64,000 bases of DNA from assembly GCF_013410065.1 (NCBI RefSeq), contig NZ_JACCCW010000001.1:1-64000 (forward strand). Reading direction: 5' to 3'. The position numbers and the translations under genes were made by a program. This document shows, piece after piece, positions 1 through 64,000 of the stretch. Every line of letters starts with the position of its first letter. The first letter of the stretch is position 1. Origin of the DNA: Granulicella arctica. GTDB lineage: Bacteria > Acidobacteriota > Terriglobia > Terriglobales > Acidobacteriaceae. The notes under the pieces are model-generated. The model made no database searches and had not been told where the DNA came from. It saw nothing but the letters and a program-made list of their open reading frames with translations.

Positions 1-95
1 GACTTACGCCCTACGAATACCTCTGCAAAATCTGGACACAGACCCCAGATAAATTTACTCTCAACCCAATCCATCAAATGCCGGGACTAAACAGC
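1..95 (+). mobile_element. C-terminal fragment of an IS481-type transposase (cut by the window edge)
   Basis: Frame 3 from base 3 encodes a peptide containing PYEYLCKIWTQTPDKF and then PIHQMPGLN. This is the characteristic C-terminal end of IS481-family integrase-core (DDE) transposases, which normally stop one residue after PGLN. Here the frame does not stop: it runs from PGLN into repeat sequence (core GCTCAAGATGACAG) and ends only at a TAA at 183-185. The element's end therefore appears replaced or interrupted by the repeat. Only the last 30 or so residues are inside the window, so intactness upstream cannot be judged. No terminal inverted repeat was identified. Confidence 0.65.
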
Positions 96-118
96 TACGC
101 TCCGCTCAAGATGACAGC
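96..118 (+). repeat. Intergenic repeat, copy 1 (3' part only)
   Basis: Contains the 3' half of the repeat family found six more times in the next 8 kb (consensus core CTTCGCTCAGGATGACAG), here with CTCAAGATGACAG. It abuts the transposase fragment. Confidence 0.6.
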
Positions 119-207
119 TTTTGAGGGGTCGGGCGAACAGCAAGGACGGAGGCGAGACGCTAGTGGGTGGGGGTGCGTCCTATAATCGGATGAACCACGG
201 AGACGGC

Positions 208-2628
208 ATGACAGAGAGTGCGCGGCGGCGAAAGGTTGCGAGCATCCTGCTTGGTGCGTCCCTGCTGGCGCTGTTCCTGATCCTTGCGTCCATGAATGCG
301 TTCCATAACTTCCTGAATCCGGCGACGACCGGGCAGATTGTGGTGTTCACGGGAATCTCGGCGGTTGCGTTCGTGCTGTTTGTGGGCGTGCTGGTGATGC
401 TGGTCCGGAACGTGTTGAAGTTGTATGCGGACCAAAGCAGCCGGGTGATGGGAAGGCGGCTGCGGACGCGGATGCTGTGGGGCGCGGTGCTGGTAAGCCT
501 GATTCCGATCTCGTTTATGTTCGCATTTAGTTATCTGTTGATGAACCGGTCGGTCGATCGCTGGTTCTCGCAGCCGCCAACACGGGTGCGCGATGACAGT
601 ACGCGGATGGCTCTGGAGCTGGCACAGTACACGGCGACGAATGCGCGGGCGGAGGCAGAGTCGATTGCGACTGGTCTGCCGGAGATGACTGCGGCCGGAA
701 CAACCGGAGCGACGATGGGGACGGCAGCGGTCTCGCAGGAGAACCTGCTGCGGGTCTTGCAGGTGCTGCGGCAGCATGAGATTACGCTGCAAAGCGGATT
801 TGTGGTGGTGTATCACGACGGGCAGGCGGTGGCGGCGTTCCACCTGCCGGAGCAGACAGGGAGCAAGCCGAAGGTCAAGTCGTGGCTGCCCGAGCATAGC
901 GATCTGATCGACGATCCGGACACTCCGCCGAAGGGAGCGAGAGAGCGTCCAAACGCAGAGACGGCGGAGGGGCTTGAACTCGCCATGCCGGTGGACGGGA
1001 CGATCCTAGCGGCGGCGGAGCGCAGCGATGGGCCGATGTTCAGCCTGGGAACGACGGACTACGCGCTGGGAATGTCGGTGCTGAAGAACGGCGGGAGTGT
1101 GGTGGTGGGCCTGCCGATGCCGTATGGGATGTCGGCAACCATGACGGAGCTGCGGAAGTCGGCGGATGACTACTGGAAGCTGTTCCGTAGCCGGCGACTG
1201 ATCCGCAATACGTATACATGGCTGCTGTTGATGATGACCTCACTTGCGCTGTTTGCCACGAGTTGGTTGGCGCTTCACCTGTCGAAGCAGGTGACGAAGC
1301 CGGTGGAGGCGCTGGCGGATGCGATGGAGGCGATAGCGGCAGGAGACTATGCGCATCGTGTGGGCGACAGCGCGACGGAGGAGCTAGAGGAGCTGGTGCG
1401 GAGCTTCAACCACATGGCGGCGGATCTGGAGGGAAGCCGACGAGCGGTGGAGATGTCGACAGTGCAGTTGAGTCTCGCAAATGCAGCTCTGGAGGCGCGT
1501 CGGGGAGAGCTGGAGACGATGCTCCAGACGATTCCGAATGGCGTGGCGACGCTCGATGCGCAGCGACGGATCGTGCTGGCCAACCGTGCTCTGAGCGAGA
1601 TGATGGACCCGGGTGGGCAGCTGCCGTTTCTGGGGATGGCGATGGAGGCGGTCTTTCCGATGGAGGTGGTGGAGGCGCTGGATCGACTGATCAAGCGCAG
1701 TCACCGGATGGGGTCGGCGGCGGCCGAGCTGGAGATGAGTGCACCGAAGGGAAACGGCGGCGGCGTGATGAATCTGCTCGCGACGGTGGCTCTGCTGGAG
1801 ACGGGAGAACGTGCGCATCTGGGTTATGTGGTGGTGCTCGAGAATGCGACGGAGCTGTTGCAGGCGCAGAAGCAGTCGGCGTGGAAGGAGGTCGCGCGAC
1901 GAGTGGCGCACGAGATCAAGAATCCGCTGACGCCAATCTCCTTGAGTGCGGAGCAGATTCATCGGCATATTGGGCGGATGGAGACGACAATGGCGGTAGA
2001 TGGAACGAGCTCGCCGTCGATTGCGGTGATCCGGCGATGCAGCGAGGTTATTACCTCTTCGGTGGAGAGCATGCGCGGACTGGTGGACCAGTTTGCGGCG
2101 CTGGCGGAGTTTCCAACGGCGAGGCCGCGACCGGCAGACCTGAACACGATCGTCGAGAACTCACTGGCAATGTTTGCGGGACGGTTGCAGAATATTCGGC
2201 TGGTGCGATCGATGGAGGCGGGCTTGCCGCTGGTGATGGCCGATCCGGAGGCTCTGAAGCGTGCGCTGGGCAACCTGATCGATAACGCAGCGGAGGCGAT
2301 GCAGCAAAGCTTGCTGCGCGAGATGCTCATCACGACATCGCTGCTGGGCAATGGCATGATCGAGCTGACGATCACCGATACGGGCGCGGGGTTGACGGAC
2401 GAGATGCGCGAGCGGCTGTTCCTTCCCTACTTTTCGACCAAGCAGCGTGGTACGGGGCTGGGGCTGGCGATTGCGGCGAAGATTATCCAGGAGCACGAGG
2501 GGACGATTCGTGCGGAGAAAAACGAGCCTGCCGGGGCGAAGTTCATCGTGGAGCTGAGAACGGCGTCGATTGCCGATATGGGTGAAGGACAGACAGCGGA
2601 TGCGCTGGCGGGTGGAGGTCTGGTTTGA
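208..2628 (+). CDS. ntrY: NtrY-like membrane sensor histidine kinase
   Basis: Autophosphorylating sensor kinase of an NtrY/NtrX-type two-component system, acting at the inner membrane. I place the start at the ATG at 208 because GGAG lies six bases upstream; an in-frame ATG at 190 and a TTG at 121 are possible. From 208 the product is 806 aa. Membrane segments fall near residues 12-30, 44-67, 89-112 and 336-356, enclosing a periplasmic domain of about 220 residues. A HAMP domain (about 357-410), a PAS-like region (about 430-540), a HisKA H-box RRVAHEIKNPLTPI (His near 567), an N-box NLIDNAAEA and the ATP-lid motifs DTGAGL and GTGLGLAI follow in order. The stop codon overlaps the start of the response regulator by four bases, so the two are translationally coupled. 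The inducing signal cannot be read from the sequence. Confidence 0.88.
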   Translation: MTESARRRKVASILLGASLLALFLILASMNAFHNFLNPATTGQIVVFTGISAVAFVLFVGVLVMLVRNVLKLYADQSSRVMGRRLRTRMLWGAVLVSLIPISFMFAFSYLLMNRSVDRWFSQPPTRVRDDSTRMALELAQYTATNARAEAESIATGLPEMTAAGTTGATMGTAAVSQENLLRVLQVLRQHEITLQSGFVVVYHDGQAVAAFHLPEQTGSKPKVKSWLPEHSDLIDDPDTPPKGARERPNAETAEGLELAMPVDGTILAAAERSDGPMFSLGTTDYALGMSVLKNGGSVVVGLPMPYGMSATMTELRKSADDYWKLFRSRRLIRNTYTWLLLMMTSLALFATSWLALHLSKQVTKPVEALADAMEAIAAGDYAHRVGDSATEELEELVRSFNHMAADLEGSRRAVEMSTVQLSLANAALEARRGELETMLQTIPNGVATLDAQRRIVLANRALSEMMDPGGQLPFLGMAMEAVFPMEVVEALDRLIKRSHRMGSAAAELEMSAPKGNGGGVMNLLATVALLETGERAHLGYVVVLENATELLQAQKQSAWKEVARRVAHEIKNPLTPISLSAEQIHRHIGRMETTMAVDGTSSPSIAVIRRCSEVITSSVESMRGLVDQFAALAEFPTARPRPADLNTIVENSLAMFAGRLQNIRLVRSMEAGLPLVMADPEALKRALGNLIDNAAEAMQQSLLREMLITTSLLGNGMIELTITDTGAGLTDEMRERLFLPYFSTKQRGTGLGLAIAAKIIQEHEGTIRAEKNEPAGAKFIVELRTASIADMGEGQTADALAGGGLV

Positions 2629-3998
2629 ATCATGTGCTGATCGTCGACGACGAAGCAGAGATACGGGAGTCGCTCGAGAACATCTTGCGCGAGGAGGGGT
2701 ATGTCGTCACGACTGCTGCGACCGCGACTGAGGCTCTGGAGCTGCTGCGCGACGCGGCGTATGACGTGGTGCTGCTGGATATCTGGCTACCGGATAGGGA
2801 CGGGCTGGATACGCTAGGCGAGATTCGTCAGATGGAGAGCGCGCATGTGCCGGAGGTAGTGATCATCAGCGGGCACGGGACGATCGAGGCCGCGGTGAAG
2901 GCGACGAAGCTGGGGGCGTACGACTTTTTGGAGAAGCCGCTGAGCCTGGCACGGACGCTGATCGTGCTGAAGAATGCGATGAAGGCGCGGCAGATGCGCG
3001 AAGATAACCAGGAGTTCGCACGGCAGCTTTCGGTGAAGGGTACGGTGACGGGCAACAGTGTGCCGATGAAGGCGCTGCGGCAGCAGATCAAGCTGATGGC
3101 TCCGACGAATGGGCGGGTGTTGATCTTCGGCGAGAGTGGGACGGGCAAGGAGCTGATCGGGCGGGCGATGCATGAGGAGAGCTTGCGCAAGGACCGCGTG
3201 TTTGTGGAACTGAACTGCGCGGCGATTCCGGAGGACTATATCGAGACGGAGCTGTTCGGGTATCGCCATGGCGCGGGGCCTGCGGGGCCGGGGAGCCCGA
3301 CGGAGAAGCGCGGGACCTTTGAGCGGGCGGATGGAGGAACGCTGTTTCTTGACGAGGTAGGCGACATGAGCCTGAAGACGCAGGCGAAGGTGTTGCGTGC
3401 GCTCGATGAGCAACGTTTTCTGCCGGTAGGTGCGAGCCATCCGGTGCATGTGGATGTGCGTGTGATTGCGGCGACGAATAAGGATCTGGAAGAGGAGATT
3501 GCGCGGGGGAACTTTCGCGAGGATCTTTTTTACCGGCTCAATGTGATTCCGTTTTTCGTGCCTCCGCTGCGCGACCGCAAGGAGGATATTCCGCTGCTGG
3601 TGAAGGAGTTTTTGCAGCAGTTTGGGCAGCAGTATGGGCGGCCACGCATGGAGATGAGCGACGATGCGCTGGCGGCGCTGAAGCAGTATCACTGGCCGGG
3701 AAATGTGCGTGAGTTGCGCAATCTGGTCGAGCGTGTGCTGATCCTGAACCCAAAGGTGCAGCGGATCGAGAAGAAGCATCTGCCGGTACTGGTGTTTCGC
3801 GATGCAGGTAAGGCGGCGGGGCGGGGCGAGGAGTTTGCGACGTTGCTGCAGGCGCGTGAGGCGTATGAGCGGGACTACATCCTGAAGAAGCTGGATGAGT
3901 GCCATGGGAATGTAAGCCGCGCGGCGGAGGGGTTGGGACTGGAGCGGAGTCATCTGTATCGGAAGATGAAGGCGCTTGGGGTCAGCGTAAAAGAGTAG
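2625..3998 (+). CDS. ntrX: NtrX/NtrC-like AAA+ response regulator with a degenerate GAFTGA loop
   Basis: Receiver, AAA+ and Fis-type helix-turn-helix domains in the usual order of sigma-54 activators (457 aa). The receiver has the acidic pocket VDDE (8-11), phospho-acceptor Asp52 (VVLLDIW) and EKP (103-105). The AAA+ domain has Walker A GESGTGKE (169-176) and Walker B LFLDEVGD (240-247). A Fis HTH (GNVSRAAEGLGLERSHLYRKM) ends the protein. The sigma-54 contact loop, normally GAFTGA after ELFG, reads GYRHGAGPAGPGSPTEKRG (212-230), so the motif is absent. Family members without GAFTGA generally do not activate sigma-54 polymerase, so this may be a sigma-70 activator or a repressor (inference). 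The start is a TTG overlapping the ntrY stop as TTGA; a GTG three codons in is an alternative. Confidence 0.88.
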   Translation: MNHVLIVDDEAEIRESLENILREEGYVVTTAATATEALELLRDAAYDVVLLDIWLPDRDGLDTLGEIRQMESAHVPEVVIISGHGTIEAAVKATKLGAYDFLEKPLSLARTLIVLKNAMKARQMREDNQEFARQLSVKGTVTGNSVPMKALRQQIKLMAPTNGRVLIFGESGTGKELIGRAMHEESLRKDRVFVELNCAAIPEDYIETELFGYRHGAGPAGPGSPTEKRGTFERADGGTLFLDEVGDMSLKTQAKVLRALDEQRFLPVGASHPVHVDVRVIAATNKDLEEEIARGNFREDLFYRLNVIPFFVPPLRDRKEDIPLLVKEFLQQFGQQYGRPRMEMSDDALAALKQYHWPGNVRELRNLVERVLILNPKVQRIEKKHLPVLVFRDAGKAAGRGEEFATLLQAREAYERDYILKKLDECHGNVSRAAEGLGLERSHLYRKMKALGVSVKE

Positions 3999-4035
3999 TG
4001 CTACGCGCGCGACGATAGGCGCCTTTTGCGCAGAG

Positions 4036-4072
4036 GCAAATGCGGGTTCTTCTGCAAGCTCAGAATGACAGG
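4036..4072 (+). repeat. Intergenic repeat, copy 2 (degenerate)
   Basis: Begins GCAAATGCGGGTTCTTC and ends AGCTCAGAATGACAGG, matching both ends of the repeat family with internal divergence. It lies downstream of ntrX. Confidence 0.55.
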
Positions 4073-4089
4073 TTTTTTAGGATGGGATG

Positions 4090-4163
4090 GCAAGAACACG
4101 CAATAGCAAATGCAACCACAGGTCCTTCGACTTCGTGCTGCGCACTTCGCTCAGGATGACAGT
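4090..4163 (+). repeat. Intergenic repeat, copy 3 (long form)
   Basis: Contains AAGAACACGCAATAGCAAAT, then AGGTCCTTCGACTTC, an internal extra GTGCTGCGCACTTC, then GCTCAGGATGACAG. It is the most complete copy and carries the 5' AAGAAC/GCAA block shared with copies at 7043 and 8249. Confidence 0.7.
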
Positions 4164-4179
4164 TTGTTTGAGCTGGTTA

Positions 4180-4245
4180 GGAAGAACGAACCACAGCGAT
4201 AGTAAAGACAAATGTAGATCCTTCGACTGCGCTCAGGATGGCGGG
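4180..4245 (+). repeat. Intergenic repeat, copy 4
   Basis: Contains GGAAGAACGAACCACAGCGA, then ACAAATGTAGATCCTTCGAC and TGCGCTCAGGATGG. With copies 2 and 3 it makes a tandem-like cluster filling the 326-base space between ntrX and the amidohydrolase; nothing else was recognised there. Confidence 0.65.
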
Positions 4246-4324
4246 GGTTGTGGATGAGTTGAAGGAGAACGGGCAAAGGCACCTGTGCGTTTACAATCGG
4301 TCTACTTCCCTTTCAGGAGACTTA

Positions 4325-5653
4325 ATGCGAGCCTTTTCCGCGCTGCTGCCCATCGTGTCCCTTTTTTCTTTCACTGCGATTGCGCAGGATATTCCTGCTC
4401 TTGTCGATAAGCAGCTTGGCGAGTTAGTGCAGACATACAAAGGGATCCATGCGCATCCGGAGCTGTCGCACCATGAAGAGCAGACCTCTGCCCTACTTGC
4501 AGGCGAGTTGCGTAACGCGGGCTACACAGTGACGGAGCATGTAGGCAAGTATCCGGATGGGTCGCAGGCGTATGGGCTGGTCGGGATACTGAAGAATGGG
4601 ACCGGGCCGACGCTGCTGGTTCGAGCAGACATGGATGCGCTGCCGGTGGTGGAAGAGACGGGCGTGAGCTATGCAAGCCATGTGAAGGCGAAGAATCCGG
4701 CGGGACAAGAGGTCGGCGTGATGCACGCGTGCGGACATGATGTCCACGTGACGACGATGGTTGGAGTGGCGCGCACGATGGCGGCACTGAAGAGCCAGTG
4801 GCATGGGACGCTGATGCTGGTGGGGCAGCCGTCGGAGGAGACGATTGACGGAGCGAAGGCGATGATGGCGGACCATCTGTATGAGCGCTTCGGCAAGCCC
4901 GATATAGCGATAGCGCTGCACGACACGAGCACGCTGGCAGCAGGTCAGGTTGGGATGACGAGCGGGCCGGCGCTGGCGAGCTCAATCTCGTACGACGTGA
5001 CGATGCGTGGGATCGGTGGGCATGGCTCGACGCCGCAGGCGGGCAAGGACCCGATCGTGATGGCGGCAGAGTTTATTGTCGAGCTACAGACGGTGGTGAG
5101 CCGGTCGGAGGACCCGCAGGACCCGGCGGTCATTACGGTGGGCGACATTCATGGCGGGACGAAGCGGAACATTATCCCGAATGAGGTGAAGATGGAGCTG
5201 ACGACACGAGCGTTCTCGGACAAAGCGCGGCAGACGATCTTCGATGGAATCACGCGAACGGCGAAGGGAGTGGGGGTAGCGGCGGGGGTTCCGGAGAACC
5301 TGATGCCGGTGGTGAAGCTGCTGGAGGATGAGTCGACGCCGGTGCTTTACAACGATCCTGCGCTGTCACTGCGGGTAAAGGCGGCTCTGGTGAAGGCTCT
5401 GGGTGCGAAGAATGTCTCTGAAACCCCGCGAATTATGGGTAGCGAGGACTTTGGTGTTCTGGGGGACGATCACAAGATTCCGGTGACTATGTTCTGGCTG
5501 GGTGCGGCAGATCCGGCGAAGCTGGCTGCGGCGCAGGCCGCGGGCAAGGAGCTGCCCGGACCGCATACGAGCAAGTTTGAACCGCTGCCGGAGCCTACGC
5601 TGCGGACGGGTGTGACGGCGATGAGTTCGGTGGCGATTGCGCTGCTGCAATAG
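4325..5653 (+). CDS. Exported M20-family amidohydrolase/peptidase
   Basis: Zinc-dependent amidohydrolase of the M20D type (hippurate hydrolase/N-acyl-amino-acid amidohydrolase group), probably releasing an amino acid from an acylated or amide substrate in the periplasm. The start at 4325 has AGGAGA eight bases upstream and gives a Sec signal peptide (MRAFSALLPIVSLFSFTAIAQ, cleavage after AQ). An in-frame start at 4238 would place repeat sequence inside the protein and is rejected. Visible metal-site motifs are MHACGHDVH and QPSEE, and the dimerisation-domain GGHGSTP follows, all in family order. The 442-aa length fits the family. It is flanked on both sides by intergenic repeats, so it is probably monocistronic. 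The substrate is unknown. Confidence 0.85.
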   Translation: MRAFSALLPIVSLFSFTAIAQDIPALVDKQLGELVQTYKGIHAHPELSHHEEQTSALLAGELRNAGYTVTEHVGKYPDGSQAYGLVGILKNGTGPTLLVRADMDALPVVEETGVSYASHVKAKNPAGQEVGVMHACGHDVHVTTMVGVARTMAALKSQWHGTLMLVGQPSEETIDGAKAMMADHLYERFGKPDIAIALHDTSTLAAGQVGMTSGPALASSISYDVTMRGIGGHGSTPQAGKDPIVMAAEFIVELQTVVSRSEDPQDPAVITVGDIHGGTKRNIIPNEVKMELTTRAFSDKARQTIFDGITRTAKGVGVAAGVPENLMPVVKLLEDESTPVLYNDPALSLRVKAALVKALGAKNVSETPRIMGSEDFGVLGDDHKIPVTMFWLGAADPAKLAAAQAAGKELPGPHTSKFEPLPEPTLRTGVTAMSSVAIALLQ

Positions 5654-5658
5654 GGCGG

Positions 5659-5721
5659 GCAAATGCAAGAGCAGCCGCAGGTCCTTCGACTGCGGCTGCG
5701 CCTTCGCTCAGGATGACAGTA
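5659..5721 (+). repeat. Intergenic repeat, copy 5
   Basis: GCAAATGCAAGAGCAGCCGC is followed by AGGTCCTTCGACTGC, an insert GGCTGCGCCTTC, and GCTCAGGATGACAG. It lies between convergent genes. Confidence 0.7.
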
Positions 5722-5759
5722 TCTTGCGTAGGTTCAAACGATAAAAGCTACTGTGGTGG

Positions 5760-6989
5760 TTACTTTTTCTTTGCGGCGATCAGAGAGCGGTAGAGGTCGA
5801 TAGTCTGGTCGGCTATGGCGGACCAGGCGAATTTCTCTTCGACTCGTTTGCGACCGGCTTCGCCGTAGCGTTTGGCTTTCGCGGGGTCGCTGAGGAGGTC
5901 GGTGACCTGCGCGGCGAGGTCGCGGGCAAACTGAGCGGGGTTGGAGGGGAAGGTGGTCTTGGGGTCGGGATCGAAGGGGACGAGGTGGCCGGTCTCGCCT
6001 TCGACGACGACCTCGAGGATGCCGCCGGTGGCGGAGGCGACGACGGGAGCCTTGCAGGCCATGGCTTCAAGGTTGATGATGCCGAAGGGCTCGTAGACGG
6101 AAGGGCAACAGAAGACGGCGCAGTTGGAGTAGAGCTGGATGGCCTCCTGCTTGGTGACCATCTGCTCGATCCAGACGATGTTGTGGGTGGGGCCGGTGGT
6201 GTTTTGGCGGAGGGCTTCGATCATCTCGCGCATCTCTGCGGCGATCTCGGGGGTATCGGGCGCGCCTGCGCAGAGGACGACCTGGGTGCCGGGAGGCATA
6301 TGCGGGATGGCCTCGACGAGATGCGTGACGCCCTTCTGACGGGTGATGCGGCCGACGAAGAGGACGTAGGGCTGGGTGGTATCGACGCCGTATTTTTTCA
6401 GAGCAGTGATGTCGTCGGTCTTCTGGTACTGGTTGAGGTCGATGCCGTTGTAGATGACGTGGATACGGTCGGGCTGGACCTCGGGGTAGGCCTTGAGGAT
6501 GTCGGCTTTGGTGCCGTTTGAGACGGCGATGATGGCGTCTGCATCCAGAATTGCCGTCCGCTCCATCCAAGAGGACAAGGCATAACCGCTGCCTAGCTGC
6601 TCGGCCTTCCAAGCGCGGAGGGGTTCAAGCGAGTGTGTGGTGAGGACGAAGGGGATGTTGTAGAGCTTTTTGGCGAGGAAGCCTGCCATCGAGACGTACC
6701 ATGTGTGGGTGTGGACGATATCGATGGCGCTGAGCTCTTTCATCTGCGCGAGGTTGAGGGCGAAGGCATCGACGGCGGCCTTGAACTTTTGTTTCGTGTC
6801 GCCGGTGATCTCGGGGACGGGTTCGAGCCCGTGGACGTGGAGGTTCCCGATGTCTTCCTGCTGCGTGCCCCAGCAGTGGACCTCGACCTCGATCTTTTTT
6901 GCGAGTTCGAGCGAGAGGTATTCGACGTGGACACCGGCTCCGCCGTAGACGTTGGGTGGATACTCACGGGTCATCAGGCCTACGCGCAT
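5760..6989 (-). CDS. glgA: Glycogen synthase of the actinobacterial GlgA/GlgM type (GT4)
   Basis: Retaining glycosyltransferase that extends alpha-1,4-glucan or makes the maltose-1-phosphate precursor; cytoplasmic. The 409-aa protein begins MRVGLMTREYPPNVYGGAG, with the sugar-nucleotide loop GGAG at 16-19, and carries the EX7E signature in EPFGIINLE (Glu300 and Glu308). Two Rossmann-like halves are expected (GT-B fold). It resembles the shorter Corynebacterium/Mycobacterium-type enzyme rather than the roughly 480-aa E. coli GlgA (GT5). In mycobacteria this family works as GlgM, joining glucose from ADP-glucose to glucose-1-phosphate; which activity applies here is not visible. No other glg gene is adjacent, although pgm (24.2 kb) and polyphosphate glucokinase (55.4 kb) lie in the window. 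Confidence 0.85.
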   Translation of the reverse strand: MRVGLMTREYPPNVYGGAGVHVEYLSLELAKKIEVEVHCWGTQQEDIGNLHVHGLEPVPEITGDTKQKFKAAVDAFALNLAQMKELSAIDIVHTHTWYVSMAGFLAKKLYNIPFVLTTHSLEPLRAWKAEQLGSGYALSSWMERTAILDADAIIAVSNGTKADILKAYPEVQPDRIHVIYNGIDLNQYQKTDDITALKKYGVDTTQPYVLFVGRITRQKGVTHLVEAIPHMPPGTQVVLCAGAPDTPEIAAEMREMIEALRQNTTGPTHNIVWIEQMVTKQEAIQLYSNCAVFCCPSVYEPFGIINLEAMACKAPVVASATGGILEVVVEGETGHLVPFDPDPKTTFPSNPAQFARDLAAQVTDLLSDPAKAKRYGEAGRKRVEEKFAWSAIADQTIDLYRSLIAAKKK

Positions 6990-7042
6990 TGGTTCCTCCG
7001 GCTTTCTGCTGTTGGATGCTCGGAACAGGATACTGAAAGAAG

Positions 7043-7100
7043 AATAAGCAACGACAAATACACCCGCAGGTGCTTCGCACTTCGCTCAGGATGACAGTTC
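7043..7100 (+). repeat. Intergenic repeat, copy 6
   Basis: Contains AGAATAAGCAACGACAAATA, then CGCAGGTGCTTCGCACTTC and GCTCAGGATGACAG. It sits upstream of the glycogen synthase and downstream of era, both on the minus strand, while the repeat keeps the same orientation as the other copies. Confidence 0.7.
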
Positions 7101-7121
7101 GGTGGTGAGTGTGAGGATAAG

Positions 7122-8213
7122 CTACTCGGGTTTTTCTTCGTGGAGCTGGCGTGCAGCGATCTCTTCGAGTTGGCGGCGCCAGTCAAGGTCTTCGACGAAG
7201 CCGCGGCTGCTGCGCCACTCTTCCTGAACCTTGACGAAGAGTTCGAGGAAGACGCGGGTGCCGAGGAGGGATTCGATGTCCTTGCGCGCGGTAGAGCCGA
7301 TCTGCTTGAGCATCGTGCCCTGCTTGCCGATGAGGATGGCCTTCTGGCCGGTGCGCTCGCAGAAGATAGCGGCGGAGATTTTGGTGACGGGGAGTTTGGC
7401 TCCGGCGGGCCGCTTCTTTACCTTGCCGGTGATGGTGAGTTCCGGCTCGGGCTCTTCGAACTTTTCGATGACGACGGCGGTGGCGTAGGGGACCTCTTCG
7501 CCGGTGAGCATGAGGATCTTTTCGCGGATGAGCTCGGCGACGAGGAAGCGCTCGGGCTGATCGGTGAGCTGGTGCTTGGGGAAGTAGCGCTGGCCCTCGG
7601 GGAGCTGGCCGACGATCTTGTCGAGGAGGAGCTCGAGGTTTTCCTTCTTGCGAGCGGAGATGGGGATGACATCCGCGAAGGTGTGGAGGGTTGACCAGTG
7701 CGCGATGAGGGGGAGCAGGTCGGCCTTGGGAATGGCGTCGATCTTGTTGAGGACGAGGAGGACGGGGCACTCGAGTTTGCGGATGAGCGAGAGGGCGAAG
7801 TCGTCTTCGGCTTTGGAGAGCTCGACGCGGTTTTTGGTAAAGGACTTGAGGGTGCCTTGCTTCTCGGGCTTTTCCGCCTGCGGGAGGCGGTGGGTAACGT
7901 CGACGATAAAGAGGACGGCGTCGCGCGATTCGAGGGCGTCGTGGACCTCCTGCATCATGCGACGGTCGAGCTGGGTGTCGGGCTTGTGGACGCCGGGGGT
8001 ATCGACGAGGATGACCTGCGCGGCGGGATGGCCCGGCTCTCCCTTGGCCTTCTTTTTGAGCGGAACCTCGAGGACGCCGTGGATGCGGGTGCGCGTGGTC
8101 TGCGGCTTGTGGGTGACAATGGCGAGCTTCTGGCCGAGCAGGGCGTTAAGCAGCGTGGACTTACCCGCGTTGGGGCGGCCGATGATAGAGACGAATCCGG
8201 AGCGAAAGGGCAT
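7122..8213 (-). CDS. era: GTPase Era, long form
   Basis: Essential ribosome-assembly GTPase that binds 16S rRNA near the anti-Shine-Dalgarno sequence. GTPase motifs are G1 GRPNAGKS (12-19), G3 DTPG (70-73) and G4 NKID (155-158). A C-terminal KH domain contains ILIGKQGTMLKQIG. The 363 aa exceed the usual length of about 300 because of charged inserts: one after the G2 region (residues about 51-64, KKKAKGEPGHP), one between G3 and G4 (about 109-137) and one ahead of the KH domain (VKKRPAGAK). Such inserts would be surface loops, and all core motifs are intact. It lies on the same strand as the phoH-ybeY-corC block further upstream, a neighbourhood era often shares. Confidence 0.93.
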   Translation of the reverse strand: MPFRSGFVSIIGRPNAGKSTLLNALLGQKLAIVTHKPQTTRTRIHGVLEVPLKKKAKGEPGHPAAQVILVDTPGVHKPDTQLDRRMMQEVHDALESRDAVLFIVDVTHRLPQAEKPEKQGTLKSFTKNRVELSKAEDDFALSLIRKLECPVLLVLNKIDAIPKADLLPLIAHWSTLHTFADVIPISARKKENLELLLDKIVGQLPEGQRYFPKHQLTDQPERFLVAELIREKILMLTGEEVPYATAVVIEKFEEPEPELTITGKVKKRPAGAKLPVTKISAAIFCERTGQKAILIGKQGTMLKQIGSTARKDIESLLGTRVFLELFVKVQEEWRSSRGFVEDLDWRRQLEEIAARQLHEEKPE

Positions 8214-8248
8214 TGCTCTTATTATGCGCTGTTGGGAGCGAGTGGGTT

Positions 8249-8308
8249 GGGAAGAACAGGCAACGGTAAGTGCCGACGCAGGCCCTTCGGCTTCGCTCAG
8301 GACGACAG
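8249..8308 (+). repeat. Intergenic repeat, copy 7
   Basis: GGAAGAACAGGCAACGGTAA is followed by GCAGGCCCTTCGGCTTC and GCTCAGGACGACAG. It lies between era and the NIPSNAP gene. No further copy was seen to the right of this point. Confidence 0.65.
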
Positions 8309-8319
8309 AGCGAGGTAGG

Positions 8320-9105
8320 TTAGATCTGCGAGGAGGGCAAGGGGCTGAGGATCAGGTTGGAGATATTGCTGACGATGGCCTCGTAGTTGTAGCGGGGCGA
8401 GGAGGAGAGCTTCTTCCATGCCGGATCGCTCACGAATGCCTGCCATCCTTTGTCGAGGGCGGCGAGGTCTGAGTAGCTGAGCATGTAGGTGAGCGAGGGC
8501 ATGCGCGGGCCGATGAGGGTGTCCGAGAAGAAGACGGGGTTGCAGCCAGCGTTTTGGAAGATCTCGAACTCGCCGCTGTGGAACATCTCGATCTTGCGGA
8601 CGTGGGCGGCGTGGCTCGGGCTCTCATAGGTGCGGAGTTGGAAGATGCGCTTGCCTTTGATCGCCGGAATCGCCAGCTTGGGCCAGCCGGCGAAGGCCTG
8701 GAGGAGCGAGGTGTCGATGCGTTCGAAGGGAGGCGCGGTCGCGGGGGCGCTCCAGAAGGGCTCGGCGGCCTTGAGGAAGGCGACGTCTTCGGCGAGATGG
8801 AGGTCCAGAGTGGCGAGGAGTTCGGCTGATTGGCTCGGGATGAGCAGGTAGAAGGCTGGCGTCTCAGGACCGTACTGGAGGCTGAAAGCTCCGATAGGGC
8901 CGAGGCCCATGCGGGTGAGCGCGGGGATGAGGGCATCGGCAAAGTAGCTCTGGGTGAGTTTTATCTGCGGGCCGGACTGCAGATGGTAGCGGCGTAGCTG
9001 ATAGAGCTCGCGGGAGCTGGATGCAGCGGTCTGCGCGGCTAGACTGTCGGTGAGGGTGGCGGCTGAGGCGGCGAGGGATGTTGCCAGGAAGTGACGGCGC
9101 TGCAT
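8320..9105 (-). CDS. Tat-exported NIPSNAP-family protein
   Basis: Protein with a NIPSNAP-type dimeric alpha-beta barrel domain; the family has no defined reaction. The start at 9105 is preceded by GGAGG seven bases upstream; the longer reading from 9126 would swallow that site. The N-terminus MQRRHFLATSLAASAA is a twin-arginine signal (RRHFL followed by an alanine-rich hydrophobic stretch), so the product is probably exported folded. Two related halves are visible: YQLRRYHLQSG near the N-terminus and FQLRTYESPS in the middle, each opening a barrel repeat, consistent with an internal duplication. The length of about 261 aa is typical. No partner gene is evident; era lies downstream and a CorC-family gene upstream on the same strand. 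Confidence 0.75.
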   Translation of the reverse strand: MQRRHFLATSLAASAATLTDSLAAQTAASSSRELYQLRRYHLQSGPQIKLTQSYFADALIPALTRMGLGPIGAFSLQYGPETPAFYLLIPSQSAELLATLDLHLAEDVAFLKAAEPFWSAPATAPPFERIDTSLLQAFAGWPKLAIPAIKGKRIFQLRTYESPSHAAHVRKIEMFHSGEFEIFQNAGCNPVFFSDTLIGPRMPSLTYMLSYSDLAALDKGWQAFVSDPAWKKLSSSPRYNYEAIVSNISNLILSPLPSSQI

Positions 9106-9161
9106 AAGCTCCTCCGGGATTCGCATTAATTGTACGTGACGGAGGAAGCCTGGCCGGGCTG

Positions 9162-10559
9162 TCAGTCCGGGTTCTGCGGGGCGGCGAGACTGACGCGGAT
9201 ACGGTCGATGCGGCGATCGGTGGAGGCGAGGACCTCGAGGCGCAAACCGTCCTCTTCGACGACCTCTCCGGGGAGCGGGATGTGTCCGGCGATCTCGGAG
9301 ACGAGGCCACCGAGGGTGGTGGACTCGTAGTGCTCGGGCAGGCGGAGGGCGGTTGGGTCGTCGCGGGTATCGCGGTCTTCCCTGCCCTCATCTTCGTCGG
9401 GGTCCTGTTTGCCGTCTTCGTCGGGACGAATGGGATGCTCGAACTGGTCGGCGAAGAGGTCGCGGAGGCGCGAGAGCTCGAAGCTGCCAGAGACGGTGTA
9501 GGCACCGTTTTCTTCGCGGATGGGCGTGTCGTCGTCCTCGGGCTCGTCGTGCTCATCGGCGATGTTGCCGACGATGGCTTCGAGGAGATCTTCGATGGTG
9601 ACGAGACCAGCGACGCCGCCGTACTCGTCGATGACGATGCGCATGTGTTGCTTCTCGCGCTGCATCTCGCGGAGGAGCTCGGCGACCTTTTTGGTCTCGG
9701 GGACGAAGGCGGCGGGGCGCTGGACGGCGGCGACAGTGATGGTCTGAGCGTCGATGTCGAGGATCTGGAGAAGATCGTGGGCGAAGGCGATGCCGGTGAT
9801 GGAGTCGAGCGAACCGGTGTAGACGGGGACGCGGGAGAAGGCGTGCTCGTCGAGCTGCGCGGTGAACTGTTGCAGGGTGAGGGTGCCGGGGACGGCGAAG
9901 ATCTCGGGGCGCGGGGTCATGACCTCGCGGACGACCTTGTCGCCGAACTCGACGACCGAGCGGACGAGCTCGCGGTCGGACTCTTCGAGGATGCCTTCTT
10001 CTTCTCCGGCTTCGAGCAGGGCATCCATGGCTTCGGAGGGATGTTCGGCTTCCTGCTCGTCTTCGGGTTCGGCGAGGGCGGCGATGGAGAGCAATAGACC
10101 AAGCAGCAAGGTGACGGGAAGGACAAGGTAGAAGAGAACTTCGAGGAGATAGATGATCTTCGCGATCCAGAGGCCACGGGTGCGGCTGAAGAGGATCTGC
10201 GGGACGAGGCGGTCGAAGATAAGAATGAGGAGGATGAGCTCGAAGGCGGCGCGGAAGACCTGGGAGAGGCTGGGCGCGAGGGCGAACGCCGGCATGTGGA
10301 CCGCGCCGGTGTAGAGACGCAGGCCGGAGAGAAGCGCGATGGCTCCGAGCGAGAGCTGGCGAAGGACAGAGGCGGAGAGGGCGACGGACTCGCGGCCGAG
10401 ATGGAAGCGGGGCTCGACGACCTGCTCCCAGGCGTCGATGTTGTCCTGGTACTCGCGGGCGAGGAACTTGCCCATCTCGGAGTAGACGCGATCAACATAG
10501 GCGGCGAGGGTAAGAACCACCAGCAGAACGAGGAGCGTGATGACGAAGAGGGGGCTCAT
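9162..10559 (-). CDS. CNNM/CorC-HlyC-family membrane protein with CBS domains
   Basis: Putative divalent-cation (Mg2+/Co2+) transport or homeostasis protein of the inner membrane. The N-terminal 180 residues carry a DUF21/CNNM-type membrane domain that starts with a helix (residues about 4-22, FVITLLVLLVVLTLAAYV) and has further helices near 70-90, 98-116 and 138-158. A cytoplasmic CBS pair follows (REVMTPRPEIFAV, then RMRIVIDEYGGVAGLVTIEDLLEAIVG-type sequence), and the CorC_HlyC transporter-associated domain closes the protein (ESTTLGGLVSEIAGHIPLPGE). An acidic linker rich in Asp and Glu (EDDDTPIREENG, EDGKQDPDEDEGRED) splits the last domain. The start ATG overlaps the ybeY stop as ATGA, so the two are coupled, as in the widely conserved phoH-ybeY-corC cluster. 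Confidence 0.85.
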   Translation of the reverse strand: MSPLFVITLLVLLVVLTLAAYVDRVYSEMGKFLAREYQDNIDAWEQVVEPRFHLGRESVALSASVLRQLSLGAIALLSGLRLYTGAVHMPAFALAPSLSQVFRAAFELILLILIFDRLVPQILFSRTRGLWIAKIIYLLEVLFYLVLPVTLLLGLLLSIAALAEPEDEQEAEHPSEAMDALLEAGEEEGILEESDRELVRSVVEFGDKVVREVMTPRPEIFAVPGTLTLQQFTAQLDEHAFSRVPVYTGSLDSITGIAFAHDLLQILDIDAQTITVAAVQRPAAFVPETKKVAELLREMQREKQHMRIVIDEYGGVAGLVTIEDLLEAIVGNIADEHDEPEDDDTPIREENGAYTVSGSFELSRLRDLFADQFEHPIRPDEDGKQDPDEDEGREDRDTRDDPTALRLPEHYESTTLGGLVSEIAGHIPLPGEVVEEDGLRLEVLASTDRRIDRIRVSLAAPQNPD

Positions 10560-11056
10560 GGTTTGGCCTTCTTCTTACGCGGCTTGGCTTTACTCTTACG
10601 TGACGCGGGCTTACTGACGCGGTCGATCAGGGTGACGGGAAGGTGTAGTTCGGTGCGGAGCTCGGTCTCGAGAGCGGCCATCTGGCCGTCGTCGGTCTCG
10701 TGGTCGAGGCCGTGGAGGTGGAGCAGGCCGTGGAGCAGGAGGATGCGGAGCTCGTCGCGGAGGGTGTGGCCGTAGGCGTCGGCTTGTCGGGCGGCAGTGT
10801 CGAGGGAGATGGCGAGATCTCCGGCGTGCTCATGGGCGATCTCGTGCGGTGTGGGGAAGCTGAGGACGTCGGTGGCTTTATTTTTGCTGCGGAAGGTGCG
10901 GTTGAGGCGCTTCATCTCGGCGTCGGTGGTGAGGAGGACTTCGACCTCGCCGGTGACGCCGACGGCCTCGCGGGCGCGGTTGAGGAAGCGCGTCAGGCCG
11001 GACTTCGAGAGCGCGGTGACAGCAGGAGACGGGTTGGGAGCTTCAATCGTGATCAT
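10556..11056 (-). CDS. ybeY: Endoribonuclease YbeY
   Basis: Metal-dependent single-strand RNA endonuclease of 16S rRNA maturation and ribosome quality control. The 166-aa product has the family zinc triad HGLLHLHGLDH (His109, His113, His119) and a conserved TDVLSFPTP segment (62-70). A Lys/Arg-rich C-terminal tail (RKSKAKPRKKKAKP) is an addition. The start ATG overlaps the stop codon of the GH16 gene as ATGA and the stop overlaps the corC start the same way. The first 25 residues (MITIEAPNPSPAVTALSKSG and following) resemble residues 6-31 of the GH16 product just upstream, which suggests that the GH16 gene was inserted at the ybeY start with duplication of its 5' end. Confidence 0.92.
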   Translation of the reverse strand: MITIEAPNPSPAVTALSKSGLTRFLNRAREAVGVTGEVEVLLTTDAEMKRLNRTFRSKNKATDVLSFPTPHEIAHEHAGDLAISLDTAARQADAYGHTLRDELRILLLHGLLHLHGLDHETDDGQMAALETELRTELHLPVTLIDRVSKPASRKSKAKPRKKKAKP

Positions 11057-11973
11057 CGGTTCGCCTGGCCTAGTTTGCTTCCGGTGTAGACGCGGACGTA
11101 ATCAACCAGCATCTGCTGGGGAAAGGTAGTGGTGGCGTCGGGGTTGCCGGGCCAGTCGCCGCCTACAGCCAGGTTAAGGATGAGGAAGAAGGGGTGATCG
11201 TAGACCCAGCGGGTGCCGGGGGGCAGGTCGGCTGGGGTGCGCTCGGCGACGAGGTGGTCGTCGAGGAAGAATTTGATGTCGTTGGGCGCCCACTCGACGG
11301 CGTAGAGATGGAAGGCGGTGTTGACGGCTTCTCCTACGGGAAGGGCATATTTTGCCGCGATGCCCTTGGCTCCGCTGTAGCCGGGGCCGTGGAGGGTGCT
11401 GTGGCTGATGCCGGGTTCGCCGATATTTTCGAAGATGTCGATCTCTCCGCATGCGGGCCAGTCGGCTGTGCCGATATCGTCGCCTAGCAGCCAGAAGGCG
11501 GGCCAGAGGCCCTTGCCGAGGGGAAGCTGAATACGGGCTTCGAAGCGCCCGTAGGCCTGTGCGAAGAGCCCTTGCGTGCGGATGCGGCCTGAGGTGTAGT
11601 TGCGGGGGATGCCGTCGGAGCCGGTGTGGTCTTCCTTGCGGGCGGTAATGACGAGGTTGCCGTCCTTCTGCTGCACGTTGGCGGGACGGTCGGTGTAGGT
11701 TTCGAGCTCGTGGTTGCCGTAGCCCTTGCCACCTATGTCGAAGGTCCACTTGGTTGGGTCGGGAGAGGAGCCGTTCGGACCGTTGAATTCGTCGCTCCAG
11801 ACGAGATGCCATTTGGGCAAGGGGCGGGCGAACGCGGGAAGGCTCACCGCAGCCAGCACAAGGAGGCTGACAGCCACATAAAGGAGGCGCGTCGTGCCGG
11901 AGTGTCCAGGCGCGGCGGCGGAGATGAGAGGGGTACTTGGGGGTTCGATGGTGATCATCGGAAAGAAGAACAA
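11053..11973 (-). CDS. Secreted family-16 glycoside hydrolase (beta-glucanase/laminarinase-like)
   Basis: Retaining endo-beta-glucanase acting outside the cytoplasm on beta-1,3 or mixed-linkage glucans (substrate inferred from the family). The catalytic signature is GEIDIFENIG, with nucleophile Glu177, Asp179 and acid/base Glu182 of the EXDXXE type. WSDEFNGPNG (59-68) and the aromatic motif FWLLGDD (160-166) are also typical. A hydrophobic signal segment (about 31-48) precedes the domain. The start is uncertain: ATG at 11973 or ATG at 11958 (MITIEPPSTP). Residues 6-31 mimic the YbeY N-terminus at about 13 of 26 positions, an unusual leader for a glucanase. The gene sits between phoH and ybeY, which are normally neighbours, and overlaps ybeY by four bases, so it was probably acquired and now shares translation with ybeY. 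Confidence 0.85.
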   Translation of the reverse strand: MFFFPMITIEPPSTPLISAAAPGHSGTTRLLYVAVSLLVLAAVSLPAFARPLPKWHLVWSDEFNGPNGSSPDPTKWTFDIGGKGYGNHELETYTDRPANVQQKDGNLVITARKEDHTGSDGIPRNYTSGRIRTQGLFAQAYGRFEARIQLPLGKGLWPAFWLLGDDIGTADWPACGEIDIFENIGEPGISHSTLHGPGYSGAKGIAAKYALPVGEAVNTAFHLYAVEWAPNDIKFFLDDHLVAERTPADLPPGTRWVYDHPFFLILNLAVGGDWPGNPDATTTFPQQMLVDYVRVYTGSKLGQANR

Positions 11974-11997
11974 GCTGGAACGTCTGCTCTTAAGAAG

Positions 11998-12021
11998 ACA
12001 GAGGGCTTTTCAGCCCTCTGT
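11998..12021 (-). terminator. Hairpin after phoH
   Basis: Perfect 10-bp stem ACAGAGGGCT/AGCCCTCTGT with a four-base loop, 27 bases after the phoH stop. On the minus strand it is followed by TCTTCTTAAG, a weak T-tract. It would separate phoH from the GH16-ybeY-corC genes. Confidence 0.6.
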
Positions 12022-12047
12022 CATTATCCTATCGCATTTCGCGGGAT

Positions 12048-13097
12048 CTATTGCGTCTTTGCCAAGGGTGGCTTGGCGGGTTGGGGTGTTCCGGGCAGCT
12101 CCGTCTCTCCCATTGCGAGGGGGAGCTGGTGCTGGGCGCGGCCGTAGCTATCGTAGGCGCGGACGATGCGCTGGACGAGGTGGTGGCGGACGACGTCGAC
12201 GTCGTCGAAGTGGCAGAACTTGATGCCTTCGACACCGTCGAGGACGTTCAAGGCTTCGAGCAGACCGGACTTCTTCGGATTGGGAAGGTCGATCTGGGTG
12301 AGGTCGCCGGTGATGACGGCGCGAGAGTTATTGCCGAGGCGAGTGACGAACATCTTCATCTGCTCGTTGGTGGTGTTCTGGGCCTCGTCCATGATGATGA
12401 AGGCGTCGGAGAGGGTACGACCGCGCATGAAGGCGAGCGGGGCAACCTCAATGACGTGGGACTCCAGCATCTTGTCGACCTTCATGGGGTCCATGAGGTC
12501 GTAGAGAGCGTCGTAGAGTGGGCGGAGGTAGGGATCTACCTTTTCTTGTAAAGACCCGGGGAGGAAGCCGAGGCGTTCACCGGCCTCGACCGCGGGGCGG
12601 ACGAGGATGATGCGGCTGACCTTCTTCGCCATGAGGGCGGAGACGGCCATGGCGACGGCGAGGTAGGTTTTGCCGGTTCCGGCGGGGCCGAGGCCGAAGA
12701 CCATGTCGTTCTGCTCGATGGCCTCGACGTACTTACGCTGGTTGGGGGAGCGGGGCTGGACGACGCGCTTGATGCCGACGCTACGCTGCTTGCCAGAGTC
12801 GGCGAGCGAGCGGAGGGTGACGGACGGATCGGCTACGACGAGCTTGAGCATGCCGTTGAGTTCGCCGTTGTGGGGGTGGACGCCCGCCTTGCGGAGGGCC
12901 TCGAAGTCGGCGAAGATGCGCTCGACGAGGTCAACGGAGTCGGCTGGACCGGTGATCAGAATGGAATCGGAACGGAGATCGATGGTGACGTGGAGGCTGT
13001 CTTCCATCAAACGGAGATTTTCGTCGCGGGTCCCGTACAGGGGCTCAATACCTTGAGTGATTTCGAGCGCTTTTTTGATCAGGCCGGTTTTTTCCAA
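12048..13097 (-). CDS. phoH: PhoH-family ATPase/ribonuclease
   Basis: Cytoplasmic P-loop ATPase of the PhoH/YbeZ family, linked to RNA metabolism and functionally paired with YbeY. The Walker A motif is GPAGTGKT (137-144) and the Walker B motif FIIMDEAQN follows near 233-241. A KH-like N-terminal region precedes the ATPase domain (LHVTIDLRSDSILITGP and onward). The C-terminal tail is short and Pro/Lys-rich. The length of 349 aa is normal. A sigma-70-like promoter lies 156 bases upstream. The GH16 insertion and a hairpin now separate it from ybeY. Confidence 0.92.
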   Translation of the reverse strand: MEKTGLIKKALEITQGIEPLYGTRDENLRLMEDSLHVTIDLRSDSILITGPADSVDLVERIFADFEALRKAGVHPHNGELNGMLKLVVADPSVTLRSLADSGKQRSVGIKRVVQPRSPNQRKYVEAIEQNDMVFGLGPAGTGKTYLAVAMAVSALMAKKVSRIILVRPAVEAGERLGFLPGSLQEKVDPYLRPLYDALYDLMDPMKVDKMLESHVIEVAPLAFMRGRTLSDAFIIMDEAQNTTNEQMKMFVTRLGNNSRAVITGDLTQIDLPNPKKSGLLEALNVLDGVEGIKFCHFDDVDVVRHHLVQRIVRAYDSYGRAQHQLPLAMGETELPGTPQPAKPPLAKTQ

Positions 13098-13252
13098 TGG
13101 GTGATCTGACCTCCGTCAGGAAAGACTGATAGTGCGATGTGGATATCGCGGGTTAGGTTGTTGGGGGACTGGGAGGAGCGGACAGCGCGGGAGGTGCGCT
13201 GGGGAACTGCAACCGGGTTGGCGGATCGTGCCAAACGAGTGTCGATGGGCGA

Positions 13253-13281
13253 AGAGTAGAACGTCCGGGCGGATGCGTCAA
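13253..13281 (-). promoter_or_regulatory. Sigma-70-like promoter for phoH
   Basis: On the minus strand, TTGACG and TACTCT are separated by exactly 17 bases, pointing towards phoH and leaving an untranslated leader of about 150 bases. Confidence 0.55.
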
Positions 13282-13343
13282 GCCAATTTTTGGGGAACAG
13301 GAATACGGCTGGGTAACGAGGGTAGTGCATCAGTTTGACATTC

Positions 13344-13505
13344 CTATGTGACGATCCAAACGATGACGATGAATACTAGAACAAAGGACACGGCAGTCCA
13401 CCCAATAACGGTTTGCCTTTTGCGCTCGTTGGGATCGATTGACGCAAAGACTACCCTCTTTCCGCGCCATTGTGTCGGTTTGTAAAACGTCTTCATCACA
13501 GCCAT
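13344..13505 (-). CDS. Small single-span membrane protein (53 aa), function unknown
   Basis: A reading frame of 53 codons starting MAVMKTFYKPTQWRGKRVVF, with a basic N-terminal half and one strong membrane helix at residues about 36-52 (AVSFVLVFIVIVWIVT). It ends VT then TAG. The layout (positively charged cytosolic N-terminus, C-terminal helix) is that of a real small membrane protein rather than a chance frame, and it fills the gap between phoH and rpsT. A start at the fourth codon (MKTFYK) is an alternative. The ribosome-binding site is weak. I do not recognise a family. A short hairpin with a T-run lies just upstream. Confidence 0.5.
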   Translation of the reverse strand: MAVMKTFYKPTQWRGKRVVFASIDPNERKRQTVIGWTAVSFVLVFIVIVWIVT

Positions 13506-13515
13506 ATTCTCACAA

Positions 13516-13538
13516 GAAAAAGCCGTCCTAAGAGGACG
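13516..13538 (-). terminator. Small hairpin with T-run upstream of the 53-aa gene
   Basis: On the minus strand CGTCCT-CTT-AGGACG is followed by GCTTTTT. The 6-bp GC-rich stem and T-tract fit an intrinsic terminator or attenuator, and it ends only 11 bases before the small gene's start codon. No gene on this strand lies directly upstream, so an attenuator role is as likely as termination. Confidence 0.4.
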
Positions 13539-13575
13539 TTAATCAAAATAACCCACTACTCTAACGAGATAGAAG

Positions 13576-13604
13576 TTGACCCCGGGCTCGCAGTTCCGTA
13601 CACT
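13576..13604 (+). promoter_or_regulatory. Sigma-70-like promoter for rpsT
   Basis: TTGACC and TACACT are separated by 17 bases, giving a leader of about 115 bases before the rpsT start. Long leaders are common for autoregulated ribosomal-protein genes. Confidence 0.6.
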
Positions 13605-13727
13605 TAGACATTGCAGGGTATGCGGCAGGCTGTGACCGGGACTACGGTTTGGGCTGTGTCTGTACCAGCTTCCTGGCCTGCATCCAAATTCCCCCGCACA
13701 TGTGGGTAAAGAGAAGAGAGTTTCATC

Positions 13728-14003
13728 ATGGCAAATCATGTTTCGTCGTTGAAGCGCGCCCGTCAGACAGTCGTAAAGACCGCGGTGAACCGCGCCAACA
13801 AGAGCAAGCTGCGCGGCATCCTGCGCGCCCTGCGCGAGGCGATCGCCAAGGGTGACAGCAAGGCCGTGACCGAGCAGTACCGCGAGACCGTTTCTGTGCT
13901 CGACAAGAGCGTGCAGAAGGGTGTTCTGCACAAGAACACCGCGAGCCGCTACAAGTCACGCCTGAATGCACGCGTGAGGGCTGTCGTCGTCAAGGCTGCT
14001 TAG
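13728..14003 (+). CDS. rpsT: Small-subunit ribosomal protein bS20
   Basis: Primary 16S rRNA-binding protein of the 30S subunit. The 91-aa product starts [14 protein letters not shown] and is strongly basic and helical, with the family pattern [13 protein letters not shown] and the C-terminal [12 protein letters not shown]. It is a monocistronic unit with its own promoter (13576-13604) and a strong terminator 38 bases after the stop. The upstream bases AGAGAAGAGAG act as a loose ribosome-binding site. Nothing is unusual. Confidence 0.95.
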
Positions 14004-14041
14004 TTCGACGCGGCTCGGCCGCCGCAAAAAAGAAATCTGAG

Positions 14042-14080
14042 AAGGGCTGATCTTCGGGAGACCGGAGGTTAGCCCTTTTC
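14042..14080 (+). terminator. rpsT terminator (bidirectional)
   Basis: AAGGGCTGA pairs with TTAGCCCTT around an inner hairpin and is followed by TTC. It also lies directly after the stop of the convergent gene. Confidence 0.75.
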
Positions 14081-15588
14081 TATTGCTGGGGCTGTTCCGG
14101 CTGCTGAGGCTCCCGTGGCTTGTCGGTTGGGAGGGTGTAGAGGGTGGGGGGCTTGCGGTGTTGTTCGGGCTGGAGGTCGCCGACCGTGGCGTCGGAGGTG
14201 GGAGCTAACTGAGCGGGCACAGCTTCTACGTGGACGGTTGTGGGAGAGCTGATTAGAGCGGCGGTTTTGACGTGTGAGGCGAGATTGACGGGCGCGCCTA
14301 CATCTTTTGGCTCGAGAGTGGTGTCGGCGCGGATGCCTGCCAGATCGGCGCTGGTGAGGGCGGGGAGCGGATGCATCTCGATAACGTTGTCATGAACAAC
14401 AGCGAGCAGGAGACCGTTGGGTGAGAGATCGTAGTTCTGGCCGTTGCGCTGGACGGGCGAGGCCTCGGCGCGCAGGAGCTGCTTGCCGTTGTAGGTCTGG
14501 TAGACGCGGATCTCCTGCGTGGTGACGGAGGCCGCAGCGAAGTCGGCGGTGATGCCGCTGCCGGAAGCGACGATGTTGCGGCTAAGCGCGAAGCGTCCGG
14601 CGGCGGGCGCGAAGGCGAAGCTGGGGAAGGCGTGCTCGTCTGTGAAGTCCTGCTGCCACATCTGCTCGCCGCGCATGTTGAAGCCGCCGATGGAGAGCCG
14701 GTCGTCGCTGCCGCGGCAGCCGAAGGCGACGAATTCGCTGGCGCTGACGAAGACGGGATGCGGGCGGCAGGTGGTGTCGAACGGGGAGAGTTCGATGTAC
14801 TTGCCTACGTAGGGATCGAAGTCGAAGAGCCAGCGGGTGGCGCTCTCCTGAAGGGTTTCGATGTATCCGGCGGAGGTGAGGGAGAGATCGACGAGTCCTG
14901 CGGCGACTCCTATTCCGGCGTTCTGGACGATCACGCGATCGACCGGCTGGACGGGTTGCTGGAGGCGGTAGAAGTTGATCTGCGCGCGCCCTGAGCTCGC
15001 CTGGGAGGAGTCGTCGCCCGCCGTCGGCACTGGCTTGTCGAGGGTCTCGACGGTGATGAGATCGCGGTCGGGCGAGAGCAGGATGGCAGCCATTCTGCGG
15101 GACGATGTGAGGAACGGCTGCTCGCTGAAAGGGGCGTCGCTGGCAAGGTTGGCGAGCGGCGCGAAGGTGGTGAGGGTGTCATGGATACGCAGCAGGAAGT
15201 GGCCGTGGCCGAGGTTCCAGAGGTACTGGCCAGCGTCGTGAACGCGCCAGCGGGTATGCGCAAGGGCCTTGCCCGAAGGGAGCTGAACAAGGACGGCCTC
15301 GACGGTGTGGTCTTCATCGCCGGGCGGGTCGTCGGGGAGCCGCTTCATCAGGCTACGGATGTTGAAGGTGACGAGGAGGTGCTGCTCGTCGACGAAATGG
15401 ACGGTTGTCATGGTGCCGCCGGTGGCCAGGGAACCGGGTCCGGGCGTTTGATAGCCGAGCGAGGCGAGGGCGATGCGGTAGGGCGGCTCCGGCCCCTTTG
15501 CATAGGAATAGGTGGCGGCAAGGAGACCCAACAGCGCGAGAAGACGGCGGAGAAAGGGAGTCGCGGAGAAAGTTCTGTGAACTGACAT
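14080..15588 (-). CDS. Exported protein of unknown function, probable beta-propeller
   Basis: A 502-aa protein starting MSVHRTFSATPFLRRLLALL, with a Sec signal peptide ending near TYSYAKG. The longer reading from 15726 adds 46 residues ahead of the signal and overlaps the divergent gene, so I use 15588. The body has repeated short beta-strand-like blocks such as LLVTFNIRSL, YLWNLGHGHFLLR, YLETLQESATRWLFDF-type and YDLSPNGLLLAVVHDN, which suggests a WD40- or YVTN-like propeller. The C-terminus is Pro/Gln-rich (PREPQQPEQPQQ). No catalytic motif was recognised. It is divergent from the M13 peptidase gene with about 130 bases between starts. I cannot assign a function. Confidence 0.65.
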   Translation of the reverse strand: MSVHRTFSATPFLRRLLALLGLLAATYSYAKGPEPPYRIALASLGYQTPGPGSLATGGTMTTVHFVDEQHLLVTFNIRSLMKRLPDDPPGDEDHTVEAVLVQLPSGKALAHTRWRVHDAGQYLWNLGHGHFLLRIHDTLTTFAPLANLASDAPFSEQPFLTSSRRMAAILLSPDRDLITVETLDKPVPTAGDDSSQASSGRAQINFYRLQQPVQPVDRVIVQNAGIGVAAGLVDLSLTSAGYIETLQESATRWLFDFDPYVGKYIELSPFDTTCRPHPVFVSASEFVAFGCRGSDDRLSIGGFNMRGEQMWQQDFTDEHAFPSFAFAPAAGRFALSRNIVASGSGITADFAAASVTTQEIRVYQTYNGKQLLRAEASPVQRNGQNYDLSPNGLLLAVVHDNVIEMHPLPALTSADLAGIRADTTLEPKDVGAPVNLASHVKTAALISSPTTVHVEAVPAQLAPTSDATVGDLQPEQHRKPPTLYTLPTDKPREPQQPEQPQQ

Positions 15589-15720
15589 GGCCGGATGCGC
15601 GTATCTTCTGAAGGTGCGTCCCTTCACTGTTTCACAGACGAGGGGAAGTCGCCAAACGTCTTTCGAATAGCACGAAAGAACCAAAAAACTGAGATGATGG
15701 CCCGAGGAGAGTTGCCGCAT

Positions 15721-17853
15721 ATGCACGCATACGGATCGAAGATGAGGTTAGGCAGAGGGCGCAAGGTCGCCTTCGGAGCTACAGTAACGGCGTTAATTTG
15801 TATGCTCACCGCCAGTTTGGGCGGCGTGGCGCTGGCCCAGGCAGCTCCGGCAGAGGCACCGGCCAAGACTCCGGTCTACCTGCCGGTTCCGGCCTTCGAC
15901 ACGTCGAGCCTGGATACTTCGGTCAACCCGTGCGATGACTTCTACAAATACTCCTGCGGGAAGTTCGCGGCGAACCATCCGATCCCCGCGGACCAGTCGG
16001 GCGTGGACCAGTTCTACGAGTTGTTCAACGTCAACACACAGGCATTGAACGGGATTCTGACGAAGACGTCGGCGATCAGCACGGGACGGTCGGCGAACGA
16101 GCAGAAGATTGGCGACTACTACAAAGCTTGCCTGAATACGGCCCTCATTGACCAGAAGAACCTTGCGCCGATCGAGCCGCTGCTGAAGGAGATCGATGGG
16201 CTGGGCGACGGCGTACGCGGCAAGATGGCGCTCGCCAGTCTGATCGGCAAGCTACAGCGCATGAGCGTCGATGTCTTCTTCGGCTTCGGCGAACAGCAGG
16301 ACTTCAAGGATGCGAGCAAGCAGATCGCCAGCATCAGCCAGGGTGGGCTCGGCATGCCGGAGAAGGACTATTATCTGCGGACGGGCGAGAAGGATGTGAA
16401 GCTGCGTGAGCAGTATGTGGAGCACGTGGCGAAGATGCTGGAGCTCGCGGGCAGCTCGCCCGAGCAGTCGAAGAAGGACGCCGATGCGATCATGGTGTTC
16501 GAGACCGCGCTGGCGAAGGCTTCGATGAGCGTGACCGAAATGCGCGATCCGGAGAAGATCTACCATTTACAGCCGATCTCCACCTTCGAGGCGACGATAC
16601 CGGGTGTGAAGTTCAGCGAGTTCCTCGCGGAGGTACATTCGCCCAGTCTTTCCGAGATTAATAATTCAACGCCGGAGTACTTCCCTGTGCTGGTGAAAGA
16701 GGTGAAAGCCGCCGACATGGAGACGCTGAAGGCGTACATGCGGTACCACCTGCTGAGCACCTTTGCGAACCGGCTGCCGAAGCGCTTTGACGAGGAGAAC
16801 TTCCACTTCTTCGGCAGCATCCTGAACGGCCAGCCGCAGCAGCAGCCGCGCTGGAAGCGCTGCTCGAACGCCGTGAACGGAGCGATGGGCGAGGCACTGG
16901 GTCAGGTTTACGTGGATCAGTATTTCGCCGGCGACAGCAAGGCGAAGATGCTCGAGATGGTGCATGACATCGAGGACGCGATGGATCTGGATATCGACCA
17001 CCTCGACTGGATGTCCGACACGACGAAGATGAAGGCGAAGGAAAAGCTGCACCTGGTGGCGAACAAGATCGGCTATCCGGATAAGTGGCGCGATTATTCG
17101 AAGCTCGTCATTGAGCCGGAGGATGCTCTGGGCAATCAGGAGCGGGCGAACGAGTTTGAGAACGACCGCCAGCTTCGGAAGATCGGCCAGCCGGTTGACC
17201 ATAGCGAGTGGGGCATGACGCCACCGACGGTGAACGCCTACTACGATCCAAGCATGAACGACATCAACTTCCCTGCCGGGATTCTGCAGCCTTCGTTCTA
17301 CGATCCGAAGGCGAATGATGCGGTGAATTACGGCCACATCGGCGCGGTGATCGGGCATGAGCTAACGCATGGCTTCGATGACGAAGGAAGGAAGTTCGAT
17401 GGACACGGCAACCTGAGCAACTGGTGGACGCCGGAGGACATCAAGCAGTTTGAGACGAAGACAGACTGCCTCGTCAACGAGTACGGCGGGTTTACCGCGG
17501 TCGATGACGTGAAGGTGAACGGTAAGCTGACGCTCGGCGAGAATACAGCGGACAACGGCGGGCTGGTGCTGGCGTACATGGCGTACCTCGAGCGCGCGAA
17601 GAAGAACAACGTCGATCTGTCCACGAAGCAGGACGGCTATACGAAGCAGCAGCAGTTCTACATCGCCTTTGCGCAGAACTGGTGCGAGAACGCACGGCCC
17701 GAGCAGGTGCGGGCGCAGGTGCTGACGGACCCACACTCTCCGGATCACTTCCGCGCAAACGGTGCGATCGTCAATGCACCCGGCTTCGCGGAGGCGTTCG
17801 GCTGCAAGAAGGGTTCGCCGATGGTGCCTGCAAACAGCTGCCGCGTCTGGTAA
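15721..17853 (+). CDS. Exported M13-family (neprilysin-like) zinc metallopeptidase
   Basis: Oligopeptide-cleaving metalloendopeptidase of the M13/neprilysin family, exported to the envelope. I chose the ATG at 15721 because AGGAGA lies ten bases upstream; it gives 710 aa with a signal segment (ATVTALICMLTASLGGVALAQ). An in-frame start at 15595 would overlap the divergent gene. The zinc motif is HELTH (His546, Glu547, His550). The second motif ENTADNGG supplies the third ligand, and NAYYDPSMNDINFPAGILQP is the conserved NAYY substrate-binding region. The C-terminal CRVW matches the family ending. The length is standard. A strong terminator follows. Confidence 0.92.
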   Translation: MHAYGSKMRLGRGRKVAFGATVTALICMLTASLGGVALAQAAPAEAPAKTPVYLPVPAFDTSSLDTSVNPCDDFYKYSCGKFAANHPIPADQSGVDQFYELFNVNTQALNGILTKTSAISTGRSANEQKIGDYYKACLNTALIDQKNLAPIEPLLKEIDGLGDGVRGKMALASLIGKLQRMSVDVFFGFGEQQDFKDASKQIASISQGGLGMPEKDYYLRTGEKDVKLREQYVEHVAKMLELAGSSPEQSKKDADAIMVFETALAKASMSVTEMRDPEKIYHLQPISTFEATIPGVKFSEFLAEVHSPSLSEINNSTPEYFPVLVKEVKAADMETLKAYMRYHLLSTFANRLPKRFDEENFHFFGSILNGQPQQQPRWKRCSNAVNGAMGEALGQVYVDQYFAGDSKAKMLEMVHDIEDAMDLDIDHLDWMSDTTKMKAKEKLHLVANKIGYPDKWRDYSKLVIEPEDALGNQERANEFENDRQLRKIGQPVDHSEWGMTPPTVNAYYDPSMNDINFPAGILQPSFYDPKANDAVNYGHIGAVIGHELTHGFDDEGRKFDGHGNLSNWWTPEDIKQFETKTDCLVNEYGGFTAVDDVKVNGKLTLGENTADNGGLVLAYMAYLERAKKNNVDLSTKQDGYTKQQQFYIAFAQNWCENARPEQVRAQVLTDPHSPDHFRANGAIVNAPGFAEAFGCKKGSPMVPANSCRVW

Positions 17854-17870
17854 AGGTCGTTTTACTGATG

Positions 17871-17905
17871 GCGGGTGCGGCTGATAGCCGCACCCGCTTC
17901 CTTTT
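17871..17905 (+). terminator. Intrinsic terminator after the M13 peptidase gene
   Basis: Perfect 12-bp stem GCGGGTGCGGCT/AGCCGCACCCGC with a GAT loop, followed by TTCCTTTTG. Confidence 0.8.
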
Positions 17906-17921
17906 GTGCGAGAGTGGAAGT

Positions 17922-18839
17922 ATGGGACATATCATGAAAGGCCGGGCACTCGGCTTTACCGCGTGCGCGCTGGCTGGTTCGTTCTGGGGATGCGGATTCT
18001 TCTTCGGTAAGATCGCGCTGGCCGAGATGTCGGTTGGGCATATGGTGCTGTATCGGTTTCTCTTTGGCATGGTGTTGCTGCTGCCGCTGTTGGTCACACA
18101 TCCGCCGAAACTTAACCGTACCGATTGGGGCTTGCTGTTGCTGGCTTCGTTCCTTGGGGTACCGGTGCAGTTCCTGATCCAGTTCTATGGGCTCTCGCTG
18201 ACGACAGTGAGCCATGCTGCTCTGATGATCGGGACGATGCCGGTGATTCTTGCGGTGGGTGCAGCGATCTTCGCGCACGAACGCATGGACAAGGTAGGCT
18301 GGATGGCACTGACGGGTTCGACCTGCGGGGCCGCGCTGATCGCACTGAGCGGCAAGCATGGCCATCGCGGCGAGGCATCGCTCCCGGGCGATCTCCTGGT
18401 AGTGATGTCGCTCGGCATTGCGCTGTTCTGGCTGCTGATCAACAAGCGTCTGATGGAGCGGAACAGTCACGTCGTCGTCACGGTGTACGGGCTCGCCTTG
18501 GGCACGCTCATGCTGATGGTCTGGGTTCCGCTGCAGTTTGGGTTACCTCCCATCCATCATGTGTCGCTGAAGGCATGGCTGGCACTGGCCGCAAGTGGCG
18601 TACTGTGCACCGCGATGACGACGCTGCTGTGGAACTGGGGCATGACGCAGGTTCCGGCGTCGCAGGCGGGCGTGCTGTTGAATATGGAGCCGCTGGTGGG
18701 TTCGCTGCTCGGTGTGCTGGTGTTGGGCGAGCGGCTGGGTCCGGGAGCGTGGGTTGGCGGCGGGCTGATTCTCGCTGCGGCGATCACGCTGACGACACAC
18801 AGCAAGACGCATGTCCGCGAGACTCTTTCGGCGACGTAG
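17922..18839 (+). CDS. EamA/DMT-family membrane transporter
   Basis: Ten-helix inner-membrane transporter of the drug/metabolite superfamily with two EamA repeats (residues about 10-145 and 155-295); substrate unknown. The start is ATG 17922 (MGHIMKGRALG) or ATG 17934; both follow the sequence GAGAGTGGAAG. The helix pattern is plain: FTACALAGSFWGCGFFFGKI, MVLYRFLFGMVLLLPLLV, LGLLLLASFLGVPVQFL-type and so on, with a conserved Glu in the last repeat (LNMEPLVGSLLGVLVLGE). It ends with a short basic tail. It follows the terminator of the M13 gene and stops 24 bases before an M20 peptidase gene, which may be co-transcribed. Confidence 0.85.
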   Translation: MGHIMKGRALGFTACALAGSFWGCGFFFGKIALAEMSVGHMVLYRFLFGMVLLLPLLVTHPPKLNRTDWGLLLLASFLGVPVQFLIQFYGLSLTTVSHAALMIGTMPVILAVGAAIFAHERMDKVGWMALTGSTCGAALIALSGKHGHRGEASLPGDLLVVMSLGIALFWLLINKRLMERNSHVVVTVYGLALGTLMLMVWVPLQFGLPPIHHVSLKAWLALAASGVLCTAMTTLLWNWGMTQVPASQAGVLLNMEPLVGSLLGVLVLGERLGPGAWVGGGLILAAAITLTTHSKTHVRETLSAT

Positions 18840-18863
18840 AGCACGTGATATTCTCCGGCCATT

Positions 18864-20204
18864 ATGAAAAAGATGGCAATAGTTTCCCTGCTGGCTGCGG
18901 CTGGTGTGTGCTCTTCGACGATGCTGGCGCAGACATCTGCGCCTCTCGTTCCGGCGGAAGCGGCGATGGTGAAGGCGGTGGACGCGGAGAATCCTGCGGC
19001 GGTGGCGCTGCTCGAGAAGCTGGTTGACGTCAACAGCGGCACAATGAACCTTGCGGGCGTGGTCGCGGTAAAAGATGTGATCTCACCGCAGATCGAGGCG
19101 CTGGGCTTCACGGCCCGGTGGGAGCCGATGGAGGCCGTGGATAAGCGCGCGGGCGATCTAGTGGCGGTCCATGCGTGTCCGGCGGGCGTGGGCAAGTGCG
19201 GCAAGAAGATCCTGCTGATCGGGCACATGGATACGGTGTTCGAGCTTTCGAGCAAGTTCCAGCGGTATGAGATTGTGCCAGGAACGAATGGCAATGTGGC
19301 GACGGGTCCGGGTGTGTGCGATATGAAAGGCGGGCTGGTGGTAATGCTGTCGGCCCTGAAGGCGATGCAGGTGGCGGGGACGCTTGCGAACGCGGAGATC
19401 ACGATTGTGCTGAGCGGGGACGAAGAGGCGCATGGCGAACCGGTGGAGGTAAGCCGTCACGACATGATCGAGGCGGGCAAACGGAGCGATGTTGCGCTCG
19501 AGTTCGAGAACGCCTCGCGCATCGACGGCAAGGACATGATTCGTATCAGCAGGCGGAGTTCGCTGAGCTGGCGGCTGGAGACCTCAGGGGTGAGTGGGCA
19601 CTCGTCACAGATCTTCAACGATCACTTTGGCTATGGAGCGATCTATGAGCTGGTGCGGATTCTGAATCAGTTTCGGACGGAGCTGCCGGAGAAGGGATTG
19701 ACCTTCAACGTGGGACTGGTGCTAGGCGGAGCTACCGCTGTGCAGAACGTTACGAACACAGGTGGCACGGTGACGGGCAAGAGCAACGTGATTCCACCGG
19801 TGGCGATGGCAAATGGGGATATCCGTACGCTGAGCAACGAGCAGACGGAGCGTGTGGAAGCGAAGATGCGTGCCATCGTCGCCGACCATCTGCCGAAGAC
19901 GGGTGCGACGATCACGTTCAACGAGGGATATCCGGCGATGGCTGAGACGGAGGGTAGCCGCACGCTGGTGAAGGAGTTGAACGAGGTGAATACGTCGCTG
20001 GGACTGGCTCCGCAGGAGGTGATGGACCCGATGCTGGGTGGCGCGGGGGACATTGCATTTGTGGCGCCGTATGTTCCCGGGTTGGTGGGCACGGGCGCGA
20101 TGGGGACTGGCGCTCATGCAGAGGGTGAGACGGTATATCTGGATTCGTTGCCGACCGAGGCGAAGCGGATGGCGCTGCTGATGTATCGGCTGTCGAAGAA
20201 CTAG
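18864..20204 (+). CDS. Exported M20-family (glutamate carboxypeptidase-like) metallopeptidase
   Basis: Di-zinc exopeptidase of the CPG2-like M20A group, probably removing C-terminal amino acids (glutamate in the type enzyme) in the periplasm. The 446-aa product has a Sec signal (MKKMAIVSLLAAAGVCSSTMLAQ). Active-site motifs appear in order: GHMDTV, CDMKGG (bridging Asp) and GDEEAHG (general base Glu plus ligand Glu). GHSSQIF lies in the dimerisation domain, and the final metal His lies in GTGAHAEGE. It begins 24 bases after the EamA gene, and the next gene is convergent. It is the second M20 enzyme in the window and differs clearly in sequence from the one at 4.3 kb. Confidence 0.88.
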   Translation: MKKMAIVSLLAAAGVCSSTMLAQTSAPLVPAEAAMVKAVDAENPAAVALLEKLVDVNSGTMNLAGVVAVKDVISPQIEALGFTARWEPMEAVDKRAGDLVAVHACPAGVGKCGKKILLIGHMDTVFELSSKFQRYEIVPGTNGNVATGPGVCDMKGGLVVMLSALKAMQVAGTLANAEITIVLSGDEEAHGEPVEVSRHDMIEAGKRSDVALEFENASRIDGKDMIRISRRSSLSWRLETSGVSGHSSQIFNDHFGYGAIYELVRILNQFRTELPEKGLTFNVGLVLGGATAVQNVTNTGGTVTGKSNVIPPVAMANGDIRTLSNEQTERVEAKMRAIVADHLPKTGATITFNEGYPAMAETEGSRTLVKELNEVNTSLGLAPQEVMDPMLGGAGDIAFVAPYVPGLVGTGAMGTGAHAEGETVYLDSLPTEAKRMALLMYRLSKN

Positions 20205-20215
20205 ATACGGGGAAG

Positions 20216-21583
20216 CTAGGTACGCACGGTGATCTTTTTCGCCATGGAACGCGTGGTGTGGTGCCAGATCGTCGTAAGCCAGGTACCGGCGACGACGAGG
20301 CCGGCGCAGAGGCCGAGCCATAGGCCGACGGCTCCGTGATGCAGATGGAAGGCGAGCAGGCAGCCGATGGGGAGGCCGATGATCCAGTAGCCGACGATCT
20401 GGACGATGAGACCGGCGTGGGTGTTGCCCGCGCCGCGAAGGGCTCCGGTGGCGGTGATCTGGAGGCCGTCGAAGAACTGGAAGAGCGCGGCGACGAAGAG
20501 CAGCGGGATGGTGGCAGCGATGACGGCGCGGTCGTGCGTGAACGCTGCGGCAATCAAGTTGGGGAAGATTAGGAGTACAGCGGAGAAGATTGCCATCGCA
20601 ATCGCGCCGAGAAGGATGGCGGTCCAGCCAGCGGCGGAGGCTTCGATGCTGGATCTGCGTCCGACGGCCTGGCCTACGCGGACGGCAGCGGCGACGGAGA
20701 TGGCGAAGGGAACCATAAAGGTGAAGCTGGCGCAGTTGAGGGCGATCTCATGACCCGCGAGGGGAAGCTTGCCCATCGTACCGATGAGGAAGGTGACGGT
20801 GCCGAAGATGGAGATCTCGACGAAGATCTGCGCGCCTGCGGGGGCTCCGAGGAGGGCGAGACGGCGAAGGCGGGAGCTCTCGATGTGGCGCCGCATCCCG
20901 CGCAGGCCGTAGCTGTGCTGATGCTCCACGCGCCAGATGGCAGCGGCGATAAAGAGTGCGAGGTAGAGGCGCGAGCAAGAGGTCGAAAGTCCTGAGCCCG
21001 TGACGCCGAGCGCCGGAATGTGAATCGGTCCCCAACTGTGGCCGTAGATGAGCAGCCAGTTGCCGACGACGTTGATGAGGTTTGCGGTGACCAGTGCAAG
21101 CGCGATGGGGCGGACGTGGTTAAAAGCTTGCAGGTAACGGCGCAAGGTGAAGTAGAGGAAGAGCGCGGGGGTTCCCCAGTTGAGCGCACGCAGGAAGGCA
21201 ACCGAGCCGGTGAGGACCTCGCGATCGATGGGCAGGTGCAGCATCGCTAGAGGCGCGAGCGCGATGATGGTGAAGAGAACAACGGCCAGGACACCGGCGA
21301 GTAGAAGGCCGTGGTAGAACCAGCGGTTGGCTTCGTCGAACTTCCCTGCTCCGTGGGACTGGGAGAGATAGGTGTCGAGGCCGAGGAGGATGCCCGCGAT
21401 GCCGAAGGCGACGGTGTTATAGAGCACCTGGCCGAGGGCAGCGGCGGAGATGGCGAGCGCAGGGTTGGCCATGTGGCCAACCATCATCGTGTCGACGATG
21501 CCCATGGACATCCAACCCAGCTCTGCCAGGATAAGGGGCAGCGCAAGGTGGAGCATAAGCGGAATTTCGCGGCGAATGGACAT
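20216..21583 (-). CDS. MATE-family multidrug efflux transporter
   Basis: Twelve-helix cation-coupled exporter of the MATE (NorM-like) family. The 455 aa begin MSIRREIPLMLHLALPLILA and show two MatE repeats, with WMSMGIVDTMMVGHM near the start (the first repeat signature) and a matching segment in the second half. Its start codon lies two bases from the threonine synthase stop, so the two genes probably form one transcript with thrC first. The coupling to thrC has no obvious functional logic, though amino-acid export is possible (speculative). Confidence 0.88.
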   Translation of the reverse strand: MSIRREIPLMLHLALPLILAELGWMSMGIVDTMMVGHMANPALAISAAALGQVLYNTVAFGIAGILLGLDTYLSQSHGAGKFDEANRWFYHGLLLAGVLAVVLFTIIALAPLAMLHLPIDREVLTGSVAFLRALNWGTPALFLYFTLRRYLQAFNHVRPIALALVTANLINVVGNWLLIYGHSWGPIHIPALGVTGSGLSTSCSRLYLALFIAAAIWRVEHQHSYGLRGMRRHIESSRLRRLALLGAPAGAQIFVEISIFGTVTFLIGTMGKLPLAGHEIALNCASFTFMVPFAISVAAAVRVGQAVGRRSSIEASAAGWTAILLGAIAMAIFSAVLLIFPNLIAAAFTHDRAVIAATIPLLFVAALFQFFDGLQITATGALRGAGNTHAGLIVQIVGYWIIGLPIGCLLAFHLHHGAVGLWLGLCAGLVVAGTWLTTIWHHTTRSMAKKITVRT

Positions 21584-21585
21584 GG

Positions 21586-22860
21586 CTATTGTGGGGTGAT
21601 GATGCCGCCTACGGGCATCCTGGTAGGGAGGGTGCCGGGACGACGGAGGTGCATAGCCTCGGCGGTCATGTCGGTGTACTTGAGGCCGGCTCCGGTGTTG
21701 AAGAGGACGACCTTGTCGGTGGGCTTGAGGTCTCCGCTGGCGAGCAGAGCGTCGTAGGCAGCGGTGGCGGCAGCTCCTTCGGGCGAGAGGAAGATGCCTT
21801 CGTGTTTGGCCCAGTCGAGAATGCTCTTGAGGATGTCTTCGTCGGTGGAGGCGATGGCTTCGCCGCCGGACTGGCGGACGATGTCGAGGATGATGGCGTC
21901 GCCGTAGGGCTTGGGTACGCGGAGACCGGCGGCAAAGGTTGCCGCGTTCTGGAAGAACTCGCTCGCATCTTTGCCTTCGTCATAGGCGCGGGCGACGGGA
22001 GCGCAACCAGTGGCCTGGAGGGCGTACATCCTGGGGCGTTTGCCGGTCACCCAGCCTAGCTGTTCCATCTCTTCGAAGGCTTTCCACATGCCGATGAGGC
22101 CGACGCCTCCTCCGGTGGGGTAGAAGACGGCGTCGGGATAGGTCCAGCCGAGCTGTTCGACGAGCTCGTAGCCCATGGTCTTCTTGCCCTCGACGCGGAA
22201 GGGCTCTTTCAGAGTGGAGATGTCGAACCAGACCTCGTTCGCCGGGGTGTTGGCGTCCTTTTGAGCCTTGATGTTTTCGCCGACCATGCGGGCGCAGTCG
22301 GAGATGAGGCCGTTGACCATCGTCACGTCTGCTCCATACACGATGCCTTCGAGGTAGTTGGCGAAGGGGACGTCCTGGGGCATGAAGATATGGGCGGCGA
22401 TGCCTGCGGCGGCGGCGTAGGCGGCGAGAGCACCTGCGGCGTTACCGGCAGAAGGAACAGCTAAGTGTTGCAAGCCATAGTGTTTCGCCATGGTGACGGC
22501 GAGGCCGAGGCCGCGGGCCTTGAAGGTGCCGGTCGGGTTCGCACCTTCTTCTTTGATGAAGAGGCCGGGGTAGCGCTTGCTGCGGAGGATGGGCGTCCAG
22601 CCTTCGCCGAGGGTAACGGGCTGGACCGGCTTCTCGGGAGTGCCAGAGGGCAAAACGTTGGCGTAGCGCCACATGCCGAGGGAGGCTCCGCTGGCGGCGG
22701 CTCTGGGGACGATCTCGTCGCGGCGGGCTGTACGTTTCAGCTCGTCCATGTCGTAGCGGACATAGAGCGAGCCTGCGCAGAGCGGGCAGAGGGTCTGCGG
22801 GGTAACGGCTGAGACGTGATGGTGGCAGCGGACACACTCGAGATATGCGATTGCGGGCAT
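21586..22860 (-). CDS. thrC: Threonine synthase with N-terminal zinc ribbon
   Basis: PLP enzyme that converts O-phosphohomoserine to threonine. The protein (424 aa) starts with a four-cysteine zinc-ribbon-like segment (Cys9, Cys12, Cys25, Cys28) and then the fold-type II domain. The PLP lysine is Lys114 in NPTGTFKARG, and the phosphate loop is seen in SAGNAAGALAAYAA. TGGGVGLIGMWKAF is the glycine-rich cofactor loop. The zinc-ribbon-bearing form is common in archaea and several bacterial phyla. It is the first gene of a probable thrC-MATE unit; the divergent partner is a deoxyhypusine synthase-like gene 126 bases away. Confidence 0.9.
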   Translation of the reverse strand: MPAIAYLECVRCHHHVSAVTPQTLCPLCAGSLYVRYDMDELKRTARRDEIVPRAAASGASLGMWRYANVLPSGTPEKPVQPVTLGEGWTPILRSKRYPGLFIKEEGANPTGTFKARGLGLAVTMAKHYGLQHLAVPSAGNAAGALAAYAAAAGIAAHIFMPQDVPFANYLEGIVYGADVTMVNGLISDCARMVGENIKAQKDANTPANEVWFDISTLKEPFRVEGKKTMGYELVEQLGWTYPDAVFYPTGGGVGLIGMWKAFEEMEQLGWVTGKRPRMYALQATGCAPVARAYDEGKDASEFFQNAATFAAGLRVPKPYGDAIILDIVRQSGGEAIASTDEDILKSILDWAKHEGIFLSPEGAAATAAYDALLASGDLKPTDKVVLFNTGAGLKYTDMTAEAMHLRRPGTLPTRMPVGGIITPQ

Positions 22861-22986
22861 CTTGCTATGGTACTTCGGCCTGAGGCTTCGGGGGAGCCGC
22901 CGGACAGCCCGGCTCCCGTCCGCTCATCTAAAATTCACAGATCGCCGCGTCAAATCAGCACTTCCGCTTGATATTCTATTAACGAC

Positions 22987-24054
22987 ATGCCTACGAAAAA
23001 AGAACTCCTCGACCGCCCCATTCAACACATCGACATCACGCAGCATAACGTCGTTCCCCTCGTCGAGGCCATGCAGAAGATGGCCTACAGCGCGCGCGAT
23101 ACCGCCCGCGCGGCTTCGATCTACGACATGATGCTGCGCGATACGGAGTGCGGCGTGATTCTCTGCCTTGCGGGCTCGTTGATCTCCGCCGGGTTGCAGA
23201 AGATCTTCGTCGACCTGATCCGCAATAACATGGTCGACGCCATCGTCTCGACCGGCGCGAACATCGTCGACCAGGACTTCTTCGAGGCGCTCGGCTTCAA
23301 CCACTACATCGCGGGTGATGAGTACAAGTACGGCGCGGGCGATGCCGATCTGCGCGAGCTGATGATCGACCGCATCTATGACACCTTCATCGATGAGGAA
23401 GAGCTGCGCATCTGCGACGAGACGACGCACCAGATCACGAACTCGCTGGAGCCGCGGCCTTACAGCTCGCGGGAGTTCATCCGCGAGATGGGTGCCTACC
23501 TCGTGAAGAACGGCAAGACGCCGCAGGATGGCGGGCGCGACTCGATCGTGTTGGCGGCCTATGAGAAGAATGTACCGATCTTCTGCCCGGCGTTCTCGGA
23601 CTGCTCGGCGGGCTTCGGCTTTGTCGCTCATCAGCACGAGCGGCAGGGCAAGCCGATGGTTTCGATCGACTCGGCGAAGGACTTCTACGAGATCACGCAG
23701 TTGAAGATCGCCAACCCCACGACCGGGTTGCTGATGATCGGCGGCGGTGTGCCGAAGAACTTCGCGCAGGACATCGTCGTGGCAGCGGATATTCTCGGTG
23801 TAGAGGCATCGATGCACAAGTATGCGATCCAGATCACGGTAGCCGATGCGCGTGATGGTGCACTCTCGGGCTCGACCCTGAAGGAAGCATCGAGCTGGGG
23901 CAAGGTGGACCTGACCTACGAGCAGATGGTCTACTCCGAGGCGACGCTGGCGCTGCCGCTGATCACGGGTTATGCCTTCCACAAGAATGCACAGGCAAGC
24001 CGCACCGGTAAGAACTGGACGAATGTCCTTGATCGGGTTCCGGTTACGGCGTAG
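22987..24054 (+). CDS. Deoxyhypusine synthase-like protein
   Basis: Member of the deoxyhypusine synthase family (355 aa), NAD-dependent enzymes that transfer the aminobutyl group of spermidine to a lysine of eIF5A or, in plant and some bacterial relatives, to putrescine. The active-site lysine is retained in SSWGKVDLT (Lys306), and NAD-site features CLAGSLISAGL and VSTGANIVDQDF are visible. Bacteria lack eIF5A, so the substrate here is unknown; homospermidine formation or an unrelated lysine modification are possible. The gene is monocistronic, with an intrinsic terminator 29 bases after the stop. No polyamine gene is adjacent. Confidence 0.85.
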   Translation: MPTKKELLDRPIQHIDITQHNVVPLVEAMQKMAYSARDTARAASIYDMMLRDTECGVILCLAGSLISAGLQKIFVDLIRNNMVDAIVSTGANIVDQDFFEALGFNHYIAGDEYKYGAGDADLRELMIDRIYDTFIDEEELRICDETTHQITNSLEPRPYSSREFIREMGAYLVKNGKTPQDGGRDSIVLAAYEKNVPIFCPAFSDCSAGFGFVAHQHERQGKPMVSIDSAKDFYEITQLKIANPTTGLLMIGGGVPKNFAQDIVVAADILGVEASMHKYAIQITVADARDGALSGSTLKEASSWGKVDLTYEQMVYSEATLALPLITGYAFHKNAQASRTGKNWTNVLDRVPVTA

Positions 24055-24082
24055 TTTTGTCTCGCGATTGATGCAAGGAAGG

Positions 24083-24110
24083 GCCGCCTTGATTGGCGGC
24101 TTTTTCTTTT
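24083..24110 (+). terminator. Intrinsic terminator
   Basis: GCCGCC-TTGATT-GGCGGC followed by TTTTTCTTTT. Confidence 0.85.
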
Positions 24111-24171
24111 CTCAATCGACATCCCTTATAGTGCAAGTCGACGCTGTTTTTTTTCGAAAGGCTTCGATCCA

Positions 24172-25815
24172 ATGACCGCACCTGCAAACGTCCCCGGCCA
24201 GCATCCCGATCCAGCCCTGCTGGTGAACATTCCGCGTCTTGTCACAGCGTTTTATGCGCTCCATCCGGACGCCGATGTTCCAGCACAGCGTGTTGCCTTC
24301 GGCACCTCGGGCCATCGCGGCAGCGCGTTTCATACGGCGTTCAACGAAGACCATATCGTCGCCATCACACAGGCCATCGCGGAGTATCGTCGCGAGCAGA
24401 ACATCACCGGGCCGCTCTTTCTCGCGCAGGATACGCACCCGCTCTCCGAACCTGCCTTTGCCGCCGCGCTTGAGGTGCTAACCGCAAACGGGATCGAAGT
24501 GATGGTCGACCAGGAGCTCGCCTATACACCGACTCCGGCCCTGTCGCACGCGATCCTCGTCTATAATGATGGCCGCAAGAACGATCTCGCCGACGGCATC
24601 GTCATCACGCCGTCGCACAATCCGCCCGAGGATGGCGGCTTCAAGTACAACCCGCCCAACGGCGGCCCGGCCGATACCTCCGCGACAAAGTGGATCGAGA
24701 ACCGCGCCAACGATCTTATCCGTGCTGGCGTCGAGCACATTAAGCGCATCCCCTATGCGGCGGCTGTGCGCGCAGACACGACGCATCGGCACGATTACAT
24801 CACCGCCTACGTCAACGACCTCGCCAACGTCATCGACTTCGACGTGATCCGCGCCAGCTCGTTGAAGCTGGCTGTCGATCCACTTGGTGGCGCTGGTGTC
24901 TTCTACTGGCCGCGCATCGCCGAGCAGTACAAGCTGCCGCTCGAGATCCTGAATCCTTACGTCGATCCCACCTTCCGCTTCATGACCTGCGACTGGGACG
25001 GCAAGGTGCGGATGGACTGCTCCAGCCCCTTTGCCATGGCGTCGATGATCGCAAACAAGGACAAGTTCGACGTCGCATGGGCGTGCGACACCGACCACGA
25101 TCGCCATGGGGTCGTGACTCGCTCGACCGGCCTGCTGAACCCGAACCACTATCTCGCGGTCTGCATCCAGTACCTGTTTACGAACCGGCCGGAGTGGGGC
25201 GCAAACGTTGGCATTGGGAAGACGCTGGTCTCGTCGAGCATCATCGACCGCGTTGCGAAGGGATTGCCGCGTCCTATGCTCGAGGTGCCGGTCGGCTTCA
25301 AGTGGTTTGTTGACGGCCTGATCGGCGGCACGCTTGGTTTTGTGGGCGAGGAGTCCGCTGGAGCTACTTTTCTGCGACGCAACGGCAACGTGTGGACGAC
25401 CGACAAGGACGGCCTCATCCCCGGGCTGCTCGCTGCCGAGATGTCGGCTCGCACCGGCAAGGACCCAGGCCAACTCTATGCCGACCTGACCGCGAAGTAC
25501 GGCAGCCCCGTCTACCAGCGTATCGACGCTGCGGCGACCAAGGAGCAGAAGGCTAAGCTGGGCAAGCTGTCGCCGTCGCAGGTCTCCGCGAAGGAGCTTG
25601 CCGGGGACGCCATCACTGCGATCCTGACGGAGGCACCAGGCAACCACGCGGCGATCGGCGGCCTGAAGGTGACGACGGACGAGGGGTGGTTCGCTGCTCG
25701 GCCGTCGGGAACAGAGGACGTGTACAAGATCTACGCTGAATCCTTCAAAGGCCCGGAACACCTGAAGCAGATCCAGGCTGAGGCGCAGACGCTGGTCACC
25801 GCTGCGATTGCCTAA
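24172..25815 (+). CDS. pgm: Phosphoglucomutase, alpha-D-glucose-specific
   Basis: Interconverts glucose-1-phosphate and glucose-6-phosphate, feeding glycogen synthesis and breakdown. The 547-aa length and motifs match the E. coli Pgm type: FGTSGHRGSAF (43-53), the phosphoserine loop ITPSHNPPEDGG (Ser148), the metal loop CDTDHDRHG and the C-terminal phosphate-binding RPSGTEDVYKIY. GAAAGG-like bases (CGAAAGG) lie ahead of the ATG. It is preceded by the terminator of the deoxyhypusine synthase-like gene and followed by a promoter for pckG, so it appears to be a single-gene unit. Confidence 0.95.
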   Translation: MTAPANVPGQHPDPALLVNIPRLVTAFYALHPDADVPAQRVAFGTSGHRGSAFHTAFNEDHIVAITQAIAEYRREQNITGPLFLAQDTHPLSEPAFAAALEVLTANGIEVMVDQELAYTPTPALSHAILVYNDGRKNDLADGIVITPSHNPPEDGGFKYNPPNGGPADTSATKWIENRANDLIRAGVEHIKRIPYAAAVRADTTHRHDYITAYVNDLANVIDFDVIRASSLKLAVDPLGGAGVFYWPRIAEQYKLPLEILNPYVDPTFRFMTCDWDGKVRMDCSSPFAMASMIANKDKFDVAWACDTDHDRHGVVTRSTGLLNPNHYLAVCIQYLFTNRPEWGANVGIGKTLVSSSIIDRVAKGLPRPMLEVPVGFKWFVDGLIGGTLGFVGEESAGATFLRRNGNVWTTDKDGLIPGLLAAEMSARTGKDPGQLYADLTAKYGSPVYQRIDAAATKEQKAKLGKLSPSQVSAKELAGDAITAILTEAPGNHAAIGGLKVTTDEGWFAARPSGTEDVYKIYAESFKGPEHLKQIQAEAQTLVTAAIA

Positions 25816-25839
25816 ACGGCCATGTACCCAAAGCGTGTT

Positions 25840-25868
25840 TTGACCTGCAACGAAGGAATCTTTATCTC
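25840..25868 (+). promoter_or_regulatory. Sigma-70-like promoter for pckG
   Basis: TTGACC and TATCTC with a 17-base spacer, about 95 bases before the pckG start. A second TTGACA box occurs near 25910 but lacks a convincing -10 partner. Confidence 0.55.
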
Positions 25869-25961
25869 ACAAAGAGATGATCGATAATCGAACATTTGTG
25901 CGATCGTCATTGACACCTTCCTCTGAAAGGCGAAGCATTAACGTCCAAGGATGATGTTTTT

Positions 25962-27782
25962 ATGAAGAGTCAAACCATCGCAGCACCGCCGACAACGAAC
26001 AAACACCTGATCCGCTGGGTCGAGAAGATGGCCGACCTGACGCAGCCTGCGGCGATTCACTGGATCGATGGCTCGCAGGAGGAGTACGAGCGGCTGTGCG
26101 ACACGCTCGTCGAAGCAGGAACCTTCTTTCCATTGGACGAAAAGCTATGGCCGGGGTGCTTCTACGCTCGCTCGGCCCCGAATGATGTGGCTCGGGTCGA
26201 GGATCGCACCTTCATCTGTTCTCTCTCGAAGGACAACGCCGGGCCGACGAACAACTGGGAGGATCCGTTCGCCATGCGGAAGAAGCTGAAGCAGCTCTTT
26301 CGTGGTTCGATGCGTGGGCGAACGATGTATGTGCTGCCGTACAGCATGGGGCCGGTTGGCTCACCGATGTCGCAGATCGGCGTGCAACTGACGGACTCGG
26401 CCTATGCCGTGGTGAATATGCGGATCATGGCGCGGATCGGTGCGCCGGTCTACGCGGAGATCGATAAGGACGAGAAGCGCGTGGTGCCGTGCATGCACTC
26501 GGTCGGCGCGCCGCTTGCTCCGGGCCAGAAGGACGTCTCGTGGCCCTGCAACGACGAAAAGTACATCGTCCATTTTCCGGAGACGCGCGAGATCTGGAGC
26601 TACGGTTCGGGTTACGGCGGCAATGCTCTGCTGGGGAAGAAGTGCTTCGCCCTGCGCATCGCGTCCAACATCGCCCGCGATGAGGGCTGGATGGCGGAAC
26701 ACATGCTCATCCTCGGGGTTGAATCTCCCGATCACCAGAAAACATATGTCGCCGCTGCGTTTCCGAGCGCCTGCGGCAAGACCAACTTCGCCATGATGAT
26801 TCCGCCAAAGGGGTTCGACGGATGGAAGGTCTGGACGGTCGGCGATGACATTGCCTGGATCAAACCGGATGCGACAGGGCAGCTTCGTGCGATCAATCCG
26901 GAGGCGGGCTTCTTCGGTGTCGCTCCGGGCACCTCGGCGAAGACCAACCCGAACGCCATGGCAACACTCGCTCGCAATACGATCTTCACCAACGTCGCGC
27001 TGACGCCGGATGGCGGCGTGTGGTGGGAGGGCATGACCGACACACCGCCCGACGAGTGTCTCGACTGGCGCGGCCAGCGCTGGACCCCGGCAATCGGTAA
27101 GAAGACCGGACAGCCGGCGGCGCATCCGAACGGCCGCTTTACCGCTCCGGCGAGCCAATGCCCCACCATCGATCCGGACTGGGAGGCGCCCGAGGGCGTG
27201 CCGATCAGCGCGTTCATCTTCGGTGGCCGTCGTCCAACGACGATGCCGCTGGTATACCAGGCTTTCAACTGGTCCGCGGGCGTCTACGTCGGCGCGACCA
27301 TGGGCTCGGAGACGACAGCCGCCGCAGGTGGCGCGCTGGGCAAGGTCCGCCGCGACCCAATGGCGATGCTGCCCTTCTGCGGCTATCACATGGGCGACTA
27401 CTTCCGGCACTGGCTGAAGATGCAGCGGTCGCTCAGCTCTACGCCGCGCGTCTTCCACGTCAACTGGTTCCGCAAGGACGAGGAGGGCAAATTTCTCTGG
27501 CCGGGTTATTCGGAGAATATGCGCGTGTTGAAGTGGATCGTCGACCGGGTGCGCGGCAAGGTGCGGGGCAAGGAGACGCCTATCGGCTGGACACCGCACT
27601 TCGAGGATATCCACTGGAAGGGATTGGACTTCCCACGCGCAACCTTCGAGACGCTCCAGACCGTCGATCGGGAGCAGTGGAAACAGGAGGTGATGGGCCA
27701 CGAGGAGCTGTTCCTGGCCCTGCACGACCACCTGCCGCCAGAGATGGTCTACGAGCGCGAACTGCTGATCTGCCGCCTCTGA
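25962..27782 (+). CDS. pckG: GTP-dependent phosphoenolpyruvate carboxykinase
   Basis: Converts oxaloacetate plus GTP to phosphoenolpyruvate and CO2, the entry step of gluconeogenesis (the reverse, anaplerotic direction is also possible). The product is 606 aa, typical of the GTP class. The kinase-1a loop FPSACGKTN (about 267-275) has the reactive cysteine characteristic of GTP-PEPCK. SNCFAM-type and [15 protein letters not shown] motifs, the latter in the C-terminal half, are also class-typical. A start ATG follows AAGGATGATG. A clear promoter lies upstream. The pyk gene at 50 kb encodes the opposing enzyme. Confidence 0.95.
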
Positions 27783-27825
27783 CCACCGAGCCTGCCTCCA
27801 ATCCACAGGGGGTCTCACGTCCACG

Positions 27826-27845
27826 AGAGGGCAAATACCCTTTTT
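27826..27845 (+). terminator. Candidate pckG terminator
   Basis: AGAGGG-CAAATA-CCCTTT followed by TT, 43 bases past the pckG stop. Short stem with one G-T pair. Confidence 0.4.
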
Positions 27846-27859
27846 CAGGCCATTTTCTA

Positions 27860-27888
27860 TTGACTTTGGTCTAGCAGGGAGGTTACTC
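27860..27888 (+). promoter_or_regulatory. Sigma-70-like promoter of a candidate small RNA
   Basis: TTGACT, a 17-base spacer and TTACTC (or TACTCT with 18). It follows the pckG terminator and precedes a hairpin-rich stretch with no convincing protein-coding frame. Confidence 0.5.
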
Positions 27889-27895
27889 TAAATGA

Positions 27896-28003
27896 ATGGC
27901 GAGACTCCCTTCGGGTTGAGTCGGTCATAACGAAGTCCACCCACTTCGTTGCTTTACTGGAACACCCACGCATCAGCCCCCACCGCGCTGCGTGGGTTTC
28001 CAT
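27896..28003 (+). ncRNA. Candidate structured small RNA or leader RNA
   Basis: Three hairpins follow the promoter. First, GACTC and GAGTC enclose CC-TTCG-GG, a stable UUCG tetraloop. Second, AACGAAGT-CCACCC-ACTTCGTT forms a perfect 8-bp stem. Third, ACCCACGCA and TGCGTGGGT form a 9-bp stem followed by TTCCATTTT, terminator-like. The only short frame (12 codons from 27892) is unconvincing. The third hairpin shares the block ACCCACG(C/T)ATCAGC with the attenuator hairpin 220 bases downstream, so one may derive from the other. It could be an independent RNA of about 110 nt or the 5' end of the transcript into the cysteine-rich leader. Confidence 0.4.
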
Positions 28004-28033
28004 TTTAAGCGGACCTTTTTGGCAGCCGTCAGC

Positions 28034-28062
28034 TTGACGACTTGGACGAAACCCTCTAACCT
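28034..28062 (+). promoter_or_regulatory. Promoter placing the transcript start on the leader-peptide ATG
   Basis: TTGACG and TAACCT with a 17-base spacer. The expected transcription start, seven bases after the -10 box, is 28070, which is the A of the leader-peptide ATG. The mRNA would thus be leaderless. Confidence 0.5.
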
Positions 28063-28069
28063 CAACTTC

Positions 28070-28153
28070 ATGGGATTGATGCGCATCGCGGCCTGTACCT
28101 GTTGCCCTTGTTGTATGGGCACATGCTGCTGCGTCGGTTCAATCCTGTCTTAG
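28070..28153 (+). CDS. Polycysteine leader peptide (27 aa)
   Basis: A 27-codon frame, start ATG and stop TAG, starting MGLMRIAACTCCPCCMG and containing eight cysteines among residues 9-21, including CC, CC and CCC runs. No Shine-Dalgarno sequence precedes it, and a promoter positioned to start transcription at the ATG makes leaderless translation likely. A terminator hairpin lies 38 bases after its stop and 26 bases before the next ATG. Polycysteine leaderless short frames that act as cysteine-responsive attenuators are known in mycobacteria; that this one does the same is an inference. Bases 28125-28138, covering the CCC codons, can pair with 12 of 14 bases of the terminator's left arm, offering a possible antiterminator. 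It is followed by a small membrane protein and a YeiH-family transporter, a family linked to sulfur oxyanions. Confidence 0.65.
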   Translation: MGLMRIAACTCCPCCMGTCCCVGSILS

Positions 28154-28189
28154 GCGAATAAGTACAACACGACCTTAGAAAATCTCAGG

Positions 28190-28234
28190 AACCCACGTAT
28201 CAGCGCAGAGCGCGATATGTGGGTTTTTTCTTTT
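28190..28234 (+). terminator. Attenuator-like intrinsic terminator between the cysteine leader and its operon
   Basis: ACCCACGTAT pairs with ATATGTGGGT (one G-T), with an inner GCGC-AGA-GCGC stem, followed by TTTTTCTTTT. It lies after the leader stop codon and just before the ribosome-binding site of the next gene, the classical place for an attenuator. Confidence 0.8.
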
Positions 28235-28259
28235 GCCCGCACCTCACACAGGAGTCATC

Positions 28260-28385
28260 ATGGCAATCCAAGAACATACTTCGAAGGCGTCATCTCGATT
28301 CAATGTCGACTTTCTCGCTATCGGCATTGCGTTGACGCTGGCTGCGCTGATCCGCTTCAATCTGCTTCCGCAGATCAAGTGGTAA
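28260..28385 (+). CDS. Small membrane protein (41 aa) upstream of the YeiH transporter
   Basis: A 41-residue product starting MAIQEHTSKASSRFNVDFLA, with one membrane helix at about 17-36 (DFLAIGIALTLAALIRFNLL) and the ending PQIKW. The ribosome-binding site AGGAG is strong, six bases from the ATG, so this is very likely expressed. It is the first gene after the attenuator and ends 18 bases before the transporter start. A subunit or regulatory role for the transporter is plausible from position only. I know no family for it. Confidence 0.65.
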   Translation: MAIQEHTSKASSRFNVDFLAIGIALTLAALIRFNLLPQIKW

Positions 28386-28403
28386 TGGATTTCGAATAAA
28401 CCA

Positions 28404-29492
28404 GTGTCCACCCATACCATTCCGATCTCCGCAAAACCGCCATCCCTGACTGCGCGCTTTATTCAGACGCTGCCGGGAATAGCGCTGCTGTTTGCAATCG
28501 GCCTGCTGGGCAAGCTGCTGGAACATCTGTTTACCGTCCTGCGGGTGAGCTACCACCTGCTGATGCCGCAGATTGAGTACGTTCTCTGGGCCATCATCCT
28601 TGGATTGATCATCAGCAATACCGTCGGCGTCGGGCGCATCTTTCGCCCGGGCGTCGCAACGTACGAGCTCTGGCTGAAGCTGGGCATCGTTCTGATTGGT
28701 GCCCGATTCCTGATGCAGGATGTCCTCCATATCGGCGGCCTTTCGCTGGGCCTTGTCGCGGTGGAACTGATCCTCTCGCTCTCGGTGATGACGCTGCTGG
28801 GCCGCATCTTCAACCTGCCGCCGAAACTTACCAGCCTGCTCGCCATCGGCAGCTCGATCTGCGGCGTTACTGCGATCATGGCCGCGCAGGGAGCGATCGA
28901 GCCGGAAGAGGAAGACACCTCGACGGCGATTGCAGCCATCCTGACGCTGGGAGCGATTGCGCTGTTTACCTTCCCTGCCATCGGACATGCCCTACACATG
29001 GGCGACCAGGCATATGGGATGTGGGCCGGGCTTGCAGTCGACAACACCGCCGAGGCCACGGTCACGGGAGCCATCTACTCCGACACCGCCGGGCGCTTCG
29101 CGGTGCTTGCAAAGACAGCACGATCCTCTTTCATCGGGTTCGTGGTGCTGGGTTATGCGATCTACTGGTCGTCGCGGGGACAGGCTCCGAACGTGAAGAA
29201 CAAGGCCGCATTCCTGTGGCAGAAGTTCCCCAAGTTCATCCTCGGCTTCATCGCCATCTCGATTCTGGCGACAGCGCACTTCTTCACCGCTCCCCAGCTC
29301 ACCAGTCTTTCGAACCTCTCACGCTGGGCCTTTCTTCCTGCATTTGCTGGTGTCGGTCTACGTACAAATCTGCGCGATCTTGTGGGTCAGGGATGGCGAC
29401 CGCTGATCGTCGGTATCCTCGGTGAGATCTTTATCGCGCTGATCACGTTGGGGCTTGTCTACTGGAGCTACAACCACGGGGTGCCACGATGA
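28404..29492 (+). CDS. YeiH-family putative sulfur-oxyanion exporter
   Basis: Inner-membrane transporter of the YeiH/Cons_hypoth698 family, annotated by homology as a putative sulfate exporter; the substrate has not been firmly established. The 362-aa product has about ten membrane helices, with the family signatures GLIISNTVG (near 70), KLGIVLIGARFLMQDVLH and the central SSICGVTAIMAAQGAIEPEEEDT followed by AVDNTAEATVTGAIYS. The GTG start is 18 bases after the stop of the 41-aa gene and has a weak ribosome-binding site, so it may be translationally coupled. The polycysteine leader upstream suggests control by cysteine supply. A 21-codon frame overlaps its stop as ATGA (see rejected items). 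Confidence 0.85.
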   Translation: MSTHTIPISAKPPSLTARFIQTLPGIALLFAIGLLGKLLEHLFTVLRVSYHLLMPQIEYVLWAIILGLIISNTVGVGRIFRPGVATYELWLKLGIVLIGARFLMQDVLHIGGLSLGLVAVELILSLSVMTLLGRIFNLPPKLTSLLAIGSSICGVTAIMAAQGAIEPEEEDTSTAIAAILTLGAIALFTFPAIGHALHMGDQAYGMWAGLAVDNTAEATVTGAIYSDTAGRFAVLAKTARSSFIGFVVLGYAIYWSSRGQAPNVKNKAAFLWQKFPKFILGFIAISILATAHFFTAPQLTSLSNLSRWAFLPAFAGVGLRTNLRDLVGQGWRPLIVGILGEIFIALITLGLVYWSYNHGVPR

Positions 29493-29652
29493 CTCCCGAC
29501 CGTTTTATCCGCATGATCATGGCCTTCCCTTCCACGAACTGCTGTCGCCCCTAGACAAGAGCCAGCTCCAGAACACCCTCGTCCCTACGCACAATCCAGC
29601 AAATCTCATGAGCCGCAAACAAGCGTGCCGTCCTATTCCTTCAGGAGCTCCA

Positions 29653-32600
29653 ATGATCCGCATCACACGTACACCTTTGACTCTTTTCGCGGTACTTCTC
29701 GCCAGCCTGCTTGCTCTCTTTCTTGCTCTTCCCTCCGAGGCCCAAGTCGTCGGCGGAACACTCTCCGGCAGCATCACCGATACGAGCGGAGCAGCCCTCG
29801 CCCATGCGACGGTGCTCGTCCACAACGATGAGACCGGCAATGAGCGTCGTCTGCTGACAGGCGCGGATGGCCGCTACGCCGCGCCCTCCATTCCGGTTGG
29901 GACATACACCATCTCTGCCCAGGTAGCGGGTTTCACTGAGCAGCGGCTCACAGGAATTCCGCTAACTGTAGGTGAGAGCAAACAGATCGATCTGCAGCTT
30001 GGCGTGAACACGGTCGCACAGCAGGTGACCGTTGTCGATACGCCCGCCATCGTCAATCTCTCAACGCAGCAGACCTCCGGCCTCGTCGACGAGCGGCAGA
30101 TCAAGCAGCTTCCACTGAACGGTCGCAGCTATGATCAGTTGCTCACACTGAACCCCGCGACGGTAAACTATACGGGCCAGCGCTCCGGTTCGATTGGGAC
30201 ATCCAACTCCTCCGTCGGCAACATGTTCGCTGTCTCGGGACGCCGCCCACAGGACAACCTTTTTCTGCTCAACGGTATTGAGTACACCGGCGCTTCGCTC
30301 ATCAACGTCACGCCCGGTGGCACAAGCGGTCAGTTGCTCGGCGTCGATGCAGTACGTGAGTTCAACGTTCTCGCCGATACTTATGGAGCCAACTACGGCA
30401 AACGGCAGGGCGCGCAGATCTCAATCGTAACTGCATCCGGCACAAATCAAATTCATGGATCGGTCTACGAATTTCTTCGCAACTCCGCACTGGATGCTCG
30501 CAACTACTTCGATCAGCTCTCGCAGACTTCGGGTACAAGGCTTCCCGAATTCCAGCGCAACGACTTCGGCGCATCGCTGGGCGGGCCAATCAAGAAAGAC
30601 AAGCTACTGCTCTTCGTCAACTACGAGGGCTATCGCCAGAACCTTGGCCTGAGCGATGTAACGTTCGTTCCCGACAGCAATGCACGACTTGGCCTTCTAC
30701 CGAATCCGGCGAACCTTAGCGGGCCGCTGAAGAACTATGGCGTAGCAACCGGTGTGGCACCGCTGCTGAATCTATGGCCGACGCAGAATGGGCCGGAGCT
30801 GACCGACGCGAAAGGAAATCCGACGGGCATCGGGCTCGCCTATTCCAGTCCGATGCAGCATATTCGCGAGGACTTCGGCACGACGCGCTTCGACTACAAC
30901 ATCAGCCCCAGCGATCTTTTCTTCGCAGCGTACACCATCGACGACTCGCTCGCGAATACGCCGACACAAAATCCGCTCGCGCTTATCAACGAGACGCTAC
31001 GCGAGCAAGTGCTGAGTGCTCAAGAGCAACATGTTTTTTCTCCGCACCTGTTGAACACGGCCCGCTTTGGCTTCTCGCGTGCGTCGTTCTACTTTGTAGG
31101 ATCAACTCCGGTGGACGTCCCGGGCTGGGTGCAGGGCAAGACGATCGGTGCCATTGTCATCGCGGGAAGTACCGCGTCGAATGGCTCCTCGCAGATCACC
31201 GGAGCGGGCGGCAACGTCGGTTCAAACAACGCGACGACGCGCAACCTGTTCACCTTCGACGATCACATCTTCTGGAGTGTTGGACGCCATCAGATCGAAG
31301 CAGGCGGCTGGCTGCAACGGTTGCAATCGAACGACAACCTCGCGCAGAATCAGGATGGGCAAGCATCCTTCTCTACATTGACAACTTTCCTGCAAGGCAC
31401 GGTTGCCACCTTCACCGTTGTTCCCGCTCCTACCGAACTAGGCTGGCGCTCGTGGATGGGCGCAGGTTATGTCGAGGACACGGTACATCTCACGCCGCGC
31501 CTCGAAGCTCGCATTGGCGTTCGCGTCGAATCGACGAATGGATGGAATGAGTCCCAGGGCCGCGCCTCCAACTATCAGTTCACCGACGGCATCATCAATA
31601 CGACCCCATTCACCGGAAGCTCCGCACTGACCGACAATCGCGCAAAGTTTCTTCCTGAGCCGCGCGCGGGGCTCTCGTGGGCACCGTTCGCCAACGGCAA
31701 GACCTCGGTGCGTGCGAGCTTCGGGCTGCATCACTCGCTGCTCGATAATCTCGACTATCGGCTCGACCAGACGGCTCCGTATAACACCACGCTCTCGTTG
31801 AAAAACGTTGCTGTCTCGAGCCTCGATATCACATCGCAGACCAAGGCCTCGGCAGGTTCGCTGATCTCGCCGTCGAACGTGCAGCCGGACATCGCGACAC
31901 CAACCGTGCTGGCATGGACGCTAAAGGTAGAGCAGGAGATCTTGCCGAACACCTCACTCACCGTGGGCTATGTTGGCTCGCACGGCTATCACCAGATTCT
32001 CTCCGAAGACCAGAACGAGCCTGCCTCCATCATCACCAATGGCGTGGTCTATTTCCCGACGGTCATCAAGGCGAACCCTGCGGTTGCTAACACTACTTCG
32101 TGGGTGTCCCAGGGTATCAGCAGCTACAATGGCCTGGAGGTGGACGTACGCCACAACCTCTCGCACGGCTTACAGCTTCGCGGAAATTACACATGGTCGA
32201 AGAATTTGGATGACGGCTCGGCGTGGAACACCAGCGTCAGTGCCAACACGCCAGCCTTCGTTTCGTATCCGGCACATCCGAAGCTCGACTACGGACCTTC
32301 GGCTGCGGATGTCCGCAACATCGTAGCCATCAATGGCAGCTACGATCTACCCTTCGGACGCAGCCATGCACTTGGATCAAGCCTGAATCCGCTGCTGAAT
32401 CGCGCGGTCTCCGGTTGGACGTTGAGCTCTATCGCAACGCTGCAATCGGGCTTCCCATTCTCGCCGCAGCTCGGCTATAACCCGACGGGCAGTGGCGACA
32501 CGCGCAACCCAGTGCGACCTTCGGTTAATCCTAACTACACTGGCAAGCGCTACCCGCGTACACCGACTAAGTGGTTCGACTCCACTGCGTTCATCGCTCC

Positions 32601-32913
32601 GGCCTATGGAACGCTCGGCAATCTGGGACGCGATACGCTAGTCGGACCGGGCGTGGCTAACCTCGACCTGTCTCTGGCGAAGTCCACCCAAGTCACCGAA
32701 CGGGTTCGTGCCCAGTTCCGCGCCGAGTTCTTCAACGCGCTCAACCACACGAACTTCGCCACTCCAAACGAGGTCGTCTTCTCCTCCGGGCCAACGCAAG
32801 GTACGACGGCAAACCAGACCGCTGTAGCCGTCGCATCGCCGACTGCTGGCGTCATCACGGCAACCTCCACCAACTCGCGGCAGATCCAGTTTGGCCTGAA
32901 GCTGCTGTTCTAA
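29653..32913 (+). CDS. Oar-like TonB-dependent outer-membrane receptor
   Basis: Large outer-membrane beta-barrel transporter (1,086 aa from this start). The ATG at 29653 has AGGAG five bases upstream and gives a Sec signal ending SEAQ; the frame is open further upstream but without a good start. After the signal comes a carboxypeptidase-regulatory-like beta-sandwich (about 25-105, GTLSGSITDTSGAALAHATV), then a plug (LPLNGRSYDQLLTLNPA, FAVSGRRPQDN, FLLNGIEYTG) and a long barrel. The C-terminus ends LKLLF, typical for barrel assembly. Such receptors are greatly expanded in Acidobacteria; the substrate is unknown. It begins 160 bases after the YeiH gene with no terminator between, so co-transcription under the cysteine leader is possible but unproven. 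Confidence 0.88.
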   Translation: MIRITRTPLTLFAVLLASLLALFLALPSEAQVVGGTLSGSITDTSGAALAHATVLVHNDETGNERRLLTGADGRYAAPSIPVGTYTISAQVAGFTEQRLTGIPLTVGESKQIDLQLGVNTVAQQVTVVDTPAIVNLSTQQTSGLVDERQIKQLPLNGRSYDQLLTLNPATVNYTGQRSGSIGTSNSSVGNMFAVSGRRPQDNLFLLNGIEYTGASLINVTPGGTSGQLLGVDAVREFNVLADTYGANYGKRQGAQISIVTASGTNQIHGSVYEFLRNSALDARNYFDQLSQTSGTRLPEFQRNDFGASLGGPIKKDKLLLFVNYEGYRQNLGLSDVTFVPDSNARLGLLPNPANLSGPLKNYGVATGVAPLLNLWPTQNGPELTDAKGNPTGIGLAYSSPMQHIREDFGTTRFDYNISPSDLFFAAYTIDDSLANTPTQNPLALINETLREQVLSAQEQHVFSPHLLNTARFGFSRASFYFVGSTPVDVPGWVQGKTIGAIVIAGSTASNGSSQITGAGGNVGSNNATTRNLFTFDDHIFWSVGRHQIEAGGWLQRLQSNDNLAQNQDGQASFSTLTTFLQGTVATFTVVPAPTELGWRSWMGAGYVEDTVHLTPRLEARIGVRVESTNGWNESQGRASNYQFTDGIINTTPFTGSSALTDNRAKFLPEPRAGLSWAPFANGKTSVRASFGLHHSLLDNLDYRLDQTAPYNTTLSLKNVAVSSLDITSQTKASAGSLISPSNVQPDIATPTVLAWTLKVEQEILPNTSLTVGYVGSHGYHQILSEDQNEPASIITNGVVYFPTVIKANPAVANTTSWVSQGISSYNGLEVDVRHNLSHGLQLRGNYTWSKNLDDGSAWNTSVSANTPAFVSYPAHPKLDYGPSAADVRNIVAINGSYDLPFGRSHALGSSLNPLLNRAVSGWTLSSIATLQSGFPFSPQLGYNPTGSGDTRNPVRPSVNPNYTGKRYPRTPTKWFDSTAFIAPAYGTLGNLGRDTLVGPGVANLDLSLAKSTQVTERVRAQFRAEFFNALNHTNFATPNEVVFSSGPTQGTTANQTAVAVASPTAGVITATSTNSRQIQFGLKLLF

Positions 32914-32943
32914 AACACCATCTCTACCGGAGGCGCACCAGGC

Positions 32944-32992
32944 ATCAGCCGGTTGTCACGCCCCCTGTCCGAGGGCATGACAACCGGCTGAT
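32944..32992 (+). terminator. Strong hairpin after the TonB receptor gene
   Basis: A 15-bp perfect stem (ATCAGCCGGTTGTCA with TGACAACCGGCTGAT) and an inner GCCC/GGGC stem. No T-run follows on either strand, so it is a 3' hairpin that may act as a terminator only with help. Confidence 0.55.
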
Positions 32993-33018
32993 TCACGTTC
33001 ATCTTTCGATAAAAGATT

Positions 33019-33654
33019 TTAGGCGTGGAGCTGAGAGAGTTGAAAGGCGGATAGTTTCGCTGGAGCGAATTCGCCTGCTCGGACCCGCTCATGCAACTCC
33101 CACGGGGATACTCCCGCTTTGCGTGCGGCGATTAACTGATCGGGATCGACGTAATACTCCATCGGACTCTCGTCGAACTCCGGCGAGTACTGTACATGTT
33201 CGTCTGAAGCGCAGCGATCCGCGTAGTCATCGACGCTCAATTCAACCCGGTTACGATCGGGATCTTCGTAGTAGAAGGCGGTCTTTGCATCACTATCGGT
33301 ACATTGAACCGGCAGAATGCGTTGCTCCTTCAAGCGAGCATAGGTCTTGAGCAACTCGTCGATGTGAGGATATTCAAACGTGAAATGTTGCAACCGGGGG
33401 TGATGCAGTTCGTCCGTCGCTGCTAGCTTCGGTAGTTCGACGAATAGCAGGCGATGCTCCGTCTCATCATTGCTTACCCACGCTGCTTTGTGAAGCTGTT
33501 CGTCCTCATGTTTACTATCCGGCATGTCCGTGCGATGAACCAGATCCATGCGTAGCGCATTGCAATACCAGTTCAGCACAGCATCGATGCTCGTTGTGGT
33601 CAGAATAAGGTGCGGCAACCGAGGGCGCATAGTGGTTACTTTATTTGCGTTCAT
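33019..33654 (-). CDS. VOC-superfamily protein, extradiol-dioxygenase-like
   Basis: Glyoxalase/extradiol-dioxygenase-fold protein (211 aa). The start at 33654 follows AGAGAGAG. A 2-His-1-Glu metal triad is visible: PHLIL near residue 15, LQHFTFEY near 90 and NRVELSVDDY near 132. It is close in pattern to biphenyl-2,3-diol dioxygenase-like proteins, but the substrate is unknown. An extra C-terminal part (DPDQLIAARKAGVSPWELHERVRAGE) lies beyond the VOC domain. It is divergent from a TetR-family gene across an AT-rich 149-base interval, the usual arrangement of a regulator and its target, so ligand-responsive repression is likely. Base composition is lower in GC than its neighbours. Confidence 0.7.
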   Translation of the reverse strand: MNANKVTTMRPRLPHLILTTTSIDAVLNWYCNALRMDLVHRTDMPDSKHEDEQLHKAAWVSNDETEHRLLFVELPKLAATDELHHPRLQHFTFEYPHIDELLKTYARLKEQRILPVQCTDSDAKTAFYYEDPDRNRVELSVDDYADRCASDEHVQYSPEFDESPMEYYVDPDQLIAARKAGVSPWELHERVRAGEFAPAKLSAFQLSQLHA

Positions 33655-33803
33655 GATCTCTCTCTGGAGCAACAAATGCGGTTTTATACTCTGACCATAA
33701 GATAAATACCAACTTGTACGGATTCATTTTATCAGCAAAAAATTTATATTATTTGTGACAGCATCGTCTCCCGGGGTGCCAAAACTTTAAGGTTCATCGA
33801 CTA
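33655..33803. promoter_or_regulatory. AT-rich divergent promoter region of the VOC and TetR genes
   Basis: The interval is markedly AT-rich compared with the window. On the minus strand TTGGTA and TATAAA are separated by 18 bases, a plausible promoter for the VOC gene. No clear palindromic TetR operator was identified by eye. Confidence 0.35.
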
Positions 33804-34562
33804 ATGGATACTTATGGGTACACAATAACTCTATTGACGAGTAAAATTGACGATGTGAGATCACCCCAAGCACCACCAAGAGCTAAGTCCATAAACAAGC
33901 ATCAAGCCAAGACGGAAGCAACACTCAACGACCTGCTCGACGCCGCAGAGAAGATCTTTGTACGGGATGGATTTGAGCGCGCCCAACTGGAAACGATTGC
34001 AGCTGAGGCCGGCCGTACGAAGGGGGCCGTGTACGCTCACTTTAAAGGCAAAGAAGATCTTTTCCTGGCATTGTTCGAGAGACAGGTCCGGAGCCGAATG
34101 GCAGCCATGAGAAGCTGGCCAGACGCTATGTCTACCGAAGAAAGGATTCTTGCCGGAAGGGAGGAGTTCATCAACTCAGTGTCGGATAGTCATCACTGGC
34201 CAATCCTTACGCTGGAATTCAAGCTCTTCGCTCTTCGGAATACCGTATCCCTCGAACGCACTAAAGAGATCTATCGACTTCTCTTTGGCGATCTCGATCA
34301 GGCTCTACCCTGGACAAGGAAACCTTCTGAAGCGCCAGAGAATGAAGACCTTCTTATATTGGCGTTACTGCGGAGTATCCCGAGTGCGATTGCAATGGAA
34401 CAACACTTCATTCCAATCCTCGAATCACCTCATATGGTAAAGAAAACCATGGCATTAGCTTATAACTCTCTGTTTGCCTGGAAAAATCCCGCCATCGCTG
34501 AACTTTTGACCCACAAGTCCCCGGTAAAGCAAAGCCGATCTTCCAAAAAATCGAAGGAGTAA
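33804..34562 (+). CDS. TetR/AcrR-family transcriptional regulator
   Basis: Ligand-responsive repressor (252 aa). The N-terminal HTH spans about residues 38-85: LLDAAEKIFVRDGFERAQLETIAAEAGRTKG-type sequence followed by AVYAHFKGKEDLFLALFE, the family's best-conserved stretch. The C-terminal ligand domain is variable. A 37-residue N-terminal extension precedes the HTH and the C-terminus is Lys/Ser-rich (KQSRSSKKSKE). AAGGT lies ahead of the ATG. It is flanked by a divergent VOC gene and a downstream MFS exporter starting 68 bases on, so it probably controls one or both. Its GC content is visibly lower than that of the surrounding genes, which suggests transfer. Confidence 0.88.
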   Translation: MDTYGYTITLLTSKIDDVRSPQAPPRAKSINKHQAKTEATLNDLLDAAEKIFVRDGFERAQLETIAAEAGRTKGAVYAHFKGKEDLFLALFERQVRSRMAAMRSWPDAMSTEERILAGREEFINSVSDSHHWPILTLEFKLFALRNTVSLERTKEIYRLLFGDLDQALPWTRKPSEAPENEDLLILALLRSIPSAIAMEQHFIPILESPHMVKKTMALAYNSLFAWKNPAIAELLTHKSPVKQSRSSKKSKE

Positions 34563-34629
34563 GAGGCTGCAACAGCAATCGGATACGCCCCGTGCATCTC
34601 ATCCGTAGTCGTGTAAGGATTGAGATAGA

Positions 34630-36291
34630 TTGGACACTCCCGAGATCACCCCCGAAACCCTGCCTCCCGTGCCATCAACGGGGGGCTTCGGCCCGCTACG
34701 CGTAGCGCTCTTCCGCGATCGCTGGATCGCCTCGACAATCTCTAGCGTCGGCACATGGATGCAGGATACGGCAGGCACATGGCTGATGACCTCGCTCACC
34801 AGCTCTCCCCTGCTGATTGCACTGATGCAAACTGCGGCCAGCCTGCCCGTGCTCTTTCTCGGCTTGCTTGCGGGAGCGACCGCCGACGTCTTCGACCGCA
34901 GGAAGCTATTGATCTTCTGGCAGGTCTGGATGCTGGTGTCGGTTGCCGTGCTGGCGATACTGACCTTCTTCGGTTACATATCGCCGTGGACGCTGCTTGC
35001 ACTTACCTTCCTGCTGAACATCGGCTCTGCGATGAACAACCCGGCGTGGCAGGCCATTGTGCCGGAGCTGATCCCACGCGAGCTGATCGCCGATGCTGTC
35101 TCGCTGAACTCGGCGAGCAACAACCTTGCGCGTGCCGTGGGACCTGCGCTCGGCGGCTTGATGGTTGCCACCTTCAAGAAGACAGGACCTGGCGCGGGAT
35201 CGGTATTTTTTCTGAATGCGATCTCCTTCGCTGGCGTCATCTGGGTGCTGGTCAACTGGAAGCGGGTACCACTCTTCAAGAGCACGCTTCCGGCAGAGCG
35301 TATCGCAGGGTCCATGCGCTCGGGGTTGCGCTACATTCGCTATGCACCGGAGCTACAGGCTTCGTTGTTGCGCGCATTCGTCTTTACCTTCTTCGTCTCC
35401 GCGGTCTGGTCTCTGCTGGCTCTGGTGGCACAGCGCGACCTGCACCAGGGAGCGATGGGGTACGGCATTCTGAACGGCAGCATGGGGCTTGGCGCTCTGC
35501 TGGCAGCCAGCGTTCTTCATCGGCTGCGCAGTCGCTTCAGCGCGGACACAATCATCGCTGCGTCGACCGTCGTGTATATCGTCACACTCGTCATTCTTGC
35601 CTTCATCAAGATGCCGGCGATCATCATCGTCACACTCATCGTCGCCGGGTTCGCGTGGACCAGCACGATGGCGACGCTGAACACCTCCGTACAACTCTCC
35701 GTGCCAGCATGGGTACAGGCACGTGTACTGGGGACATACCTGATGACCTTCCAGGGAGGACTCGCCATCGGCAGCATTATCTGGGGCGCCGTCGCGGAGA
35801 GAACCTCGACAAGCACGGCGCTTCTTTCAGCCGCAGCGGGGCTGCTCATCAGCTTTCCGATCGCACAACGCTTTCACGTAATGCGCGGCAAGACCCCGGA
35901 CTTCACGCCCTATCAGTGGAAGCGTCCTGCACCGCAGTATGTCCTCGACTCGGAGCCAAGCGCGGGGCCAGTGCGCATCTCAATCCTGTATCGGGTCCCC
36001 GTGGAACACTATCCCGATTTCACGCGCGCGATCCATGCCATGCGTGGCGTGCGACTGCGCGATGGTGCGATGCGCTGGGGCATCTTCCGCGACGCAAACG
36101 ATCCGGAGAGCCTGAACGAAACCTTCGTGACAGAGTCCTGGCTGGATTACCTGCGTTCACGCGAACGTATGACGGCTGCGGATGCGGAGATTCGGCAGAG
36201 CGTCCTTGCGCTTACTCGAAGCGATACACCGCCAGTCACAACCCACCAGATCTATGCGAAGGAGATCACAGATCCCAGCTCTTCCAGTTGA
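34630..36291 (+). CDS. MFS exporter of the EntS-like (MFS_3) group with a C-terminal soluble domain
   Basis: Twelve-helix major-facilitator transporter (553 aa) of the group that includes enterobactin exporter EntS and 'transmembrane secretion effector' proteins. Signature features are FRDRWIASTISSVGTWMQ near the N-terminus (residues about 30-48) and the loop motif GATADVFDRRKLL (77-89, motif A). Residues from about 425 on (YQWKRPAPQYVLDSEPSAG onward) form a soluble domain with a beta-alpha-beta pattern typical of this subfamily. The TTG start is the only plausible one. It lies 68 bases after the TetR gene and is probably its target, exporting a small toxic or signalling compound. Confidence 0.82.
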   Translation: MDTPEITPETLPPVPSTGGFGPLRVALFRDRWIASTISSVGTWMQDTAGTWLMTSLTSSPLLIALMQTAASLPVLFLGLLAGATADVFDRRKLLIFWQVWMLVSVAVLAILTFFGYISPWTLLALTFLLNIGSAMNNPAWQAIVPELIPRELIADAVSLNSASNNLARAVGPALGGLMVATFKKTGPGAGSVFFLNAISFAGVIWVLVNWKRVPLFKSTLPAERIAGSMRSGLRYIRYAPELQASLLRAFVFTFFVSAVWSLLALVAQRDLHQGAMGYGILNGSMGLGALLAASVLHRLRSRFSADTIIAASTVVYIVTLVILAFIKMPAIIIVTLIVAGFAWTSTMATLNTSVQLSVPAWVQARVLGTYLMTFQGGLAIGSIIWGAVAERTSTSTALLSAAAGLLISFPIAQRFHVMRGKTPDFTPYQWKRPAPQYVLDSEPSAGPVRISILYRVPVEHYPDFTRAIHAMRGVRLRDGAMRWGIFRDANDPESLNETFVTESWLDYLRSRERMTAADAEIRQSVLALTRSDTPPVTTHQIYAKEITDPSSSS

Positions 36292-36305
36292 AGGAAGAGC
36301 TGGGA
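36273..36305. repeat. 13-bp perfect inverted repeat spanning the MFS stop codon
   Basis: TCCCAGCTCTTCC and GGAAGAGCTGGGA enclose a seven-base loop that contains the TGA stop of the MFS gene. It lies eight bases from the convergent sucA stop. No T-run follows on either strand. Confidence 0.6.
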
Positions 36306-36312
36306 CGTGTCG

Positions 36313-38817
36313 TTAGCTGCGCAGCGCACCGAAGGCGAGATCGATCAGGGTCTTCTCTTCGAGCTCGTGAGCCTTGGCGGAGCCGGTCGCAGGGCTGGCA
36401 CTGGCGCTACGCTTGACGCTGAGCAGCGCGCGGTCGCCAACCATGCGGCGCAGCAGCGGCATCACGTAGAAAAGCGCTCCCATGTTGGCTGGCTCCTCTT
36501 GCACCCAGACGATCTCCTGCGCGTCGGGATGCTGATCGAGTGCAGCCTGTAGCTCTTCTTCGGGCCAGGGATAGAGCTGCTCGACGAAGACAATGCCAAC
36601 GCTCGTGTCCTTGCGCTTCTCGCGTTCGACACGAAGGTTATGACCAATCTTTCCGCTGCATACGAGCAGACGACGAGGGTTGACCACATCGTTGTCCGGC
36701 AGTACATTTTCAAAGCGCGGTTTACCCAGTTCGGCAATGGTGGAGGCAGCATCCGGGTGCCGCAGCATACTCTTTGGGGTGAAGACAATCAGCGGCTTGC
36801 GCCATGCGCGCCGTGCCTGCCGTCGCAGTAGATGGAAGTACTGCGACGCATTTGAGGGCTGCGCGATGACGAGGTTGTCATGAGCCGCGAGTTGCAGGAA
36901 GCGCTCCATGCGAGCCGAGGAATGCTCTGGGCCTTGACCGTCATAGCCGTGCGGCAGCAACAGCACAAGCCCTGAAAGCAATCCCCACTTGGCCTCACCC
37001 GAGGCAATGAACTGATCGATGATGATCTGTGCGCCGTTGACGAAGTCCCCAAACTGCGCCTCCCAGAGCACAAGAGCCTCAGGATAGTCGCGCGAGTAGC
37101 CGTACTCGAAGCCAAGCGCCGCAGCCTCTGAGAGCAGCGAATTATGCACCTCGAAGCTGCCCTGGCTCTCAGTGAGATGCGCCAGCGGCGTATAGCGAAC
37201 CTCTGTCTCTGTATCCACCAATACGGAGTGGCGCTGGTTGAAGGTGCCACGCTGCGAGTCCTGCCCCGTAAGGCGAACAGGCGTACCCTCAGTCAGCAGA
37301 GAGGCGTACGCGAGCAGTTCGGCCGATCCATAGTCGAAGGCACGCTTCCCTTCCGCCATCTCAATCCGCTGCTCATAGAGCTTCTGCACCTTCGGGTGGA
37401 TGTGGAAGCCATCGGGATATCGGTTGAGCAGACGCGAAAGCTCGAGGACACGCTCCGCGGAGATGCCGGTTGTAAGCTGCTCGTCGGCGTCGGACAGGTC
37501 ACCGCCATGATAGGTGCTCCAGTAGTCCGGAAGCTGTGCCAGGCGCGGCTTCCGCTCTACCTGTGTAGCAGCCTTCTGCTCGTCGAAGAACTCGCTCTGG
37601 ATGGCCTTCGCCTCATCCGTCGGGTCTACGCCAATCTGCTCGGCATAAAGCTGATACAGCGGCTTGCGTTCCTTGATGAGCGCATAGCGACGCGGCTGCG
37701 TCACAGTAGGATCGTCCGCCTCGTTATGGCCGTAGCGACGGTATCCGATGAGATCGACGACAACATCCGAATGGAAGCGCTGACGATACTCCGTCGCAAT
37801 GGCCGCAATGCGCATGACCGCGTCCGGATCCTCCGCGTTGACGTGGAAGATGGGAATAGGCAGGCGCTTAGCGATATCCGTTGAAAAGCGGGAGGAGTTC
37901 GACTCCTCCGGCAACGCCGTAAACCCAAGCAGGTTGTTCACAATAACGTGAACCGTCCCACCGATGTTATAGCCGGCAAGCGAAGCCATATTAAGCGATT
38001 CGGCCGTAATGCCCTGCCCGGCAAAGGCGGCATCGCCATGGATGATGATCGGCAGCACTTTGTTCAATGCGCCCTCGCCCATACGGATCTGCTTGGCACG
38101 GGAACGCCCCATCACGACTGGGTTGACGGCTTCAAGATGGCTTGGGTTTGAAGCGAGATGGAGCGCGATCGCGCTGCCGTCCGCCGCATGGTACTCGCCA
38201 GTCGCGCCGACGTGATACTTCACATCACCACCGCCGAGGGTACTGCGCGGATCGACATCTTCAAACTTGGCAAAGATCTCCGTCGCCGAACGGCCAATGG
38301 TGTTGGTCATCACATTGAGGCGGCCGCGATGACTCATCGCAATAATCGCCTTGGAGACCCCAGTAGCAGAACCGGTCGCGAGGACCTGGTCGAGGAATGG
38401 GATGAGAACAGTAAGTCCCTCGAGCGAGAAACGCTTCGTGCCCAGATAGCGTGACTGAATTACCTGTTCAAAGATATCGGCACGGATGAGCTGGCTAAGA
38501 ACATGCGCCTGGTCCGGACGCGGTGTGGGCTGCTCAATCTTTTCCTGAAGCCACTGACGCTGTTCGGAGTTCACAATGTGCGCAAACTCGATACCGAAGG
38601 TGCTGGAATAATAGCTACGCGCCTCGGCTGCGAACTCGCCCTCGGGAACTGCAACAGGAAACGGTTCCGGTGGAAGATACTGACCGAGCGGGTCAAGCCA
38701 GGACTGGAGGTATCCCCAGCGGCGAAAGATGTCAAAGACCTGCTCTCGTTCGGCGGCTCTGTTTTCTGGCGCTGCCGACGGTGCGGAAGCTATTCGTGGG
38801 GCGGTTTTAGTGGCCAT
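36313..38817 (-). CDS. sucA: 2-oxoglutarate dehydrogenase E1 component
   Basis: Thiamin-diphosphate-dependent decarboxylase subunit of the 2-oxoglutarate dehydrogenase complex. The 834-aa protein has the ThDP/active-site motifs AMSHRGRLNVM (about 161-171), HGDAAFAGQGI and GHNEADDP (372-379), and a C-terminal transketolase-like pyrimidine domain (EVHNSLLSEAAALGFEYGYS). It is about 100 residues shorter than E. coli SucA; the N-terminal E2-binding segment seems reduced to an Ala/Pro-rich lead of about 25 residues. GAGGAAG precedes the ATG. E2 and E3 genes are not adjacent. Confidence 0.92.
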   Translation of the reverse strand: MATKTAPRIASAPSAAPENRAAEREQVFDIFRRWGYLQSWLDPLGQYLPPEPFPVAVPEGEFAAEARSYYSSTFGIEFAHIVNSEQRQWLQEKIEQPTPRPDQAHVLSQLIRADIFEQVIQSRYLGTKRFSLEGLTVLIPFLDQVLATGSATGVSKAIIAMSHRGRLNVMTNTIGRSATEIFAKFEDVDPRSTLGGGDVKYHVGATGEYHAADGSAIALHLASNPSHLEAVNPVVMGRSRAKQIRMGEGALNKVLPIIIHGDAAFAGQGITAESLNMASLAGYNIGGTVHVIVNNLLGFTALPEESNSSRFSTDIAKRLPIPIFHVNAEDPDAVMRIAAIATEYRQRFHSDVVVDLIGYRRYGHNEADDPTVTQPRRYALIKERKPLYQLYAEQIGVDPTDEAKAIQSEFFDEQKAATQVERKPRLAQLPDYWSTYHGGDLSDADEQLTTGISAERVLELSRLLNRYPDGFHIHPKVQKLYEQRIEMAEGKRAFDYGSAELLAYASLLTEGTPVRLTGQDSQRGTFNQRHSVLVDTETEVRYTPLAHLTESQGSFEVHNSLLSEAAALGFEYGYSRDYPEALVLWEAQFGDFVNGAQIIIDQFIASGEAKWGLLSGLVLLLPHGYDGQGPEHSSARMERFLQLAAHDNLVIAQPSNASQYFHLLRRQARRAWRKPLIVFTPKSMLRHPDAASTIAELGKPRFENVLPDNDVVNPRRLLVCSGKIGHNLRVEREKRKDTSVGIVFVEQLYPWPEEELQAALDQHPDAQEIVWVQEEPANMGALFYVMPLLRRMVGDRALLSVKRSASASPATGSAKAHELEEKTLIDLAFGALRS

Positions 38818-39006
38818 ACTTCCTCAATTCAAAACGAAGAGAAATGTGCGGGCGAGTGCTCAACCCGTGCATCTTTTATGCTAGCCCTTTCGACGAAACT
38901 TCGCAGCAATTCGTGCGGTAATCGAGCTTAATGTACACCTGCGTTCCCGACCTGATACTTCATGGCAGGGTTACAGACGTCCTGAGGCCTCCACTATAGT
39001 GAGTAG

Positions 39007-39900
39007 ATGAAGCTCGCTTTCCAGAACTTTGGCAGCCTGTTGCTCCTAGGCACAGCGCTGTGTGGAGCGCAGACGACGAACGGCGCTGCTTCAGACAAAC
39101 CCCTCCCAGAGATCCCCGCGCTCATGCACGAGGTAGAAGCACATGAGAAGACCTCCGAGGCGCTCGTGAAGGACTATCTCTACCACTCCTTCGCGATCGA
39201 ACATGCGCTCGACAGCCACGGCGCGGTCAAGAAAAGCCAGACTGAGGACGCGGATATCTTCTACGTTGCGGGAGTGAGGATCGAAAGACTCACAAAGAAA
39301 AACGGTACCGACCTGAGCCCGGACGAACAGAAGAAGGAGAGTCAACGCATCGACAAAGAAATCGCCAAGGCAAAGGAAAAGCAGGCCAAGCCGGACGATG
39401 AGGATCGCGACGTTGTGACCGTCTCCCGCTTCCTCGAGTTGGGCAGCTTCAGCAAACCGCGAAGAGTATTGATAGACGGGCGCGATACGATTGCGGTCGA
39501 TTTTACCGGCAATCCAAAGGCAAAGACCCGTACTCGGTTCGAAGCCGCAATCCGCGACATGGCGGGAACCATCTGGGTGGACGAGCAGGACCGTGCGCTC
39601 CGCAAGATTGACGGACACTTCGTCAACACATTCAAAGTCGGGGCAGGGTTGCTGGCGGACATCAAGAAAGACTCGAGCTTCGAAGCCGAGTGGACGAAGA
39701 TCAATGGAGAGGTCTGGTTACCTTCGGTTGCCTCGGGAAAAGGCTCGATCCGTGTCCTGCTACTGCTGAACTTCAACGGGACCCTAGAGGTCCAGAATTC
39801 GAACTATCGCAAGTTTAAAGCGACAGCGACGATCCTGCCAAGCCTCGGCACAGTCGAGCCAGAGACGCCGGAGCCTGTCTCACCCAACCCACCCCAATAG
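39007..39900 (+). CDS. Exported protein of unknown function
   Basis: A 297-aa protein with an N-terminal Sec signal (MKLAFQNFGSLLLLGTALCGAQ). The central part is highly charged (EKTSEALVKDYLYHSF, then DEQKKESQRIDKEIAKAKEK, likely coiled coil). The C-terminal half is beta-rich (TRFEAAIRDMAGTIWVDEQDRALRKIDGHFVNTFKVGAG), reminiscent of the convex-bundle outer-membrane lipoprotein-sorting fold (LolA/LolB-like), although no lipid-attachment cysteine is present. The C-terminus is Pro-rich. No catalytic residue pattern is evident. A bidirectional hairpin follows between it and the convergent cold-shock gene. Relatives are, to my impression, acidobacterial, but that is not established here. Confidence 0.6.
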   Translation: MKLAFQNFGSLLLLGTALCGAQTTNGAASDKPLPEIPALMHEVEAHEKTSEALVKDYLYHSFAIEHALDSHGAVKKSQTEDADIFYVAGVRIERLTKKNGTDLSPDEQKKESQRIDKEIAKAKEKQAKPDDEDRDVVTVSRFLELGSFSKPRRVLIDGRDTIAVDFTGNPKAKTRTRFEAAIRDMAGTIWVDEQDRALRKIDGHFVNTFKVGAGLLADIKKDSSFEAEWTKINGEVWLPSVASGKGSIRVLLLLNFNGTLEVQNSNYRKFKATATILPSLGTVEPETPEPVSPNPPQ

Positions 39901-39919
39901 TCAATTTCAACTTAAACAA

Positions 39920-39950
39920 GAAAGGGACGGATTGCTCCGCCCTCTTTCTC
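39920..39950. terminator. Bidirectional terminator
   Basis: AAAGGGACGGA-TTGC-TCCGCCCTCTTTC between the convergent 39007 gene and the first cold-shock gene; the minus-strand side ends TTTCTT. Confidence 0.7.
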
Positions 39951-39985
39951 ATTAATCTGTTGAAGCTGTGTGCTGTAGTCGAAGC

Positions 39986-40186
39986 TTAGAGAGGCTGGAT
40001 GTCCGAAGCCTGCCAACCCTTGGGTCCCTTGACGACGTTGAACTGCACAGCCTGACCCTCTTGGAGGCTCTTGAAACCGCTCGAAACGATCGCCGAGTAG
40101 TGTGCGAACACATCCTCGCCGTTCTGACGGCTGATGAAACCAAACCCCTTGGCATCGTTAAACCACTTCACTGTTCCCTGTTCCAT
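39986..40186 (-). CDS. cspA: Cold-shock domain protein, copy A
   Basis: Small OB-fold RNA/ssDNA-binding protein (66 aa), an RNA chaperone. It carries RNP1 (KGFGFI) and RNP2 (VFAHYS) on the beta-barrel face. It begins [20 protein letters not shown] and ends [16 protein letters not shown] precedes the start. It is a near copy of the protein encoded 400 bases to the right, differing mainly at a short central stretch ([10 protein letters not shown] here, [10 protein letters not shown] there). The upstream leader sequence is also conserved between copies. A terminator follows. Confidence 0.93.
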
Positions 40187-40310
40187 GTTGTTGCATCCTT
40201 ATTACTGCTGAATTTGACGCTATGTCCAAATCGGGGTTCGTACATTATTACAGCCACTGCAGAAAACCAATCTGTCTCAAACGACAGCTTAAGGTTAGCA
40301 CGTCCCACGA
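40187..40310 (-). promoter_or_regulatory. Conserved cold-shock leader, copy A
   Basis: Non-coding block between the two cold-shock genes, read on the minus strand. TTGGTT and TAATGT are separated by 17 bases, followed by a block TACGAACCCCGATTTGGA shared with copy B and the ribosome-binding site. Conservation of this leader between the paralogues suggests control at the mRNA level. Confidence 0.5.
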
Positions 40311-40343
40311 AAATTTGTTGAAAAATCGATAGGCTCAAACAGC

Positions 40344-40371
40344 AAAAAGGGACAGCCTAGGCCATCCCTTT
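40344..40371 (-). terminator. Terminator of cold-shock copy B
   Basis: Minus strand: AAAGGGATGG-CCTAGG-CTGTCCCTTT followed by TTG. Confidence 0.7.
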
Positions 40372-40400
40372 CGCAAAACTTGTGTTCCAGCCCTCTAATA

Positions 40401-40601
40401 TTAGAGAGGCTGAACATCGGACGCCTGCCAGCCCTTGGGTCCCTTGACGACGTTGAACTGAACAGCCTGACCCTCTTGAAGGCTCTTGAAACCGTTCGAG
40501 TTGATCGCCGAGTAGTGTACGAAAACGTCCTCGCCATTCTGACGGCTGATGAAGCCAAACCCCTTGGCATCGTTAAACCACTTCACTGTTCCCTGTTCCA
40601 T
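40401..40601 (-). CDS. Cold-shock domain protein, copy B
   Basis: OB-fold RNA chaperone of 66 aa, beginning [20 protein letters not shown], with RNP1 KGFGFI and RNP2 VFVHYS. I place the start at the MEQ codon because AAGGGA lies nine bases upstream and the paralogue begins there; an ATG three codons earlier would overlap that site. The stop codon sits in a 14-base palindrome (CTCTAATATTAGAG). It is separated from copy A by its own terminator and a similar leader, so each gene appears to be its own transcription unit. Confidence 0.92.
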
Positions 40602-40715
40602 GTCGTTCATTCCCTTAGTGCGATAAATTTGCCGCTGGATCCAAATCGGGGTTCGTACAGTACAACTTGTTGCAGAAATCCAATCTGATTCAAACGATGA
40701 GCTAATCTAGCACGC
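40602..40715 (-). promoter_or_regulatory. Conserved cold-shock leader, copy B
   Basis: Shares with copy A the blocks TTTCTGCA, TACGAACCCCGATTTGGA and an ACTCAAAC-type segment. A TTGGAT box is present, but the -10 (TACTGT) is two bases closer than ideal. Confidence 0.45.
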
Positions 40716-40778
40716 AGTGACAAGTAATCCACAGAAAAATTTTTGGTAACCAGTAGTTTGCACCAAAGTTAGTGCAAC

Positions 40779-41558
40779 TCAGGCAGGCAGGTGGGAACGG
40801 ACGATCGCTTCGGCCGCTGCGAGCACCTCGTTCAGCGACATGGCCGTGGAATCCAGAATGATGGCATCGGCGGCTGGCTGCAAGGGAGACTCCACTCGCG
40901 TGCGGTCGCGATGGTCGCGCTCCTTCAGTTCGGCGATAATGGCCGCCTCCGCAAGCCGCTTCTGCTCAATAGTTTGCGGATCAGGTGCCTGACGAGCCGC
41001 GTTTTGCCGATCCGTCGGGTGTTCGACGGGGGCAGCCTGCCGGTAACGGCGGTTTCCCCGCACCTCGGGAGCCGCATCGAGAAAGATCTTGACCTCGGCG
41101 TCTGGGAATACGGCAGTCCCAATATCGCGCCCCTCCATCACCACGCCGCCCTTCGCGCCCAGCGCACGCTGCTGATGGACCATCCAGGCGCGCAGCTGTG
41201 GGTGGATGGAGATCTGCGACGCGGCAGAGGTGACATCCTGCTCGCGGATACGGCGACTGACATCCGTTCCATCGAGCAGGACGCGGTTGCCTTCGAGCTG
41301 CGGTTCCAGCGTAATGCGCGTGTTCGACGCAAGACTCAGGAGCGGAGCCTCTTCGTCGAAGCCATAGTCATTTTCAATCGCTTTCAGCGCGAGAGCACGA
41401 TACATCGCCCCCGTCTCCAGATTAAGGAAGCCGAAGCGTCGCGCCAAGTGTGCGGCGAGCGTCGACTTCCCTGCCCCGGCCGGTCCATCAATAGCAATGA
41501 CCGGCCGTTCCCGCTTCGGCACTTCGGAATCGGATTGCGGCTGCGCGTCGAGCGTCAT
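40779..41558 (-). CDS. cmk: Cytidylate kinase
   Basis: Phosphorylates CMP/dCMP with ATP in pyrimidine nucleotide synthesis. Walker A is GPAGAGKS (25-32). ETGAMYRALALKAI is the CMP-binding segment, GRDIGTAVFPDAEVKIFLDA the lid-adjacent region and QKRLAEAAIIAELKERDHRDRTR the LID arginine cluster. A 20-residue N-terminal extension (MTLDAQPQSDSEVPKRERPV) precedes the P-loop. The start overlaps the stop of the Gly/Arg-rich protein gene by four bases (ATGA), so the two are translated together. Confidence 0.93.
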   Translation of the reverse strand: MTLDAQPQSDSEVPKRERPVIAIDGPAGAGKSTLAAHLARRFGFLNLETGAMYRALALKAIENDYGFDEEAPLLSLASNTRITLEPQLEGNRVLLDGTDVSRRIREQDVTSAASQISIHPQLRAWMVHQQRALGAKGGVVMEGRDIGTAVFPDAEVKIFLDAAPEVRGNRRYRQAAPVEHPTDRQNAARQAPDPQTIEQKRLAEAAIIAELKERDHRDRTRVESPLQPAADAIILDSTAMSLNEVLAAAEAIVRSHLPA

Positions 41559-43759
41559 CCCTTGGACTCCCCTGCATCAGGGCGATACTTGCGAGCGGGC
41601 GGGCGATTGCCAAAAGGCTTGGCATTGTTCTTGAACTTATCGAAGGTCCCGGCTGGCTTGCCGGTACTCGGCCTTCCCGTTCCCGCCTTTCCGGCAAACT
41701 TACCGAAGGGCTTCTTTCCTCCGAATCCAGTCTTTGGCTTACCAGCATAGCCACCCGAACTATCGGTGCGGGCTGGCCGGTCAGAGCCAAAGGATGGACG
41801 CGGTCGGTCGGAGCCGAAAGCCGGGCGTGGCCGGTCAGAACCAAAGGCCGGACGATCTCCGCGTGGTGCGTCGAACTTGCGGAACGGAGGGCCGTCGGTG
41901 CGGGCACGGCGATCCGTTCCGCCTGAGCTAAATCCGCCGGAGGGCTTGCCGCCAAAGCGTGGTGCGCCGCCCTCACGAGGAGTGAACGGCTTGCGATCTC
42001 CGCCAAAACCACCTTGTGGACGAGCACTGAACGAACCGGGCTTACGCGGTCCACCGAAGGACGGCCGATCCGACGAACGCGGGCTAAACTCACGACGCGG
42101 CGGGCGGCTGTCGCTACCCTCTTCACGATTGGCCCGTGGCGCAAAATCACGACGCGGAGGACGTGCATCACCGAAGTCGCGGCGCGGAGGACGGCTATCC
42201 TGCGCCCCCCGGCCAAAGGATGGCTTACCTGCGAAACCGCCGGGCTTGCTGAAGGTTCTGCGCGGCGGACGTCCATCGCTGGAGTCACCATCCGGACGCG
42301 GCGTGAACTCGCGGCGAGGAGGGCGGCTATCGCCGAAGTCGCGGCTATTGCCTGCAAAACCACCACGCGCAGGGCGATCATCGCGGTCTCGACCGAAGCT
42401 AGGACGGCTACCAAAGGAGGGCTTGCTGCCAAAGGAGGGTTTGCCCCCGAAGGACGGCTTCTTACCGTAGGCTGGGCGATCTCCCCCACGCTCGAAGCGC
42501 GGCTTCGGAGTATAGGTACGAGGAGCATCCTGCTCGGACGCGGCTCCCTCACCGCCCCCCGCCGGAGACCCTGATTCCGAAGCACGACGTGCAGTCTTCT
42601 CCTCTTCCCATGGCTTGCTGAAACTGGGCTTGCCGGAGGCCGGTCGGCTATCGCGTGCGAAGGGACGACGTTCGCGGTCCGTGCCATAGGCAGGGCGCGA
42701 TCCGAAGGCAGGGCGTGCACCAAAGGCAGGCTTGGCCTTGTTCACAAAGCCGGTGCCGATTTTGCGCGGCTTGGCGATGAACTTCGTAATGCGCGGCGCT
42801 CCCTCAACCGGCCCATCACCCTCTGCTGCTGCTTCGGTCGCGATCTCCTCAGCGGCCTCTGCATCAATCACAACGCTGCCAGCCGGTGCGAGGAACGCCG
42901 GTAATTCGCCAGCCACATGAAGAACAGTCTTGCCTTCGACGGCGATCGTCTCCAACTGGCGGGCAGACATCAGTGCATGCACCACATCGCGGATACGGCT
43001 ACGGGCGGCGAGCGGCGAGAGGAAGGTTTCGATCTCCTCCTCTGACGCAACGATGGCAGTGTTCAGGTAGAGGCTGATAAGCGCAGAGAGCGCGCTGGGC
43101 TGACCGGCGTTCGCACCGGCCTTCATCAGCTTGGTGAACCGGCCGCTGGTGAGCTCCCAGAGCGTAGCCGCGCCATCCGCCTGAGGAACGGGGAAGACGC
43201 GCAGATGTGCCCAAAGCTCGTTGAGAGAGCGCAGAACCGCCGACTCCGTCACCTCTTTGCCAAGCTGGGTAGCAAGATCGTAGGCCGACATCGTGACCCG
43301 CTCAGCAAGCAAGGTATAGGTAGCCAAGGCAAGCGGAGATACCTTCATCGCGCCGCTGGTGGCAGGTGGTTGCTTCCATGCCTTATCGCCACGCAACGTA
43401 AAGATGTAGGAGAAGACAGGGGCAGAGGCCACGAAGTCAGGCGTCTCACCGGGCGTGCCGAGCAGGTTCAGCGGAACCGCAATGCCCTCGGTGATCAGAC
43501 GAGCAAGCAGGGTTTTGGCCTGTTCGGTATCAGCCAGCACAGGATTGGCATTGGGAGCTCCAAGAACACCCTCGACCAGAGAAGGCGCGGGCGCCGGAAG
43601 CTGCTGCGAACGCGAGCTGAAGAGAACAAGGCCGGTAGCGTTGATCCAGCTCCGCAGGTTTTCGAAGGTGAGGAGGGCTTCACCCTGCTGATGCCATTGG
43701 ATGAGGCGGGAGGCGGCGAGTTGGTCAGCCGTAGGGAGGTTCGTGCTCGAGGTGCTCAA
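41555..43759 (-). CDS. Large protein with a Gly/Arg/Phe/Pro-rich low-complexity tail, function unknown
   Basis: A 734-aa protein in two parts. The first 340 residues are ordered: mostly helical, with paired helix blocks such as LIQWHQQGEALLTFENLRSWINATG and VSPLALATYTLLAERVTMSAYDLATQLG, which look like winged-helix repeats. Residues from about 345 on are almost pure low complexity, with repeated KPSFG, RPAFGSD and RPPRR(D/E)F units and RGG-like blocks (FAGNSRDF, GGFGGDRKPF). Basic, glycine-rich tails of this sort are typical of RNA-binding, phase-separating proteins. The gene is coupled to cmk by a four-base overlap; mutL lies 145 bases away on the same strand. I recognise no family. Nucleic-acid binding is an inference from composition. 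Confidence 0.65.
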   Translation of the reverse strand: MSTSSTNLPTADQLAASRLIQWHQQGEALLTFENLRSWINATGLVLFSSRSQQLPAPAPSLVEGVLGAPNANPVLADTEQAKTLLARLITEGIAVPLNLLGTPGETPDFVASAPVFSYIFTLRGDKAWKQPPATSGAMKVSPLALATYTLLAERVTMSAYDLATQLGKEVTESAVLRSLNELWAHLRVFPVPQADGAATLWELTSGRFTKLMKAGANAGQPSALSALISLYLNTAIVASEEEIETFLSPLAARSRIRDVVHALMSARQLETIAVEGKTVLHVAGELPAFLAPAGSVVIDAEAAEEIATEAAAEGDGPVEGAPRITKFIAKPRKIGTGFVNKAKPAFGARPAFGSRPAYGTDRERRPFARDSRPASGKPSFSKPWEEEKTARRASESGSPAGGGEGAASEQDAPRTYTPKPRFERGGDRPAYGKKPSFGGKPSFGSKPSFGSRPSFGRDRDDRPARGGFAGNSRDFGDSRPPRREFTPRPDGDSSDGRPPRRTFSKPGGFAGKPSFGRGAQDSRPPRRDFGDARPPRRDFAPRANREEGSDSRPPRREFSPRSSDRPSFGGPRKPGSFSARPQGGFGGDRKPFTPREGGAPRFGGKPSGGFSSGGTDRRARTDGPPFRKFDAPRGDRPAFGSDRPRPAFGSDRPRPSFGSDRPARTDSSGGYAGKPKTGFGGKKPFGKFAGKAGTGRPSTGKPAGTFDKFKNNAKPFGNRPPARKYRPDAGESKG

Positions 43760-43904
43760 GGGGTGTTGCCTTCCTGCTGGGCGCTTTGGTGCTGGAACAA
43801 GCGCATGACAGCAATCCTTCGCCTGACTGGATCGCTGGCTAGGGACATTTCTGAATTTTCAAGGGACGAGCGCTCATCCAGGTTCTCTAGGCTGACTCTG
43901 TCAG

Positions 43905-45827
43905 CTAGATCCGCTGGAACGCCTTTTGTACGTCCTTATAAGAATACCGCAAAGCGATGGGCCTGCCGTGCGGACAACTCGTTGGATGCTCCGTCTTTGC
44001 CAGTTCCGCAAGTAACCAGTCGATCTTTGAGGAGTCGAGCGGTGTGTTGATCTTGATGGCCGCATGGCAGGCAATGCTGGCCGCAATGCGGCGACGGCGG
44101 GTGTCGGAGTTCTCGGTCTGCTGCTCGCGTTCAGGCACGCCGAGCACCTCTTCGAGCATCCGTTCGAGCTCCCTGCCCTCCAACCCTACCGGCGCAGCCT
44201 TGATCGCCAGCGTTCGTGGCCCGAATGGCTCGGCCTCGAAGCCATTGCGGTCCAGCTCATCCGCCAGCTCCGCAAACCGGATCATCTGCGCCGGAAGCAG
44301 ATCGATCAGCAACGGCATCAGAAGGCGCTGACGCTGCACCTTTTCGATCTCCCGCTCCCGAAGAATCTTTTCAAACAGGACCCGTTCGTGCGCGACATGC
44401 TGGTCAACGATCCAAAGGCCCTCATCGTTGACCGCAAGGATAAACGAATCGCGCAACTGGCCAAGCGGCTTCAGCGTCGCCAGTGCATTCAACGTCTGCT
44501 GCTGATTGTCCTCAGGCCGCTCCGCATCATAGCCGACGGGGATACTCTGCTCGGAGAACTCGAGGCGGCCAGGCGACTCTGGAAGCGTCGGAGCCTGAAG
44601 TGTGAAGGCCTCCGCATCCGCGAAAGAAGGTTCCGGCTCCGACTGCGGGTTCGGCGAGAAGACAGGTTGGTCAGGCGCTCCTGGCATCGGACTCACGTCG
44701 AGCAGCAACGAGTTGCTGGCACTATTCGTAGCTGGATGCAGAGCTGCAGCAAAACTGGTCGCCGGACGGGCATTCATCAGCGTGGTACGAACCGTATCGC
44801 GGATAAAGTCATGCACAAAGCTCGGCTGACGGAAGCGCACCTCTGTCTTCGCCGGATGAACGTTGACGTCCACCTCCTGCGGTGGCATCTCTAGAAACAG
44901 CAGCACAACCGGGAAGCTCGTCGGCGGAATGATGTTGCGATACGCCTCGATCAACGCATGTGTAACAAGACGGTCGCGAATGAGCCGGTGATTGACGAAG
45001 ACGTAGATCGAGTTGCGGTTGAGCTTCTGCAATTCAGGCTTTGAGACGAAGCCCGTGATGCGGATGTAGCCAGGATCGGGTGCCTCGTAGTCTGCCTCAC
45101 GCTTCCAGGGCGGCGGCTCCGGTAGGCCGGCACGGGCAAAGTCCATCTCCGCCGTCGTGGGGAGCATGTACATCGCAGTATCCTTGCCGAAGATCTGGAA
45201 GAGCCGTTCACCCGCGTTCGCCACAGCAGGCGCAATCAGCAGGGCCTGCGTGGCTGAGTGCAGCTCGAAGTGCTTCGACGGATGCGCCAGCGCATAGTGT
45301 GTGACCAGCGCGGCGATGTGCGCCAGCTCCGTCTGCTCTGTCTTCAAAAATTTGCGACGCGCAGGCGTATTGAAAAAGAGATCGCGAATGGCGATGGTTG
45401 TTCCCGTGGGCATGCCCGCGTCTTCAACGCGCAGGATGTTTCCCCCGGCAATCTCAATCTCTGTACCTGCTTCATCCTCGATTGCACGCGTCTGTAGATG
45501 GACGCGAGCCACCGACGCAATCGATGGCAGTGCCTCTCCACGAAACCCGAGCGTCGCAATGGAGAGAAGGTCATCCGAGGTGCGCAGCTTGCTGGTCGCG
45601 TGACGCTCGAAGGCGAGCAGCGCATCGTCCTTAACCATGCCGTGGCCGTTATCGACGATGCGGATCAGCTTGCGGCCACCGCCCTCGACCTCCACGCGGA
45701 TGCGCGTCGCTCCAGCGTCGATGGAGTTCTCAAGCAGCTCTTTCACGACCGAAGCCGGGCGTTCAACCACCTCGCCAGCGGCGATCTGGTTGGCCACCTG
45801 GTCGGAGAGAATGCGGATACGGCCCAT
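43905..45827 (-). CDS. mutL: DNA mismatch repair protein MutL (endonuclease type)
   Basis: GHKL ATPase of mismatch repair (640 aa). The N-terminal ATP site shows ENSIDAGAT (32-40), DNGHGM and FRGEALPSIA. The C-terminal domain carries DQHVAHERVLFE, matching the DQH(A)XXE endonuclease motif with Val for Ala, and ACHAAIK and CPHGRP motifs, so the protein nicks DNA itself; no mutH is present in the window. An acidic, Pro-rich linker (about 350-430) joins the domains. The gene lies upstream of the low-complexity protein gene and cmk and 14 bases past the stop of an oxidoreductase gene. Confidence 0.93.
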   Translation of the reverse strand: MGRIRILSDQVANQIAAGEVVERPASVVKELLENSIDAGATRIRVEVEGGGRKLIRIVDNGHGMVKDDALLAFERHATSKLRTSDDLLSIATLGFRGEALPSIASVARVHLQTRAIEDEAGTEIEIAGGNILRVEDAGMPTGTTIAIRDLFFNTPARRKFLKTEQTELAHIAALVTHYALAHPSKHFELHSATQALLIAPAVANAGERLFQIFGKDTAMYMLPTTAEMDFARAGLPEPPPWKREADYEAPDPGYIRITGFVSKPELQKLNRNSIYVFVNHRLIRDRLVTHALIEAYRNIIPPTSFPVVLLFLEMPPQEVDVNVHPAKTEVRFRQPSFVHDFIRDTVRTTLMNARPATSFAAALHPATNSASNSLLLDVSPMPGAPDQPVFSPNPQSEPEPSFADAEAFTLQAPTLPESPGRLEFSEQSIPVGYDAERPEDNQQQTLNALATLKPLGQLRDSFILAVNDEGLWIVDQHVAHERVLFEKILREREIEKVQRQRLLMPLLIDLLPAQMIRFAELADELDRNGFEAEPFGPRTLAIKAAPVGLEGRELERMLEEVLGVPEREQQTENSDTRRRRIAASIACHAAIKINTPLDSSKIDWLLAELAKTEHPTSCPHGRPIALRYSYKDVQKAFQRI

Positions 45828-45840
45828 CCCTCCATTGTAC

Positions 45841-46941
45841 TTAGGAATGCAGCCCGGCCGAGCGGTAGATCTGCATCATCAGCTTGATGTCGCGCAAGCC
45901 TTCTTCTCCCGATGGCCCCGGCTTCGTGTCTCCGACGATGCACTTCGCAAAATAATCGGCCTGGCGAGTGAACTGCGCCGGATCCTTCTCCTGCTCCAGA
46001 TCGTCGACTGCCTCCGCTCCCCTAAGATGTGCAGTCAAATGAATCCCCTGATAGCCAAAGGCCGGCTCGACATGCAGCGTCCCCTTCGAGCCATGAATCC
46101 TGTAGAAACCATCCATACTCGCACCGTAGGTGGTGTTGCAGCTCGCAAGGATGCCCGACGGAAACTTCATCGTCCAGGAGACATTCTCCTCCACTTCGTC
46201 GAAGCGCCCGTCATGGTCGATGACCGAGCTGTAGGCCGAGAGCACACCGGGTTCCTCGCCGGCAATAAAGCGGCACGCGTTTAATGAATAGATACCGACA
46301 TCCATCAGCGGCCCACCGCCCGCCAGCTTGCGATTGAGTCGCCACTCACCCTGAGCGATGTTGAAGCCGTTCGCGCTTTCGATCGCCTGGATCTTCCCAA
46401 GCGCTCCACTCTGAACAAGCTTCCGCGCATGCAGCGTCGTCGGCTCAAGCTGACAACGATACGCAATCATCAGCTTGCGATTCGCCTTGTCGCAAGCAGC
46501 AATCATCGCCTCGCACTGTTCAACAGTGTTGGCCATCGGCTTCTCGCAAAGGACATGCTTACCCGCTTGTGCAGCGCGGATCGTGTACTCCGCATGCATC
46601 CCGTTCGGCAATGCGATATAGACGGCATCGATATTCGTGTTGTCGCGAATTCGGTCGAAGTTCTCGTAGGTGTAAATCGAGCTGTCAGGCACGTTATACA
46701 TCGCAGCCTGCCGCTTCGCCTTCTCAGGATGTCCGCTCACAATCGCAGTCACCTCCACCATCGAAGACATCTTCGTCGCAGGCATGAAGTGATCCATGGA
46801 GATACGGCCCAGGCCGACAATGCAGTATCGGACGCGTCGACCTGACAGGTTTGAACCACCCTGAGCAAAGCTCGCTGGTACAAGCGACGACGCCGCGGAT
46901 GCAGCCATCAAACGATTAAACTCTCTACGGCCAAGACGCAT
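45841..46941 (-). CDS. Tat-exported Gfo/Idh/MocA-family oxidoreductase
   Basis: NAD(P)-dependent sugar-type oxidoreductase (about 366 aa) with an N-terminal Rossmann domain (YCIVGLGRISMDHF) and the family active-site motif EKPMA. The start at 46941 is supported by GGGAGGAG four bases away; the longer reading from 47097 would overlap the receptor gene. The N-terminus MRLGRREFNRLMAASAA is a twin-arginine signal, so the enzyme is probably exported with bound cofactor, as is glucose-fructose oxidoreductase of Zymomonas. It is followed after 14 bases by mutL and preceded by a TonB receptor on the same strand, possibly a sugar uptake pair. Confidence 0.85.
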   Translation of the reverse strand: MRLGRREFNRLMAASAASSLVPASFAQGGSNLSGRRVRYCIVGLGRISMDHFMPATKMSSMVEVTAIVSGHPEKAKRQAAMYNVPDSSIYTYENFDRIRDNTNIDAVYIALPNGMHAEYTIRAAQAGKHVLCEKPMANTVEQCEAMIAACDKANRKLMIAYRCQLEPTTLHARKLVQSGALGKIQAIESANGFNIAQGEWRLNRKLAGGGPLMDVGIYSLNACRFIAGEEPGVLSAYSSVIDHDGRFDEVEENVSWTMKFPSGILASCNTTYGASMDGFYRIHGSKGTLHVEPAFGYQGIHLTAHLRGAEAVDDLEQEKDPAQFTRQADYFAKCIVGDTKPGPSGEEGLRDIKLMMQIYRSAGLHS

Positions 46942-47077
46942 ATGCTCCTCCCGAACAAACACGATCACGATGCCATTCTGGAGTAGAAAGGTCAAGGCAA
47001 TGCGATTTGCTCGCACACAAAAACCAACCGCGCCAGAGATGAGGTCTCGGCGCGGTCGCGGTTTGTGAGGATTGTGA

Positions 47078-49603
47078 CTAGCGCCAGACGCCACCAAAGG
47101 TGACGGTCAACGTAAAGCTCCGGCCGGGGGTTTGGGTCAGGATGTCTCCCTGGCTCAGAGCTGTACTGGCAAAGTAGGTCGATGCAATTCCGTTAACCTT
47201 GAGCGGCGCAGCCGAGTTAGCAAAGCCGACTCCGACGATGTTGCGCGTATCAAGCAAATTGTTCATGCTGAACGCGATCTTGCTGCCATCGAAGATCGTG
47301 TTATTCCGCACGTTGTAGTTGAGGAAGAGGTTGACGATGTTGAACGGAGCTACGTTGAACTGATTGTGGAAGGAACCGTTATCGTTCCACTGCGGCCCGA
47401 TACGCTTCTCGAAGAAACCTAGATCAAGATTCTTCTCCTGATACGTAATCCCAAAACCCTCCGTGTTGGCGGGTGCGTTCGCGACAAAGAGATTGTTTGG
47501 CACACCGGTTCCAACATAGGAAGCCTTGTCCGCTGTTCCATTGACATAGAAACTCAGACCATGTGCGATATAGACATTGGTCTCCACCTCAAAACCCTTG
47601 GTCACCGAGTCGGGGCCGAGGAAGTAGATCGTATCCTCGCCGGTAATAGGCGTAAAGGACGAATAGGTGTTTTGGTACTTGATGTAATACGCATCGCCAT
47701 CCAACGTAAACCGCTTCAGCTTCAGAACGGAGCCGGTCTGGTAGGTCGAGACGCCGGTCGGCTTCGGAAGCGCGCCAACACTTCCGCCCGTCACGTCAAA
47801 GACGTTGGTCGGTGGAATGATATTTCCCTTGGAGAACTGCCCGTAGACCGACCAGTTGTTCTTGATGCGGTAGTTAGCATCGGCGGACGGAAGATAGTTA
47901 TGGTAGTCAGCCGTGTTGATGATGTAAGGCTTACCACCGAGGTTGCCGATCTTGCCGCCGTTGTCGGCATACTGCTTGAAACGCATACCGTAGTAAGAGT
48001 ACTTGAGACCACCGGTAAGAGTAAGCCGAGGCATAGCGTGCAGCTCATACTCCGCGAAAGGCTGAAAGTCATTGAAGGTATAGTGCTCGTTGAAGTTGGG
48101 AAGAAGGTCATCTACGTGAGTAAGAGGATTCGAAGGAATCTGGTGACGGTTGGTCAACGACCACTCATACCAAAGTCCAGTGCGGAAGACGCCCCACTTC
48201 GAGGTCTGTGTAACAGAACTGGTCTCGCCATACTTGCGATAGCTGTTGTACTTATCAACCGCGCAGGGCGACTTACCTTTGACCGGAGTTGCGCAGGTAG
48301 CATCGATCTTGCCATCGGCAGTCTTCGGAGGATCGTTCGTATAGTACTGCGAGTTATCGTAGTTATAGGTATAGGGCTTTATGTCCAAAGCCCAGCCATG
48401 GCCGAGCGCAGACTTAAGGCCGATGTACTCGAAGTCTGTCGGAACGCGGTAGGTGTTATACGCATAGTAATACGTGCTCGTGGGATCCGTATTCTGCAAC
48501 AGGAAGTTGTACTGTAGCTGAGCCTGCGCACGCGTAGGGCCGGAGTTGTTCGGTGTATTCGCCGTAAGTTGGATGACTCCGCTATATCCGCTCAGAAGGG
48601 TGCGATCGGAAAGCTTGTACTGCACCTTGATATCGCCCCCGATGCGTTGCTGATAATTGAAGGCTTGAAAGCCATCCGAGGTGAGCCGGTGCACATCGAG
48701 CACGAAGCTCGCTTTGTGGGCCGCGCCAAGGTTGCCCGAGTCGTACTGAGCATCCAGCAGCATCGTATTGAACGATCCGTACGAGATGGTTCCACGAACA
48801 GCCTGCTGATCCGGAATCTGCTTCGACAGCAGGTTGATCGTACCGCCAAAGGGGCTCGGCCCAATCGTGGAGGCACTGCCAGGGCTGCGATCGAAGTCGA
48901 CACCACCGATCCATACGCCCGGGAAGAATGCCCAGGAGTGATGGGTCGGCGTGTTCGTATCTTCAAACGGAATCCCGTCCCATGTTATGTCGTAGTCGCC
49001 ATCCGGAAAGCCGCGGAAGTAGTTTGCACTCTGCCCCAGGCCAACGCCGTTGGAGTTGATGGAGTAGACGCCGGGGACGATCTGCGAGATCTCGCCATAG
49101 TCCGCAACCGGAGACGTGAATTGCTGAATGAAGTCGCTGCTGATCTCGGAACGAGCAGAGCGCGCCTCGAGCAGAGCGCCTACCGGAGAGAGCGCCGCTG
49201 CCATGGAACCGGAGGCGTTCGCCTCGACGGTCACCTGATCGTTCGCATTGCCGATGCTCAGAGAGAGCGAGAGCTCCTGCGACTGGCTAGCACCCAACTG
49301 GATGCCCGTCTTGCGGGTAGCGGCAAATCCTGGAGCCTCAGCCTCAACGCTATATTTTCCAGCAGGTAGATTGATCGCCGAAAAGTGTCCCAGCGCATCC
49401 GAAGTTGTCTTGCGAAGGAAAGCCGTCGACTCGCTCTTGATGCTAACCGCAGCGTTTGGAAGTGCGGCTCCAGCCGAGTCGAGAACCGTTCCGCTCAGGG
49501 ACGCTCCCTGCTGTGCAAAAAGCAATGGTGTAACGGAAAACATGGCAACCAGCGCGGTGAAAATAAAGACGCGGCGCCAATACTGCAAGAAACTACTTGT
49601 CAC
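47078..49603 (-). CDS. TonB-dependent receptor with carboxypeptidase-regulatory-like domain
   Basis: Outer-membrane barrel receptor (841 aa). I choose the GTG at 49603 because GGAGG lies six bases upstream and the signal peptide (WRRVFIFTALVAMFSVTPLLFAQ) follows; upstream ATGs in the same frame lack a ribosome site. After the signal come the regulatory-like sandwich (LSGTVLDSAGAALPNAAVSIK), a plug domain (DYGEISQIVPGVYSINSNGVG) and the barrel, ending with an aromatic terminus (FGGVWR). In contrast to the 29.6 kb receptor it has a plain plug and is shorter. A Gfo/Idh oxidoreductase gene follows, which hints at a sugar or sugar-derivative substrate. Confidence 0.88.
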   Translation of the reverse strand: MTSSFLQYWRRVFIFTALVAMFSVTPLLFAQQGASLSGTVLDSAGAALPNAAVSIKSESTAFLRKTTSDALGHFSAINLPAGKYSVEAEAPGFAATRKTGIQLGASQSQELSLSLSIGNANDQVTVEANASGSMAAALSPVGALLEARSARSEISSDFIQQFTSPVADYGEISQIVPGVYSINSNGVGLGQSANYFRGFPDGDYDITWDGIPFEDTNTPTHHSWAFFPGVWIGGVDFDRSPGSASTIGPSPFGGTINLLSKQIPDQQAVRGTISYGSFNTMLLDAQYDSGNLGAAHKASFVLDVHRLTSDGFQAFNYQQRIGGDIKVQYKLSDRTLLSGYSGVIQLTANTPNNSGPTRAQAQLQYNFLLQNTDPTSTYYYAYNTYRVPTDFEYIGLKSALGHGWALDIKPYTYNYDNSQYYTNDPPKTADGKIDATCATPVKGKSPCAVDKYNSYRKYGETSSVTQTSKWGVFRTGLWYEWSLTNRHQIPSNPLTHVDDLLPNFNEHYTFNDFQPFAEYELHAMPRLTLTGGLKYSYYGMRFKQYADNGGKIGNLGGKPYIINTADYHNYLPSADANYRIKNNWSVYGQFSKGNIIPPTNVFDVTGGSVGALPKPTGVSTYQTGSVLKLKRFTLDGDAYYIKYQNTYSSFTPITGEDTIYFLGPDSVTKGFEVETNVYIAHGLSFYVNGTADKASYVGTGVPNNLFVANAPANTEGFGITYQEKNLDLGFFEKRIGPQWNDNGSFHNQFNVAPFNIVNLFLNYNVRNNTIFDGSKIAFSMNNLLDTRNIVGVGFANSAAPLKVNGIASTYFASTALSQGDILTQTPGRSFTLTVTFGGVWR

Positions 49604-49964
49604 GAAAATCCTCCATAAATTCATCAGCAAAGGTCTGATTTTTCTTAAGCGATCATTCAAAGCTTCGGTTCGCTCTCAAAAGGAGCGACCTATGTACTAC
49701 CAACCTCGGGACACACTAAGGGCCATCGCAAACTGAGGCCAGCCATTGCTATCGCATGGATGATCCCAACCTACGGTCCGAATGTGAATGGAGAGTTTCG
49801 ACTCGATGAAGGAATAGTTATTTATGCCTCAAGGGGCTTGATCTTTGTGCGAATCTATGCAAATTTAAGTCTTTCTTAAGGTTCACGGCGAAGCGCCACT
49901 CAATCGAGATTCCAAGAGCACAACGCAAACAAGTTGCCGCCACTCTGTGCCAATTCCCAGGCAC
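49604..49964. other. Non-coding interval upstream of the TonB receptor gene
   Basis: About 360 bases without a convincing gene on either strand. It should hold the promoter of the receptor gene, but I could not place -35 and -10 boxes with confidence. Short direct matches to CTTAAG occur at 49649 and 49877. Confidence 0.5.
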
Positions 49965-49966
49965 AA

Positions 49967-50003
49967 AAAATGGCCCGTATCGACCCACCGATACGAACCA
50001 TCT
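49967..50003 (-). terminator. pyk terminator
   Basis: Minus strand: CGTATCG-GTGGGT-CGATACG with flanking TGG/CCA pairs, followed by TTTTTTG, 16 bases after the pyk stop. Confidence 0.85.
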
Positions 50004-50019
50004 TCGACGCTGAAGCTAC

Positions 50020-51615
50020 CTAGCGCTTTTTCTTCTTCTTGGCCTTCTTCGTCTTGCCGATCTCGACATCGCGATCGCCGACCATGTGCAGGCGCATAAA
50101 GTTGGTAGCACCGGAGCGAGTTCGCGTGCCGGCCACAATGCCCAGCACCTGGCTCTGCCGGACATAGCCCTGCGTCTCGAGAATATGCTCCGCCATGTTT
50201 ACGAGCATATCGGTATCAGTGAACCGGTCGCAGAGAATCGGATACGTCCCCCAAAGCAACATCGAACGATGGATGACCTTCTCAAACGGTGAGAGCGCAT
50301 AGATCGGCGGAGACGGCCGATACTTCGAGAGCAGCCGCGCCGTGCCACCCGTCTCAGTAAAGATCGCGATCGCTGCCACATCGAGATCATCGGCTGCATG
50401 CGCCATGCACTCGCAGATTGTCTCGGCAACGGAGAGGCTCGCGCTATGAGGACGTCGCGAGGTCAGCGGCGGATCAACCCGCATCTGGTGTTCTGACTCG
50501 ACAACAATCTTCGCCATCATGGCGACCGATTGCACCGGATACTTACCCGCAGCGCTCTCCGCCGAAAGCATCACCGCATCCGAGCCATCGTAGATGGCGT
50601 TCGCCACGTCGGAAACCTCGGCCCTTGTGGGACGTGGGTTTTCAATCATCGACTCAAGCATCTGCGTCGCTGTGATGACAGGCTTGCGGTACTCGGCAGC
50701 GCGCCGAATGATGTGCTTCTGAATCGCCGGGACCTTCTCCGGAGGAACCTCAACGCCAAGATCGCCACGAGCGACCATGATGCCGTCGGCAACCTCAAGG
50801 ATACTGTCGAGGTGTTCAATCGCCTGTGGCTTCTCGAGCTTCGCGATCACCCATGCGTCCGAGTTCAACGCAGCAAGCCGATTCTTGACGTGGCGCACAT
50901 CGTCTGCCGTACGAACGAAGGAGACCGCGATGGTATCGACGTTCTCACCGATCGCAAAGATCAGGTCCTCCTCGTCCTTCTCGGTGAGCGACGGCACATT
51001 GACGGCAATGCCAGGAAGATTGATTCCCTTGTTCTCGCCGAGCATACCGCCGTTAATGATCTCGCAGACCACATCGACGCCTTTGACGGCCTCAACGCGA
51101 AGCTCGATCAAGCCATCGGAGAGCAGAATGCGCGAGCCGGGCTCCAGGTTCTCCGCAAGCGTCGTAAAGGTCGTGCCAACCAGCGCGGCGGTCCCGGCAA
51201 TCTCGCGCGGCGTAATCGTAAGCCGCTTGCCCGCAACCAGCAGCACCGGCTTATGATCCTTCAGCTTGCCGGTGCGAATCTTCGGTCCCTGTAGGTCGGC
51301 AAGGATACAGATCGGCTTGCCCTCTTCGCGGGAGACCTTACGCACCATGCGGATCAGCTCCGCCTTTTGTTCATGCGATCCGTGCGAGAAGTTGAGGCGG
51401 GCCACATCCAGTCCGGCGCGCACCAGCTCGCGGAAGACCGGCTCCGTGCTGCACGCCGGTCCCAGCGTCGCGACGATCTTGGCGCGACGAATATGCCCCT
51501 GGGCGGTAAAGGTGTCGCTACTGGCGATTGCAGTGGAAGGCTCCGCGACGGCTGCTGCGATGGCGGTCTTCGCTTTCGAGGACGGCTTCTTCGAGTGAGG
51601 CTTGGGGGGAGTCAT
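50020..51615 (-). CDS. pyk: Pyruvate kinase
   Basis: Transfers phosphate from phosphoenolpyruvate to ADP in glycolysis. Motifs include KIVATLGPA, LNFSHGSHE, the metal/PEP motif VMVARGDLGVE and AVMLSAESAAGKYPV. The catalytic domain is followed by a C-terminal domain with ending KKAKKKKKR, a basic extension. The start is ATG 51615 (MTPPKPHSKK) or the in-frame ATG 51651; neither has a strong site. A Lys/Ala-rich N-terminal extension (SSKAKTAIAAAVAEPSTAIASS) of about 40 residues precedes the TIM barrel. Length 531 aa. Confidence 0.95.
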   Translation of the reverse strand: MTPPKPHSKKPSSKAKTAIAAAVAEPSTAIASSDTFTAQGHIRRAKIVATLGPACSTEPVFRELVRAGLDVARLNFSHGSHEQKAELIRMVRKVSREEGKPICILADLQGPKIRTGKLKDHKPVLLVAGKRLTITPREIAGTAALVGTTFTTLAENLEPGSRILLSDGLIELRVEAVKGVDVVCEIINGGMLGENKGINLPGIAVNVPSLTEKDEEDLIFAIGENVDTIAVSFVRTADDVRHVKNRLAALNSDAWVIAKLEKPQAIEHLDSILEVADGIMVARGDLGVEVPPEKVPAIQKHIIRRAAEYRKPVITATQMLESMIENPRPTRAEVSDVANAIYDGSDAVMLSAESAAGKYPVQSVAMMAKIVVESEHQMRVDPPLTSRRPHSASLSVAETICECMAHAADDLDVAAIAIFTETGGTARLLSKYRPSPPIYALSPFEKVIHRSMLLWGTYPILCDRFTDTDMLVNMAEHILETQGYVRQSQVLGIVAGTRTRSGATNFMRLHMVGDRDVEIGKTKKAKKKKKR

Positions 51616-51714
51616 GTACGGGTTCCGAATTCTTTCCAACCTGCGCGGCATAAGCCGTCTATGGTCTGACCAGTGAGTTTTGCTGTCGAAGGTTATTCTA
51701 GCCCGACGACAGCA

Positions 51715-52662
51715 CTAGGCGGGTGAATCGTTTGAATTTGGTTGTTGGAACGTGGAGTTGAACCGTAACTGAAACTGTACATTGAACTCCGCTCCGCACA
51801 ACACGCTGAGGCAGATGATGTACAGCCAGAAAAGAAGCGCAATACCGGCACCAAGTGAGCCATAGACCTGACTGTAATTGGCGAAGCGGGTCACGTACCA
51901 CCCGAAGATCAACGTCGTCAGGAACCACAGCGCCGTAGCCACGATGGCTCCAGGCAATACACCTGGCCAGGACTGACGCTTGGGCGTTCCCATGTGATAT
52001 TGCAGCGCGATCAGCCCAACGCTGCCGGTCAGCACAATGCCCCAGCGAAGAAGGACCGCAAAGATGTAGACGATGGTGCGTATTGATTCCATCACATGCG
52101 CCCCCAGCCACAACGTCATCAAGTGTCCAAAGACGACGAGCAGACTGGCGATCATCAGTGGCACAAGCGAAAGCGGCACAAGCAGAAGGGAGCGGCTGCG
52201 GCGCTGCCAGAAGGTCCAGCAGTCCTCCGGAAGCTGATTGGCTCGGCGAATCCCCTCCATCAGCGTCGCAATCACCCCGGAGGCTCCGCTAAGACTTACA
52301 AATACCGCCACGATCAGCACATGTGCAGAGTGCCGGCTATGAGGGCTCGTCACAAAGTAGCTTTGCAGGATGGGACTAACATCCGGCGGCAGTATACGGT
52401 CGAACAAGATCCCCATCTGGAAGCGCAGCGGCGTGCTATCCGGAAGCAGCGAGACAGCCGCAGCCGCCACGATCAGCGCGGGAAACAGCGCCACAATCGC
52501 GGAATACGCAGCCGACTGAGCGATATTGACAACGTCATGATCTATCGCCCGCGCAATCGCCTGCACGAGCATCCGACCAAGCGTGTGGGGCAGGATGCGC
52601 TGGAACCGATGAGGTCTTCGCGGTGGGCTATTCGAGGCGCTGTTCAAGGAAACCCCTTCCAC
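51715..52662 (-). CDS. YihY/BrkB-family inner-membrane protein
   Basis: Integral membrane protein of the YihY/virulence-factor BrkB family (315 aa); the family function is undefined, and older annotations as RNase BN are mistaken. Six helices are visible, including YSAIVALFPALIVAAAAVSLL, VLIVAVFVSLSGASGVIATL, LLLVPLSLVPLMIASLLVVFG and GSLGAGIALLFWLYIICLSVL, the last one strongly conserved (GSLGAxxxxLLWLY in relatives). It is convergent with pyk and followed upstream by a thioredoxin-like gene on the same strand. Confidence 0.85.
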   Translation of the reverse strand: MEGVSLNSASNSPPRRPHRFQRILPHTLGRMLVQAIARAIDHDVVNIAQSAAYSAIVALFPALIVAAAAVSLLPDSTPLRFQMGILFDRILPPDVSPILQSYFVTSPHSRHSAHVLIVAVFVSLSGASGVIATLMEGIRRANQLPEDCWTFWQRRSRSLLLVPLSLVPLMIASLLVVFGHLMTLWLGAHVMESIRTIVYIFAVLLRWGIVLTGSVGLIALQYHMGTPKRQSWPGVLPGAIVATALWFLTTLIFGWYVTRFANYSQVYGSLGAGIALLFWLYIICLSVLCGAEFNVQFQLRFNSTFQQPNSNDSPA

Positions 52663-52683
52663 GAAGTGCCGTGACCGCCTGGC

Positions 52684-53238
52684 CTATGCCTTCCACCGCT
52701 TCAAAAAGTCGGTGACAGACTGAACATTCATGTTGCGCATGTCTTCGAACTCGCCGGTCTGTTGAGAATAGAGAACCTTGCCATGAAAGTTGACCACAGC
52801 CAGCGCCGGAACACCTTTCTTCAGCGGTATGCCATACTTCTCCGCAATGTCTACGTTCAGGTCCAGGTGACCGATAAAGACATGAACCAGCACGAAGTTT
52901 TTATTCAGAAGCTCCTCATTGGGGCTCTGGTGAAAGTAGATATCGAGCACCTGACAGTCACCACACCAGTCCCCGCCGAAGTCCAGGATGACTCGTTTAT
53001 GCTCTCGCCTCGCCTGCTGGAGAGCAGCGGCGATATCGGCACGAGGGTTCGCCGTCTCGGAGTAGATATGCTTCTTGACGAAGGGTACGGTAGAAGGTGC
53101 AGCAGCAACCTGGGCGAAGAGCGCGCCCGAAGCAAGGATCACCATCGCCGCTACAAGCAGCAGAGTCGTTCGAATGGAAATACGAAAATCACTCTTCGGA
53201 GTGCGGGGCAGGACGCAGAGTTCCTCAAGGATAGCCAT
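52684..53238 (-). CDS. Membrane-anchored thioredoxin-fold protein
   Basis: Thioredoxin-like redox protein (184 aa) facing the periplasm. An N-terminal helix (about 23-46, TTLLLVAAMVILASGALFAQ) is either signal or anchor. The active site is GDWCGDCQVLD with a CGDC pair, followed by the cis-proline segment KGVPALAVVNFHGKVLY. This arrangement resembles periplasmic thioredoxins with a single redox-active pair. It is encoded 21 bases from the BrkB gene on the same strand and upstream of it, so the two may share a transcript. Confidence 0.82.
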   Translation of the reverse strand: MAILEELCVLPRTPKSDFRISIRTTLLLVAAMVILASGALFAQVAAAPSTVPFVKKHIYSETANPRADIAAALQQARREHKRVILDFGGDWCGDCQVLDIYFHQSPNEELLNKNFVLVHVFIGHLDLNVDIAEKYGIPLKKGVPALAVVNFHGKVLYSQQTGEFEDMRNMNVQSVTDFLKRWKA

Positions 53239-53286
53239 GGCGACGATTTTACCGCAACCGTCACTTGGTCATCGTCAACATGATCT

Positions 53287-54477
53287 CTATTGCCCGGTGT
53301 AATACCCATCTCGCGTCTGGATCGTCAGCTTCTTCTTGTCGGAGCCACTGAGCGAGAGATCGATCTGGTGGTACCCATCTGCCGCCGTCGCCTGATCCGG
53401 CGTATAGCCGAGACGATACTGCCCCCGCAACTCCTTGCCGATCTCGGTGTAGATATCCGCAACCGGCTGCTTTTTGCTCACCTCGAACATCCGCCCTCCG
53501 GTCTCCTGCGCCATACGCTCGAGAGTCTTCTTTCCATCGGTACGGTTCGTCGGCTGCTGGCTCGGACGATTCCCTCCCCCATTGCCGCCTCCGCCCGGAT
53601 AGCCTCCCCCGCTACCCGGAAAGCCGATACCACCGCTTCGCGGGAAGCCCCCACCCCGGTGATTGCCGTTGTCGTTATCTGGGCGCGGCTCCTCCCCTTT
53701 GAAATAGATGGCATAAATAATCGTGTCGGCCCGCTGCGTGGCCTCGATCGCCTTCACCAGCGTCTCCTTGCTGCCGCGATCGTCGCCATCGGTCAGCAGG
53801 ATGACCGCCTTCCGGCCCTTCTGCTTCGACATCAACTCGTCCGACGCCAGAAACACCGAGTCATACAAGGTCGTTCCTCCAGCACGATTGTGATGGCCAT
53901 TGGAGTCATCCGTATCGTTTGAGTCGGACGGAGAGGACGGGTTCGATGTATCGAGGTCCTTCAAAGCCGCCTGTAGCTTCGGCCGCGAGCTGGTGAGGTC
54001 CTGCAACAGCTCGATCTGCCTCGCAAACTGGACGACGAAAGCCTGATCCTTCGGGCCAGTCAGCATCTGGTCGAGAAACGCCGAGCTCGCCGACCGCTCC
54101 TCATCGAGCACATTGCGCTGGCTCATGCTCGTATCGACGAGTAGCCCCAGCGTCAGCGGCAGATTCGAGTCCAAATCGAAGTAACGGATCGTCTGCGGGT
54201 GTCCATCGACCTGGAGAACAAAGTCCGCCTCGGTAAGGTTCTGCACCAGCGCGCCATTCTTATCCCGAACGACAACCGGCAGATTGACCAGCCGAGCATC
54301 GACCGAAAGCGTAGGCACCGTCGATACCGGCTCCTGAGCCGCAGGAGTAGTCGTAGCAGCGGGTTGCGTCGATGCCGCCGGTGTCTGGAGCGTCGGATGC
54401 TGAGCCTGCATCGTGGGAAGCAGCGCAAAGAAGACACTAACGGCAGGTCCAAGGCGTAGAAATGTGCAGGCTCGCAT
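53287..54477 (-). CDS. Exported VWFA-domain protein (acidobacterial type)
   Basis: A 396-aa protein with a von Willebrand A domain. Sec signal MRACTFLRLGPAVSVFFALL then QAQ. The metal-ion-dependent adhesion site is intact: LLVDTSMSQRN gives DxSxS. A long Gly-rich loop (GGGFPRSGGIGFPGSGGG and onward, about residues 275-305) interrupts the domain. The N-terminal linker is Thr/Ala/Pro-rich (PAASTQPAATTTPAAQEP). It matches, in pattern, the family of VWFA-related proteins frequent in Acidobacteria, whose function is unknown, probably extracellular binding or assembly. Confidence 0.85.
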   Translation of the reverse strand: MRACTFLRLGPAVSVFFALLPTMQAQHPTLQTPAASTQPAATTTPAAQEPVSTVPTLSVDARLVNLPVVVRDKNGALVQNLTEADFVLQVDGHPQTIRYFDLDSNLPLTLGLLVDTSMSQRNVLDEERSASSAFLDQMLTGPKDQAFVVQFARQIELLQDLTSSRPKLQAALKDLDTSNPSSPSDSNDTDDSNGHHNRAGGTTLYDSVFLASDELMSKQKGRKAVILLTDGDDRGSKETLVKAIEATQRADTIIYAIYFKGEEPRPDNDNGNHRGGGFPRSGGIGFPGSGGGYPGGGGNGGGNRPSQQPTNRTDGKKTLERMAQETGGRMFEVSKKQPVADIYTEIGKELRGQYRLGYTPDQATAADGYHQIDLSLSGSDKKKLTIQTRDGYYTGQ

Positions 54478-54578
54478 GCCCCTTAGACGACCGACGTTCT
54501 CGGAGGTTTCATCCCACCCCGATATTCTTCACAACAGCAAGATGGTCCGGATGGTCAGCCGCAATCATCTATTCCTGT

Positions 54579-55073
54579 ATGAATGAAAAGAGCATTGATC
54601 CCGGCGTACAGATTGGCCACGTCCACCTGAAGGTCGCGAACCTGGATCGAGCACTGGCGTTCTACAGCGGAGTGCTCGGCTTCGAGCTGGTGATGCGTCT
54701 CGGAGATAGCGCCGCGTTCATCTCGGCTGGCGGCTACCACCACCACATCGGCCTGAATACCTGGGAGAGCGCAGGCGGGCCGCCTCCGGCTCCAGGAACG
54801 ACCGGGCTCTACCACCTCGCCATCCTCTACCCCACGCGAATCGCTCTGGCCGACGCCCTGAAGCGGCTGGTCGAGGCAGGCATTCCGCTCGACGGAGCAT
54901 CCGACCACGGCGTCAGCGAAGCCCTCTACCTGCGCGATCCCGACGGTAACGGCGTCGAGCTCTACCGCGACCGCCCACGAGACGCATGGCCCAAAGACGC
55001 AACGGGAGCCTTCGCCATGTACACGCGAGCACTCGACGTCCGAGCCCTGCTTGCCGAAGTTCAGCCCGGTTAA
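54579..55073 (+). CDS. VOC-family (glyoxalase-like) metalloenzyme
   Basis: Small two-module protein (164 aa). The N-terminal half begins IGHVHLKVANLDRALAFYSG, with His-containing strand, and reads GFELVMRLGDSAAFISAGGYHHHIGLNTWES. The second half contains LYHLAILYPTRIALADAL and ends GVSEALYLRDPDGNGVELYRDRP. The His/His/Glu metal ligands sit at the first HVHL strand, the LYHLAI strand and the GVELYR strand. The resemblance is to the catechol-2,3-dioxygenase-like group. It is divergent from the VWFA gene and overlaps the convergent next gene by four bases. Substrate unknown. Confidence 0.82.
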   Translation: MNEKSIDPGVQIGHVHLKVANLDRALAFYSGVLGFELVMRLGDSAAFISAGGYHHHIGLNTWESAGGPPPAPGTTGLYHLAILYPTRIALADALKRLVEAGIPLDGASDHGVSEALYLRDPDGNGVELYRDRPRDAWPKDATGAFAMYTRALDVRALLAEVQPG

Positions 55074-55456
55074 CTCTTTCGCACAATCAAGTTGTTTTTC
55101 CAGAGAGCAAGAACAACGTCCATCTGGCTCACATGAGGAATATCTTCCCCATCCGTCACCTCAGCCCAAAGGCTGTTGACCGTCTTGTGGGTACCGGCCT
55201 CGAGCAGCGAGACAGCTCGCAACGCGTAGCCCTTGTCCTTATTGGAGGGCGCATACTGCCCAGCAGGAATCCCCTTGACCAGTCCCGCCTCGCAGAGGCT
55301 GAGAAACGCATGTCGTGGAGCGCTCTTCCGCTGAGCCGTCGGACTCGTCGGATACAACCGCTGAACAACTTCGCTCCAGCGATCACCGGGGCTGCTCTTG
55401 TACTCTGCCTCCGCGCGCGCGGTCAGGATGGCAGCCTCTCCATATCGGTTAGCCAT
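55070..55456 (-). CDS. Conserved-looking hypothetical protein (128 aa)
   Basis: Starts MANRYGEAAILTARAEAEYK, then PGDRWSEVVQRLYPTSPTAQRKSAPRHAFLSLCEAGLVKGIPAGQYAPS, and ends WKNNLIVRKS. It is compact and helical, with no signal, membrane helix or catalytic motif. It overlaps polyphosphate glucokinase by eight bases, so it is probably expressed with it. It might belong to a small domain-of-unknown-function family; I do not know its role. Confidence 0.65.
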   Translation of the reverse strand: MANRYGEAAILTARAEAEYKSSPGDRWSEVVQRLYPTSPTAQRKSAPRHAFLSLCEAGLVKGIPAGQYAPSNKDKGYALRAVSLLEAGTHKTVNSLWAEVTDGEDIPHVSQMDVVLALWKNNLIVRKS

Positions 55457-56159
55457 TCTTGCGCCCCTTCCGCGGTACCCGCTTCACAATCTTGAACTGA
55501 TCCGAGATAGGCTTCTTCCAGACCTTCAAACCGCCCTCAATCGCGTTGCTGTTCGCCCCCAGCATGATCCCCTCTGGCAACTCCTTCATCAGCTTGGCGT
55601 TCCCTCCTCCAAGCAGCACATAGTCGCAAACCATTGCCAGCCGAAGACGCTCGGCGATATCCAGCACAGACTTGCGCCAACGCTTTTTGCCGCGAAGCTC
55701 CAGCCCCGCCAAACCGATATACTCCTCGTAGGTGCGCCCTTTTTTATAGGGAAGATGCGCAAGCTCCAGAGGAATAACGATTCCATCGAAGATCATCGCC
55801 GCACCCAGTCCTGTACCGGTCCCAAGGAAGAGCATCCGCCCGCCCTTGTACCCGCCGAGCGCCTGCATCGCCGCATCGTTGATAAACCGGTACGGCTTGC
55901 CCAACGCCTTCTCGTAATCGAAGTCGATCCAGCCTCCCCCTAGGTTGTGCGGCTCGGCCTTGGGAGCCTCATGGTTGACCGGCCCCGGATAGCCGATCGA
56001 GATGCAGTCATAATGCCAGCCCTTCGTGGCCGCAAGAACATCGTCAACCATCTGTTTGGCCGTCAGCGTCGGGCCGGAAGGAATCTTGATGGGGACGCGC
56101 GTGTCTGTAGAGGCGACCTTGATATTGGTGCCACCGATGTCGATAACAAGAACTTTCAT
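55449..56159 (-). CDS. ppgK: ROK-family polyphosphate glucokinase
   Basis: Phosphorylates glucose to glucose-6-phosphate using polyphosphate and/or ATP. The 236-aa protein has the ROK phosphate-1 motif DIGGTNIKVA (7-16), the catalytic-site segment GYPGPVN, the NDAAMQALGGY ROK-like stretch and the phosphate-2 motif GTGTGLGAAMI. It is at the short end for ROK kinases, as is usual for PPGK. The 128-aa gene overlaps its 3' end. Links to glycogen metabolism (pgm, glgA) are functional, not positional. Confidence 0.85.
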   Translation of the reverse strand: MKVLVIDIGGTNIKVASTDTRVPIKIPSGPTLTAKQMVDDVLAATKGWHYDCISIGYPGPVNHEAPKAEPHNLGGGWIDFDYEKALGKPYRFINDAAMQALGGYKGGRMLFLGTGTGLGAAMIFDGIVIPLELAHLPYKKGRTYEEYIGLAGLELRGKKRWRKSVLDIAERLRLAMVCDYVLLGGGNAKLMKELPEGIMLGANSNAIEGGLKVWKKPISDQFKIVKRVPRKGRKNG

Positions 56160-56502
56160 TGGGTCCCAGAATACAGCGTCTTCAGCATCTTAGGGCGATG
56201 TTCCGGCCAGAGCGCCAGCCAGCGTTTGCCCAATCCAGCAGAGATCACGGCGACGAAACGCGCATCACTAAACGCTTTCTATGGCAGGCAGATAAAAAAG
56301 ATTCCCTTTTCCTCGGAAATTAGCAGTAAATTGAAACTCAAGAGAGCTTAGACTCGTCTTTCCTCGTGATTCCCCCCATGTAAGGTTCTGTCGGCGCAGT
56401 CCACCGGCAGGAGAAATAGTCCACCCGTTTCGCAGCTGGCCCACCCCTCCTGTCGCAGCGGACGTGTATTTCCCTATAACCGCTTTGTTTGAGGAGAACC
56501 GA
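56160..56502. other. Non-coding interval upstream of the aminotransferase gene
   Basis: About 340 bases with divergent promoters expected for the glucokinase and the aminotransferase genes. No convincing reading frame was found. A CTATAAC box lies near 56473, about 30 bases ahead of the aminotransferase start, but no matching -35 box was seen. Confidence 0.4.
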
Positions 56503-57753
56503 ATGACCCCCGATATCGCCCTATCCCGCCGAAACTTCATGCGCACCCTCGGAGTTGCCTCCTTCGCCGCAGCCTCGTTTCCAGCCCTCGCCGCAACCCA
56601 GCAAACCCCGGCAGCCAGTGGACCCGGTGCCCATCGCGGCATGTCCGACATGGGAGAGATGCGGCAGCTCCCACCGGATACGGTCATCATCAGCTCAAAC
56701 GAAAACCCCCTTGGACCAGCCCAGTCCGCCCTGTCGGCGATCTGTAGCACAGCCTCTCTGGGAGGCCGGTACCACAGCGAAGAGACCATGAAGACCGTGA
56801 TGGCCTTCAACGAGATCTACGGCCTCAAACGCGGCTACTCCGCACTGTTCCCCGGATCGGGCGGCCCACTCGACCTCGCATTGATGTCGAACATCGGCCC
56901 CGACAAACCGCTCGTCTACGGCGACCCAAGCTACGAGCAGGGACCACGCGCAGCCGAAACGATGAACGCCCCGAAGTTCCCCGTCAAACTGACCTCGACC
57001 TATGCGCACGATGTGAAAGCGATGCTCGCGGCAACTCCGACGGCAGGCGCGTACTACATCGTCAACCCGAACAACCCGACCGGCACCATGACGCCGCGCG
57101 AAGATATCCTCTGGCTGCTGAAGAACAAGCCCAAGGGCTCGGTCGTGATCGTAGATGAGGCCTACCACCACTTTTCGGACCATGAATCTGTCATCGACCA
57201 GGTCGCCGCCGATCAGGACTTGATCGTCATGCGAACCTTCTCGAAGATCTACGGCATGGCAGGTCTGCGCGCCGGTTTTGCAGTCGCCCGGCCTGACCTG
57301 TTGATGAAGTTCACCTCAGTTGCGCCTCCAGCGCGAACCCTGGCAAGCATCTCGATCACCAGCGCAGCCGGAGCACGCGCAAGCCTGCAAGACAAAGACC
57401 TCGTACCTCTGCGCAAAAAGATCAACGCGGATATCCGCTCAGAGACGCTGGAGTTCCTCACCAAGAAGGGCTACAAGGTCCTTCCCGGCTCGCAGGCAAA
57501 CTTCTTCATGGTCGACGTCAACCGCCCCGGACATGACTTCCACGACGCCATGATGAAAGAGAACGTCGCCATCGGCCGCTCCTGGGCGGCAATGCCCAAC
57601 TACGTCCGTGTCACCGTCGGCACCAAGGCCGAGATGCAGAAGTTTCAAACCGCCTTCGTCAAGTGCATGGATACGCCGCCCGGCACAGTCAACGGCGCTG
57701 CCTCCCTACACCTGCCGCAGTTCCACGTTCCAAGCGAACTCTATCGCGGATAA
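56503..57753 (+). CDS. Tat-signal PLP-dependent aminotransferase (HisC-like)
   Basis: Fold-type I aminotransferase (416 aa) related to histidinol-phosphate aminotransferase. The start at 56503 has GAGGAGA six bases upstream. The N-terminus MTPDIALSRRNFMRTLGVASF is a twin-arginine signal, followed by an Ala-rich stretch. Motifs: SNENPLGP, GSGGPLDL, NPNNPTGT and DEAYHHF (cofactor Asp and Tyr), and the PLP lysine in RTFSKIYGMAGLR (the SKxxGMAG motif). Export of a cofactor enzyme by the Tat route implies a periplasmic role and sets it apart from the usual histidine-pathway enzyme. A strong terminator follows. Confidence 0.82.
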   Translation: MTPDIALSRRNFMRTLGVASFAAASFPALAATQQTPAASGPGAHRGMSDMGEMRQLPPDTVIISSNENPLGPAQSALSAICSTASLGGRYHSEETMKTVMAFNEIYGLKRGYSALFPGSGGPLDLALMSNIGPDKPLVYGDPSYEQGPRAAETMNAPKFPVKLTSTYAHDVKAMLAATPTAGAYYIVNPNNPTGTMTPREDILWLLKNKPKGSVVIVDEAYHHFSDHESVIDQVAADQDLIVMRTFSKIYGMAGLRAGFAVARPDLLMKFTSVAPPARTLASISITSAAGARASLQDKDLVPLRKKINADIRSETLEFLTKKGYKVLPGSQANFFMVDVNRPGHDFHDAMMKENVAIGRSWAAMPNYVRVTVGTKAEMQKFQTAFVKCMDTPPGTVNGAASLHLPQFHVPSELYRG

Positions 57754-57768
57754 TCTCCGCAATGGACA

Positions 57769-57803
57769 CGACGGCCCCTGCGCTTGCCTCGCGGGGGCCG
57801 TCG
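57769..57803 (+). terminator. Intrinsic terminator
   Basis: CGACGGCCCC pairs with GGGGCCGTCG, followed by CATTTCC; weak T-run but a 10-bp GC stem. Confidence 0.75.
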
Positions 57804-57870
57804 CATTTCCAGCGAAAACTGCTCTCATTCCCGGCATGAGGAATCCCCGCGCTGTAAACTTGCATTCATT

Positions 57871-58791
57871 ATGGATTTGATGGGATGTGGAACGGCGCTG
57901 GTCACCCCCTTTCGCAGGGACGGCGGCGTAGACGAACCTGCGCTGCACGCGCTGGTGAACTGGCAGATTGAGCAGGGGATCGACTTCCTCGTTCCCTGTG
58001 GAACAACAGGCGAAGCTTCAACCTTGACCGAAGCCGAGTGGCTTCACGTTGTCGAGAGCGTCGTAGGCTCCGCCGCCGGGCGCGTCCCCGTGATCGCGGG
58101 TTGCACCCACAACGCCACGCACGAGGCAGTCGCACGAGCAAAGAAACTTACCGGCATCTGGGGCCTCTCCGGAATCCTGACGGCAAACCCGTACTACAAC
58201 CGTCCTGGACAAGAGGGCCAGTATCGCCACTTCCGAGCTATCGCCGAGGCGGTAGAACTCCCGGTGGTGCTCTACAACATCCCCTCCCGAACCGGCGCGA
58301 ACCTCGAACCCGCAACCGTGCTGCGGCTGGCGGAGATTCCAAACATCATCGGCATCAAAGAGTCGAGCGGAAACCTCACCCAGATCACCGAGCTGCTCAC
58401 CACCGCGCCCCGCAACTTCAAGGTCTTCGCCGGCGACGACGGAATCGCCCTGCCGGTCCTGTCCCTCGGGGCCGCCGGCCTAATCTCGGTCGCTTCAAAC
58501 GCAATTCCGCACGAGATGACGGCAATGGTCCGATCGGCCCTCGAAAACGACTGGACGACCGCACGCCGGATCAACCGGCAGTTCTTCCGGCTCATGCAAG
58601 CCCACTTCTGGGAGGCGAGCCCCGCCCCGGTCAAGGCCGTACTGTCCATGCTCGGCAAGGGCGAGGACGTACTGCGTCTGCCCATGATCCCCGTCTCCGG
58701 CGACACACGCCGCAAGCTCGAGCGCCTCGTCGGCGAACTCGGCCTGCTGGTCGGTCTTCCCCCTACGGGCGAAGATCTGCGGATGTATTGA
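57871..58791 (+). CDS. dapA: 4-Hydroxy-tetrahydrodipicolinate synthase
   Basis: Condenses pyruvate with aspartate semialdehyde in lysine/diaminopimelate synthesis. The 306-aa TIM barrel starts MDLMGCGTALVTPF. Schiff-base Lys163 lies in NIIGIKESSG and catalytic Tyr135 in LYNIPSRTG; the GTTGE motif (44-48) is present. The start ATG at 57871 has no strong ribosome site; an alternative is the ATG three codons later. dapD follows after 41 bases, giving a two-gene lysine-pathway unit. Confidence 0.95.
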   Translation: MDLMGCGTALVTPFRRDGGVDEPALHALVNWQIEQGIDFLVPCGTTGEASTLTEAEWLHVVESVVGSAAGRVPVIAGCTHNATHEAVARAKKLTGIWGLSGILTANPYYNRPGQEGQYRHFRAIAEAVELPVVLYNIPSRTGANLEPATVLRLAEIPNIIGIKESSGNLTQITELLTTAPRNFKVFAGDDGIALPVLSLGAAGLISVASNAIPHEMTAMVRSALENDWTTARRINRQFFRLMQAHFWEASPAPVKAVLSMLGKGEDVLRLPMIPVSGDTRRKLERLVGELGLLVGLPPTGEDLRMY

Positions 58792-58832
58792 AAAATAAAT
58801 AAAGGTTTTAAAAACTAAAGGACAGGTGTAGT

Positions 58833-59681
58833 TTGAGCGGAACGCTAGAAACAACGATCGAGCATTGGTTTGCCCAGGGAGCAGCGGCAATTGGAAACCC
58901 CGAGGCCGAAGCCTCCTTTTTTGAACTGCGCGGAGCACTGGAAGCAGGCACCCTGCGAGCAGCCGAACCAGACGCCTCCACTCCCCTCGGCTGGCGCGCC
59001 AACGCCTGGGTAAAGCGCGGAATCCTCCTCGGCTTCCGGCTGGGGACGATGGTCGAGATGGGCTCCCCCGACGGCCTCGCCTTCGTGGACAAGGCAACAT
59101 ACCCCGCCCGGCATTTCTCCGTAGCGGACGGCGTGCGCGTCGTACCCGGTGGCTCCTCCGTGCGCTCTGGAGCCTACGTCTCGAAGGGCGTCGTCATCAT
59201 GCCGCCCGCCTACGTCAACGTCGGAGCCTATGTCGACGAGGGCACCATGGTCGACTCGCACGCTCTCGTCGGAAGCTGCGCCCAGATCGGCAAACGCGTC
59301 CACCTCAGCGCCGCCGCCCAGATCGGTGGCGTCCTCGAGCCGGTGAACGCCTCGCCCGTCATCATCGAAGACGACTGTCTCATCGGCGGCAACACTGGCG
59401 TCTACGAGGGAACCATCGTCCGCCGACGTGCCGTTCTGGCTGCCGGAACTGTGCTAACCCGCGGAACTCCGGTCTACGACCTCGTCACCGGTAACGTACT
59501 GAAAGCAAACGCAGATACTCCACTCATCATCCCCGAGGGCGCCGTCGTCGTTCCCGGCTCGCGAGCGATCAAAGGCGGCAAGGGCGCGGAGTGGGGCCTC
59601 AGCGTAGCGACCCCCGTCATCGTGAAGTACCGCGACGAAAAGACCGAGCTTTCGCTCACTCTCGAAGACCTTTTGCGCTAA
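58833..59681 (+). CDS. dapD: Tetrahydrodipicolinate N-succinyltransferase
   Basis: Succinylates tetrahydrodipicolinate in the succinylase branch of diaminopimelate synthesis. The 282-aa protein has an N-terminal helical part and a left-handed parallel beta-helix of hexapeptide repeats ([61 protein letters not shown]). It begins with a TTG codon preceded by AAAGGACAGG. It is the second gene after dapA. A large terminator lies downstream. Confidence 0.94.
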
Positions 59682-59715
59682 CCGTTCGTCCTTAACGGTA
59701 TGCATGTCCTCCCAT

Positions 59716-59773
59716 AAACCCGCGCAGAACGCAGACAGCACACCCGCTCTCTGCGCCCTGCGCGGGTTTTACC
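59716..59773 (+). terminator. dapD terminator
   Basis: AAACCCGCGCAG pairs with CTGCGCGGGTTT, with an inner GCAGA/TCTGC stem, ending TTTTACC. Confidence 0.8.
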
Positions 59774-59800
59774 TCTCTAGCTGCTAGACTTGGAAGTTGA

Positions 59801-61465
59801 ATGGCACAAGATAAATTACGCATGATTCCGCTGGGAGGCCTTGGCGAGTTCGGTATGAACTGCATGGCGCTCCGCTGGCAAGACGACATTATTGTTATCG
59901 ACGCTGGTCTGATGTTTCCCGAAGAAGAGCTCCTGGGCGTCGACATCGTCGTTCCGGATATCAGCTACCTCACCGAAAACCGGTCGAAGGTCAAGGCCAT
60001 CCTCCTCACCCACGGCCACGAAGACCACATCGGCGGCCTCCCGTGGATCCTGTCCGAGCTGAACGTTCCCGTCTACGGAACCGAGTTCACCCTGGCCTAC
60101 GTCGAGGGCAAGCTCGAAGAGCATCGCCTGCTCGACGACGCCGACCTGAACGAGATGATCCCCGGCAAGCGCTTCACCCTTGGGCCGTTCTCGATCATGC
60201 CGATCCGCGTCACGCACTCGCTCGTCGATTGCGTCGCGCTGGCCATCCACACCCCCGTCGGCGTCGTGCTGCATACCGGAGACTTCAAGGTCGATCTCTC
60301 CCCGCCGGACGGCAAGCCCTTCGACCTCCACGCCTTCGCCGAGCTCGGCAAGCAGGGCGTCCTCGCGCTCCTACAGGACTCCACCAACGTCGACCGCCCC
60401 GGCTACACGCCCAGCGAGCGCGCGGTGCGCCCACGACTGGACGAGATCTTCGGGCAGACCAAGAAGAAGCTCTTCTTCAGCTGCTTCTCCTCCTCCATCC
60501 ATCGCATCCGCCTCGCCATGGAGCTGGCAGCAGCCCACAATCGCAAGGTCGCCATCATCGGGCGCTCCCTCGATAACTCCACGGAGATCGCGCAGGACCT
60601 CGGCTACCTCGACGTCCCGCCGGGACTCATCATCAACCCCGGCCAGATCCGCGACATGCCCGCGAACAAGGTCTGCATCATGATCACCGGCACACAGGGC
60701 GAGCCCATGAGCGCCCTCAGCCGCGCCGCGGTCAACAACCACAAGTTCGCGCACATCGACGCGGGCGACACCGTGCTGCTCAGCTCACGCGTCATCCCGG
60801 GCAACGAAAAAGGCATCTATCGGATGATCGATCACCTCGAGCGCCGCGACGCAAAGGTGATCCACGACGACGGAACCGCCGGCCTGATCCACGTCAGCGG
60901 CCACGGTAGCCAGGAAGAGCTGCGGCTGATGATTAACCTCGTCCGTCCGAAGTTCTTCATCCCTGTGCACGGAGATTATCGCCACCTCAAGCGCCACGCG
61001 GAGCTCGCCGCCGGCATGGGCATCGTCGAAAAGACAATTCTGCTCGAAGACGGCGACGTACTCGAACTCGACAAGACCTCCGCCACCAAAAACGGCAAGG
61101 TCACCGTCGGCCGCGTCTGCATCGACTCCGGCGGAACCTCGACCGACGTCGTCGAAGACCTCGTCATCCGCGACCGTAAACATCTCAGCGAAGACGGAAT
61201 CGTACTGCCGATCATCGCCATCAACAAGAAGACCGGCAAGGTCGAAAATCCGCCCGAGATCGTCATGCGCGGCATGGCCATCGGCGACGAAGAGATGATC
61301 GCAGAGGCCCGCCAGGTCGTACTCCGAACCCTCGACTCCTCAAGCCCCGAAGAGAAGAAGGACTACGGCGTCATCAAGGAAAAGATCCGCAACGACCTGA
61401 AGCGCTACATCCAGAAGAGCACCAGCAGGCGGCCTCTCATCATGCCGGTGATTCTTGAAATCTGA
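59801..61465 (+). CDS. rnj: Ribonuclease J
   Basis: Metallo-beta-lactamase/beta-CASP nuclease with 5'-to-3' exo- and endonuclease activity in mRNA decay and rRNA maturation. The 554-aa protein has HGHEDHIGG (near 73-81), GDFKVD, the beta-CASP motif SCFSSSIHRI and ending region HVSGHGSQEELRLMINLVRPK with HGDYRHL. The start is ATG 59801 (MAQDKLRMIPLGGLGEFG). It is preceded by the dapD terminator and followed by a strong bidirectional terminator. Confidence 0.95.
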   Translation: MAQDKLRMIPLGGLGEFGMNCMALRWQDDIIVIDAGLMFPEEELLGVDIVVPDISYLTENRSKVKAILLTHGHEDHIGGLPWILSELNVPVYGTEFTLAYVEGKLEEHRLLDDADLNEMIPGKRFTLGPFSIMPIRVTHSLVDCVALAIHTPVGVVLHTGDFKVDLSPPDGKPFDLHAFAELGKQGVLALLQDSTNVDRPGYTPSERAVRPRLDEIFGQTKKKLFFSCFSSSIHRIRLAMELAAAHNRKVAIIGRSLDNSTEIAQDLGYLDVPPGLIINPGQIRDMPANKVCIMITGTQGEPMSALSRAAVNNHKFAHIDAGDTVLLSSRVIPGNEKGIYRMIDHLERRDAKVIHDDGTAGLIHVSGHGSQEELRLMINLVRPKFFIPVHGDYRHLKRHAELAAGMGIVEKTILLEDGDVLELDKTSATKNGKVTVGRVCIDSGGTSTDVVEDLVIRDRKHLSEDGIVLPIIAINKKTGKVENPPEIVMRGMAIGDEEMIAEARQVVLRTLDSSSPEEKKDYGVIKEKIRNDLKRYIQKSTSRRPLIMPVILEI

Positions 61466-61483
61466 TCGCAGCTCCAATTACAC

Positions 61484-61510
61484 AAAAGCGCCCCTCCATG
61501 GGGCGCTTTT
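61484..61510. terminator. rnj terminator (bidirectional)
   Basis: Perfect 11-bp stem AAAAGCGCCCC/GGGGCGCTTTT with loop TCCAT. Confidence 0.85.
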
Positions 61511-61512
61511 GT

Positions 61513-61776
61513 GTTGATGTGAAACTCCAAGCCGTTCAACATGCGCTCACCTTGCGCATGCCCCGGAGCCAGCGTGAGCGCATGTTGAACGGCTTTACGA
61601 GCCTCCACAATCTGCCCATCACGCGCATGCAGAACTCCAAGATTATTCCAACCATCAGGATCATTCGGAGTCAGTTTGGGCGCCACCTGCTGCTCACGAA
61701 TCGCATCTAGAGCCAGTTCCCGCAACTCATTGACCTGGAACAGCTGCGCACGAGGAAAATCCTCGGCACTATTTTT
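61513..61776 (-). pseudogene. Truncated TPR-protein remnant
   Basis: The minus strand reads AEDFPRAQLFQVNELRELAL, then NDPDGWNNLGVLHARDGQIV and EARKAVQHALTLAPG, one clean tetratricopeptide repeat and part of a second. No ATG or GTG lies in frame (only a TTG at 61725 without a ribosome site), and the frame runs on without a stop through the rnj terminator and into rnj itself. It therefore looks like the C-terminal remainder of a decayed TPR gene just downstream of dnaJ. Confidence 0.55.
61529..61595. repeat. 22-bp perfect inverted repeat inside the TPR remnant
   Basis: AAGCCGTTCAACATGCGCTC continues with AC and pairs exactly with its complement at 61574-61595; the spacer is 23 bases. Both arms encode plausible TPR sequence on the minus strand. 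Confidence 0.85.
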
Positions 61777-61789
61777 CTGATCCTAACTC

Positions 61790-63019
61790 CTATACCTCCG
61801 CGAATAGCCCCTCGCGCGGATCATCCGGGTTCAGCTTCGCCAGCTCGCGAAGAATCTCCTTCGAGCGCTCGTCCTGCACCTTCGGCACCACAACCTTCAC
61901 CTCGACGATCTGGTCGCCGCGGACTCCCTCTCGCGCAGCCGAAGCCACACCCTTCTCGCGCAGCCGAAGCTTCTGCCCCGTCTGCGTCCCTGGCGGAATC
62001 TTCAACTGCGTCCGACCGCCGCCATCATGCGTATCGATCGTCGGCACGTCGATCTTCGCTCCAAGCGCAGCCTCCGCAACCGTCACCGGAACCGTGACAT
62101 AGATGTCATCGCCCGTCCGCTTGAAGACCGGGTTCGTGCCCGCCTTGATGATCAGGAACAGATCGCCCGCAGGGCCGCCGCCGGTTCCGGCATTCCCCTT
62201 CCCCGCCAGCCGAATCCGCTGGCCATCGCGTGTACCCGCCTTGATGCGAAACTCCAACGGCTCACGCCTCGTCACCACGCCCTCGCCATCGCAAGTCGCA
62301 CAAGCATTCTGCACACGTCCGCTGCCGCCGCAGCGCGGGCATTGGATATTGAACTTCATCCGCCCGCCCATCTGCGTCACCTGGCCCGAACCGTGGCACT
62401 CGGGACACTCCATGCTCCCGCCCGTCGTCGACTTGCCCTTGCACGTCGGGCAGATCTCTTGCCGCTGAATCTCCAGCTTCGCCACGCCGCCGCGCACCGC
62501 CGTCCAGAAGTCCACGCTCACCTGGTACTCCAGATCGGTCCCCGGCTGCGCACCACGCGCCTGCGAGCCCTTCTGTCCGCCAAAGATGCCCCCAAAGATG
62601 TCCTTAAAGCTGCCGCCGAAACCACCACCGCTCTGCGCCTGACCGCCGCCACGCTCCTGAAAGTCCGAGAAGTCGAAGCCACCGAAATCAATCGGCACCT
62701 CTTGCCCGCCACGAGCAGAACCATATCCCGCAGAAGACGCACCACCATAACCGCCCCGCGCCGCAGCCTCCGCCGCAGCCGGGTCGATATTGTCCGAGTA
62801 AAAGCCGAACTGGTCGAAAACCTTCCGCTTCTTGTCGTCGCTCAGCACGTCGTTCGCCTCGGAGATCTCCTTGAACTTCTCCTCAGCCTTCTTGTCCCCC
62901 GGATTCACATCCGGGTGATACTTCCGCGCCAGCTTGCGGAAGGCCTTGCGAATCTCATCCGCGGTCGCCGTCTTCTTTACGCCCAGCGTGCCGTAGTAGT
63001 CCTTCGTCTGTGTCGCCAT
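61790..63019 (-). CDS. dnaJ: Chaperone DnaJ
   Basis: Hsp40 co-chaperone that stimulates DnaK ATPase (409 aa). J domain with HPD at 35-37, then a Gly-rich region ([17 protein letters not shown] and [15 protein letters not shown]), then the zinc-binding domain with four CxxCxGxG units: [24 protein letters not shown] and CATCDGEG. The C-terminal substrate-binding domain is intact. DnaK and GrpE are not adjacent. A 56-residue protein is encoded upstream on the same strand. Confidence 0.95.
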
Positions 63020-63078
63020 AGTTTGTTCGTCGTCCGTTCCTAACCAGTGTCACCCGTCCCACCGGCACATGCAATCCT

Positions 63079-63249
63079 TCAGTTCCACACATGCCGCGCA
63101 TCCACCTGTTCGATCGAGAACATCTGGTCCGGCTCCATCGCCTGCATGCGCTGCACAAACGCAACTGCTTCCTGCTTCGTGTTGAAGATCATCCGGTTAT
63201 ACAGCTGTCCAGCCCGCACCTGATCGCACTGCCAAATCATCTCTGCCAT
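63079..63249 (-). CDS. Small soluble protein (56 aa), function unknown
   Basis: Starts MAEMIWQCDQVRAGQLYNRM, then IFNTKQEAVAFVQRMQAMEP and ends SIEQVDARHVWN. The ribosome site GAGGAG lies ahead of the ATG. The sequence reads as a small alpha/beta protein rather than a chance frame, and it lies 59 bases ahead of dnaJ on the same strand, so it may be co-transcribed with it. I do not recognise a family. Confidence 0.6.
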   Translation of the reverse strand: MAEMIWQCDQVRAGQLYNRMIFNTKQEAVAFVQRMQAMEPDQMFSIEQVDARHVWN

Positions 63250-63384
63250 CGCCCTTTACTCCTCTTGCAAGATTGAGTTCCAGGTTGCATTGAGTACGGT
63301 CCCGAATCATTCGCAGTTGCAATTTCTCGATCTTTACCTTTGATTCACATTCTGCCCCTTCAGACGCAGGAATGATCTACTCTG

Positions 63385-64000
63385 TTACTCCGGCTGGCAA
63401 GTCGGGCACCAGTAAAGGTTCCGGCCAGCCATATCCTTCTTCATCACCTTCGTCCCGCAGACAAAACACGGCTTCCCATGGTGCCGATAGACATAGTGCG
63501 CTTCTTCCTTCAGCACCTTGCCCTTACCACTTGGCCTGTCCTTCGGCAGCGTCGTCACAATCCTTCTATCGACCATCCCCGCCTTCATCAGCGGTAACGC
63601 ATCCTTCCAGATCGCCCGCAGCGTCTCCTCCGCAACATCCTTACCCGCAATAAACGGACTCAGCCGCGCCCGAAACAGCAGCTCCGCGCGATAGATATTC
63701 CCAATCCCTGCCGCAATCGCCTGATCCATCAGCAGCGCACCGATCGGCTTCTTGCTCTTGTGCACCTTCGCGACGAACTCGTCGGGAGCGTCCCCATTCA
63801 ACGGATCAGGCCCCAACCGCTTAAGGAGCTTCTCCCACTGCTCCTGCGTGTAGACCGTGCAATCCATCGGCCCGCGCAGCTCCACCCAGGCCACCAGCTC
63901 CGGCGCAATATGTCCTGTTCCATCATCCTCCGAGTACCATCCATGCCGCTTGCTCTCACCCGGAGCAGCGGGCTTCTTCGCCGCCGCCGCATTCCACATC
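63385..64000 (-). CDS. Fpg/Nei-family DNA glycosylase, C-terminal part (cut by the window edge)
   Basis: Base-excision repair glycosylase/AP lyase that removes oxidised bases. Only the last 205 residues are in the window. The H2TH region is visible in KSKKPIGALLMDQAIAAGIGN and IYRAELLFRARLSPF. A C-terminal four-cysteine zinc finger follows (CFVCGTKVMKKDMAGRNLYW, then CPTC). The catalytic N-terminal proline lies outside the window, so Fpg versus Nei cannot be separated with confidence; the wording of the H2TH part favours the Nei/endonuclease VIII side. Confidence 0.85.
   Translation of the reverse strand, partial: MWNAAAAKKPAAPGESKRHGWYSEDDGTGHIAPELVAWVELRGPMDCTVYTQEQWEKLLKRLGPDPLNGDAPDEFVAKVHKSKKPIGALLMDQAIAAGIGNIYRAELLFRARLSPFIAGKDVAEETLRAIWKDALPLMKAGMVDRRIVTTLPKDRPSGKGKVLKEEAHYVYRHHGKPCFVCGTKVMKKDMAGRNLYWCPTCQPE

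Follow-up and report, generated by a model that had tools for sequence, protein, structure and literature searches.

The window analysed here comprises 64,000 nucleotides (positions 1–64,000) of contig NZ_JACCCW010000001.1 of the soil acidobacterium Granulicella arctica (assembly GCF_013410065.1). Within it, a gene for a YeiH-family membrane protein is preceded by a small gene encoding a 41-residue one-helix membrane protein and, further upstream, by a short open reading frame rich in cysteine codons (Table 1). Direct reading of the sequence confirmed what the original prediction had stated for this frame, namely 27 codons including eight Cys codons, no ribosome-binding site and a promoter whose expected start is the ATG itself. 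The ATG at 28070 lies 7 nt past the -10 hexamer TAACCT, no Shine-Dalgarno (SD) sequence is found upstream of it, and the encoded leader peptide reads MGLMRIAACTCCPCCMGTCCCVGSILS, followed by the stop codon. The strong terminator predicted after the frame is present as well, at a distance of 33 nt past the stop codon rather than the 38 nt given originally, and the SD, the 41-residue gene and the transporter-family gene follow in the expected order.

Table 1. Features of the yeiH locus. Coordinates are positions in the window.
Feature	Coordinates	Strand	Remarks
RNA-like element upstream of leader promoter	27860–28012		own promoter and own terminator
Sigma-70-type promoter	28034–28062	+	-35 TTGACG 28034–28039, 17-nt spacer, -10 TAACCT 28057–28062; read from sequence
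Predicted transcript start	at or within one base of 28070	+	expected from promoter position
Leader-peptide frame, predicted to be leaderless	28070–28153	+	27 codons, 8 Cys, clusters CTCC, CC, CCC; kept in 22/22
Segment 1 (protector), codons 5–8	28082–28093	+	pairs with third Cys cluster in naked RNA (MFE fold)
Segment 2, third Cys cluster GCTGCTGCGTCGGTT, predicted antiterminator strand	28125–28139	+	pairs with 28190–28204
Small hairpin over leader stop codon	28152–28176	+	28152–28155 with 28173–28176
Intrinsic terminator	28187–28235	+	left arm is segment 3 (28190–28204), right arm is segment 4
SD AGGAG	28250–28254	+	precedes 41-aa gene
41-aa one-helix membrane protein gene	28260–28385	+	SD upstream
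YeiH-family (PF03601, UPF0324) membrane protein gene	28404–29492	+	GTG start
Second Cys frame MTPDRFIRMIMAFPSTNCCRP, followed by stop	29489–29554	+	ATG overlaps yeiH stop (ATGA); precedes receptor gene
Outer-membrane beta-barrel gene, carboxypeptidase-regulatory-like domain (PF25183, PF13620)	29653–32913	+	

The YeiH-family protein passes the gathering score of PF03601 (245.6 bits, cut-off 24.5), whereas its score against TIGR00698 is below the cut-off (108.4 versus 232.6 bits). The latter places it in a divergent clade, so that sulfate or sulfite as a substrate is not established. Relatives in the PDB were not found at E≤1. The 41-residue protein has no match in Pfam or NCBIfam; in 79 of 80 named loci a small gene with a hydrophobic tail, recognized by a simple pattern, lies ahead of yeiH, and the protein may regularly accompany YeiH proteins of this clade. 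Inspection by eye of loci from other Acidobacteria (L111, L122, L127, L140 and L149) placed the small gene and yeiH directly after a gene resembling uroporphyrinogen-III methyltransferase of siroheme synthesis. Several of the 42 more distant named loci in which a Cys-run frame was not recognized by pattern lie, by eye, behind such a siroheme-synthesis-like gene and have no leader. If correctly assigned, this neighbour would link YeiH to sulfite reduction.

In the window, yeiH adjoins the outer-membrane receptor gene, with the second Cys frame, which ends in TNCCRP before the stop codon, situated at the junction. The end of yeiH could be located in 32 of 45 loci; by raw count, 23 of these 32 have a short frame with a terminal CC run behind it, and 14 of the 23 frames start overlapping the yeiH stop codon. 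The second frame is possibly a translationally coupled Cys sensor. At two other loci (L125, L139) the order appears by eye to be reversed, the small gene and yeiH lying directly behind the end of an outer-membrane-receptor-like gene.

The leader promoter matches the consensus at 8 of 12 bases, and a generic promoter and terminator scan listed neither this promoter (scan threshold 9/12) nor the terminator at 28187. Over both strands of the window together, seven short ORFs (8–60 residues) have at least five Cys codons and a CC pair, and only the frame at 28070 has -35 and -10 hexamers at leaderless spacing. This geometry recurs among relatives. In 31 non-redundant leaders, from which L084 and L100 were omitted as near-duplicates, the best-scoring -35 contains TTGAC in all 31, a 17-nt spacer occurs in 30, and 27 have a gap of 6–8 nt between -10 and start codon, the best site having been chosen with the -10 forced to TAnnnT, a gap of 4–11 and a spacer of 15–19. 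SD-like letters precede 2 of the 31 leaders versus 26 of the 31 small genes that follow. From this conserved promoter-to-start geometry the start codon is predicted to form the 5' end of the transcript. The available text of PMC3160421 gives an average of 13.3% predicted leaderless genes for three acidobacterial genomes.

A YeiH protein search over 81 genomes, 80 of them from relatives and one being that of the window, yielded 22 close copies including that of the window; the others are 77–82% identical and one of them is a fragment. A lack of conservation of the Cys codons in relatives had been named beforehand as one of the findings that would refute the prediction, but the codons proved to be conserved. 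All 22 close orthologues carry the Cys frame upstream, Cys is invariant at alignment columns 13, 14, 17 and 18, and three further columns are Cys in 19, 21 and 21 of the 22 sequences. Insertions and deletions comprise whole codons. For 215 of 230 pairs dN is lower than dS, with a median ratio of 0.50, which supports coding by the frame and would also be expected if it encoded a functional small Cys-rich protein. Such a protein is nevertheless highly improbable, since the frame varies in length and flanking residues, Cys codons are gained or lost through insertions, and most Cys codons hardly vary at their third base, which points to a role of the RNA. Differences at the three codon positions number 1331, 1756 and 1790; that the third position is hardly freer than the second speaks against a plain protein-coding reading and also counts against the attenuator model. 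The near fixation of the Cys third bases and the small excess at third positions indicate that the RNA sequence itself is constrained.

Within a collection of named species genomes, which overlaps the 81-genome set in part, the leader module is carried by 23 of the 24 closest loci (73–82% identity), whose titles name Granulicella, Edaphobacter, Terriglobus and unplaced Acidobacteria; the exception, L093, lacks both leader and small gene. Of 399 genomes sampled from the class, 22 matched a leader profile; 21 of these belong to the same family, and the remaining match, elsewhere, is weak. The yeiH motif stands behind 19 of the 23 profile matches, and among the four matches without it, L176 is a locus of genome G012 already known to carry yeiH. 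Among the 56 more distant named loci, a Cys-run frame was recognized by pattern in 14 and not in 42, at least six of which show a differently built Cys frame by eye. In a second yeiH clade (58–66% identity) the frames are mostly different ones, often with CCC[SR] directly before the stop codon, and in 13 of 28 examined loci of this clade such a frame has a -10-like hexamer 6–10 nt before its start. The core pattern TGYTGYCYNTGYTGY was dropped as a search key for leaders due to lack of specificity, as it matches 77 of the 81 genomes. Taken from the sequences, the form in which the module is conserved suggests a cysteine gauge that would turn the operon on when cysteine is short.

A second element lies just upstream of the leader promoter. 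It spans about 115 nt, has its own TTGACT..TACTCT promoter and its own terminator, and is predicted to form three hairpins whose loops are C-rich; it looks like an undescribed small RNA. DNA matches were obtained in 46 of the 81 genomes, all among the 49 of the window's genus, with one match per genome except for three in G031, and the element is also present in genomes without class-1 yeiH. Nearly identical alignment was seen for 27 of 30 fetched copies, the three loci lacking an exact 14-mer having been dropped, which favours similarity. No Rfam family reached its gathering score anywhere in the 64-kb window, and the element itself has no Rfam match. At a relaxed threshold, a ctRNA match over the terminator hairpin (search of 27840–28260; E 0.094, 19.9 bits, cut-off 50) was taken as chance. 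The element ends in a CCCACG..CGTGGG terminator similar to that behind the leader, which might suggest that the Cys frame is a chance frame beside a terminator of the upstream small-RNA type; given the conservation in 22 of 22 close orthologues, with constraint on both codons and geometry, this is almost certainly not the case.

The hairpin of the leader terminator starts at 28187 and its U-tract runs to about 28235. Folding of the 166-nt stretch that contains it gives -64.5 kcal/mol, with a z of -4.6 and a stability reached by 0 of 200 shuffles. In the alignment of 22 sequences, 98.8% of cells are paired in the terminator stem, with changes on both sides at two pairs (in 7 and 2 sequences). 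The small hairpin over the stop codon has 95.5% of cells paired and both-side changes in relatives at three of its four pairs; in the window itself one of the four is a C-C. Together, the two hairpins show 97.9% paired cells and both-side changes at five pairs, and 0 of 500 shuffles reach either the paired percentage or the covariation score. Further leader copies likewise display the terminator by eye and in folds. It forms the strongest structure of the full RNA, which implies that any switching would have to be kinetic.

Regarding the switch, the original prediction had proposed that the CCC codons of the leader pair with the left arm of the terminator as an antiterminator, a proposal with evidence on both sides. 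The pairing of segments 2 and 3 exists, with a best duplex of -19.7 kcal/mol. Covariation, however, was not detected (84.6% of cells pair, versus 84.3% in shuffles), and the duplex is rarely stronger than synonymous leaders would give, falling below their 5% level in only 1 of 22 sequences. Nonetheless, cognate segments pair better than swapped ones, at -18.46 versus -17.55 with 1 of 2000 permutations as good (30 leaders, L101 being left out of this swap test only), and two other parts of the leader show no such effect. For segments 1 and 2 the values are -20.19 and -18.50, with 0 of 2000 permutations as good (31 leaders), and the 1:2 duplex weakens to -16.5 on synonymous recoding (31 leaders); in both permutation tests the relatedness of the sequences is retained.

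The consequences for termination were modelled on the RNA up to the left arm of the terminator, with the RNA upstream of the ribosome kept and the pairing of the arm with the leader as the measure. In 31 leaders this pairing was 0.36 for naked RNA; it rose to 0.74 when a ribosome occupied the first Cys codon and was 0.35 when the ribosome stood at the stop codon. A ribosome on the third Cys cluster gave 0.36 (30 leaders) and one on the last Cys codon of the second cluster only 0.49 (31 leaders), the latter indicating that only the earliest Cys codons switch well. The stalled state exceeded the stop state in all 31 leaders and the naked state in 27, while in 4 of the 31 the gain over the naked state is slight or absent. 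When whole leaders were recoded synonymously the mean gain was abolished, falling from 0.384 to 0.014 (60 sets; sd 0.031, maximum 0.105), and recoding of the Cys codons alone reduced it to 0.248 (40 sets). Since shuffled or swapped terminator arms keep most of the gain (0.32 and 0.33), the information for the switch appears to reside mainly in the leader, in segments 1 and 2. An occlusion model in which the RNA was cut upstream of the ribosome, with means of 0.00 for a ribosome at the stop codon and 0.73 for one at the second cluster, was set aside because the cut removes real pairing partners, and was replaced by the uncut model.

Similar Cys frames occur elsewhere in the same genome. A PF01077 gene (sulfite/nitrite-reductase domain, C2:1128438) is preceded by MSFSCNRRAVACRHCCCPCATSALHRFLD and a stop codon, with TTGACG-17-TAGCCT-7-ATG upstream and a terminator hairpin. 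A PF01507 gene (C1:1973262), called cysD-like because the next frame resembles CysN by eye, is preceded by a GTG-started frame with CCCQSCCC. The -10 of this frame lies six nt before the start codon, its -35 is poor, and a clear terminator was not seen. The other PF01077 locus of this genome (L189) has no such Cys leader. In relatives, a short Cys-cluster frame lies upstream of 17 of 30 PF01077 loci and 15 of 18 PF01507 loci, as judged by a loose pattern with some unconvincing cases and, for PF01507, leaving out 12 of 30 loci (L237–L248). A -35 of 5/6 or better at 17–18 nt was found at 11 of the 30 PF01077 loci. For the PF01077 leaders the predicted switch is weak, with values of 0.41, 0.52 and 0.27 in the naked, stalled and stop states (10 of 12 leaders; L202, where no terminator was seen, and L186 were left out). 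Six further Cys frames gave no NCBIfam match. By eye, a frame readable as MIRFCCPAGRPIQCKSLRSKHTLPTPAQHLCCCCR with a following stop codon precedes a porin-like ORF near C1:1083115 of the window's own genome (L031, about 1409–1515); a -10 at leaderless spacing was not found for it.

Clusters of Cys such as CTCCPCC could bind metal, and the nascent peptide might thus sense metal or redox state in the manner of arrest peptides instead of cysteine supply. The peptides before yeiH, before the PF01077 and PF01507 genes and in the second yeiH clade share little beyond their Cys runs, and the genes behind them fit sulfur assimilation, which makes this reading very unlikely.

With both Cys codons in the leader and an intrinsic terminator between leader and gene, as in attenuators of the trp type, the element is probably a cysteine-responsive transcription attenuator in which translation of the leader peptide begins without an untranslated leader. 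Comparison across relatives shows the frame, its conserved Cys codons, the promoter-to-start geometry and the covariation of terminator and stop hairpin, and folding predicts the 1:2/2:3 switch; from these we infer the start site, that the frame is translated, what the stop hairpin does and that low cysteine activates the operon. According to this model, the earliest Cys codons would serve as sensor and the third cluster as antiterminator in a classical 1:2, 2:3, 3:4 scheme. Transcription would start at or beside the AUG, so that a ribosome loads at the 5' end independently of an SD. When Cys-tRNA is scarce, the ribosome would stall on the early Cys codons (from codon 9) and cover segment 1, leaving segment 2 free to pair with segment 3; the terminator would then not form and the operon of small protein and yeiH would be transcribed. 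When cysteine is plentiful, the ribosome would reach the stop codon, open the stop hairpin and mask the end of segment 2 or, alternatively, depart and let segment 1 pair again with segment 2, and in either case the terminator could form.

Leaderless polycysteine short ORFs are reported to act as attenuators in mycobacteria, in work attributed to Canestrari et al. (2020), and the original prediction carried their principle over to an acidobacterium. Conserved Cys frames, among them contiguous Cys codons kept across species, leaderless spacing and similar frames before genes of the sulfur-assimilation type speak for the transfer. Mycobacterial ORFs of this kind are also treated in the accessible parts of PMC9031893, PMC9094748 and PMC13236596, and the contiguous Cys codons, the position ahead of sulfur genes and the occurrence of several copies per genome are common to both groups, as the leaderless start predicted here would be. 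Phylum, target (here the YeiH family) and peptide, in contrast, are different: against NCBIfam NF042933 (Ms5788A family) the leader scores 12.8 bits (cut-off 45, E 0.073) and is not a member. The transfer falls short in a second respect, in that PMC13236596, in the portion available, describes the mycobacterial systems as translation attenuation and PMC1262725 describes them as lacking obvious terminators, whereas the acidobacterial leader has a covarying one and trp-like folding. The leader is therefore mycobacterial-like in principle and not homologous.

By analogy to that description, the Cys frame could sense cysteine and act on translation of the small gene, or act via Rho, the hairpin being an ordinary or a passive terminator. 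The frame before the cysD-like gene, which has no clear terminator, and the weak switching of the sulfite-reductase-type leaders agree with this. At yeiH, however, there is a covarying intrinsic terminator behind the frame, this terminator does not include the SD of the small gene, and synonymous recoding abolishes the predicted switch, so that we regard such a mechanism as unlikely and prefer transcription attenuation.

Further leaders invite comparison, as far as their sources describe them. Actinobacterial cys operons are likewise preceded by short Cys-run frames (PMC1262725, in the part accessible), but with the Cys runs near the stop codon and no obvious or conserved terminator, whereas yeiH class 1 has early Cys clusters and a covarying terminator hairpin. 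The uORFC-8-2 of Rhodobacterales, located ahead of cysS, also combines Cys codons in a short frame with an intrinsic terminator, and ribosome-mediated attenuation has been proposed (PMC8632094, available text). It differs, in a comparison by description, in its two tandem Cys codons, usually at positions 14–15, and in gene (cysS, not yeiH) and class; the leaderless start predicted here goes unmentioned in that portion of the source. Regulatory codons are shared with attenuators of the trp type, for example that proposed for ilvB1 of M. tuberculosis (PMC13236596, same portion), and the predicted antiterminator would, as there, be mutually exclusive with the terminator, whereas in the acidobacterial case cysteine would be sensed and the leader peptide is predicted to be leaderless. 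A cysteine leader in acidobacteria was not found among open-licence PMC papers.

As for the regulated gene, Salmonella YeiH confers resistance to sulfite according to the available part of PMC12880088, a role which, by analogy, would not obviously call for induction at low cysteine. If yeiH is induced along with sulfate assimilation, its product could act in import of a sulfur oxyanion or as a safety valve for sulfite, and its service to cysteine supply is what the leader would lead one to expect. The YeiH family is poorly understood, and the leader offers a way into its regulation; the member here appears to belong with cysteine supply. With somewhat better than even confidence, we propose that Acidobacteriaceae run much of their sulfur supply via leaderless polycysteine leaders, which arose independently of the actinobacterial ones and precede the cysD-like cluster, the sulfite-reductase-type gene, the gene pair for the YeiH-type transporter and its small membrane protein and, perhaps, genes for outer-membrane receptors and a porin; one class, that of yeiH and perhaps the sulfite-reductase type, would be a leaderless trp-type attenuator with the last Cys codons as antiterminator. 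If true, leaderless initiation would be joined to classical transcription attenuation, and one short element would suffice to test how a ribosome at the 5' terminus is coupled to RNA polymerase.
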